Shown piece by piece: positions 1-35,456 of a DNA stretch of 35,456 nucleotides (positions are counted from its first letter, which is position 1; every line of letters begins with the position of its first letter). A program made the translations under genes and the position numbers. The notes beneath the pieces are model-generated. The model was given only the letters and a program-made list of their open reading frames with translations, was not told where the DNA came from and ran no database searches. The stretch is from Bacteroidales bacterium (GTDB lineage: Bacteria > Bacteroidota > Bacteroidia > Bacteroidales > F082), in NCBI GenBank assembly GCA_017461665.1, contig JAFTXI010000045.1:1-35456 (forward strand), in the 5' to 3' direction.

Positions 1-285
1 GTATATCAAATTGGTGAATCCGATGTAGAACGTCGCCCTCAATATCCCGACTCCCCTGAAAAACAGTCCTTTCATGCTTTGCTCCATAAATCCGAACACA
101 TGTTCTATCCTGCAACGTTTCCTTGCCTTGTTCCTGTTACTCTCTCTTTTCGTCCCAGCCTCCGCCTATCAGAGATTTTATCGCCTGGGAATCGTGAACA
201 CTTGCTGATGTTGTACAGCCTTTGAAGAAAAAGAACTTTCAGCATGAAAACAGGGTCGATAGGTTTTCGTCCGGCTTTTCTTCTG
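1..285 (-). pseudogene. Internally deleted IS5-family transposase remnant
   Basis: Read on the minus strand, roughly 285 to 186 encodes an IS5-type N-terminal segment (RKPIDPVFMLKVLFLQRLYN). From 165 down to base 1, in another frame, is the C-terminal segment typical of the family (RCRIEHVFGFMEQSMKGLF, then RGVGILRATFYIGFTNLIY). Codon phase differs between the two parts and a stop (tag at 166-168) precedes the second. IS5-family transposases are usually about 300-450 residues, so most of the middle, including the catalytic DDE region, is gone. The tail runs off the left edge of the window. The element cannot make active transposase. Family assignment is from recognised motifs; the exact IS subgroup is not determined. 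Confidence 0.75.
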
Positions 286-315
286 ATATTTCATATATGT
301 TTCTCAATTTTCTTA

Positions 316-323
316 CAAAGATA
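316..323 (-). promoter_or_regulatory. Putative -7 box of the dead transposase
   Basis: Minus-strand TATCTTTG fits the Bacteroidetes -7 consensus TAnnTTTG and lies about 20-30 bases upstream of the transposase remnant. It is probably the old element promoter. No clear -33 element was identified. Confidence 0.35.
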
Positions 324-396
324 GCAAAATACCATTATAATTAAATGATTGTCAATATTTTAATTTATAGAAGTCCCCATAATTCAAAAAATCCCT

Positions 397-424
397 CGTC
401 TATCGTCTGTTGTCCGTTGTCTTT
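397..424. repeat. Heptamer word array (cgtctat/tgtccgt)
   Basis: Four consecutive, exactly phased 7-nt words: cgtctat, cgtctgt, tgtccgt, tgtcttt. The array ends four bases before the TATATTTG box of the next gene. It is one of nine heptamer arrays in this window, and a related array lies at 32081-32101. Confidence 0.6.
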
Positions 425-427
425 TAG

Positions 428-435
428 TATATTTG
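428..435 (+). promoter_or_regulatory. Putative promoter of the prenyl synthase operon
   Basis: TATATTTG matches the -7 consensus TAnnTTTG, 18 bases before the ATG at 454. Candidate TTG elements at 410-412 and 417-419 lie inside the adjacent heptamer array but are closer than the usual spacing of about 20, so the -33 element is uncertain. Confidence 0.45.
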
Positions 436-453
436 TAGAAAAATAAAATTCTG

Positions 454-1428
454 ATGATAAGTCTCGATGAAATAAAGAAAACGATAGAGCCTGAACTGAG
501 ATATTTCAATGTCTTTCTTGAAGATAGCTTAAAATCTTCGACGCCATTGCTTAATAAGATTTTAAAATATGTCTTGAAACAGAAAGGTAAGCAGATAAGA
601 CCGTTGTTTGTTCTGTTGTCGGCGAAATGTCATGGCGAGATTAACGACGACACTTACAGAGCTGCTGCTTTCATCGAGTTGTTACATACTGCCACCTTGA
701 TTCACGATGATGTTGTCGACGACTCCGACAAACGCCGCGGCAGATTCTCTCTCAACGCCTTATGGAAAAACAAGATCGCAGTGCTTGTCGGCGACTATCT
801 TCTCTCGAGAGGAATGGTACTCGCACTTCAGAATAAATATTATGAGATGTTGAATTTCATCTCCGAGACCGTCAACGCCATGAGTGAGGGTGAGATTTTC
901 CAGATGGAGAAGGCGCGTCGCATGGACATAACAGAAGACGATTATTACGAGATCATCAGGAGAAAGACAGCATCGCTTATCGCTTCATGCTGCGTGGTTG
1001 GTACGTTCTCCGCCGGAGCCGATGCAGAAGCGATTGAGAGAATGCGACGCTTCGGAACATCGGCTGGAATAGCCTTCCAGATAAAAGACGACATCTTCGA
1101 CTATCAACCCAATAACAAGACAGGAAAACCTGCTGGCAACGACATCCAAGAACATAAGATGACGCTTCCTTTGATTCATCTCTTGAAGATAAGCAGCAAT
1201 ACGGAAAGAAGAAAAATCATCAGAAAAATAAAACATCATAGCGACGAAGTCGAGGCTCGTATGGATGTAATTAATAAGGTGCAACAAAACCATTGCTTAG
1301 ATTATGCCGAAGAGAAGATGAACGATTTCGTGCAAGATGCGCTGTCGCAGTTAGATGGGATAAAAGACTCAGAAGCTTTGTCGGCGCTGAAGAATTTAGT
1401 TTACTATTGTATTAGCAGAGAAAAATAG
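454..1428 (+). CDS. Polyprenyl diphosphate synthase (trans, long chain)
   Basis: Condenses isopentenyl diphosphate onto an allylic primer to make the long prenyl tail, in this lineage probably for menaquinone. The 324-residue protein has both aspartate-rich motifs of trans-prenyltransferases: DDVVD at 85-89 (in LIHDDVVDD) and DDIFD at 212-216. The GKQIRP motif near residues 45-50, involved in IPP binding, is also present. Length is typical of octaprenyl/heptaprenyl synthases (IspB-like). Chain length cannot be read from sequence alone. The start at 454 is the first in-frame ATG after a putative promoter and keeps the usual N-terminus. The next gene begins five bases after the stop, so the two are probably co-transcribed. 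Confidence 0.92.
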   Translation: MISLDEIKKTIEPELRYFNVFLEDSLKSSTPLLNKILKYVLKQKGKQIRPLFVLLSAKCHGEINDDTYRAAAFIELLHTATLIHDDVVDDSDKRRGRFSLNALWKNKIAVLVGDYLLSRGMVLALQNKYYEMLNFISETVNAMSEGEIFQMEKARRMDITEDDYYEIIRRKTASLIASCCVVGTFSAGADAEAIERMRRFGTSAGIAFQIKDDIFDYQPNNKTGKPAGNDIQEHKMTLPLIHLLKISSNTERRKIIRKIKHHSDEVEARMDVINKVQQNHCLDYAEEKMNDFVQDALSQLDGIKDSEALSALKNLVYYCISREK

Positions 1429-1433
1429 AATTT

Positions 1434-2093
1434 ATGAAAAGACTTTTATTATTGATAATAGTGGCGTTTTCTTTTGCCACAAGTGTTTACGGACAGAATT
1501 TTTACGGAGGCCTGATTGCTGGAGGCACCATGTCGCAGATTGGAGGCGACGACAGAGGCGGCTATCACAAAGTAGGTATTGTTGGAGGAGCCTTCGCAGG
1601 TTTGAATCTAACAGAATACTTCGACGTGCAGATGGAGTTGAAATATATTCAGAAAGGATCGCTTTCAAACGACATCGAAAATCGTCCTGGATCAGATCCT
1701 TTTCTCATAAAATTAGATTACATCGACTTGCCTATAGTGTTTAGTTACAACCTAAAAAATATAAATATCAACGAGTTTAACTTAAAACCTCTCAACTTAG
1801 AATTTGGTTTAAGCTTCGACTTTTTGGTCAACGCGCGTCAGGAGATGCTCGGTCTTGAAGTCACAGCAAGCGACCCTTGGAGAAAAGTCGTTCTTAACAC
1901 AGTACTCGGTGTAAGGTTTGACATCAACGACGACTTTGCGATTGGTCTGCGTACCATCAACGCGATGACATCGATATGTAAAAGTTCCAAATATCAATAT
2001 AGTAACGGCGTTGTTCGTTACACGCGACGCCTGCTTCCTTACTACGGAATGTTCAACGACGTCGTGCAGTTAGCAGTGTTTTGGAAAATATGA
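1434..2093 (+). CDS. Small outer-membrane beta-barrel protein (PorT-like fold family)
   Basis: The 219-residue protein begins with a Sec signal peptide of about 20 residues ending near VYGQ. It continues with alternating strands typical of the small Bacteroidetes beta-barrel families (OMP_b-brl_2 / PorT-like), including GGLIAGGTMSQIGGDD and the DVQMELKYIQKGS strand common in that group. It ends in a hydrophobic strand with an aromatic residue (VQLAVFWKI). PorT itself is a T9SS component, but most members of this fold family have no known function and nothing here ties this copy to secretion. It follows the prenyl synthase by five bases. A heptamer array and a hairpin repeat start immediately after its stop. 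Confidence 0.72.
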   Translation: MKRLLLLIIVAFSFATSVYGQNFYGGLIAGGTMSQIGGDDRGGYHKVGIVGGAFAGLNLTEYFDVQMELKYIQKGSLSNDIENRPGSDPFLIKLDYIDLPIVFSYNLKNININEFNLKPLNLEFGLSFDFLVNARQEMLGLEVTASDPWRKVVLNTVLGVRFDINDDFAIGLRTINAMTSICKSSKYQYSNGVVRYTRRLLPYYGMFNDVVQLAVFWKI

Positions 2094-2094
2094 T

Positions 2095-2136
2095 CAATTA
2101 ACAATTTACAATTGTAGGGACGTATCGCATACGTCC
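2095..2136. repeat. Heptamer array followed by a GGACGTAT hairpin
   Basis: Three phased heptamers (caattaa, caattta, caattgt) occupy 2095-2115, one base after the preceding stop. They are followed by a perfect inverted repeat, ggacgtat-cgc-atacgtcc, at 2118-2136. A hairpin of the same design, with an 8-bp stem and 3-nt loop and also next to a caattg word, occurs at 19489-19507. The hairpin has no U-run, so it is not a classical terminator. Confidence 0.6.
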
Positions 2137-2353
2137 GATAATTGCGACGTTTATACGACAAAATTATTATTTTTGCATACGCATTTTAACATAAATACAC
2201 TAAGAAACAGAAAAGAAATTTAGACAGACATAGAAATATTTATAGCGATTAGAAGCTATTCTTGAACTCAAATTTCCACATTAGCCTTTGGGCGTCCTAT
2301 CAAGAATAAGTTTCCAGATTGCCGTATATTCTACGGCGTGGATGACTTGTTAG

Positions 2354-2689
2354 ATGGGAGGGCTGAATTGCGAGAGGACCTATGTCTACACCATCTTCAA
2401 AAGAAGAACCATCGACGTGGAACTGCTTGTTAACATTTCCAAAGTATTGAGACATAATTTTTTTGAGGAAATAAGTAGACATTGTTCCTTAAAATCATCT
2501 AGTTATGATTTGCAACTAAATATCACAATAGACAATCTGGATTCCATAAACATGAAAAGAATTGTAGAAGCGATAGAAGCCTTAAAGATAAGGTTAAGGC
2601 TGTTATTATTTTTCTACAGAAATATTGAATTTTACTCACTGAGCGGACTTTGTCAGATAATGGCAAGTGAATACTTTTGCAGAAAATAA
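2354..2689 (+). pseudogene. Fragment of an HTH (XRE-like) regulator
   Basis: Residues about 4-40 (NCERTYVYTIFKRRTIDVEL, then LVNISKVLRHNFFEEIS) resemble the recognition helix and following segment of a common Bacteroidetes XRE-like family, in which a conserved cysteine/arginine/threonine stretch is followed by IDxELLxxISxxLxxNFF. The helices normally preceding this motif are missing: the ORF starts inside the HTH and the upstream sequence offers no intact N-terminus in this frame. The 111-codon ORF is therefore best read as a degraded gene, although expression of the short product is not excluded. The residues after about 65 are not recognised. It lies in a decayed stretch with the broken lipoprotein downstream. 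Confidence 0.5.
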
Positions 2690-2707
2690 TAACAAAAAAA
2701 TAAAATC

Positions 2708-3031
2708 ATGAGAAAAGTATTTACAATTATTATGTTGACATGTACAATTATGATGGTCTCTTGTACAGTTCAGAAACAAGCTGAGAAATATCCTCATGCA
2801 CCAAAGGTTAAAAGTTTTGAATTCAATAGTCATCCAGAAGGTGCTAAAGTTGTTTTTGAAGGATACTCGTTCTTTCAATATACTTGGATTGACATACGAA
2901 AATTCTAGAGACGTACAAATAGAAATAAAATTAACACGTCCAGGTTATATGGATCAAGTAAAAAGATTTAATGTACGACAGCTATAGACCAACAAGAAAT
3001 AAGCAGTTTCTTTGATTTGGTTGAAAATTGA
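2708..3031 (+). pseudogene. Frameshifted PEGA-type lipoprotein
   Basis: The gene opens with a lipoprotein signal (MRKVFTIIMLTCTIMMVSC, lipidation Cys19) and then a PEGA-like segment, FNSHPEGAKVVFEG. The frame is lost between about 2860 and 2885. The expected continuation, LGLTYENSRDVQIEIKLTRP followed by GYMDQVKRFNV, is read in another frame, and a second shift near 2975-2985 restores a tail ending in FFDLVEN and a TGA at 3029-3031. Together the pieces give a coherent lipoprotein of about 106 residues with the PEGA pattern (hPxGAxV ... GxT ... hxLxxxGY). Two shifts in 320 bases suggest genuine decay rather than a single read error. A hairpin terminator candidate follows. Confidence 0.6.
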
Positions 3032-3063
3032 TTGTGTGATTTATAATTTAAATGATTGTTATA

Positions 3064-3094
3064 TGTAGTGCTGCCATATTATGACAGCACTACA
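3064..3094. terminator. Hairpin between convergent units
   Basis: A perfect 10-bp stem, tgtagtgctg / cagcactaca, encloses an 11-nt loop. It lies between the lipoprotein pseudogene (+) and the end of fic (-). The T-runs are short, so it is only a candidate bidirectional terminator. Confidence 0.5.
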
Positions 3095-3096
3095 TT

Positions 3097-3126
3097 TGTT
3101 AATTGTCAATTGTTAACTGTCAATTG
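3097..3126. repeat. Heptamer word array overlapping the end of fic
   Basis: Four exactly phased heptamers (tgttaat, tgtcaat, tgttaac, tgtcaat) plus two bases. The fic stop codon (minus-strand TAA at 3113-3115) and its last codons lie inside the array, so the repeat has replaced or forms the true 3' end of that gene. Confidence 0.65.
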
Positions 3127-4069
3127 CCTCATATCCTCCGTTTTTGGCGACACCTTTGAAAATAATTTGCTTCTTGTCGCTTAACTTCTTTAAATAACGT
3201 TGTGTGGTTCTTAGACTGCGTCCTGTCTTATTCGATAAAGCAGGCGCATTCAATCCTGGGTTGTTGATAATCGTATCATACAACATCTGCTCAAAATCAA
3301 TCTTTTGAGGTTTGGGCTCAGTCTCACGAAATAGTCTTAATATCTCCAACTGCGTCATCATTATTCTGTCGGCAATGAACGATATGAAAACTTCTTCGTT
3401 ATCATGTGCTTTTTCCAAGACTTCTATATATTCTGCGCGCGTGACAGTCGGAATTATCGCTATGTTGTAATCGTTGCGCATCAACGATAAATTCATTAGC
3501 AAACGAGCAACACGACCATTGCCGTCTATGAATGGATGTATGAAAACGAAGCGTTTATGAAACTCTGCTGCTAAAACGATGGGGTGAAGTTTGCTTTCAT
3601 TGTTGTTGTACCATTGTACCAACTGTTTCATACGTTTGCTAATCTCTGCGACAGGTGCAACTGCATATTTGCTTCCACTAACAAAAACCGGTACTTTACG
3701 ATATTTGCCGGCCTTTTCATCATCTATCTTCTGATAAAAAAGTCTATGTATGTTACATATTATCTCTTCTGTGATAGGTTCGTTATGGCTAAGTTCATAC
3801 AAATAATCGTATGCCTTCGCATGCCCTACTGCCTCGTAAATATCGCGCAAAGGTTTGCCTTCTATCGTTAATCCATTCTCGATAACGACCTTCGTTTCAG
3901 ATTCGGTCAGGCTATTTCCTTCGATGGCATTGCTTGAAAATGTCGTTCCAATCTTGTAGTATTCCTTCAGTGAATTTATAGTCTCAGGTGATAATGGACG
4001 ATATGACCACAACTCCTGCTGGAATTTCTCGCATTGAAAGATTTTATCTTGTAAGTCACTCGAAATCAT
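3113..4069 (-). CDS. Fic/DOC family protein, class II, with C-terminal winged helix
   Basis: Predicted AMP-transferring (or related) Fic enzyme. The catalytic motif HPFIDGNGR sits at residues 178-186 and matches HxFx(D/E)GNGR exactly. Upstream, S46-NAI-E50-G51 (in SSNAIEGNS) matches the inhibitory motif (S/T)xxxE(G/N), which in class II enzymes places a glutamate in the ATP pocket to restrain activity. The C-terminal 60 residues, with NAPALSNKTGRSLRTTQRYL, look like a winged helix-turn-helix, as in Fic proteins that may bind their own promoter. Length (318) is typical. The target protein cannot be predicted. The stop codon falls within a heptamer array. Three direct repeats sit over the upstream promoter. 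No antitoxin gene is adjacent, as expected when inhibition is intramolecular. Confidence 0.92.
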   Translation of the reverse strand: MISSDLQDKIFQCEKFQQELWSYRPLSPETINSLKEYYKIGTTFSSNAIEGNSLTESETKVVIENGLTIEGKPLRDIYEAVGHAKAYDYLYELSHNEPITEEIICNIHRLFYQKIDDEKAGKYRKVPVFVSGSKYAVAPVAEISKRMKQLVQWYNNNESKLHPIVLAAEFHKRFVFIHPFIDGNGRVARLLMNLSLMRNDYNIAIIPTVTRAEYIEVLEKAHDNEEVFISFIADRIMMTQLEILRLFRETEPKPQKIDFEQMLYDTIINNPGLNAPALSNKTGRSLRTTQRYLKKLSDKKQIIFKGVAKNGGYEAIDS

Positions 4070-4097
4070 AGTGTAAAATCAAATTTTATCATACGTA

Positions 4098-4105
4098 CAA
4101 AGATA
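4098..4105 (-). promoter_or_regulatory. -7 box of the fic promoter
   Basis: Minus-strand TATCTTTG is a perfect TAnnTTTG -7 element, 29 bases upstream of the fic ATG at 4069. The expected -33 position, about 20 bases further up, coincides with the first of three direct repeats (4128-4140). Confidence 0.6.
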
Positions 4106-4127
4106 GTAATTTTCTTTATACGATTGT

Positions 4128-4184
4128 TTTTACACCGCCACTTTTTTTTATTTTACACCGCCAAATTTTAATTTTACACCGCCA
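4128..4184. promoter_or_regulatory. Three direct repeats (TTTTACACCGCCA), likely operator
   Basis: The 13-mer ttttacaccgcca occurs three times without mismatch, at 4128-4140, 4151-4163 and 4172-4184, with start-to-start spacing of 23 and 21 bases, about two helical turns. The copy nearest fic covers the expected -33 region. All three lie between the divergent fic and trpS promoters. The arrangement fits a cooperative protein-binding site. An obvious candidate binder is the winged helix of Fic itself, but that is inference. A shorter related word, gtgtaaaat, lies at the fic start codon in opposite orientation. Confidence 0.65.
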
Positions 4185-4198
4185 AAACAAAAAACTTT

Positions 4199-4238
4199 TG
4201 TCATTGGTCTTTTGCCTTTAGTCTTTTTATTATCTTTG
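4199..4238 (+). promoter_or_regulatory. trpS promoter next to a heptamer array
   Basis: TATCTTTG at 4231-4238 is a perfect -7 box, 17 bases before the trpS ATG. Just upstream, 4199-4226 consists of four phased heptamers (tgtcatt, ggtcttt, tgccttt, agtcttt). Any -33 element (TTTG at 4211-4214 or TTG at 4205-4207) therefore lies in the array. Confidence 0.55.
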
Positions 4239-4255
4239 CGTATTAATTTATTAAT

Positions 4256-5254
4256 ATGAAAGAAATAGTTTTAAGCGGTATCAGACCAACAGGTAATCTG
4301 CATCTCGGTAATTATTACGGAGCTGTTCAGAATTTCATCAAGTTACAAGATAATTATAATTGTTATTTTTTCATTGCTGACTATCACTCACTTACTACTC
4401 ATCCTCATCCAGATGACTTACATGGCAGAGTGAAGCAGATTTTGGTAGAATATCTTGCAGCCGGTCTCGATCCGGAAAAAGCTACCTTATATGTACAAAG
4501 CGACGTGCCGGAAGTAGTGGAGCTTTATCTCTTCTTAAATATGAATGCCTACATCGGTGAACTTGAACGCGTCACTACATTTAAGGAAAAAGTTCGTAAA
4601 CAACCCGACAACGTCAACGCCGGTCTCCTCACCTACCCAACTTTGATGGCAGCCGACATCCTGATTCATAAGTCGAATTATATCCCTGTAGGAAAAGACC
4701 AAGAACAGAATCTTGAGAAAGCCCGCGACTTCGCAGAACGTTTCAACCGCATCTATGGCGTGGATTATTTCCCTGTTCCTCAAGCATTCAACTTCGGCAA
4801 CGCTCTTGTAAAAGTTCCCGGATTAGATGGCAGCGGCAAGATGGGTAAGTCGGAAGGCGAAGGCAACGCCATCTTCTTGTACGAAGACGACAAGTCTATA
4901 CGTAAGAAAGTGATGCGCGCCGTCACCGACAGCGGTCCAACAGAACCTAACCAGGAAAAACCTGAACCAATACAAAATCTCTTCAACCTCATGAAGATAG
5001 TCTCTAAACCAGAGACAGTTCAATTCTTCGACGATGCTTATAACAACATGAGCATACGCTACGGCGATATGAAGAAACAACTCGCCGAAGACATCATCCA
5101 AGTGGTAACACCTTTCCGCGAACGCATCAACGAGCTCTCAAGCAACGACGAATATATCAAGAAAGTAGCTCGTCTCGGAGCAGAAAAAGCTCATGAAAGC
5201 GCAAGCAAGACAATAAAAGAAGTAAGAGAAATTATAGGTTTTAGAAGTTTTTAA
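4256..5254 (+). CDS. trpS: Tryptophanyl-tRNA synthetase
   Basis: Charges tRNA-Trp with tryptophan in the cytoplasm. This is a class I synthetase of 332 residues, the usual bacterial size. The N-terminal SGIRPTGNLHLGNYYGA contains the HIGH-equivalent HLGN (16-19), and the KMSKS-equivalent reads KMGKS (about 196-200, in DGSGKMGKSEG). ADILIHKSNYIPVGKDQEQN is the conserved segment after the active site. The start at 4256 follows a good -7 box and gives the standard N-terminus. It is the first gene of a tight run trpS-hflX-tatD-ansA. The only larger gap, before hflX, is filled by a heptamer array. Confidence 0.97.
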   Translation: MKEIVLSGIRPTGNLHLGNYYGAVQNFIKLQDNYNCYFFIADYHSLTTHPHPDDLHGRVKQILVEYLAAGLDPEKATLYVQSDVPEVVELYLFLNMNAYIGELERVTTFKEKVRKQPDNVNAGLLTYPTLMAADILIHKSNYIPVGKDQEQNLEKARDFAERFNRIYGVDYFPVPQAFNFGNALVKVPGLDGSGKMGKSEGEGNAIFLYEDDKSIRKKVMRAVTDSGPTEPNQEKPEPIQNLFNLMKIVSKPETVQFFDDAYNNMSIRYGDMKKQLAEDIIQVVTPFRERINELSSNDEYIKKVARLGAEKAHESASKTIKEVREIIGFRSF

Positions 5255-5255
5255 T

Positions 5256-5282
5256 TTGGCTGTTAGCTATTAGCTATTGGCA
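5256..5282. repeat. Heptamer word array (ttagcta)
   Basis: Phased heptamers ttggctg, ttagcta, ttagcta and ttggca(t) fill the 37-base gap between trpS and hflX. The array begins one base after the trpS stop codon. There is no sign of a promoter or terminator here. Confidence 0.6.
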
Positions 5283-5291
5283 TAAAATTTT

Positions 5292-6485
5292 ATGAGCGAA
5301 AAGTTTGTAGTTTACGAAAAGAAAGAAGAAACAGCTGTTTTAGTTGCGGTATCTACTCAGACGCAGAACAGAGAACGTACGGAGGAATATTTAGATGAAC
5401 TCGCTTTTCTTGTCGAGACAGCTGGTGGCGTGCCGGTGGCTCGTTTCATCCAGCCTTTAGACCATCCCAACAGCGTGACTTACTTAGGCTCCGGAAAATT
5501 GGAAGAAGTACGCCAATTTATCAAAGCCGAAAATATCACCATGGCAGTCTTCGACGACGAACTCACACCGACACAACTTCGTAACATAGAAAAAGAATTA
5601 GAATGTAAGATATTGGACCGAACCAACCTTATCTTGGACATCTTCGCTAAAAACGCAAGGACAGCACACGCTAAGACACAGGTGGAACTCGCTCAATATC
5701 AATATATGCTTCCGCGACTTACTGGTATGTGGACGCACTTGGAACGCCAGAAAGGTGGTATCGGTCTCAGAGGTCCCGGCGAAAAAGAAATCGAAACCGA
5801 CCGTCGTATCATACGCGACAAAATAACAAGTCTCAAAGAAAGACTTAAGGAAATTGACATGCAGAAGACTGTCCAACGCAAAAACCGCGGTCAGTTAGTG
5901 AGAGTCGCTCTCGTGGGTTATACCAACGTGGGAAAATCGACGATAATGAATCTGTTAAGTAAATCTGATGTCTTCGCCGAAAATAAATTATTCGCAACAC
6001 TCGAGACAACCGTTCGTAAAGTCGTTGTAGAAAACCTTCCATTCCTTCTCTCCGACACCGTCGGCTTCATCAGAAAACTGCCTCATCAACTCGTCGAGTC
6101 GTTCAAATCGACATTAGATGAAGTAAGAGAATCGGACATATTGCTTCACGTAGTAGATATTTCACATCCCGACTTTGAGTCACAGATTGAAGTAGTAAAC
6201 AAGACTCTCAACGAGATAGGTGCAGGCGACAAGAAAGTCATCATGGTATTTAACAAAATAGACGCATATAGTTATGTCGAGAAAGAGGAAGACGACCTCA
6301 CCCCAATAACAAAGCGTAACTATTCCTTAGAAGATTGGAAAAAGACTTGGATGGCGAAAGGCAATGATTGTATCTTCATCTCGGCTGTGGAAAAAGACAA
6401 CTACCAAGAGTTTAGAGACCTTCTCTATAAAGAGATAAAAGACATGCACGCCATCAGATACCCTTACGATAACTTCCTATATTAA
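5292..6485 (+). CDS. hflX: Ribosome-associated GTPase HflX
   Basis: HflX binds the 50S subunit and splits stalled ribosomes under stress. The 397-residue protein has the HflX N-terminal domain, with the signature GGIGLRGPGEKEIETDRR near 155-172, then a G domain. The P-loop GYTNVGKST is at 209-217, switch II DTVGF at 255-259, NKID near 320 (in VMVFNKIDAY) and SAVEKD near 370. Start 5292 gives the expected N-terminus, and an in-frame ATG preceded by a repeat array is the natural choice. It lies second in the trpS run, four bases before tatD. Confidence 0.95.
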   Translation: MSEKFVVYEKKEETAVLVAVSTQTQNRERTEEYLDELAFLVETAGGVPVARFIQPLDHPNSVTYLGSGKLEEVRQFIKAENITMAVFDDELTPTQLRNIEKELECKILDRTNLILDIFAKNARTAHAKTQVELAQYQYMLPRLTGMWTHLERQKGGIGLRGPGEKEIETDRRIIRDKITSLKERLKEIDMQKTVQRKNRGQLVRVALVGYTNVGKSTIMNLLSKSDVFAENKLFATLETTVRKVVVENLPFLLSDTVGFIRKLPHQLVESFKSTLDEVRESDILLHVVDISHPDFESQIEVVNKTLNEIGAGDKKVIMVFNKIDAYSYVEKEEDDLTPITKRNYSLEDWKKTWMAKGNDCIFISAVEKDNYQEFRDLLYKEIKDMHAIRYPYDNFLY

Positions 6486-6489
6486 TAAT

Positions 6490-7254
6490 ATGTATATCGA
6501 CACGCATTCACATATCTACGACGAGGCTTTCGACACCGACAGAGAGTTGGTGTTTGAAAGAGCGCTTGGTGTCGGTGTCGAGATGGTGCTACTACCTAAC
6601 ACTGACGAAAACACCATCAAACCAATGATGGACTTTTATGAAAGTCATATCGACAACTGCCGCGTCATGATGGGACTTCATCCTGAAGGTGTCAGGGAAG
6701 ACTACAAACGTCATCTCTCGGTGATAGAGAAAGAGATGGGAAAAGATTGTTGGGTAGGCGTCGGTGAAATAGGTCTCGATCTTTATTGGGACAAGACTTT
6801 TGAGAAACAACAAGTTGAAGTTTTGAGAGAACAACTCTCGTGGGCGAAGCATCTTCATCTTCCCGTCGCGCTTCACACACGCGATGCCATCGAACTGATG
6901 TTTAAAATATTGGAACACGAACAAGACGGAAGCCTCTGCGGTGTGTTCCATTGTTTCAACGGAACTGAAGAACAAGCCAAAATCGCCTTAGACTTAGGAT
7001 TCCATCTTGGATTGGGCGGCGTCATCACATACAAAAACTGCGACGTTAAAAATTATTTAGCAAATATTCCTTTAGAAAAAATCGTCCTCGAAACCGACGA
7101 CCCTTATCTTCCACCCGTTCCTTACAGAGGAAAAAGAAACGAGCCTTCTTACATGATAGAAGTAGCGAAGAAAATAGCGGAAGTAAAAAATATCGACATC
7201 AATGAAGTTGCAGAAGCAACGACAAATAACGCAAGAAAATTATTCAATCTTTAA
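6490..7254 (+). CDS. tatD: TatD family metal-dependent hydrolase/DNase
   Basis: TatD enzymes are TIM-barrel, metal-dependent nucleases implicated in DNA repair and quality control. This 254-residue protein has the family landmarks in order: DTHSHIYDEAFD at the N-terminus (metal HxH), GEIGLDLYWD near 95, HTRDA near 130, FHCFNG near 156 and ETDDPYLPP near 205. Length is normal. It begins four bases after the hflX stop and ends 16 bases before ansA, indicating one transcription unit. The real substrate in this organism cannot be inferred. Confidence 0.93.
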   Translation: MYIDTHSHIYDEAFDTDRELVFERALGVGVEMVLLPNTDENTIKPMMDFYESHIDNCRVMMGLHPEGVREDYKRHLSVIEKEMGKDCWVGVGEIGLDLYWDKTFEKQQVEVLREQLSWAKHLHLPVALHTRDAIELMFKILEHEQDGSLCGVFHCFNGTEEQAKIALDLGFHLGLGGVITYKNCDVKNYLANIPLEKIVLETDDPYLPPVPYRGKRNEPSYMIEVAKKIAEVKNIDINEVAEATTNNARKLFNL

Positions 7255-7270
7255 CATAAAACTTTGAGTT

Positions 7271-8302
7271 ATGTCAGGAGAAAAAACATCAATATTGATA
7301 CTTTATACCGGAGGCACCATCGGAATGATGCAAGATCCACAAACAGGCAGCTTGGTACCTTTCGACTTCGACAACTTATACGACCATCTTCCGGTATTGA
7401 GAAACTTAGATTATCAGTTAGACTTCTATGCCTTCGACAACCTCATCGACTCTTCCAATATGACACCTGATTTCTGGGTCAGTCTGGCTGAGAAGATAGA
7501 AAGCTGCTATGAAAAATATGACGGTTTCGTCGTACTTCATGGATCCGACACTATGGCATACACAGCCTCGGCTCTTAGCTTTATGTTAGAAAACCTCAAC
7601 AAACCAGTGGTCTTCACCGGAGCACAACTGCCGATGGGAATGGTGAGAAGCGACGGAAGAGAGAACATCATTGCTGCCATCGAGATTGCAGCTGCCAAAG
7701 ACGAAGACACTGCCAAAGTACCTGAGGTGACATTGTTTTTCGAGAATCAACTGCTCAGAGGTAACAGAACGACAAAGCACAACGCCGAACATTTCAACGC
7801 TTTCGTATCGGGCAACTACCCATCCTTGGCTGACGTCGGTGTGCGTATCAAATACAATAAGGAGTATATCATGAAACCTAACTTCAAAAAGTTAAAACTT
7901 CAAAAGAAGTTAGACAACAACGTGGCTATACTCAAATTATTCCCTGGCATCAGCAAAGAGTTCGTCAAGCACACACTGAACACTCCCAATCTGAGAGCCG
8001 TCATCATGGAGACATACGGATCGGGCAACGCACCAACAGCAGCATGGTTCATTGAGAGTCTGAAAGAAGCCATCGAAAATGGACTGATAGTATATAACGT
8101 GACACAATGCAAGTCGGGTTCTGTGGAGATGGGACGCTACGAAACAAGTTTAGATTTAGACAGAATCGGCGTCATCAGCGGACACGACATCACGACGGAG
8201 TCGGCGATAGCAAAAATGATGTACTTATTGGGAGAAGGTTATCCTACCGAGAAAGTCAAGGAATTATTGCAAACTCCAATCCGAGGAGAGATGACGCTTT
8301 GA
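7271..8302 (+). CDS. ansA: L-asparaginase, type I (cytoplasmic)
   Basis: Hydrolyses L-asparagine to aspartate and ammonia. The two active-site threonine signatures are visible: LYTGGTIGMM at about residues 10-19 and VVLHGSDTMAYTAS at about 87-100, with the Thr and Asp of GSDTM. There is no signal peptide, and the 343-residue length fits the low-affinity, cytoplasmic AnsA type rather than the periplasmic type II enzyme. It is the last gene of the trpS-hflX-tatD-ansA run. Its stop is followed within four bases by a heptamer array and no hairpin with a U-run is seen, so the terminator is not identified. Confidence 0.93.
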   Translation: MSGEKTSILILYTGGTIGMMQDPQTGSLVPFDFDNLYDHLPVLRNLDYQLDFYAFDNLIDSSNMTPDFWVSLAEKIESCYEKYDGFVVLHGSDTMAYTASALSFMLENLNKPVVFTGAQLPMGMVRSDGRENIIAAIEIAAAKDEDTAKVPEVTLFFENQLLRGNRTTKHNAEHFNAFVSGNYPSLADVGVRIKYNKEYIMKPNFKKLKLQKKLDNNVAILKLFPGISKEFVKHTLNTPNLRAVIMETYGSGNAPTAAWFIESLKEAIENGLIVYNVTQCKSGSVEMGRYETSLDLDRIGVISGHDITTESAIAKMMYLLGEGYPTEKVKELLQTPIRGEMTL

Positions 8303-8305
8303 TAA

Positions 8306-8336
8306 TTTACAGTTGACAATCTACAATTAACAATTG
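8306..8336. repeat. Heptamer word array after ansA
   Basis: Phased heptamers tttacag, ttgacaa, tctacaa, ttaacaa plus ttg begin four bases after the ansA stop. The words resemble those at 2095-2115 and 3097-3126 (caattgt/tgtcaat theme). Confidence 0.6.
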
Positions 8337-8683
8337 TTGGACGTTCCGTAAAGGCATCACTCCTGTGGCGTCTTAATTTATAAAATGTGTAAGGAAACAT
8401 TGAATGTGTCCAGTAGAGACGTACCAATTACACCTATAAGTATAAACAATATGGAATTGATGTGTCTCATTAATGTTGATGCATCTCATTAATTGGGAAT
8501 AAGGAACAATATTCCAAAAAAAATGATATAATGTGAAATAATTTTTTGGTAGCTAAGGTCGTTAATGATAATATTTTCATTGATTTATTAAGATGAAACA
8601 TGTGATAATACAATAAGTTAAGTAAGAAATAAAAAAGTGAATAAATGTTTAAAAATAATTTCCGTTTCAAAGAAAAAAATATG
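8337..8683. other. Non-coding stretch before the tRNA gene
   Basis: No convincing gene is visible in about 350 bases. Near 8393-8410 are degraded versions of the ggacacat hairpin repeat (gaaacat-tga-atgtgtcc). At 8456-8494 an approximate 19-nt unit (ttgatgtgtctcattaat) occurs twice with few mismatches. The rest is plain AT-rich DNA. Confidence 0.45.
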
Positions 8684-8691
8684 TAACTTTG
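8684..8691 (+). promoter_or_regulatory. -7 box of the tRNA gene
   Basis: TAACTTTG matches TAnnTTTG and lies 24 bases upstream of the mature tRNA 5' end. No other promoter is seen before exbB, so the tRNA and exbB operon may share it. Confidence 0.5.
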
Positions 8692-8715
8692 GAGCGAAAT
8701 TTTGATTAAACTTTA

Positions 8716-8803
8716 GGAGAGATGTCCGAGTGGTTTAAGGAGCACGCCTGGAAAGTGTGTATACTCCAAAAGGGTATCGCGGGTTCGAATCCCGCTCTCT
8801 CCG
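8716..8803 (+). tRNA. tRNA-Ser (anticodon GGA)
   Basis: The acceptor stem pairs ggagaga (8716-8722) with tctctcc (8796-8802), with G at the discriminator position, as in tRNA-Ser. The anticodon stem cacgc/gtgtg encloses the loop ctggaaa, giving anticodon GGA, which reads UCC and UCU. A long variable arm (around tactccaaaagggta) marks a class II tRNA, and the T arm gcgggttcgaatcccgc is intact. The genomic sequence after the discriminator is CAAG, so CCA is not encoded and must be added by the CCA-adding enzyme. Confidence 0.96.
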
Positions 8804-8901
8804 CAAGAAATTATAAAACAAGAGAATAAGAAATTAAATCAAGTTAAATTAAAATAGTAATCAATCAAAAAAATTAAAAGTAGTAATCAACATTTCCAAT
8901 T

Positions 8902-9726
8902 ATGAAAAAATTAATTGCTTTACTCACAATTGCTGGTTTTATGACATTTGGTATCAGCAATGCAGTTCTTGCACAGCAAGAAGAAAATGTACCTCAAACA
9001 GAACAGGCAGCTCCAGCTGAAGAAGTAGCTGAAGCAGCAGCACCTGTAGAAGAAATTGTTACCACAACAATGACAGAGGAAGAAGAAGAACCAACATTCC
9101 ACGAAGTACTTAAGAAACAATACATCGATGGTGGTTGGGGTTACATGACAGCTGTTCTCGTAGTATTAGTACTTGGTATGGCTATCTCAATCGAGAGAAT
9201 CATCTATTTAACATTAAGCACAACAAACACCAAGAAATTGGTTGCTGACTTCGAAAAAGCATTGAACGAAGGTGGCGTTGAAAAAGCTAAAGAACTTTGC
9301 CGTAACACACGCGGTCCTGTAGCAAGTATTTTCTACCAAGGTTTATTACGTTACAACGATGGTCTCGACGAAGTAGAAAAAGCTATGATTTCTTACGGTT
9401 CAGTTATGAACGGTAACCTTTCAAGCGGTTCAAGCTGGATTACATTGTGTATCGCTTTAGGTCCTAACTTAGGATTCTTTGGTACAGTTATCGGTATGGT
9501 TCAAGCTTTCGACGACATCGCTGCAGCAGGTGACATCAGCCCTACAATCGTTGCATCAGGTATGAAGGTTGCTTTGTTGACAACCGTTTTCGGTTTGATC
9601 ACAGCTATGATCCTCCAAGTTGCTTATAACTTCATCCTCAACAAGATTGAAAACATCTTGAATGACATGGAAGATAGTACAATCAGCTTCATGGATGTTT
9701 TAACAGAATACGCAAGAAAAAAATAA
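8902..9726 (+). CDS. exbB: MotA/TolQ/ExbB proton channel family protein with N-terminal extension
   Basis: Inner-membrane subunit of a proton-driven Ton/Tol-type motor. Residues 1-24 form a cleavable-looking signal sequence (ending near AVLAQ). Residues 25-75 are a Pro/Ala/Glu-rich acidic linker. Then comes the ExbB core: a TM near 80-98, a cytoplasmic helical part containing RGPVASIFYQGLLRY, and paired TMs around 170-250 with the signature GPNLGFFGTVIGMVQAF. The extension makes it 274 residues, longer than E. coli ExbB (244), and is common in Bacteroidetes homologues. Codon choice is strongly biased toward frequent codons, suggesting high expression. It is followed after 35 bases by a membrane protein and two exbD genes. 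Confidence 0.9.
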   Translation: MKKLIALLTIAGFMTFGISNAVLAQQEENVPQTEQAAPAEEVAEAAAPVEEIVTTTMTEEEEEPTFHEVLKKQYIDGGWGYMTAVLVVLVLGMAISIERIIYLTLSTTNTKKLVADFEKALNEGGVEKAKELCRNTRGPVASIFYQGLLRYNDGLDEVEKAMISYGSVMNGNLSSGSSWITLCIALGPNLGFFGTVIGMVQAFDDIAAAGDISPTIVASGMKVALLTTVFGLITAMILQVAYNFILNKIENILNDMEDSTISFMDVLTEYARKK

Positions 9727-9761
9727 TAGTTAATCTTCATTAACTTTAAAAAACATTAACA

Positions 9762-10184
9762 ATGGACGAAAAATTATTAAAAATTTGTAAATATGTGCTC
9801 TGGGCTCTTTTAGGCATCAGCGTAGTAGTACTAGGCATCAGCATGTTCAAAGGAGAAGCCAGTACCGATACAGTGATGTACTTGGCCTACGCACTCTTGA
9901 TATTGCTCGTATTGGCAATATTATTCTCACCTATCTACGGAGCTATTGTTAATCCAGGTAACTTAAAGAAAATCGGTATCGCAATAGGTTTATTCGCAAT
10001 AGTAGCATTAGCAGCTTATATCTGCTCTCCTGGTGCAACTCTAAGTCAAGAATATTTGGATTCAATGGGCATCACATCTGGCATTGAATCGGTTTGTGAC
10101 TTCTTGATGATGTTCGTTTACATTATGCTCGGTGGAACAATAGCATCTGTAATCTATTCAGCTGTATCAAAACTGTTTAACTAA
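9762..10184 (+). CDS. Four-TM membrane protein of the ExbB/ExbD operon, function unknown
   Basis: The 140-residue protein has four hydrophobic segments: about 12-28, 37-62, 70-88 and 112-136. It has no signal cleavage site and no recognisable enzymatic motif. It sits between exbB and the first exbD, 35 bases after the former and 16 bases before the latter, so it is co-expressed with the motor. A structural or assembly role in the complex is plausible from position only. The start at 9762 is the sole sensible ATG. Confidence 0.75.
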   Translation: MDEKLLKICKYVLWALLGISVVVLGISMFKGEASTDTVMYLAYALLILLVLAILFSPIYGAIVNPGNLKKIGIAIGLFAIVALAAYICSPGATLSQEYLDSMGITSGIESVCDFLMMFVYIMLGGTIASVIYSAVSKLFN

Positions 10185-10200
10185 TTAAGAAAATATCAAT

Positions 10201-10779
10201 ATGGTAAAAAGACAAAAAAAGAAAGTACCGGATCTCAATTCAGGATCAATGGCCGATATATCTTTTTTACTATTGGTATTCTTCCTCGTTACAACAACCA
10301 TGGATACAGATAGCGGTATCACCCGCCGTCTCCCCCCACCGGTTGAAAATCCGGAAATGGACGTCAAAGTTAAAGAAAGAAACATCATGAACGTCATGAT
10401 TAATAAGTATGATAAAATGTTGGTTAACGGAAAACCAGGCGACATCACAACACTAAAGGAAATGGCAAAAGAATTTGCTACACCTCGTCCAAACGATGAA
10501 ACAGCTCCTGAAGTTGAAGTTAAGAACATTGAACTCCTTGGTGATGTCATGCTCAGCAAAGGCGTCGTATCGTTGAAAAACGACCGCGGTACTTCATACT
10601 TGATGTATATCAGCGTTCAAAATGAATTGGCTCGAGCCTTTAATGAATTAAGAGATGAAATGTCAATGAAACATTTTAATCAACATTACGCAGACCTTAC
10701 CGATCAGGATAAGATAGACGCTATCAACAAAGCTGTCCCTGTCCGTATCTCAGAGGCTGAACCAGAAGCAATTCAATAA
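10201..10779 (+). CDS. exbD: ExbD/TolR family biopolymer transport protein (first copy)
   Basis: A single-TM partner of ExbB that carries protons and engages the periplasm. The N-terminal cytoplasmic stretch is followed by a TM near 18-38 with the conserved aspartate in SMADISFLLLVFFLVTTTMD (Asp19). The periplasmic part is longer than usual, giving 192 residues against roughly 140 in E. coli. It contains a charged insert around residues 85-125 and an acidic tail. Bacteroidetes commonly carry two divergent ExbD proteins per ExbB; this is the larger. It is 18 bases upstream of the second copy. Confidence 0.9.
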   Translation: MVKRQKKKVPDLNSGSMADISFLLLVFFLVTTTMDTDSGITRRLPPPVENPEMDVKVKERNIMNVMINKYDKMLVNGKPGDITTLKEMAKEFATPRPNDETAPEVEVKNIELLGDVMLSKGVVSLKNDRGTSYLMYISVQNELARAFNELRDEMSMKHFNQHYADLTDQDKIDAINKAVPVRISEAEPEAIQ

Positions 10780-10797
10780 AACATAGGAGATATTATT

Positions 10798-11271
10798 ATG
10801 GCATCAAAGTATAGATCAGACGAACCTAAGGAAGTCCCGGCAATGAGTACCGGTTCTATGCCTGACATTATCTTCATGTTGATATTCTTCTTCATGGTTA
10901 CAACCTCCATGCGTGAAGTATCATTGAAGGTAAAAATGAAATTACCAGAAGCAACTGAAGTTCAAAAATTAGAAAAGAAATCTTTGGTTAGCTATATCTA
11001 CATCGGACCTCCTACCAATGCTAAAACATACGGTACAGAGTCACGTATCCAGCTCAACGATCAATATTCAAATATAACAGATATCATCCCTTATATTGAA
11101 AGTGAGCGTTTAGCTCGTAACGAATCAGACCGCCCTCTCCTCACAACTTCATTGAAAGTTCATGAAGAAGTAAGAATGGGTCTCGTCACCGATGTTAAAC
11201 AAGAACTTCGTAAATGCGGTGCATTCCGTATCAACTACTCAGCTCGTAAAGGCGAAAAGATTAGTCAATAA
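10798..11271 (+). CDS. exbD: ExbD/TolR family biopolymer transport protein (second copy)
   Basis: Second ExbD of the operon, 157 residues. The TM segment reads STGSMPDIIFMLIFFFMVTT, with the proton-carrying aspartate near residue 24. The periplasmic domain ends in a tail rich in basic residues. The sequence differs clearly from the first copy, so the motor may use a mixed ExbD dimer. A strong intrinsic terminator begins about 20 bases after its stop. No tonB gene follows, so the energised partner must be encoded elsewhere. Confidence 0.9.
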   Translation: MASKYRSDEPKEVPAMSTGSMPDIIFMLIFFFMVTTSMREVSLKVKMKLPEATEVQKLEKKSLVSYIYIGPPTNAKTYGTESRIQLNDQYSNITDIIPYIESERLARNESDRPLLTTSLKVHEEVRMGLVTDVKQELRKCGAFRINYSARKGEKISQ

Positions 11272-11291
11272 TTATCAAGTTCTTAATACTA

Positions 11292-11330
11292 AAAAAAACT
11301 CCGGCATTATCTGATGTCGGAGTTTTTTTT
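11292..11330 (+). terminator. Intrinsic terminator of the exbB-exbD operon
   Basis: The stem actccggcat / atgtcggagt (one G-U pair) with a 6-nt loop is flanked by A7 on the left and T8 on the right. It is a textbook rho-independent terminator and could also work in reverse. Confidence 0.9.
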
Positions 11331-11398
11331 AGTCATCAAGTCAACGACTCCTTAGAGATGACTGGTTTATTCAATGTTTTCTTTCAATATATCGTTTT

Positions 11399-11438
11399 TA
11401 AAACTTCAGAATTCCAAAACTCATAGACTCATAGACTC
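11399..11438. repeat. Bipartite octamer array, copy 1
   Basis: On the minus strand five exactly phased 8-nt words read gagtctat, gagtctat, gagttttg, gaattctg, aagtttta. The same order, gagtcNNN words and then gaagttct-like words, recurs at 19426-19473 and 23660-23795. It lies between the exbD terminator and the GH92 terminator, in DNA without genes. Confidence 0.7.
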
Positions 11439-11441
11439 AAA

Positions 11442-11478
11442 AAAAAAGACATCGCTTTTTATTCGCGATGTCTTTTTT
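11442..11478 (-). terminator. Intrinsic terminator of the GH92 gene
   Basis: The stem aaaaaagacatcgc / gcgatgtctttttt encloses a 9-nt loop. Read on the minus strand it follows the GH92 stop by about 20 bases and ends in a U-run. The symmetric A/T flanks allow bidirectional function. Confidence 0.88.
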
Positions 11479-11496
11479 AATTCGTGTTGATAGTGA

Positions 11497-14445
11497 CTAC
11501 TTAATCACGATCTCATCGCAGAAAATCCAACCTGGTTCGCCAGCTCCAACGTGCCAATCTGGACAAGCGTCAATCTTCTTAGCTACCATCTTGATATATC
11601 TTGCAGTGACTTTCTTGTCGACACTGAACTCATACATCACAGGTTCTTCAGTATCTTGTGAGATATGGTTCTCCATCTTGCCGATAGACTTGTAGTTCTT
11701 ACCATCATTGGAGACAAAGAACTCAACTTGTTTTGGCATGAAAATCCATGACTTCTGATCTTGCAAGAAACTACCTGCCACTTTTTCAAGTTCTTGAACT
11801 TCGCTTAAATCGACAGTAGCAACGAGGTCAACGCCGTGATAACCTTGCCATGTTCCAACGCGGAAATTGTTACTACCTCTTTGGAAGTCAATGAGTGCTA
11901 TGTCGCCACCAGCTTCATATTGCGAGTTGTATCTGTTTTCAATCTTGATTGTTCTTCCAGCAGCAATCTTCTTGAAGTTGCCTTCCACAACATTACTCTT
12001 CTTACCGTCTTTAATAGCCACGACTCTCACATCGGCGCTTTCGTTTATGGCAAATGGCGCAGTGTAGAGTGTGCTGTTAGCGTCAGGTGTACTGCCGTCG
12101 ATGGTGTAATACATCTTAGCATCATAATCCAAATGACTTAAGCTTATATTCAATTTCTCAAAGAAGACGTCTGAATCTGCATTAATAATAGGTGTAGTTA
12201 CAATGATAGGATTCTCTATTTGTTGTTTAGGAGAATTTTCAGCATCGATAGCCCATGTCGAATTGCGTTTGTTAGTCATCTCAAACTCTAATTTACCGCC
12301 GTTATAAACTTCATCGAAATAGATGTAGCTTCTATCTAAAGGTTTACCGTTCAATCTTACAGATTCGATGTAACGATTTTCTCTCGACAAATTATCTGCT
12401 ATGATGGTGAAAGTCTTTCCATTTTCAAGGCTTATTGTCATCTCTTCAAAGTGAGGAACGCCGATGACGTAATATCCGCTTGCCGGAGTGACAGGATAGA
12501 ATCCCAATGCGCTCATTACATACCAAGCTGACATCTGACCGCAGTCTTCGTTGCCGCATAAACCATCTGGTTGGTCGGTGTATAATTCGTACATAATCTT
12601 GTTAACGAGTTTCTGTGTCTTGGTAGGTTTTCCTAAATAATTATAAAGGTATGCCATGTGGTGACTTGGTTCGTTGCCGTGAGCATATTGTCCGATGAGG
12701 CCTGTGATGTCAGATTGAACGCGACCTGTCATTTCTGATGAAGAATTGAAGAGTTCGTTCAGTTTTCTGTCGTAAGCTTTCTCGCCACCCATCATCTTGA
12801 TATGAGTATTAATGTCTTGTGGAACGAAGAAATTATATTGCCATGTGTTAGCTTCTGTGAGCATGAAATTGACTTGTGTCGGATCGAAAGGTGTCACGAA
12901 ACAAGCGTTTCTCCTTCCGCGGAAGAACTTTGTTGATGGATCATATAAGTTCTTGTAATATTGTGCTCTTTGATAAAATTCGTCTGCGATATCTTGTTTG
13001 CCGAGAGCCTCAGCTAATCTCGCGATGCACCAATCGTCGTAAGCATATTCGAGAGTTTTTGATACAGACTCGCCTTCACAGTTAGAAGGGATGAAACCAT
13101 ATTCTTTATAGCAACCAACGCCGAAGTGTTCTTTGTTGGCACTGTTGACCATCGCATCTAAAGCCTCTTCATAGTCGATGCCGTCGATTCCTGAGAAGTA
13201 AGCGTCGGCTATGACAGGCATTGCGTGATAACCAATCATGCAGTAAGTCTCGTTTGCAGCAAGTTCCCATACAGGAAGGACAACACCGCCCGTCTCATAG
13301 TTATTAATAAAGGTATTGATGATGTCGCGGGTGCGTTCTCTTTGTACGAGGGTAAGCAAGGGATGCTCTGTTCTGAAGGTATCCCATAAAGAGAAGACTG
13401 TATAACGCAGGCTATCGCTTTGATAAACTTTCTTGTCATGTGCGCGATAACGACCATCAACGTCTGAGAAGAGGTTAGGTACAGCGAAGCAATGGTATAA
13501 AGAGGTGTAGAAAATATCTTTATCTTCCTCATTAACGACAGAGTTGATATTGATACGATTGAGTTCGTCGTTCCATGAGTCGTATGTTTTTTGAGCGAGT
13601 TTATCGAAATCGAAGTCAGCGATTTCTGAGGCTAAGTTTTTCTTAGCACCTTCAACATCGACTGCTGAAATAGCGACACGCATCACTATTGGTTGACCAT
13701 CGGCAGCGTCGAAGTCTAACCAAGCTTGAATGTCTTTTCCTTCTGCATGTTTTATGTTAGGATATTCTTTATTGTCAGAGCAGATTCCGAATCCCGTAAA
13801 AGGTTTAGAAAATTCAGCGTAGAAATAAAGATATTGATTGGAAGCCCATTGACCAGTACGACGGAAACCGCTGATAGCGTTATCGCTTTCTATAGTTATG
13901 AACGACTCGTGAATTGTCTCAGCAGAAGTGTTAGACTCTTGGAGCTCGACAATGATATGAGCATCGTTTGTTTTAGGGAAAGTATAACGTTGCATTGCAG
14001 CTCTTTCACCAGCTGTAAGTTCCACCTTGATGTTATAGTCGTCGAGGATAACTGAGTAATATCCGGCTTTAGCAGTCTCATTTTCATGTTTAAAAGAAGA
14101 ACTATATTCTTTTGAGTTGAAGGAAGGTTTTCCTGTAATAGGAGCGAAGCGGAAGTCGCCGTAGTCGTTACAGCCTGTTCCTTGGAGGTGAGTGAGGCTA
14201 AAACCGAGTATTGTTGTATCGGAGATATGATAGCCTGAACAACCGTCCCAAGAGTCCATGCGAGTGTCAGGAGAGTTCTGTATCATACCGAAAGGAGCCA
14301 CGGCACCAGGATAGGTATGACCATGACCTCCTGTTCCGATAAATGGTTTTACATACTGAGCAAAGTCTTGTTTCTCGATGTTATTTGTTGAACATGAGAA
14401 AAATAGAAAACTAATCGCGACGATTAAAACGATGATTTTTTTCAT
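11497..14445 (-). CDS. GH92 alpha-mannosidase, lipoprotein, with C-terminal chitobiase-like and discoidin-like domains
   Basis: GH92 enzymes are calcium-dependent exo-alpha-mannosidases that trim host or yeast N-glycans and mannans. Landmarks include GTGGHGHTYPGAVAPFGM near the N-terminus, THLQGTGCNDYGDF, ETYCMIGYHAMPVIADAY, GNEPSHHMAYLYNY (which holds the presumed catalytic acid Glu) and CGNEDCGQMSAWYVMSALGF. After the catalytic part comes a segment of the chitobiase C-terminal type (YYTIDGSTPDANSTLYTAPF). A last domain of about 150 residues resembles F5/8 type C sugar-binding modules. I start at 14445 rather than the upstream ATG at 14481 because this gives a clean lipoprotein signal ending FLFFSC. 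It is a single gene with its own terminator, and no SusC/SusD pair is nearby. Confidence 0.93.
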   Translation of the reverse strand: MKKIIVLIVAISFLFFSCSTNNIEKQDFAQYVKPFIGTGGHGHTYPGAVAPFGMIQNSPDTRMDSWDGCSGYHISDTTILGFSLTHLQGTGCNDYGDFRFAPITGKPSFNSKEYSSSFKHENETAKAGYYSVILDDYNIKVELTAGERAAMQRYTFPKTNDAHIIVELQESNTSAETIHESFITIESDNAISGFRRTGQWASNQYLYFYAEFSKPFTGFGICSDNKEYPNIKHAEGKDIQAWLDFDAADGQPIVMRVAISAVDVEGAKKNLASEIADFDFDKLAQKTYDSWNDELNRININSVVNEEDKDIFYTSLYHCFAVPNLFSDVDGRYRAHDKKVYQSDSLRYTVFSLWDTFRTEHPLLTLVQRERTRDIINTFINNYETGGVVLPVWELAANETYCMIGYHAMPVIADAYFSGIDGIDYEEALDAMVNSANKEHFGVGCYKEYGFIPSNCEGESVSKTLEYAYDDWCIARLAEALGKQDIADEFYQRAQYYKNLYDPSTKFFRGRRNACFVTPFDPTQVNFMLTEANTWQYNFFVPQDINTHIKMMGGEKAYDRKLNELFNSSSEMTGRVQSDITGLIGQYAHGNEPSHHMAYLYNYLGKPTKTQKLVNKIMYELYTDQPDGLCGNEDCGQMSAWYVMSALGFYPVTPASGYYVIGVPHFEEMTISLENGKTFTIIADNLSRENRYIESVRLNGKPLDRSYIYFDEVYNGGKLEFEMTNKRNSTWAIDAENSPKQQIENPIIVTTPIINADSDVFFEKLNISLSHLDYDAKMYYTIDGSTPDANSTLYTAPFAINESADVRVVAIKDGKKSNVVEGNFKKIAAGRTIKIENRYNSQYEAGGDIALIDFQRGSNNFRVGTWQGYHGVDLVATVDLSEVQELEKVAGSFLQDQKSWIFMPKQVEFFVSNDGKNYKSIGKMENHISQDTEEPVMYEFSVDKKVTARYIKMVAKKIDACPDWHVGAGEPGWIFCDEIVIK

Positions 14446-14577
14446 TTTTTTAGAATTAATTAAAGTAAAATACGTTTTCAATAAATGAGCGGTAAAATTA
14501 GTTAATTATTTGTAATTACACAAGTTATAAGGTAAAAGAAGATAAAGATTTTTTTTTGTAAAAAAAAAGAAAAATCT

Positions 14578-14608
14578 TGTTTTACTCTGTGAAATATTGT
14601 TATATTTG
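14578..14608 (+). promoter_or_regulatory. Promoter of the secreted T9SS cargo gene
   Basis: TTG at 14578-14580 and TATATTTG at 14601-14608 are separated by 20 bases, a near-ideal Bacteroidetes -33/-7 pair. The predicted 5' UTR is about 50 bases. This agrees with the strong codon bias of the gene it drives. Confidence 0.7.
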
Positions 14609-14663
14609 CAGTTCGAAGTGTAATTTGAAATAAACTTATTTATTAACTTAAAATAGCATTAAA

Positions 14664-16622
14664 ATGAAAAAAGTTCTTTTACTTTCATTAGGTCTCGTAA
14701 TGGGATTTAGTGCATTTGCACAAAACCGTGTAGTTAAAGCAGAAAAAGCTGCTAAAGCTACAGCAGTTAAGAAAGCAGTAGGCAACGACATTAGCACAGA
14801 AGTTAGTGTTTTGGATTACTCATCACAAGCAAGACAAAGTGTTGTATCAAACAGATGGGCAAACTTTGAAGAAAGCGAAACAATGTGGACATACTACGAT
14901 TTGCAATCAAACTTCCAAGTTTCAAACCGTATGTATCAACTCAATGATGGTTCAGTAGCAGTCGCTGCAACAATGTCACACGAAGACAACCAAACAGTAT
15001 CAGACCGTGGTACAGGTTACAACTTCTCAGCTTACGGTGAAATGAATTTCGCTGGTATGCCAGAAGTACGTGAAGAAGCTAACGCTACAGGCGCTGACGT
15101 AAGAACAGGTTGGCCAACAATCGCTCCTTACGGTGCAACAGGCGAAATCTTAGTTAACCACGGACATGCTGACGGTCTCTGCTACTACACAAGAGAAGTA
15201 GCTGGCGAAGGTACATGGGATGGTCCTCATGCTATTCCTAATCCACAAGGCTTAGACGGTCAACAATATGCTTTCTCATTGTCATGGCCAAGAGTTGCTA
15301 CATCAGGTGCTAACAACGAAATCGTTCACGTTTTCAGTGCAGCTCAATACAATGTTTCAGCTGACGAAATCGTAAACGCTATGTTCTATAGCCGTTTCGA
15401 TGGTGAAACATGGTCAACACAATGGGCTCCTCTCTTCGACACAGAAGAACACATGGGTACCTACAGCGCTGACGACTATTCAGTAGCAGCTAACGGTGAT
15501 GTTGTCGCTGTTGTTTATTCAACAGTATTCCATGGCCACGTTGTTATGTACAAATCAACTGACAATGGTTTAACATGGGAAAGAAACATCGTTTGGGAAA
15601 ACCCATTCTATGGTTGCGACTGGGAAACAGACGAATGCTCACTCACAGGTGAGAATCCAGTTTACAGCCCTGTTCACAATACAGTAGCAGTTGGTCCTGA
15701 TGGCGTTGTTCACGTAGCTGTTTCATCATTCCCTTACGTACACACTGAACTCGGTAACACATTCTCATACTACTATGGTCGTACAGCTGAAGGTATCGCT
15801 TACTGGAACGACACAAGAGAAGAACCAATAGCAACATTCCAACTTTGGGTTGACGATCCAGAAAACGAAGGTTATGTTCTCCACTCAGGCGACAGTATCA
15901 ACTTCTGCGGTTGGATCCCATTCTACGAAAACATCATGGACTTCAATAATGACATGGTTTACCACGGTGACGACTACATCTACGCTATGTACACAACAGG
16001 TTCATCTTTCCCAGCTCTCTCAGTTGACACAGAAGGTAACCTCGCTTTAGCTTACTCAACACCTGACACATATCGTACATACAACGGTCAATACTACTAC
16101 AGATCAGTTGCTATGAGCTACAAAGCTGCTAACGAAGAAGGCTGGCATGTTGCTGTTGAAACAGTTATGGACGACTTCATCCACACGATGGACGAAGCTA
16201 TCTTCGTTAACGCTGCTCCTAAAGCTTCTACAGCTAACGAATTCTGGTTCTCATACATCGCTGACGCTACACCAGGTTTATTCTGGGGTTCAGCTCCAAC
16301 ACAAACATCAGCTACAGCTAACACAGTTTATGCTTTCAAGATTAGCTCTGATAAACTCAGCATCGAAGAACCAGTCGCTAACGACGTTGTTTATAACATC
16401 TTCCCTAACCCAGCAACAGACTTCGTAAACATCTCTTCTTCAATGGAAGCTGACGCTACAATCACTTTCACAAACTTAGCTGGTCAAACAGTTAAAGTTG
16501 TTAACCAAAGATTAACAGCAGGTGACACAAGCATCAATATCAACGACCTCACAAGCGGTGTTTACTTCTGCACAGTTAACGCTAACGGTTTCAACCACAC
16601 AACAAAAGTTGTTGTTAAATAA
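14664..16622 (+). CDS. Secreted protein with BNR-type repeat and T9SS type A sorting domain
   Basis: The 652-residue protein begins with a signal peptide (MKKVLLLSLGLVMGFSAFAQ) and ends with a T9SS C-terminal sorting domain: NIFPNPATDFVNIS, a strand set ending TSGVYFCTV, and a final KVVVK. It is therefore exported across the outer membrane and probably attached to the surface. Between them lies a beta-rich region with at least one BNR/Asp-box-like element (STDNGLTWERN) and strand-turn patterns suggesting a beta-propeller. No catalytic motif is evident, so sialidase activity should not be assumed. Codon use is strongly restricted (gct, aca, tca, cgt, gaa dominate), which indicates very high expression. 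It has its own promoter and terminator. Confidence 0.85.
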   Translation: MKKVLLLSLGLVMGFSAFAQNRVVKAEKAAKATAVKKAVGNDISTEVSVLDYSSQARQSVVSNRWANFEESETMWTYYDLQSNFQVSNRMYQLNDGSVAVAATMSHEDNQTVSDRGTGYNFSAYGEMNFAGMPEVREEANATGADVRTGWPTIAPYGATGEILVNHGHADGLCYYTREVAGEGTWDGPHAIPNPQGLDGQQYAFSLSWPRVATSGANNEIVHVFSAAQYNVSADEIVNAMFYSRFDGETWSTQWAPLFDTEEHMGTYSADDYSVAANGDVVAVVYSTVFHGHVVMYKSTDNGLTWERNIVWENPFYGCDWETDECSLTGENPVYSPVHNTVAVGPDGVVHVAVSSFPYVHTELGNTFSYYYGRTAEGIAYWNDTREEPIATFQLWVDDPENEGYVLHSGDSINFCGWIPFYENIMDFNNDMVYHGDDYIYAMYTTGSSFPALSVDTEGNLALAYSTPDTYRTYNGQYYYRSVAMSYKAANEEGWHVAVETVMDDFIHTMDEAIFVNAAPKASTANEFWFSYIADATPGLFWGSAPTQTSATANTVYAFKISSDKLSIEEPVANDVVYNIFPNPATDFVNISSSMEADATITFTNLAGQTVKVVNQRLTAGDTSININDLTSGVYFCTVNANGFNHTTKVVVK

Positions 16623-16644
16623 GAAATAAAAAATTATTTTATAA

Positions 16645-16676
16645 AGAGCGGTTTAACGACCGCTCTTTTTTTTTAT
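16645..16676 (+). terminator. Intrinsic terminator of the T9SS cargo gene
   Basis: A perfect 8-bp stem agagcggt / accgctct with a 6-nt loop is followed by a T-run. The run leads directly into the TATCTTTG box of the next promoter. Confidence 0.9.
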
Positions 16677-16681
16677 CTTTG
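16674..16681 (+). promoter_or_regulatory. -7 box driving the riboswitch-nrdDG unit
   Basis: TATCTTTG matches TAnnTTTG exactly and overlaps the end of the upstream terminator U-run. Transcription would begin near 16688, at the 5' edge of the riboswitch. Confidence 0.6.
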
Positions 16682-16687
16682 CTCCGA

Positions 16688-16880
16688 AGTAGGGTTCGAA
16701 ATGATTAATAGGGAATCCTGTGAAAATCAGGAGCTATTCCCGTAGCTGTAAACTCCTTTTTTATGTTTTGAGCATATCGACACTGACATCGTTGGGAAGT
16801 CGCTCAAAACGGAGAAGCCAGAAGACCTGCCCTCACTCTCCGATTCGTAACTTTCGGGAAAGAGCGAAGAATTATCTTTT
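16688..16880 (+). promoter_or_regulatory. Cobalamin (B12) riboswitch
   Basis: The leader contains the hallmark elements of the adenosylcobalamin-type riboswitch in correct order. The P3-P6 core appears as taatagggaatcctgtga followed by aatcagg, ctattcccg and tagctgtaaactcc (16707-16755). The distal B12 box gaagccagaagacctgccc lies at 16814-16832. After the aptamer, a segment containing tttcgggaaagagcgaag (16852-16869) could form the expression platform. It lies immediately upstream of nrdD, so B12 should repress the B12-independent reductase. The 5' and 3' limits are approximate. Confidence 0.9.
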
Positions 16881-16928
16881 ATCTTGCCTTGAAGTTGCAT
16901 TTTGTTAACTATAAATCGCAACTGTATC

Positions 16929-19022
16929 ATGATCGAAGAAACATTTATCATCAAAAGAAACGGTCAAAGAGTACCTTTCTCTATCGAAAAAATTAAAAAC
17001 GCCGTATCTAAGGCATTCCTCTCCGTAGGCGCTTTCGCAACTCAAGATGTACTCACCAACATTATGTGCCGCTTGGACATCTACGACGGCATCTCGGTAG
17101 AAGAAATACAAAATCAGGTGGAACGCTCTATCATGGCTGAACGTTACTATGAAGTGGCAAAGGCTTATATCCTCTATCGCCAACGTCAATACGAAGACAG
17201 AGAAATATCCGATAAGATGCGCTTCCTCGTCAATTACTGCAACGCAACAAACGCTGCTACAGGAAGTAAATTCGACTCTAACGCCAACGTGGAAAAGAAA
17301 AATATCGCTACTCTCATTGGCGAACTGCCAAAGTCTAACTTCATACGCCTCAACCGCCGTATGCTCTGCGACAGACTTAAAGAACTCTACGGAAAAGAAC
17401 TCTCCGACAAATATCTCTACATGCTTAATAATCACTTCATCTATAAAAACGATGAGACAAGCATGGCAAACTACTGCGCAAGTATCACCATGTATCCTTG
17501 GCTGCTCAACGGAACACTGAGCATTGGCGGCAACGCAACACGCCCAACAAACCTCAAGTCGTTCTGCGGCGGATTCATCAATATGGTATTCATGGTGTCG
17601 AGTATGCTGAGCGGCGCCTGCGCAACACCAGAGTTCCTCATGTATATGAACTATTTCATTGGCTTGGAATACGGAAAAGATTATTACAAACATACTGACG
17701 AAGTCGTCGATCTTTCTCTTAAAAAAAGAACGATGGACAAGGTCATCACCGATTGTTTCCAACAAGTCGTATATTCTATAAATCAACCAACAGGAGCACG
17801 TAACTTCCAATCTGTATTCTGGAATATTTCTTACTACGACAAATATTATTTCCAAAGTCTCTTCGGCGAGTTCTGTTTCCCTGATGGCTCGCGTCCCGAT
17901 TGGGATTCCTTAGATTGGCTTCAGAAACGTTTCATGCGCTGGTTTAACGAAGAAAGAACAAAGGCTGTCCTTACATTCCCTGTCGAGACGATGGCTCTTC
18001 TCTCTAAAGATGACGATATCTTGGATAAAGAATACGCCGATTTCACAGCTGAGATGTATGCTGCCGGTCATTCATTCTTCACCTACGTCAGCGACAATGC
18101 CGACTCTTTGAGCAGCTGCTGCCGTCTCAGAAACGAAATCCAAGACAACGGATTCAGCTACACTTTGGGAGCTGGAGGCGTCTCTACAGGCTCTAAAAGC
18201 GTCTTGACGTTAAACCTCAACCGTTGCATACAATATGAAAAGAAAAACAATATTCCTCATCTGAAGTTTGTAGAAGATGTCATCGACTTGATGCATAAGG
18301 TTCAGATTGCTTATAACGAAAACCTTAAATATCTTCAAGAGAAAGGAATGTTGCCACTCTTCGACTCTGGTTATATTGCATTGTCGCGTCAATATCTTAC
18401 GATAGGAATCAATGGTATTGTTGAGGCAGCCGAGTTCTTGGGAATACCAATTAACGATAATGCCGAATATCGCGAGTTCGTTCAAGGCGTCTTAGGATTG
18501 ATAGAAAGATATAACAAGCAATATAGAAAGAAGGACTTGTTATTTAACTGCGAGATGATTCCTGCCGAAAACGTCGGTGTGAAACATGCGAAATGGGATA
18601 AGGAAGACGGATATTTCGTCCCTCGCGATTGCTACAACAGTTATTTCTTCGTCGTGGAAGACGAATCGTTGAATGTGCTGGATAAGTTCAAACTACATGG
18701 AAAACATTACATTGAACACCTGACAGGAGGCTCGGCTCTGCATCTTAATTTGGAAGAACATCTCTCCAAAGCTCAATATCGTCAGCTGTTAAGGGTAGCA
18801 GCCAAAGAAGGCTGCAACTATTTTACTTTTAACATTCCTAACACAGTCTGCAACGATTGCGGTCATATCGACAAGAGATATTTGAAGAAATGTCCGCATT
18901 GTGGAAGTGAGAACTTGGATTATCTCACGAGAGTCATCGGTTATATGAAGAGAATAAGCAATTTCTCGGAGGCACGACAAAAAGAAGCCGGACAAAGATA
19001 TTACTCGCGTTACGATGCTTAA
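16929..19022 (+). CDS. nrdD: Anaerobic (class III) ribonucleoside-triphosphate reductase
   Basis: Makes deoxyribonucleotides without oxygen, using a glycyl radical. I start at the ATG at 16929 (697 residues), because the longer reading begins at a TTG and adds nothing conserved. The N-terminus is an ATP-cone (FIIKRNGQRVPFSIEKIKNA). The C-terminus has a zinc ribbon with Cys641, Cys644, Cys655 and Cys658 (CNDCGH and CPHCGS). The glycyl-radical loop RVIGYMKR follows, with radical Gly671. The protein is complete. nrdG starts inside its last codons (8-base overlap), giving coupled translation with its activase. A cobalamin riboswitch in the leader indicates repression when B12 is available, presumably because the genome also has a B12-dependent class II enzyme (inference). 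Confidence 0.96.
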   Translation: MIEETFIIKRNGQRVPFSIEKIKNAVSKAFLSVGAFATQDVLTNIMCRLDIYDGISVEEIQNQVERSIMAERYYEVAKAYILYRQRQYEDREISDKMRFLVNYCNATNAATGSKFDSNANVEKKNIATLIGELPKSNFIRLNRRMLCDRLKELYGKELSDKYLYMLNNHFIYKNDETSMANYCASITMYPWLLNGTLSIGGNATRPTNLKSFCGGFINMVFMVSSMLSGACATPEFLMYMNYFIGLEYGKDYYKHTDEVVDLSLKKRTMDKVITDCFQQVVYSINQPTGARNFQSVFWNISYYDKYYFQSLFGEFCFPDGSRPDWDSLDWLQKRFMRWFNEERTKAVLTFPVETMALLSKDDDILDKEYADFTAEMYAAGHSFFTYVSDNADSLSSCCRLRNEIQDNGFSYTLGAGGVSTGSKSVLTLNLNRCIQYEKKNNIPHLKFVEDVIDLMHKVQIAYNENLKYLQEKGMLPLFDSGYIALSRQYLTIGINGIVEAAEFLGIPINDNAEYREFVQGVLGLIERYNKQYRKKDLLFNCEMIPAENVGVKHAKWDKEDGYFVPRDCYNSYFFVVEDESLNVLDKFKLHGKHYIEHLTGGSALHLNLEEHLSKAQYRQLLRVAAKEGCNYFTFNIPNTVCNDCGHIDKRYLKKCPHCGSENLDYLTRVIGYMKRISNFSEARQKEAGQRYYSRYDA

Positions 19023-19443
19023 ATATTACAACTACGATATAGTCTTTCAGGAGATTCCTGATGAGGTAAGTTTAGCTATAAACATCACTTGTTGTCCCAA
19101 CAGATGCGAAGGCTGCCATAGTCCGCATCTGTGGGAGGACATTGGTGAAGAGTTGACCTTTGACGAGTTAGATAGGATTGTTTCTATTTATGAAGGAGAA
19201 ATAACCTGTGTTTGCCTGATGGGAGGCGACAATGACTTAGCTGCGATTGAGGCGATGGCGCGACATATCAAGGAACGACATCGTTTGAAAGTTGGTTGGT
19301 ACTCAGGAAGAGAAATATTTCCATCTGAAATAAGATATTTCGATTATATCAAATTAGGGCCCTACGACAAGAACAAAGGAGGCTTGAAAAGCAAGACAAC
19401 AAATCAGAGGTTTTATAGAGTAACCAAGTCAATGAGTCAATGA
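19015..19443 (+). CDS. nrdG: Anaerobic ribonucleotide reductase activase (radical SAM)
   Basis: Radical SAM enzyme that generates the glycyl radical on NrdD. The cluster-binding motif CX3CX2C is C27-PNR-C31-EG-C34 in ITCCPNRCEGCHSPHLW. The conserved MGGD near residue 65 and the C-terminal TTNQRFYRV, which matches the tail of NrdG proteins, support the call. It has 142 residues, slightly shorter than E. coli NrdG. It overlaps nrdD by eight bases. The last residues (KSMSQ) and the stop codon lie inside an octamer repeat array beginning at 19426, so the natural C-terminus may have been rewritten by the repeat. Confidence 0.95.
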   Translation: MLKYYNYDIVFQEIPDEVSLAINITCCPNRCEGCHSPHLWEDIGEELTFDELDRIVSIYEGEITCVCLMGGDNDLAAIEAMARHIKERHRLKVGWYSGREIFPSEIRYFDYIKLGPYDKNKGGLKSKTTNQRFYRVTKSMSQ

Positions 19444-19473
19444 GTCTATAAGTTTTGAAGTTCTAAAGTTTAA
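19426..19473. repeat. Bipartite octamer array, copy 2
   Basis: Six exactly phased 8-nt words: aagtcaat, gagtcaat, gagtctat, aagttttg, aagttcta, aagtttaa. It has the same two-part design as 11399-11438 and 23660-23795. It overlaps the 3' end of nrdG and provides its TGA stop (19441-19443). Confidence 0.7.
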
Positions 19474-19488
19474 AAAAGCGCCTCTACA

Positions 19489-19507
19489 GGACACATGCAA
19501 TGTGTCC
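19489..19507. repeat. GGACACAT hairpin repeat
   Basis: A perfect 8-bp inverted repeat, ggacacat-gca-atgtgtcc, lies between the convergent nrdG and receptor genes and is followed by a caattgt word. It has the same geometry as the hairpin at 2118-2136. A U-run is absent, so termination is uncertain. Confidence 0.55.
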
Positions 19508-19520
19508 GTACAATTGTTAA

Positions 19521-22061
19521 TCAATACTCCATCTCTCCGCCATCGCTTCCTTCGAAGCTGTCGCCACCTGCGGCATTGGTTGGCATTCTTCTCTTCTGTT
19601 GTTGCTGATTGATTCTATAGTTAAAGTTGAGAGTTATAGATGTCGTGCTCCATGTGCTTTCGCTATATTGATAGAAGTTGTCGCCCCACGATTCTCCTCC
19701 TTGTTGACGACTTCCGAAGACGTCGCGGATGTTGAGTGAGATAGTAGCGTTCTTGTTAAACACATCGCGTGATGCTGCAAAGTCGCACCAATAATTTGCG
19801 TCGCGATAGCCGAGAGGTTCCTCACGTGGTCCCATATAACGACCCGTCAACTGTAAGTCGCACACATTCTTGATTCTAAACTTCGACACAAGACGTGCGA
19901 AAGTGTTATATGAATCTGTCACGTAATGTCTGCCGTTCCAGTCACCGACAGTATTAGACTTGAAGAAGTTGATACTTCCGTTTATGTTCCACCATTTGAA
20001 TAAATCTAAAGAAGCAACGAGTTCAACACCATAATCGTCGCTGATACCGAAGTTCTCCGGACGGCTGTACGAAATATCACCAACGACAGTGGTAAAATGA
20101 CGAATCACATCAGTGCTATGACGATAATAGGCTGTGAAGTTGATATTTCCTTTTTCCCAGAAACGAAGATATGACATTTCATAACTGTCGGTATAGACAG
20201 GTTTCAAACCAGGGTTACCGGTTCTGATGTTACGGTCGTCGTTGAAAGAATTGAAAGGAGCCATCTGACCATACCAAGGACGACGGATACGACGGGCGTA
20301 ACTTGCCTGAATCTGATCTACTTCTGTCAAAGAATAATTAAGGTGACCTGTTGGGAAGAAATCCAAATATCTCTGGTCGTTCTTCTCGTTAGTGTTTTTA
20401 AGATAAGTATCGATGAGTGTAAACTCCGAGCGCAATCCCACTTGTCCAGAGAATCGACCGAATTCACGACCGTAGCTACCATAAAGAGCAGCGACCTGTT
20501 GGTTATAATCGAAGTCGTGAGTGTAGTCGGATAAGATAGAATCGTTTTCTGTCACCATCATATTGTTATTTATCCAGCGTCCTGTATATTTACCGCCGAG
20601 TTCAACGACTGAGAGTCCGTAATGATGAACGAAATCGACGGTTGCTTGCAGGTTCTGCTGATTCTCTTGTGCTTGAGTATATTGGTTTATAGCAAAAGAT
20701 GGATTAACATTGTTATTCAAGTCTTCCTCTGTCAAAAACTCTGCATCAACGATATCAGACCATTCGGTGTCGGAGTTGGAGAAATAACGCACCGAAGCTT
20801 TGAGTGAGTTGTCTTTTGTTCCGAAATATTTGTCGTATGAGAGTGTGTATTCCATCATCGGCCTTTCGTTGTACCAGTCTTCAGTACGTCTCGAGAAGTT
20901 TTGCAAACCTTCAAACGGGAATTTATCCATGTAAGTCACACTTGGAGTGTTGTGACCGTCAGATTGGCGATACATCGCGCTGAAAGTCAAGATGTCGTTA
21001 TCAGAGAAATAATAGTCGAAGCCTCCGCGTACGTTGTGACCTTTTCTATTTCTGTTACGATAAGTCAACTGTTCTGTTATCTGTGTTGCGTCGTCATGAT
21101 TTTCCAACAAAGGGTCGTAGCCGTTTAAACCTTCGTAATATTCAGTAAGAGTGTAACCGTCACTGATGTCGTCGCGATAATTGAAGTTATAGTTAGCGAA
21201 CACATTGAATCTCTTGAATCTGTAGTTAAGACTTGCACCAATACCAGTCTGGAAAGGGAAATCTTCCTTAAAGAATTTCTCGCCCCATTGTACAGGGAAA
21301 CCGCCGCGGAAATCGACAGAAGCGTTAAAGCCTTTTCTCTTATCTTTTTTAAGAACTATATTGATGATACCTGCAGTACCTTCGGCATCGTATCGCACGG
21401 AAGGATTTGTCACCACTTCGATTCTCTCAATCATATCGGCTTGGAGACTGCGGAGAGCGTCTTGTGTGCTGACGCCGGCGAGACCTGACACCTTGCCATC
21501 GACGAGAATCTGGACGCCGTCGTCGCCTCTGAGACTGACATTACCTTCCACATCGACATTGACAGAAGGAATGTTATCGAGTACTTCAATGGCGTTGCCT
21601 GCTGTACTGCTGACATCTTTTCCTACGTTAAAGACGCGTTTATCTAAAGTCATCGTCATTGTACTTTTCTCTGCAACTATCTCAACCTCTTCGAGTAAAG
21701 CCGAGTCTGGGAACATCGTTATTTTTCCAAGAGCAACGACATCTCTCGCGTTCTTAATATCAATATTTATTGTCTTTGTCTCGTAACCCATAAATTGAAC
21801 TACGATATAATATTTTCCTGGCATCGTCTTCAAAGAAAACGCGCCATCCATATCGGTGATAACACCTGTCACGAGTGTCGAGTCTTGGGAACGAAAAAGA
21901 CTGATGGTAGCATATTCGAGCGGACCATCAGTCTCATTATCTATAACGATTCCTTTTATCTCTGCATCAAGAGGTGAATCGATATATGATTCCAAAGCAT
22001 TTAACTCTATAGAGAACAATAAAGATGCGATAATAACGAATAATGATGTTAACTTTTTCAT
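19521..22061 (-). CDS. TonB-dependent receptor-like outer-membrane beta-barrel protein
   Basis: The 846-residue protein has a signal peptide (MKKLTSLFVIIASLLFSIEL, then NA). A carboxypeptidase-regulatory-like domain follows at about 32-110 (GIVIDNETDGPLEYATISLF, GYETKTI). Next is a plug-type domain at about 145-245 (VLDNIPSVNVDVEGNVSLRG, then QILVDGKVSGLAG, RIEVVTNPSVRYDAEGTAGI). A long C-terminal beta-barrel follows, ending in a Gln/Arg and Gly/Asp-rich tail. This order matches the Bacteroidetes 'outer membrane beta-barrel family' relatives of TonB-dependent receptors. No SusD partner is adjacent and the ligand is unknown. The terminal GGDSFEGSDGGEMEY extends beyond the last predicted strand, unlike classical receptors that end in an aromatic residue of the barrel. 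Confidence 0.85.
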   Translation of the reverse strand: MKKLTSLFVIIASLLFSIELNALESYIDSPLDAEIKGIVIDNETDGPLEYATISLFRSQDSTLVTGVITDMDGAFSLKTMPGKYYIVVQFMGYETKTINIDIKNARDVVALGKITMFPDSALLEEVEIVAEKSTMTMTLDKRVFNVGKDVSSTAGNAIEVLDNIPSVNVDVEGNVSLRGDDGVQILVDGKVSGLAGVSTQDALRSLQADMIERIEVVTNPSVRYDAEGTAGIINIVLKKDKRKGFNASVDFRGGFPVQWGEKFFKEDFPFQTGIGASLNYRFKRFNVFANYNFNYRDDISDGYTLTEYYEGLNGYDPLLENHDDATQITEQLTYRNRNRKGHNVRGGFDYYFSDNDILTFSAMYRQSDGHNTPSVTYMDKFPFEGLQNFSRRTEDWYNERPMMEYTLSYDKYFGTKDNSLKASVRYFSNSDTEWSDIVDAEFLTEEDLNNNVNPSFAINQYTQAQENQQNLQATVDFVHHYGLSVVELGGKYTGRWINNNMMVTENDSILSDYTHDFDYNQQVAALYGSYGREFGRFSGQVGLRSEFTLIDTYLKNTNEKNDQRYLDFFPTGHLNYSLTEVDQIQASYARRIRRPWYGQMAPFNSFNDDRNIRTGNPGLKPVYTDSYEMSYLRFWEKGNINFTAYYRHSTDVIRHFTTVVGDISYSRPENFGISDDYGVELVASLDLFKWWNINGSINFFKSNTVGDWNGRHYVTDSYNTFARLVSKFRIKNVCDLQLTGRYMGPREEPLGYRDANYWCDFAASRDVFNKNATISLNIRDVFGSRQQGGESWGDNFYQYSESTWSTTSITLNFNYRINQQQQKRRMPTNAAGGDSFEGSDGGEMEY

Positions 22062-22338
22062 ATAAAAAACATTATAGTCTTAACAATAATTTCATTTTTC
22101 AACGGGTCGAAAAATATCAAAATCTGTGCCGCGAAAAACTGTCATAACTCCAATAAAACAAGTAAAAGGGAGGTATTTTCAAGTTTCGAGTTTGAAATGA
22201 AAAAATTTGCGGTTCAACTTACTTTTTTCAATTATAAAATTTTTGTCATATTCATTTAGAAGGTTTCTTCGATATAACACACAATTACACTTTTCAATAT
22301 AAAAAGACAAGTAAAAATTACACTTTTCAATATTTTTA
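22062..22338. other. Intergenic region upstream of the receptor gene
   Basis: About 280 bases between the receptor start (minus strand, 22061) and the end of priA. It should hold the receptor promoter, but I find no unambiguous TAnnTTTG box on the minus strand. Its distal part holds an 18-nt direct repeat pair. Confidence 0.4.
22283..22333. repeat. Perfect 18-nt direct repeat pair
   Basis: aattacacttttcaatat occurs at 22283-22300 and again, identical, at 22316-22333, 33 bases apart (about three helical turns). It lies just beyond the priA stop and about 220-270 bases upstream of the receptor gene. It could be a distal operator or a small duplication. Confidence 0.55.
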
Positions 22339-24933
22339 TCAGATTGGATCTACATCAACTTGTATCTTGACTGATTTAAATTCGGTGTTGTGCTTAAAAT
22401 CTTCTATAGTTTTTTTGATATAATCTTTAACCTTATTGGAATATAAGTCTTTGTTAATCTTGATAATCATCTGTTTGATATAAAGATTTTTCACTCGTGA
22501 GACGACAGGATATTCCGGTCCGAGGAAGTTTTCTTTAAAAGTATGACGAAACACTTTTGCCAATGAATCAGCTGCCTTGTTGAGTTTGTTGTAATCGACG
22601 TCTTTCACCTTTATTAATATGAGTCGCGAAAATGGCGGATAATTAAACTGCCGACGCGCCGCCATCTGCTCATCGTAGAAACTGACATAATCGTGACTCA
22701 TCACGCTGAGAATTACGGGATGCTGCGGCTGATAAGTCTGTATTATCACCTTTCCCTTATCGCCTTTTCTTCCTGCACGACCGCTCACCTGTTCCATCAG
22801 CTGGTAACTTCTCTCGTAGGCTCGGAAGTCGGGGAAGGTAAGCATATTGTCGGCATTTAATATTCCAACAACTTTTACGGAATCGAAGTCCAAGCCTTTG
22901 GTAACCATCTGTGTTCCAACAAGAATATCGGTTTCTTTATTCTGAAATTGTTCAAGAATATATTGATAGCTGTTTTTAGTTCTTGTTGTATCCAAGTCCA
23001 ATCGTGCGCTGCGTGCTTCCGGAAAAACGACTTTCAGGTCATCTTCAATGCGCTCTGTTCCAAAGCCATGCATCTTCAAGTCGGTACTTCTACACGATGG
23101 ACATTCTGTAGGGACGTTGGTGGTATATCCGCAATAATGACATTTGAGGATATTCTGATTTTTGTGATATGTGAGACTGACGTCGCAGTTGATACACTGC
23201 GGGATATAGCTACAATGTTCACATTCAATTCTGAGAGAGAATCCTCTGCGGTTTTGGAACAAGATGACCTGATTCTTCTCTTCGAGAGTTTTGTTCATGG
23301 CATCGACTAAAGTCTTGCCGAAGTTAGCCTGCATCATTTTACGACGCGTCTCCACCCTCAAATCGTCGATGATAATCTCCGGCATCTCCACTCCACCGTA
23401 GCGTTCCGTCAGGCTAACCAAGTGATACTTATTTTGTTTAGCGTTATGATACGATTCAAACGACGGTGTTGCCGAGCCTAAGAGGAGGCGAGCGTGGAAC
23501 ATTTTAGACATGACGACAGCTATGTCGCGAGCCGAATAACGCGGCGCCGGGTCAATCTGCTTGAACGAACTATCATGTTCCTCATCGACTATTATCAAGC
23601 CGAGATTAGAGAAAGGCAAAAAAATCGCCGAACGCGAACCAATGATGATTTGGTATTTTGAGTCGCCGAGTCGCCGAGTCGCCGAGTCGCCGAGATTTTG
23701 AGATTCTGAAGTTCTGAAGTTTTGAAGTTCTGAAGTTCTAAAGTTCTGAAGTTCTGAAGTTCTGAAGTTTTGAAGTTCTGAAGTTCTAAAATTCATCACC
23801 TGCTGCCATATCTCAACGCGTTCATTGTCGTCATAACGCGAGTGATAAACACCAACTCTATCACCAAAATATTTCTTTAATCTATTGATAATCTGTTCCG
23901 TCAAAGCTATCTCCGGAAGAAGATAGAGAACTTGCTTTCCTTTATCAATAGCCTCTTGTATCAGTTTGATATAAATCTCTGTCTTGCCACTCGACGTCAC
24001 GCCATGCAACAAAACAGGTTTCTCTTCATCGAAGCCTTCTCGTATCTCATCAAAAGCTGCTTGTTGTTTCTCTGTCAACACGATAGACGACACATCGGTG
24101 AGAGCTTTATAACTTTTCAAACGACTCATCCTCTTCTGGTAAGTCTCGAAGACACCTTTCTCCACCAATGCTGAAAATACTGAAGACGTGGCATTTGCCT
24201 TTTTCAGCAAGTCGGAGACGAGCACGTCGTTATCGACAGAGCCACCGAGTACGAGAAACGCCATCAGCAACTCCAACTGTTTGTAAGCTCTTTTCGAGAG
24301 ATTATCCATCAGCTGATGCATCTTCTCTTCGTCGCGATAATCATTTGACAATCTGACGAATCGCTCGTATCGCGCCTTATACTTTTGTTGCAGCTCCTCT
24401 TGCATCACTATGATTTTCCTTTCTATCATCGTCTTGACAAGAGGCATGACTTTCTTATATCCAATAATCTTGCTAACTTGCGTCAATGTTAGTTGAGGTT
24501 GAATATTGAGAGCTTCTACGATAAGATATTCGTTGTCGCTCAGCGTCTCACTATCAAGGACAAAGTCTTCGGCGAGAGATATTTTAGATTCGCTCGAGAG
24601 TTTCAGAGCCGAAGGCAAGGCAGCCTGCATCACTTCGCCAAGATAACACAGATAATACGACGAGATCCAATTCCATAGTGAGAGTTGGTTTTCATTGACA
24701 ACAGCGTCATCGTCGAGTATGTCGAGAAGATATTTTATGTTTGAATAATCAGGGACGTTGGTACTTACAGACGTTATCAAGCCTGACATTATCTTCGTCT
24801 TTCCAAACTGCACTACGGCTCTCAGTCCCACCCTCGCCTTCTGATTTAGTTCAAAAGGAACGCGATAGGTAAAAGTACCCGGCAATGGTAAAGGCAACAA
24901 TATCTCGGCAAATAACGTAAGTCTTTCTTCCAT
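22339..24933 (-). CDS. priA: Primosomal protein N' (replication restart helicase PriA) with repeat insertion
   Basis: PriA reloads the replisome at stalled forks. The 864-residue protein has the N-terminal DNA-binding region, Walker A GVTSSGKT at 311-318, Walker B DEEH at 450-453, paired zinc-binding CxxC motifs between about 530 and 580 (CEHC, CINC, CHYC, CPSC) and the helicase C-terminal motifs (GTQMVTKGLDFD, QVSGRAGR). Residues 381-426, between the conserved GVYHSRY...ERVEIWQQV region and IIIGSRSAIFLPF, are an insertion. It consists of the 8-residue unit NFRTSELQ repeated and then LGDSATRR, encoded by an octamer DNA array. Without it the length would be about 818, usual for the family. The gene starts four bases after the upstream plug-protein gene. 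Confidence 0.95.
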   Translation of the reverse strand: MEERLTLFAEILLPLPLPGTFTYRVPFELNQKARVGLRAVVQFGKTKIMSGLITSVSTNVPDYSNIKYLLDILDDDAVVNENQLSLWNWISSYYLCYLGEVMQAALPSALKLSSESKISLAEDFVLDSETLSDNEYLIVEALNIQPQLTLTQVSKIIGYKKVMPLVKTMIERKIIVMQEELQQKYKARYERFVRLSNDYRDEEKMHQLMDNLSKRAYKQLELLMAFLVLGGSVDNDVLVSDLLKKANATSSVFSALVEKGVFETYQKRMSRLKSYKALTDVSSIVLTEKQQAAFDEIREGFDEEKPVLLHGVTSSGKTEIYIKLIQEAIDKGKQVLYLLPEIALTEQIINRLKKYFGDRVGVYHSRYDDNERVEIWQQVMNFRTSELQNFRTSELQNFRTSELQNFRTSESQNLGDSATRRLGDSKYQIIIGSRSAIFLPFSNLGLIIVDEEHDSSFKQIDPAPRYSARDIAVVMSKMFHARLLLGSATPSFESYHNAKQNKYHLVSLTERYGGVEMPEIIIDDLRVETRRKMMQANFGKTLVDAMNKTLEEKNQVILFQNRRGFSLRIECEHCSYIPQCINCDVSLTYHKNQNILKCHYCGYTTNVPTECPSCRSTDLKMHGFGTERIEDDLKVVFPEARSARLDLDTTRTKNSYQYILEQFQNKETDILVGTQMVTKGLDFDSVKVVGILNADNMLTFPDFRAYERSYQLMEQVSGRAGRKGDKGKVIIQTYQPQHPVILSVMSHDYVSFYDEQMAARRQFNYPPFSRLILIKVKDVDYNKLNKAADSLAKVFRHTFKENFLGPEYPVVSRVKNLYIKQMIIKINKDLYSNKVKDYIKKTIEDFKHNTEFKSVKIQVDVDPI
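23660..23795. repeat. Bipartite octamer array, copy 3, inside priA
   Basis: Seventeen exactly phased 8-nt words on the plus strand: four gagtcgcc, then gagatttt, gagattct and eleven variants of gaagttct (gaagtttt, aaagttct, last aaaattca). The gaagttct part also has a 48-nt higher-order period (six words). Because 8 is not a multiple of 3, the frame rotates every word and the protein repeats every three words (24 nt, 8 residues). No stop arises in the priA frame. The array lies antisense to priA relative to copy 2. Confidence 0.9.
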
Positions 24934-24937
24934 AATA

Positions 24938-26248
24938 TCAATGAGATAAAACCGTCTTCACTCCGATAAGCTGATCGTAGTTTTGTGTTGTATCGAAAAG
25001 ATACAAGTAAATTGTATATTCATTTACGGTCTGCCAGAAGTTACCTGCAACGCTTGTGACCTCAGCCTCCGTCTGTCCTTTTTCTCTCACGGCATAGATA
25101 TAATCGTAATAGCCTTGTTTCAGTAAGAGGTTGAGTGAATATCCTTTACGATTATAGTCGTAGGTCATTTTGTTTCTCTCATCTAAGTTCCAATCGGTGA
25201 TAGCGCCCATCACATAAACATCTTGATTCTGCATCACAGGAGCCCATTCCAAGAAAAACTCCACCATGACGTAGTCGGCTTCCGTAGCAGCAACTCTGTC
25301 GTCACGTTCGAGATAAATGATTTTCTCACCGAACAAATCCGTTTCATTTACGTAGGCATAAAGGTTTCTTCTTTGATCGTCGTATAAGGTAACCACGTAA
25401 TAATCATTCGACATCTCTACCGAACGCGTCTGTTCCGGCATATTATGAAGGTTGCTCGTATTGAAGTGTCGATATTGATTGCCGGAGTTAAAAACCGTCT
25501 TTGGATTATTCTCGTATGACAGATAATCGGGATAGACGTATGTCGGTTTTATTCCCATCACGGCATTATCCCAACGTCCATTCTGCTGAATCGTCACATT
25601 GGAATATTGTTCCGCCAAAGAGTTAAAAAGGTCGGGATAAGAGATCGACATCTCAAGTTGCTGGTTGTCGGTGCCAAGACTTAAATCGAAAGGATAGCGT
25701 GGGATATTGACATTGATATTTGCCTTATCGTCGACAATCATAAAACGACGCGTGAAATAAATATTTTCTGGACTGAGTTCATTTTCAAAGACGATGAGAA
25801 GATAGTTTCCTGAGATTTTTGGCGTCATGTCTTCCGTAGGGAAAACCAAGTCGAAATGGACATAATCGACCATAGTATTGAGAGAGAAGGAATAATTCTC
25901 GATGTCGTCGGAGTCGAAGCCACTAAGGTATTCAATCTGCTGAATATCCGACTGCTGCGACCAATCGTTATTGCAATGGACGAAGGTGTAATACATATAA
26001 GGAGCGTCGTTGGAGAAGACATCGAATTGAAGATGAAGTTTTCCCATCATATCGTTGAGATGTATTATCGGTTTCGCCAAAGAATCGCCGACAGGATGAA
26101 GGAGAACCGTCTGAACCTTGTCGTTGTAGTTGGTATCAGTATAAGATTGCAGCTGCTGAGCGCAGATTGAATTCGATATAACAAGAAGCGATAATAAAGC
26201 TACGAGTCGTGAGCTATGAGCTATGAGATTTAATAGTTTAGTATTCAT
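24938..26248 (-). CDS. T9SS plug protein (DUF5103 family)
   Basis: DUF5103 proteins include the plug that closes the periplasmic side of the SprA translocon in Flavobacterium, so this is probably a T9SS component. The protein starts at 26248 (436 residues). An upstream in-frame ATG at 26335 lies before the promoter box and would destroy the signal sequence. The signal peptide ends near SICAQ. Family features include YTFVHCNNDWSQQSDIQQIE near the N-terminus, VFNSGNQYRHFNTSNLHNMP in the middle, then a C-terminal segment with VYVMGAITDWN resembling early-set/CBM48 folds. The first 15 or so codons (LIAHSSRLVA) overlap a heptamer array. It is four bases upstream of priA, with which it forms an operon. 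Confidence 0.82.
   Translation of the reverse strand: MNTKLLNLIAHSSRLVALLSLLVISNSICAQQLQSYTDTNYNDKVQTVLLHPVGDSLAKPIIHLNDMMGKLHLQFDVFSNDAPYMYYTFVHCNNDWSQQSDIQQIEYLSGFDSDDIENYSFSLNTMVDYVHFDLVFPTEDMTPKISGNYLLIVFENELSPENIYFTRRFMIVDDKANINVNIPRYPFDLSLGTDNQQLEMSISYPDLFNSLAEQYSNVTIQQNGRWDNAVMGIKPTYVYPDYLSYENNPKTVFNSGNQYRHFNTSNLHNMPEQTRSVEMSNDYYVVTLYDDQRRNLYAYVNETDLFGEKIIYLERDDRVAATEADYVMVEFFLEWAPVMQNQDVYVMGAITDWNLDERNKMTYDYNRKGYSLNLLLKQGYYDYIYAVREKGQTEAEVTSVAGNFWQTVNEYTIYLYLFDTTQNYDQLIGVKTVLSH
26204..26231. repeat. Heptamer word array inside a signal-peptide coding region
   Basis: Four exactly phased heptamers on the plus strand: gagtcgt, gagctat, gagctat, gagattt. Read antisense they encode the IAHSSRLV stretch of the plug-protein signal peptide without a stop or frame break. 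It is the second repeat array found within a coding region. Confidence 0.6.
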
Positions 26249-26270
26249 TTTTCGTCGTCTTTTTATTTTC

Positions 26271-26278
26271 CAAAGATA
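26271..26278 (-). promoter_or_regulatory. -7 box of the plug protein-priA operon
   Basis: Minus-strand TATCTTTG is a perfect TAnnTTTG element, 22 bases upstream of the ATG at 26248. It supports choosing that start over the ATG at 26335. The -33 element is unclear. Confidence 0.6.
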
Positions 26279-26338
26279 ATAATTGAAGAACAATAAAAAT
26301 TCCTGAAAGTTTATTAACACGGAGAAACGCAACAATAT

Positions 26339-27247
26339 TTATAAGAGGCCATCTAATATTCTTGGCAAATCATCATCAAGATTGCCATTGTAAGGGGTGT
26401 ATGGAATCTCAAATCTTTGTAATACATTTTCAAATCTTCTATATCCTTCATTATCCCGACACGCGACCCAACTAACATTCAACTGATCACATTGATTTTT
26501 GTTTTGTTGCGATAGTGTATCTGCAACAAAAACATTACTACCACGAGCGATTATTGCATCTGCACTCTCAGGATTTCCTTGACCCATCAATTTAACTTCA
26601 CATTTATATTCTTTATTATTGTTTCTCAGATAAAAATCAACTTCACGGTCAACAGATAAATTCTTATTCTTTACAAAGTTTTCGGCGTTATAATATTGAG
26701 GACTCACTTCATACAATCCACACAAAGTCAACATAAGATATTTTTCTGCACGTTTTCCAGCAGTACTCCATAATCCACCTCTCAATGCAGCTCTTTTTAC
26801 AGCTAATGTATTTATTACAATTAAACTCTCATTAACATTTAAATCGACACTAACGCCCTGAAATTTTATTGTCAACGTTAAATCTATTTCACTTTCATTT
26901 TCCACAAGAATTTTGATACTATTGTATAATGAATCAAAATGTTCATTTGAAGCTTCAATGACAATCTGTTTAGTTGTAGTCCTATACATATTACTAATTG
27001 TCTTCTTATTCAATCCGGAGTTAATCGCAATGTCATCTGATGGCAGACTCTCATTTATAAAAACATTTTTATACCAGTCTATTGTAATATCAGTTGAGTT
27101 CAATTTAGCATCGACAATCTTCTTGAAAAAGTCTATGACAAACTGAAGAAACTCTGCATTAATAAGATTTACAATTTCTATTCTATAGTCCTGTGATTTT
27201 ATTACACGGGTAACTATATTCTTTATAACATTATCTTTAAGTGTCAT
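26339..27247 (-). CDS. Type II restriction endonuclease, PD-(D/E)xK fold, probably CfrBI-like
   Basis: The 302-residue protein has the catalytic core of PD-(D/E)xK nucleases: Asp204 in REVDFYL and Glu217-Val-Lys219 in KCEVKLMG, joined by a short strand-turn. The surrounding text (SADAIIARGSNVFVADTLSQ) resembles what I recall of the CfrBI endonuclease family, which cuts CCWWGG. That family name is a recollection, not a search result. Its ATG overlaps the methyltransferase stop by four bases (ATGA), a typical coupled restriction-modification pair. Base composition is AT-richer than flanking genes and codon choice (ata, aga, tta) differs from the neighbouring housekeeping genes, consistent with horizontal acquisition. 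Confidence 0.78.
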   Translation of the reverse strand: MTLKDNVIKNIVTRVIKSQDYRIEIVNLINAEFLQFVIDFFKKIVDAKLNSTDITIDWYKNVFINESLPSDDIAINSGLNKKTISNMYRTTTKQIVIEASNEHFDSLYNSIKILVENESEIDLTLTIKFQGVSVDLNVNESLIVINTLAVKRAALRGGLWSTAGKRAEKYLMLTLCGLYEVSPQYYNAENFVKNKNLSVDREVDFYLRNNNKEYKCEVKLMGQGNPESADAIIARGSNVFVADTLSQQNKNQCDQLNVSWVACRDNEGYRRFENVLQRFEIPYTPYNGNLDDDLPRILDGLL

Positions 27248-28659
27248 AATATACTATTTTTGAATTGTTCCAGAGTTAAAAATTTTGTAACATCATTATC
27301 AAATAGATTATCTTTTGATTGAAATGTTTTCATATATTCAAAATATTTAGTTTCTTTCTCCGTAAGAAAAAAATGTCTTCCTAAACTTTTTGCTGTACGT
27401 CCAAGAGTTCCACTACCACCGAATGGATCAAAGACTAAATCTCCTTTATACGAATAATATTCCACAACTCTTCTACATAAATCTACGGGAAATATTGCAG
27501 AATGTATTTTATCTGATTTAGGGCATATTTTCCATACATTAGTTGATTCATATCCATCAGCGACTTTACTTGCGTTTACTATTTCATCATTATACTGATG
27601 TATATTCCAATCTATTAACTTGTCAGTTTGTTTTCTATAAACCATAAGATATTCTGTAACAGAATTTGGTTTATAGGCAAGAGGTTTTCTATGCTGTTGG
27701 AAACCACCAATTCTATTTTTGACACTATATTCTGGTTTTTCCCACACAATATCATCTATAAATTCCCAGCCCATCTTGACCAAATAATAATGAAGATCAA
27801 AAGGAATAGGATAACGTTTACTTGAATGAGACCTACTTATTCGAGGAACTATAATAGGAGATGTGTTTACAATCAAGAAACGACCTTCTTTAGTTACACG
27901 ATATGTTTCATAGAAGACTTCTTCCAAAAATTTCATATAAGCTTCATAACTTGGATATATAGAATAATCTCTTGCATTGTAATATGGGGGAGACGTAAAC
28001 GTCAAATGAACACTTTCTTCTGGTATCAATTTTAAAACATCTCTAACATCTCCATTTACAATAACATTCTTAAGAAATTGATGTATCTCTGTATGATGAA
28101 TGGTTTTCTTATCTATTTTGGTTTTAGGGAAATATTCCTTAAGGATAACGGAACGTACCATCTCGTTTTCATGATCAACTAACTCTTTTAATGCTGAATC
28201 AACAACCTCATCACCCTTAAATATTAAAAGTCCTCGAATAGCTTGACATACTATCTTAGGATCTGAATCCAAAAGAGTTTTTTTTAAAAACGGGATATTA
28301 CCTTTTTCTCTCATTCTACCTACTGCCGACACTGCTTCTCTACGCACTTTGGTACTTTCATCCTCAGATGCTATTTTATATAAACGATCAAGATATTCAT
28401 CGGTTTCTAATTTACCAATGGTTTTCACAGCCCAAAACCTAACATTCTCATTTTTGTATGATAGCAGATCTATAATCCATCGAGAGTCAAATGAGGCAGG
28501 GATATATCCTAAATTTTCTAGAATAAAAACCAAACTATTACTATTGGTATAATTTTGATTTACTAAAGCCGTCAAATCGCCATTACCATTTTGCTTTAAT
28601 TCTTTAATATACTCTTTAGAGATTAAACAACCATCTGAAGTAAATCCTATATTTTCCAT
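27244..28659 (-). CDS. DNA methyltransferase (beta class, N4/N6) with N-terminal HEAT repeats
   Basis: The 471-residue modification enzyme protects DNA from the adjacent nuclease. Motif IV is TSPPY at 222-226 and motif I is DPFGGSGT at 411-418. Motif IV preceding motif I is the beta-class order, and TSPPY is frequent in N4-cytosine enzymes, though N6-adenine is possible. Residues about 65-180 are an array of HEAT-like helical repeats (NVRFWAVKTIGKLETDEYL, then KVRREAVSAVGRMREKGNIP). This is unusual in a type II methyltransferase and may be a DNA-binding or partner-binding platform. The gene precedes the endonuclease with a 4-base overlap, so methylase is made first. Its composition is AT-rich. 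Confidence 0.87.
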   Translation of the reverse strand: MENIGFTSDGCLISKEYIKELKQNGNGDLTALVNQNYTNSNSLVFILENLGYIPASFDSRWIIDLLSYKNENVRFWAVKTIGKLETDEYLDRLYKIASEDESTKVRREAVSAVGRMREKGNIPFLKKTLLDSDPKIVCQAIRGLLIFKGDEVVDSALKELVDHENEMVRSVILKEYFPKTKIDKKTIHHTEIHQFLKNVIVNGDVRDVLKLIPEESVHLTFTSPPYYNARDYSIYPSYEAYMKFLEEVFYETYRVTKEGRFLIVNTSPIIVPRISRSHSSKRYPIPFDLHYYLVKMGWEFIDDIVWEKPEYSVKNRIGGFQQHRKPLAYKPNSVTEYLMVYRKQTDKLIDWNIHQYNDEIVNASKVADGYESTNVWKICPKSDKIHSAIFPVDLCRRVVEYYSYKGDLVFDPFGGSGTLGRTAKSLGRHFFLTEKETKYFEYMKTFQSKDNLFDNDVTKFLTLEQFKNSIL

Positions 28660-28696
28660 CTTTTACAACCTTAAATAACCCATATTACTATACTTG

Positions 28697-28704
28697 CAAA
28701 AGTA
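28697..28704 (-). promoter_or_regulatory. -7 box of the restriction-modification operon
   Basis: Minus-strand TACTTTTG fits TAnnTTTG, 37 bases upstream of the methyltransferase ATG. No matching -33 element is seen and there is no sign of a controller (C) protein gene. Confidence 0.4.
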
Positions 28705-28817
28705 ACAATAAATTTTAGAATAATATCAGGACACGAATAAAACTTACCCAAAATATACAAAAAAAGTAAAGAAAAAACTATATAAGTGACAATTTATCTT
28801 AATATATTTTAACAACA

Positions 28818-29789
28818 TTAATTAAAGTACCTTACATTCAATTCCTTCACCTTTTCTCCATCCAAATAAATAAAAAACGCTTCAACATTTTCTTGTGTCT
28901 CAAGAATCTCTATCGCTTTTTCCATTCCGACGACCATACAAATTGAGGCGAGACAGTCAGCCCATGCTGTGTTGTCGCATATTATCGTCGCGCTCAGCAA
29001 GTTATTTTCCGAAGGATAACCTGTCTTGGGATTCAGGCTATGTGAATAACGCTTACCGTTTTTCTCAACATATTTTCTGTAGTTGCCCGAAGTGACTATG
29101 CTTCTGTCTCTCAGCTCGACAATCTCTTGAACTATTCTCTCCGAGTTTTTGTCTTCGGCAGGTTTCTCAATTCCCACCTTCCAAGCCTTGTTGTTTGGCT
29201 TACAACCTTTTGCCATTATCTCGCCACCGACATCGACCAAGAAGTTGGTTACGTTTTTAGAAAGAAGGAAATCTCCAATCATGTCGGTCGTATAACCTTG
29301 AGCCACAGCATTGAAATCTAAAGTCATGTTAGGATTTTCTTTGACAACTTGTCCATTTTCTATTTTAATTTTTCTGTAATCGACGAGTTGCTTAAGAGAA
29401 TCAACTATCTGTGGAGTCATTTCCATTCCTTCTTTATAATGAAATCCCCATGCCTGAACGAGAGGTCCAACTGTCGGGTCGAAGAGACCGCCGGATAATT
29501 CAGCAGCTTTTATCGCGTAATCGAAATTGTCAATAAACATCCGATTTACCGTCAGGTCTTCATTACGATTCACCTTTCTTATCATAGAGTTTTCGTCCCA
29601 CAAAGAAAGCGTCTTTTCTATTTCCTTAAAGATGGAATCGAAGTCTGAGCTAAAGTCGCGATTTTGTTCATCGAAGTAAATTATAGAATAATAGGAACCT
29701 TGCGTCGTTCCAAAAAATTGCCGCTTCTCGACAGAGTCGCAACTCGCCAAGAAGCAGCATGAAAACAAAAATAAAAACCATCTTTTCAT
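28818..29789 (-). CDS. apbE: FAD:protein FMN transferase (ApbE), lipoprotein
   Basis: Attaches FMN covalently to Thr/Ser of periplasmic or membrane flavoproteins. The 323-residue protein has a lipoprotein signal (MKRWFLFLFSCCFLASC), so it acts in the periplasm. Family signatures run in order: GTTQGSYYSIIYFD, SLWDENSMI, LSGGLFDPTVGPLVQAWGFH (split here at 20), LDFNAVAQGYTTDMI, VDVGGEIMAKG and SHSLNPKTGYPSENN (metal and FAD site), and TAWADCLASICMVVG. It is the last gene of a three-gene operon, starting directly after the stop of the unknown secreted protein. No nqr or rnf genes, the usual clients, are present in the window. Confidence 0.94.
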   Translation of the reverse strand: MKRWFLFLFSCCFLASCDSVEKRQFFGTTQGSYYSIIYFDEQNRDFSSDFDSIFKEIEKTLSLWDENSMIRKVNRNEDLTVNRMFIDNFDYAIKAAELSGGLFDPTVGPLVQAWGFHYKEGMEMTPQIVDSLKQLVDYRKIKIENGQVVKENPNMTLDFNAVAQGYTTDMIGDFLLSKNVTNFLVDVGGEIMAKGCKPNNKAWKVGIEKPAEDKNSERIVQEIVELRDRSIVTSGNYRKYVEKNGKRYSHSLNPKTGYPSENNLLSATIICDNTAWADCLASICMVVGMEKAIEILETQENVEAFFIYLDGEKVKELNVRYFN

Positions 29790-31088
29790 TTAGAATTTTA
29801 TCTCCCTAATTAACAATCCCGGATACAAATCGTGTCCGTTTGTAACTTTAAAATATGTTCCTTTCATATCGGAGTTCTGCGCTCCATCTTCTAAAGCCAT
29901 ATAACGATTATCCCAAATCATATTATCGACAGGCTTAATCACACCTACTCTCTTATATTTCATTGTTCCATCAGAAGTCTCAACACTCTCAAGAACTTCG
30001 TATTTCGAGTTGGAACTAACGCCTTCTTTCATACCAATCTTGGCAACCACATAACCTGTGACGGAGTCAATCTCATAGATAGGTTCTTTTATCCTAAACT
30101 CTTCATAATTCTTCTGAAGTTTCACAATACTCTCGTCCATCGTACGATAAAGAACTATTTTGATAAGCTGCGACAGATTATATTTTCCTACCAACACCGT
30201 CTGTCCGCATATTGCTTCTTGAGTTCCTATATATGTTAAGGTATAATTGGCATCGTTCCAAGCGTTGAATTTTGCCTCATCGTAATAATTCTCATCCAAG
30301 TAATAATTCTCGTAGAAGTAATCGTTATCACTTTCTTGCCAATTCAATTTATAAAGGTGAGTCTGAATCTTGACGCGGAAACCTTCAAAGTCATCTACAA
30401 TATCTGCTGTCGATTTTGACAAGTCGTCGAAACTCTTTCCTAATTCGTTATAGCTTCCATCGCCGGTTGCTGCTGCCATTATCTCGCCCGCGCCTTTGAG
30501 AATCTCTCCGAAGAGACTGATGCCTTCTGCCACGTTTTTGTTTCTTTCTCCTTTATCGATATAGACGACATCGTGCGCGAGAACAAATGTGTTACCGATG
30601 AGGTCGGTGCCTGAATCCAACAATATCGACTTACCTCTTTTCGTAAGTTCCGACATCTCAACATTTTCCGTCGTCGCTCCTTCGATGCCTCTACGATAGA
30701 TAAGTTCCATATTGCAATAGCCCGTAGAGTCGTTTCTGTTAAACCACTTAGCAACCAAGTCGTTGGCGATATCGCTGTTCATCATATACTTATCTATCTT
30801 TTTAAATTTAGTATATTTCTTTCCTTTTGTAGTGACAACATCTTCAGGAAGAGAATGGTCGTTGAACTTGTCCGAAGTTGGACGATGATAATATGTAGTA
30901 AGGATTTCGTCGGCGTATTTCTGATCGTTGTGGTAAATCAAGATGTTATGCCATGAACTGCGATGATAGGTGGTGTTCATATTATCGGTTTTCTTTCCTC
31001 TGCCCAACGAATGTTGAACTATTGTATCCTGAGCACTGAGCGGATACATCAATGTTAGAACCAATATAAGGGTAAATAATTTCTTCAT
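29790..31088 (-). CDS. Secreted protein of unknown function
   Basis: The 432-residue protein begins with a signal peptide (MKKLFTLILVLTLMYPLSAQ) and has no TM segment or lipobox. The central part is rich in Tyr, Asp and Asn and has a 'GEIMAAATGDGSYNELGKSF' stretch of small residues around 200-220. The C-terminal 100 residues (YVVAKIGMKEGVSSNSKYEV and later HDLYPGLLIREIKF) faintly resemble the C-terminal barrel of FlgT/LPP20-like outer-membrane assembly proteins; this is weak. It lies between a small lipoprotein (12 bases upstream) and apbE (zero spacing), so all three are made together. I do not recognise a family. Confidence 0.7.
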   Translation of the reverse strand: MKKLFTLILVLTLMYPLSAQDTIVQHSLGRGKKTDNMNTTYHRSSWHNILIYHNDQKYADEILTTYYHRPTSDKFNDHSLPEDVVTTKGKKYTKFKKIDKYMMNSDIANDLVAKWFNRNDSTGYCNMELIYRRGIEGATTENVEMSELTKRGKSILLDSGTDLIGNTFVLAHDVVYIDKGERNKNVAEGISLFGEILKGAGEIMAAATGDGSYNELGKSFDDLSKSTADIVDDFEGFRVKIQTHLYKLNWQESDNDYFYENYYLDENYYDEAKFNAWNDANYTLTYIGTQEAICGQTVLVGKYNLSQLIKIVLYRTMDESIVKLQKNYEEFRIKEPIYEIDSVTGYVVAKIGMKEGVSSNSKYEVLESVETSDGTMKYKRVGVIKPVDNMIWDNRYMALEDGAQNSDMKGTYFKVTNGHDLYPGLLIREIKF

Positions 31089-31100
31089 AATAAGTAGTTG

Positions 31101-31601
31101 TTAAAACAAGAAATCTAACGGTTTGATGATATTATTATCTATCAGATATTTTCGCAAGTCGTCTTTATTCACCGAGATAACAACACTTATCTTATAATCT
31201 TTAGAGTCTTTCATCTTGGTTATCTTCTTCGAGCTATTAACCACGGAGTTGATGTAGTTGAGATATAATTTTTGTTCGAAGAAATTATTGAGAGCTTGTT
31301 CGTTACCTTCAACTTTAGTGTCGCTTGTCATGAGAGCCGGCTGTTTGATAGATCCGTTGCCTGCAGGTATTCCTTGATAGATAACGCAATGGACAGCGTC
31401 TTTTTTCAAGCCATCAAGATAAACCATCTCATCTGTTGTTCTAAAATAATCGGTGACTCTGATAAGATAAGTTCCGTCGTTGCCGACACCCATCGTCTCG
31501 ACATCGTATTGTTTCACATTAGATGTCACCTTTTTCGACGACGAACATGATGTTAGAAACAAAGCTATTACTAACAAGGAATAAATGATAATTCTTTTCA
31601 T
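31101..31601 (-). CDS. Small lipoprotein of unknown function
   Basis: The 166-residue protein begins MKRIIIYSLLVIALFLTSC, an ideal lipoprotein signal (lipidation Cys19), followed by Ser and Lys. The mature part has the motif HCVIYQGIPAGNGSIKQPAL and a C-terminal helix-rich half with no known domain. First gene of the lipoprotein-secreted protein-apbE operon, behind a good promoter. I do not recognise its family. Envelope localisation is supported by the signal, and functional linkage to the next gene only by operon position. Confidence 0.75.
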   Translation of the reverse strand: MKRIIIYSLLVIALFLTSCSSSKKVTSNVKQYDVETMGVGNDGTYLIRVTDYFRTTDEMVYLDGLKKDAVHCVIYQGIPAGNGSIKQPALMTSDTKVEGNEQALNNFFEQKLYLNYINSVVNSSKKITKMKDSKDYKISVVISVNKDDLRKYLIDNNIIKPLDFLF

Positions 31602-31624
31602 AACAATAGGATTTTAACTTTGTA

Positions 31625-31655
31625 CAAAAGTAAATAGTTATATTCAAATTGTCAA
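31625..31655 (-). promoter_or_regulatory. Promoter of the lipoprotein-apbE operon
   Basis: On the minus strand, TTG (31653-31655) is separated by 20 bases from TACTTTTG (31625-31632), matching the -33/-7 pattern. The start codon lies 23 bases downstream, at 31601. Confidence 0.6.
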
Positions 31656-31678
31656 TAGGGAAAAAATATTTTTGGAAT

Positions 31679-31710
31679 AAAAAAATGTCGCGCCATGAAG
31701 CGCGACATTT
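31679..31710 (-). terminator. Intrinsic terminator of the small sorted protein gene
   Basis: A perfect 11-bp stem aaatgtcgcgc / gcgcgacattt with a 6-nt loop. Read on the minus strand it ends in a U-run, about 40 bases after the stop codon. Confidence 0.88.
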
Positions 31711-31749
31711 AAATAATAAGCATATAAATGCTTTTTTGCTTTAAAAGTC

Positions 31750-32004
31750 TTAATCGTTCTTTCTTCTTAAAGCGTAAGCTACACCCATACCAGCGAGTAA
31801 CAATAAACCTGAACCTACTGGTGCTGGTTCATTTGAAGTTGCACCAAATTCAGGCAATTTTGGAGTAATCTGAGAAATATCTGATTGATTACTATCAGTT
31901 CTGCCATACTCATTGTATGTTGATGTGAAGAAACTGTCAGATTGTGCATTTGCTCCTAATCCTAATATTATTACCATTGTGAATGTTACTAATAACTTTT
32001 TCAT
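31750..32004 (-). CDS. 84-residue secreted protein with C-terminal sorting-signal-like tail
   Basis: I start at 32004 because it opens a clean signal peptide (MKKLLVTFTMVIILGLGANA); the longer reading from 32103 runs through repeat arrays. The short mature part is polar. The C-terminus is a tripartite tail: a Pro/Gly motif (EPAPVGSG), a hydrophobic stretch (LLLLAGMGVAYA) and a basic end (LRRKND). This is the architecture of PEP-CTERM, GlyGly-CTERM and LPXTG sorting signals, although the motif matches none exactly. The alternative is a simple tail anchor. It has its own terminator and lies 105 bases downstream of a large T9SS cargo gene. Function is not known. Confidence 0.7.
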   Translation of the reverse strand: MKKLLVTFTMVIILGLGANAQSDSFFTSTYNEYGRTDSNQSDISQITPKLPEFGATSNEPAPVGSGLLLLAGMGVAYALRRKND

Positions 32005-32027
32005 TTTTACTTTTCTTTTTTTGAGGT

Positions 32028-32101
32028 CAACCGACAACTGGCAACCGACTTTTTCCACATCTATTTTTTGGATATACATCTGTTGTCCGTTGTCCGTTGA
32101 C
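32028..32101. repeat. Two heptamer arrays upstream of the small sorted protein
   Basis: Phased heptamers caaccga, caactgg, caaccga occupy 32028-32048, and tgttgtc, cgttgtc, cgttgac occupy 32081-32101. They flank a 32-base spacer in the gap between the small gene and the end of the large T9SS cargo gene. The second array uses words like those at 397-424. Confidence 0.6.
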
Positions 32102-32108
32102 ATTTTGA

Positions 32109-35100
32109 TTAATCAATTAAAATCTTTTGTACTTTAACATCATTTTCTTCCACTAAGCGAATGATATAGATACCATTTGTGAAGTTTTCTGTCGAGATAT
32201 TTGCAGATTTGTTAACATCGTATGAAGCGACTGGACGACCGAGTACGTCATAGATTTCAACTACTGCATTGTCTGAACTGCAGCTGATATACAACTCGTT
32301 ATTTGAGATATAAGCGAAGTTGTCTATTGTACTGTTCATACTTTCTGTTGCAAGTCTAATAACGAAACGTTCTGTATTGTCGTTCGATTTTGCAATGAAT
32401 GTATAGTCTTCCAACAATAAGTTTGCTTCATTACCTGTGAGACGGTCGATAAGTGTCATTGTTGCGAATTCGCAGTCTTGTGCTTCAACGCTGATAGTAT
32501 ATTCACCCATTGTCTTTGCTTCGAATGAAACAGGAATTTCTGTAACATCTTGATTCATTGTAGCGACAGCGTAGTTCTTTCCATCAACTGGAACATACAC
32601 CATAGGAACCTCAGCGTTGCGGTGGCTAATCTTTGTAAGACCCAATCCTTCATTGAATGAAACATAAGCGATATCGCTGTATTTTGAGTTAGAAACATTG
32701 ATAGCTAACGAACCATTATCTTCTCCTTTCGATCTGCTTTGAGCAACTTCCTTGTTAACAGTAAGTTCATTTCCACCTACGCCAACTTGAATAAGAGCGC
32801 CTTGGAATGATCTTATTACGCCGTCATTGTCGCGAGCTACCCATGATCCATCGCCTTCAAGTACGTAGAAACCTTGAGCTAAAGATGTATGGTTCAAATG
32901 AGCAAATGTAATGTCGTGAGCAAATGGATTACCGATAAGATTAAATCCCTTGAGTTCATTGTCTGTAGCAGTAACTTTGAACGATTTACTTTCATGATTG
33001 AATGTTCCTTTGAACTCAACATCGGTTGTGGTTGCTGCATTAGCATAGATATAACCTCTACCTAAATCTAAAGTAGTGAAGTTGTTTGATGATTCTTTAA
33101 CATTTTCCCATAAAGCATTGACCTCATCGTAGCGATACAAAGCGTAATCTGACTCTGTCTGTAAACCTGTTGTAGCATGAGCTTCTGTAAATGGAACTCC
33201 TATAGTGTACCAATCGTTTTCAGGATTGTTATCGCCATCGTTTTCAAATGTTCTCTTGACAGTACCTTGGATGCCTTCTACGTTGTGGTATAATTGACCA
33301 TCGCCACTGATTTCTATATTGGTGATGTTATTTGTACCAATAGCTTCTAACTTAAGAGTTGCACTAACTTCAATGGCACCTTTAATCTCACCTGTAGTAT
33401 TGACTGTTACAGTAGGAAGATCATAGCCAGCTGATGAATAATCGTAAACATCGAATGCAAATCCATTGTGACCTTCTTTTGCATTGGCATAAATATTTGT
33501 TGCTCCTGTGATGTTAACTTCACCACTATTGTTCGAAAGAACGTATGAATATGATGCCTTATCAAGATTAGCACCATTCAAAGTCATATCTGTGATTGTA
33601 AGGTTTGCATAGTTTTGGATAATCATACCCATTGTACTTGCAGCGCTTTCTGCTACATTCAAAGTACCGTTCTTTAAAGTAACATTATTGTCTTTCAAAA
33701 TTTGGAAGCCGTTAGTTGTTGTATTAGCTGAACCGACACCTTCGTTGAATGAATAGGTGAAACCACCGAAGTCGATAGTGACGTTTTTGTTGATGACGAT
33801 GCCCGAACCTTCAACATTGCAGAGAAGAGTGATTGTTTCATTAGCATTAGCTGCCTCTACTGCTTTAGCGAGGGTTTCATAACCTTGGTCTCCTATCTTT
33901 GCTACATTTGTGCTGAAGTCGATAGCGTCATAAGTGTAATCTGTTACACTATATACATTGTCATTATTCACCAATGCACTTTTTGCTGCTTCTTCACCTT
34001 GAGAGTTATCAACGATAGCTAATTCTAAGTTAACTTTAATGTTAGGATTTGCTGCGAGAATTTCTTCTGTTAAGTAAAGAGCGCATTTGAAATCTCGTAC
34101 ACCTGAACAGATGTGGTCATACTTCTGACCCATACCTACGCCGAGCATAACTGGGTAACGGGCACCATTTTCAATTGTCATACCATCGACAGGAACCTTA
34201 ACCCAACCGTAGTCACCGTAGTGACCTGCGAGGTAACAACCGTCTGCTGTGAAGCTTCCGTTTTCTATTCCTGTGAAAGTGATTACGAAGTCACAGTACC
34301 AGTCAGCGTAAGGACTTGTTGCCATATCTTCTGCGTCTTGGTCAGCGAGGAACTGCATTACAAATGAGAGAGGCATGTCTGCTGTGTTATCGCCGTTACC
34401 ATAAACCATATAACCTCCAGCTGAAACTGTTACTCTTCCCAAGTTATTTACTGTTGCTGTAGGTTTAGCACCTACAACGTAGCCGTCAGTCAAGTTAGGG
34501 AGAGCAGCGTAGCCTTCATAGCAATATTCTGATGGGTCTTCTGAGAATGTACCACCTTTTATTACAATGCTTGCTGCATCAGTATATGTTTCCAATGCAC
34601 CGTAGAAAGTACCGCCTGAGATATTAGCAACCGCTGATTCATTAGTACCACCGTTAGTTGCTACATGTACAGCAGCAACCTCAGCTGTAATAGTACCACC
34701 GTAGATGTTGATAACAGTATTGCCTGATGTCAAATTGTGGATACCATATTTATCTGATTCGATTATAGCACCATCATAAACGTTGATTGTACCGTTACCT
34801 GAAACTGCTGTGTAAACCAGATTGCCACCTGTAGTACCTGAATTTGCTTGAACAACTTTTGCACCGTTGTTGATGTTTACAGTACTGTTTGTCTGAGCGA
34901 CAACACCGTATGAGGTACCGTTAGATGTAACAACAGTTTTGTCGTTTAAGTTTACTGTAGCACCGTTTCTTGTACGGATTACTTGATTATTTGCGTCATT
35001 AGGGTTGCCGTTGACAACTTTCATATCGTTAATGTTCAAAGTTGTCTTGTGTGTAGCTGAACTTGAGCCAACAGTAATTGCTGCAAAAGCAGTAGTTGTG

Positions 35101-35456
35101 CTTTCACTATTGATAGCAATCTTACCGTTCTTGAAAGTGATTATATTGTCATTCTCGCCTTTATTATTCAAGTAAACGAGGTAGTCGTTGATGTCACCGT
35201 TTTCAGTAATAGTGTAGCCACCAAAATCAACTGTGAAGTTCTTGTCGCCTGTGTAAACGAGACCGTCGATATAACTGCCATTGACATAACCGTTAGTCTT
35301 TGTATAAGTAACATCTTTAAGAACTACGATTTCATCATCATTTTGTGCTGCGTCGAAAGCTTCTTGGAGACTCTTATATGTTACATCACCAATCTTAGCG
35401 ACTTGGTCTTCAACAACGCTGAATGTACCGTCAGTGTTTTCAACAATGATGTAATA
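32109..35456 (-). CDS. Large beta-helix-like surface protein with T9SS sorting domain (5' end outside the window)
   Basis: The reading frame is open from the stop at 32109 to the window edge: 1115 codons with no start, so the N-terminus lies beyond. Two similar segments (AKIGDVTYKSLQEAFDAAQN and AKIGDQGYETLAKAVEAANA, each followed by a VDFGGxT or IDFGGFT strand) mark a repeated module that looks like the start of right-handed beta-helix domains. Between and after them are many Asn/Thr/Gly-rich short strands (for example NISGGTFYGALETYT) typical of solenoids. The C-terminal 75 residues are a type A T9SS sorting domain (VEIYDVLGRPVASYD, NGIYIIRLV, QKILID). It is a surface-exposed or secreted adhesin or carbohydrate-related protein with no visible catalytic motif. 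Confidence 0.88.
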   Translation of the reverse strand, partial: YYIIVENTDGTFSVVEDQVAKIGDVTYKSLQEAFDAAQNDDEIVVLKDVTYTKTNGYVNGSYIDGLVYTGDKNFTVDFGGYTITENGDINDYLVYLNNKGENDNIITFKNGKIAINSESTTTAFAAITVGSSSATHKTTLNINDMKVVNGNPNDANNQVIRTRNGATVNLNDKTVVTSNGTSYGVVAQTNSTVNINNGAKVVQANSGTTGGNLVYTAVSGNGTINVYDGAIIESDKYGIHNLTSGNTVINIYGGTITAEVAAVHVATNGGTNESAVANISGGTFYGALETYTDAASIVIKGGTFSEDPSEYCYEGYAALPNLTDGYVVGAKPTATVNNLGRVTVSAGGYMVYGNGDNTADMPLSFVMQFLADQDAEDMATSPYADWYCDFVITFTGIENGSFTADGCYLAGHYGDYGWVKVPVDGMTIENGARYPVMLGVGMGQKYDHICSGVRDFKCALYLTEEILAANPNIKVNLELAIVDNSQGEEAAKSALVNNDNVYSVTDYTYDAIDFSTNVAKIGDQGYETLAKAVEAANANETITLLCNVEGSGIVINKNVTIDFGGFTYSFNEGVGSANTTTNGFQILKDNNVTLKNGTLNVAESAASTMGMIIQNYANLTITDMTLNGANLDKASYSYVLSNNSGEVNITGATNIYANAKEGHNGFAFDVYDYSSAGYDLPTVTVNTTGEIKGAIEVSATLKLEAIGTNNITNIEISGDGQLYHNVEGIQGTVKRTFENDGDNNPENDWYTIGVPFTEAHATTGLQTESDYALYRYDEVNALWENVKESSNNFTTLDLGRGYIYANAATTTDVEFKGTFNHESKSFKVTATDNELKGFNLIGNPFAHDITFAHLNHTSLAQGFYVLEGDGSWVARDNDGVIRSFQGALIQVGVGGNELTVNKEVAQSRSKGEDNGSLAINVSNSKYSDIAYVSFNEGLGLTKISHRNAEVPMVYVPVDGKNYAVATMNQDVTEIPVSFEAKTMGEYTISVEAQDCEFATMTLIDRLTGNEANLLLEDYTFIAKSNDNTERFVIRLATESMNSTIDNFAYISNNELYISCSSDNAVVEIYDVLGRPVASYDVNKSANISTENFTNGIYIIRLVEENDVKVQKILID

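Follow-up and report, generated by a model that had tools for sequence, protein, structure and literature searches.

An array of 17 octamers lies in frame inside priA, the gene for the replication restart helicase PriA, in the genome of a Bacteroidales bacterium (G000). It probably stems from a dispersed lexicon of 7- and 8-nt words, a copy of which came into a permissive PriA loop in the common ancestor of the 11 gut Bacteroidales species examined that have it; since then it has been rewritten in frame. Simple repeats are usually thought to be kept out of essential enzymes. This clade tolerates their entry in PriA, MurB and DapB, and across each genome they seem to change in concert.

The stretch of DNA analyzed, referred to here as the window, is 35,456 nucleotides long (contig JAFTXI010000045.1). 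Table 1 displays its repeat arrays and the parts of the priA array. Numbers beginning with L denote loci and those beginning with G denote genomes.

Table 1. Repeat arrays in the window, the priA open reading frame and the parts of the priA array
Feature	Position	Strand	Basis or remark
Heptamer array, TTGTTAA/TTGTCAA	3096..3126	+	overlaps 3′ end of ORF 3113-4069
Heptamer array, TTGGCTG/TTAGCTA type	5256..5281	+	other words at this site in the sister genome G081
Octamer array, ACTCATAG	11419..11439	+	intergenic by ORF calls
Mixed octamer array, AGTCAATG/AGTCTATA then AAGTTTTG/AAGTTCTA	19427..19470	+	overlaps 3′ end of ORF 19015-19443
priA, replication restart helicase PriA, 864 aa	22339..24933	-	ORF; NCBIfam TIGR00595, 605.9 bits (cutoff 230.35)
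Four GAGTCGCC words; LGDSATRR on the priA strand	23660..23691	+	TRF and word reading
Two transitional words, GAGATTTT and GAGATTCT	23692..23707	+	word reading
Eleven GAAGTTCT-type words, the final one AAAATTCA; NFRTSELQ on the priA strand	23708..23795	+	TRF and word reading
48-nt duplication, copy 1, six words	23700..23747	+	44/48 identical to 23748-23795
48-nt duplication, copy 2	23748..23795	+	44/48 identical to 23700-23747
Heptamer array, peptide STDNGQQ	32079..32099	-	start of ORF 31750-32103

The octamer array in priA

A preliminary description of the window, made from its sequence, reported 17 octamers in a single 8-nt phase at positions 23660-23795, and on this the word reading and TRF agree. 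TRF recovers both blocks of the array, at 23660-23694 (100% matches) and at 23704-23787 (92%). The priA frame is open across the array and conserved helicase segments flank it, as had been described. The 48-nt higher-order period and the past duplication read from it are borne out by the two copies in Table 1. The array had been placed at residues 381-426; its place in PriA is right but the numbering is off by one, the actual residues being about 380-425. It had also been said to add about 46 residues. This is too many: the net gain over relatives outside the clade is about 37, since the span from ERVE to GSRS is 65 aa in the window and 28 aa in 13 of the 15 relatives outside the clade that were printed.

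The main block of the priA array has the top score among the 109 arrays listed at a lower threshold in a 435-kb sample of G000. The array is far beyond chance, as Markov-2 shuffles of this sample, at the scoring of the period scan described below, give no period-7 or period-8 array in 435 kb.

In a solved PriA structure (6dcr_A, which we take to be the E. coli protein), residue 256 aligns to window residue 381 and residue 258 to window residue 426; the insert (382-425) therefore stands opposite a single 6dcr_A residue. An AlphaFold2 model of PriA built from 41 sequences has a mean pLDDT of 73.9, i.e. moderate. Residues 384-424, preceding a strand at 429-432, are the longest stretch of the model with pLDDT below 50. 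Both results speak for a loop, though the low pLDDT could alternatively stem from a gappy alignment. The insert appears to be a tolerated disordered loop, and the peptide itself would have no needed role.

The PriA site among relatives

An insert is present at the same site of PriA in ten near relatives (L065-L072, L104 and L113), mostly with other words. PriA identity to the window is 78-92% in these ten, and the priA frame is open in all of them as well as in the window. Fifty-nine PriA loci were collected, of which 25 were printed (10 with the insert and 15 without).

The words in the loop differ from one species to another. The loop of L065 has GAGTCTCC four times, that of L066 has GAGTCTCT plus GTTGACTC, that of L104 has GGCTTTTG, and that of L070 consists of heptamers of the TGTTGTC type. 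L071 has GAGTCGCC in common with the window. In L067, L069, L072 and L113 the runs are short or degenerate. Loops with the insert are 105-195 nt long, and those of the 15 printed loci outside the group are 66-96 nt (84 nt in 13 of them).

In a tree of 41 proteins (40 and the window) made without the loop columns, the 11 PriA sequences with the insert form one clade (branch 100/99, one change). L112 was excluded since its given frame has stops, and the remaining 18 loci were partial or not selected. The loop columns hold 22-52 residues in the 11 clade members vs. 9-19 in the other 30 proteins of the tree; all 11 clade members examined have the insert.

The closest comparison is with the sister species (L065, genome G081). 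Its priA has 8 words in the same phase vs. 17 in the window, a difference of 72 nt or nine words, which is in frame. All four GAGTCGCC words of the window are GAGTCTCC in the sister, a concerted change. The preliminary description held that only changes of three words are tolerated and that array length might be polymorphic. Length does vary, between species. The nine-word difference fits the three-word rule, but relatives hold the frame with heptamers, octamers and partial words, so that the rule does not apply generally.

At one and the same distance from priA, L066 (3674-3708) has AGTCAACG octamers and L068 (3674), L071 (3677) and L104 (3676) have GACAACA-type heptamers. Unit length at a site may therefore itself change, if orthology, which is by position only, is accepted.

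Arrays in other conserved genes

Entry of repeats into priA had been considered unusual. It is not peculiar to this gene, as in-frame period-7 or period-8 arrays are found in 11 other family-matched open reading frames of the G000 sample. These are 11 of the 16 other open reading frames scanned; each matches a Pfam or NCBIfam family and carries an array that is not at the C-terminus. The scan left out the open reading frames of 1944 and 462 aa, which extend over two retrieved stretches. Among the hosts are DapB, MurB, an Omp85 family protein, an ABC transporter ATPase and an acyltransferase.

DapB has two array sites. In MurB there is an internal site, and a second lies close to the N-terminus, ahead of the matched domain. 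In DapB and MurB of near relatives the words differ at shared sites, as they also do at intergenic sites. At the second DapB site, loops of about the same length are found in relatives outside the group as well, but have no words (13 relatives were aligned; 95 other genomes had a match). In MurB, some group members, including the sister G081, have no insert at these sites; 13 relatives were taken, with L195 and L197 uncounted because they gave no usable protein.

Arrays across the genome

The G000 sample comprises 435,456 bases, made up of the window and 400 kb from selected stretches of contigs; it is a non-random 17% of the genome. Arrays were searched for by a self-match scan, with one Markov-2 shuffle per contig as the control. 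The sample has 37 period-7 and 35 period-8 arrays, 72 in all, and periods 4-6 and 9-13 have 0-3 each. The shuffled sample has none, except one at period 11. Periods 14, 16, 21 and 24 are also in excess, as expected of multiples. Most of the 72 arrays are intergenic. The heptamer word families are GACAACA, CAATTRA, AATTAGG and CATAATT, and the octamer families are GAGTCNNN and GAAGTTCT.

Within open reading frames of at least 200 aa there are 17 internal period-7 and 11 internal period-8 arrays, whereas three codon shuffles average 0.67 and 0.33. For periods 6, 9 and 12, which are compatible with protein repeats of the ordinary kind, the counts are 5, 6 and 9 vs. 1.67, 1.67 and 1.0 in the shuffles. 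The rate of period-7 and period-8 arrays per 10 kb is 0.76 in coding sequence (internal arrays) and 15.4 in intergenic sequence, about 20-fold rarer in genes, with open reading frames called by a crude script rather than a gene finder.

GACAACA arrays in L014, L015, L016, L018, L019 and L027 often end, by eye, beside a TATCTTTG-like box. This we take to be a Bacteroidetes promoter box, as if the arrays supplied its upstream half.

Mobilization by a RAYT was also considered and dropped: the Y1 tyrosine transposase family Y1_Tnp (PF01797) has no match in G000, which is 94% complete, and is present in 5 of 14 control genomes.

Composite blocks

Composite blocks consisting of heptamers, a T-run, a hairpin and octamers recur at different loci. 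Between the 20 GAAGTTCT/GAGTCGCC sites of G000 there are 148 matches of at least 34 nt. Among the matches listed, at least five locus pairs share blocks of 95-150 nt with 78-92% identity. The shared blocks keep arrays and neighboring elements in order, and four of the five listed include a hairpin. In the 435-kb sample GAGTC lies before GAAGTTCT on the same strand in 5 of 5 neighboring pairs; an exception to the order, found by eye, is at C23 184721-184915, where the arrays alternate. The composite blocks and the word order form the main evidence that sequences may have been copied from locus to locus.

Hairpins of the type GTAGAGACG...CGTCTC (or GTAGGGACGTATCGCATACGTCC) are seen beside arrays in L008, L031, L014, L015, L016 and L023 near 1400-1600, and some are shared between loci together with arrays. 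The array-side hairpins of G000 resemble GTAG/CGTC-tagged REPs. A 255-aa open reading frame without a Pfam match (L133:4373-5140, i.e. G000 C23 184373-185140) has four in-frame octamer arrays in which GAGTC and GAAGTTCT alternate.

Word lexicons of different genomes

Many words coexist within one genome, and the frequent ones differ between genomes. GAAGTTCT pairs (at most one mismatch) number 49 in G000, 15 in G091, 5 in G087, 4 in G099, 3 in G086, 2 in G093 and 1 in G064; the lowest of these counts mean little since the reversed control gives 0-2 per genome. No such pair occurs in the other 92 of the 99 genomes of the genus, which include the sister G081. CCTGAACT pairs number 8 in G086, 7 in G091, 6 in G093 (two of them in its priA), 1 each in six other genomes and 0 in G000 (reversed control 0-2).

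Outside priA, GAAGTTCT is found in 16 period-8 arrays of the G000 sample, 1 of G081 and 0 of G068. AGTCAACG, a word of the priA loop of G068 (locus L066), is found in 16 of G068, 1 of G000 and 0 of G081. Thus GAAGTTCT and AGTCAACG are each a word of their own genome's priA loop. The fit of G081 is weak: its priA words are not its commonest, with GAGTCTCC in 3 arrays and GAGGTTCT in 1, and this counts against a match of loop and lexicon.

Thirty-five orthologous-site comparisons were made, eight of them at the priA site; L065 and L066 were skipped in this set since their contigs are those of G081 and G068. Among the other 27, judged by eye, most differ in words, about six share words and a few have relatives without an array.

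In the samples, period-7 and period-8 arrays per 100 kb are 16.2 and 13.1 in G081, 27.8 and 33.5 in G068, and 8.5 and 8.0 in G000. Ten near-relative loci (114 kb) have 27 arrays of period 7, 14 of period 8 and 7 of period 6. Forty-nine other loci (542 kb) have 26 of period 7 and 6 of period 8, mostly with other words, e.g. ACTCTAA. Short 7- and 8-nt arrays therefore extend beyond the clade that bears the insert. In a survey of the phylum for three GAAGTTCT words in tandem (at most two mismatches), 3 of 296 genomes match: G000, G204 (one place) and the distant G337 (14 places). Six stretches of G337 (L171-L176), a biased choice as they were picked around the GAAGTTCT places, have 10 period-8 and 2 period-7 arrays.

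RAGTCNNNRAGTC is found at 329 places (reversed control 99). The first word is a GTCGCC word in 8 of the 100 listed (hand count) and in 4 of 4 in priA, which is only suggestive of word choice under coding constraint since the copies of RAGTCNNNRAGTC are not independent.

Origin of the arrays

Under the explanation preferred here, entry of a dispersed lexicon into a permissive loop, new words would reach a site by copying from other loci, through template switching or gene conversion guided by short stretches of homology. The arrays would then grow longer in place by slippage and by duplication of blocks, and selection would remove outcomes that break the frame or contain stops. Sites free of arrays do exist, e.g. 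in MurB when compared with G081. Against this explanation stand the words shared at about six of the 27 sites other than priA, the rise of period 6 in the near relatives and the lack of a Y1_Tnp match. The composite blocks in common and the species lexicons favor inter-locus copying, and the sister comparison and the 48-nt duplication favor local slippage and duplication. The 48-nt duplication and the nine-word length difference are also what purely local slippage from chance seeds would produce, with the likeness across loci due to base composition and mutation spectrum; in addition, an AGTCAAC start at the priA position is common to L066, L071 and L104, where it is extended as octamers or heptamers. 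As a complete account this is nevertheless unlikely, because different loci have the same blocks, irregular junctions and hairpins included, word classes are ordered in all the neighboring pairs, and GAAGTTCT is frequent in G000 and absent from its sister. It is unlikely that an unrecognized trans-acting process writes or overwrites 7- and 8-nt arrays at preferred chromosomal sites from a species-specific template, so that whole lexicons, the words within essential proteins included, are replaced in concert between sisters. A more specific form of writer, a telomerase-like reverse transcriptase with an RNA template (DRT10 type) that makes the species word, which is then captured at breaks, is very unlikely. 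The species dependence of the frequent words and the narrow unit length would agree with it, as would the tandem-repeat cDNA of DRT10, with 9-nt repeats in Eco3DRT10 and a motif length that depends on the system (PMC12632851). However, many words coexist per genome, and the four RVT_1 matches in G000 (L205, L206, L207 and L208) look by eye like another type of retroelement; nothing ties them to the arrays. Two of these genes have the look of a diversity-generating retroelement, with C-type-lectin/FGE-like neighbors, and the other two have a fused segment of that kind (by eye).

Two further explanations assign a role to the array itself. If one or two octamers were gained or lost, priA would go out of frame, and the top-scoring position of the priA array might be expected of a contingency locus in which array length switches PriA on or off or tunes it. 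Since priA is open in the window and in the ten relatives with the insert, similar arrays are present in MurB and DapB, which are presumably essential enzymes, and the words themselves change, such a locus is extremely improbable. Presence of the insert throughout the clade and peptides that look hydrophilic by eye would suit a selected, length-variable disordered linker with a function in the clade (e.g. partner binding), for which the repeats were raw material. This is highly improbable, as no conserved motif was seen in the 22-52 residues that occupy the same columns and the same kind of insert is found in unrelated enzymes. Misassembly is an unlikely source, given that an insert, mostly with other words, is found at this PriA site in ten further assemblies. 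Nor is an ordinary conserved domain likely, since the site is shared and the peptide is not.

Relationship to known repeat systems

Dispersed 7- and 8-mer elements, in-frame repeats in replication genes and the tolerance of loops are already in print. The searches yielded no account of clade-wide turnover of 7- and 8-nt words at fixed sites of essential proteins; this is weak evidence of absence, since they covered open-access literature only. The clade offers a natural series of in-frame loop insertions of known ancestry for the study of protein tolerance, and it makes testable how tandem repeats of 7-8 nt come to spread through the genomes of bacteria and why their unit length varies so little.

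The short tandemly repeated heptamers of cyanobacteria have been named STRR. Dispersed heptamers of this kind are present in G000, with 37 period-7 arrays per 435 kb. The unit of the window priA array is 8 rather than 7, and L070, L071 and L104 have heptamers there. Heptamer arrays are described in two reports: GGGAATC-type repeats in Xanthomonas and Nostoc (PMC4692102), and TAACTGA arrays from five Bacteroidetes, in which MacGregor places in-gene repeats mainly at the protein periphery (PMC4679880). As far as these accounts go, the likeness lies in 7-nt units and short dispersed arrays that are mostly intergenic and sporadic across phyla. The present system differs in having both 7- and 8-nt units, many coexisting words, classes that tend to be ordered, and arrays in the interior of enzymes.

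Rickettsia palindromic elements and in-gene REPs are found in frame in unrelated genes, those of replication and repair included, and are argued to be tolerated in loops or linkers (PMC10969869, PMC3733652). The arrays share with them the property of being small dispersed repeats in frame in unrelated genes. However, those elements are palindromic, with a peptide conserved within the family, whereas the priA words are direct repeats and not palindromic stem-loops, and the tandem words at each site are spelled in a species-dependent manner.

DRT10 is similar in its tandem DNA with a short unit that varies between systems; there, the tandem repeats are the cDNA of a phage defense system (PMC12632851). 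Geobacter metallireducens has multicopy tandem 7-mer or 8-mer elements, including one family of 49 that lies within as well as between genes. In the accessible part of that report each family has one consensus and is read as regulatory, and turnover at a site from species to species is not mentioned; in this the Geobacter elements differ from the arrays described here (PMC2700814).
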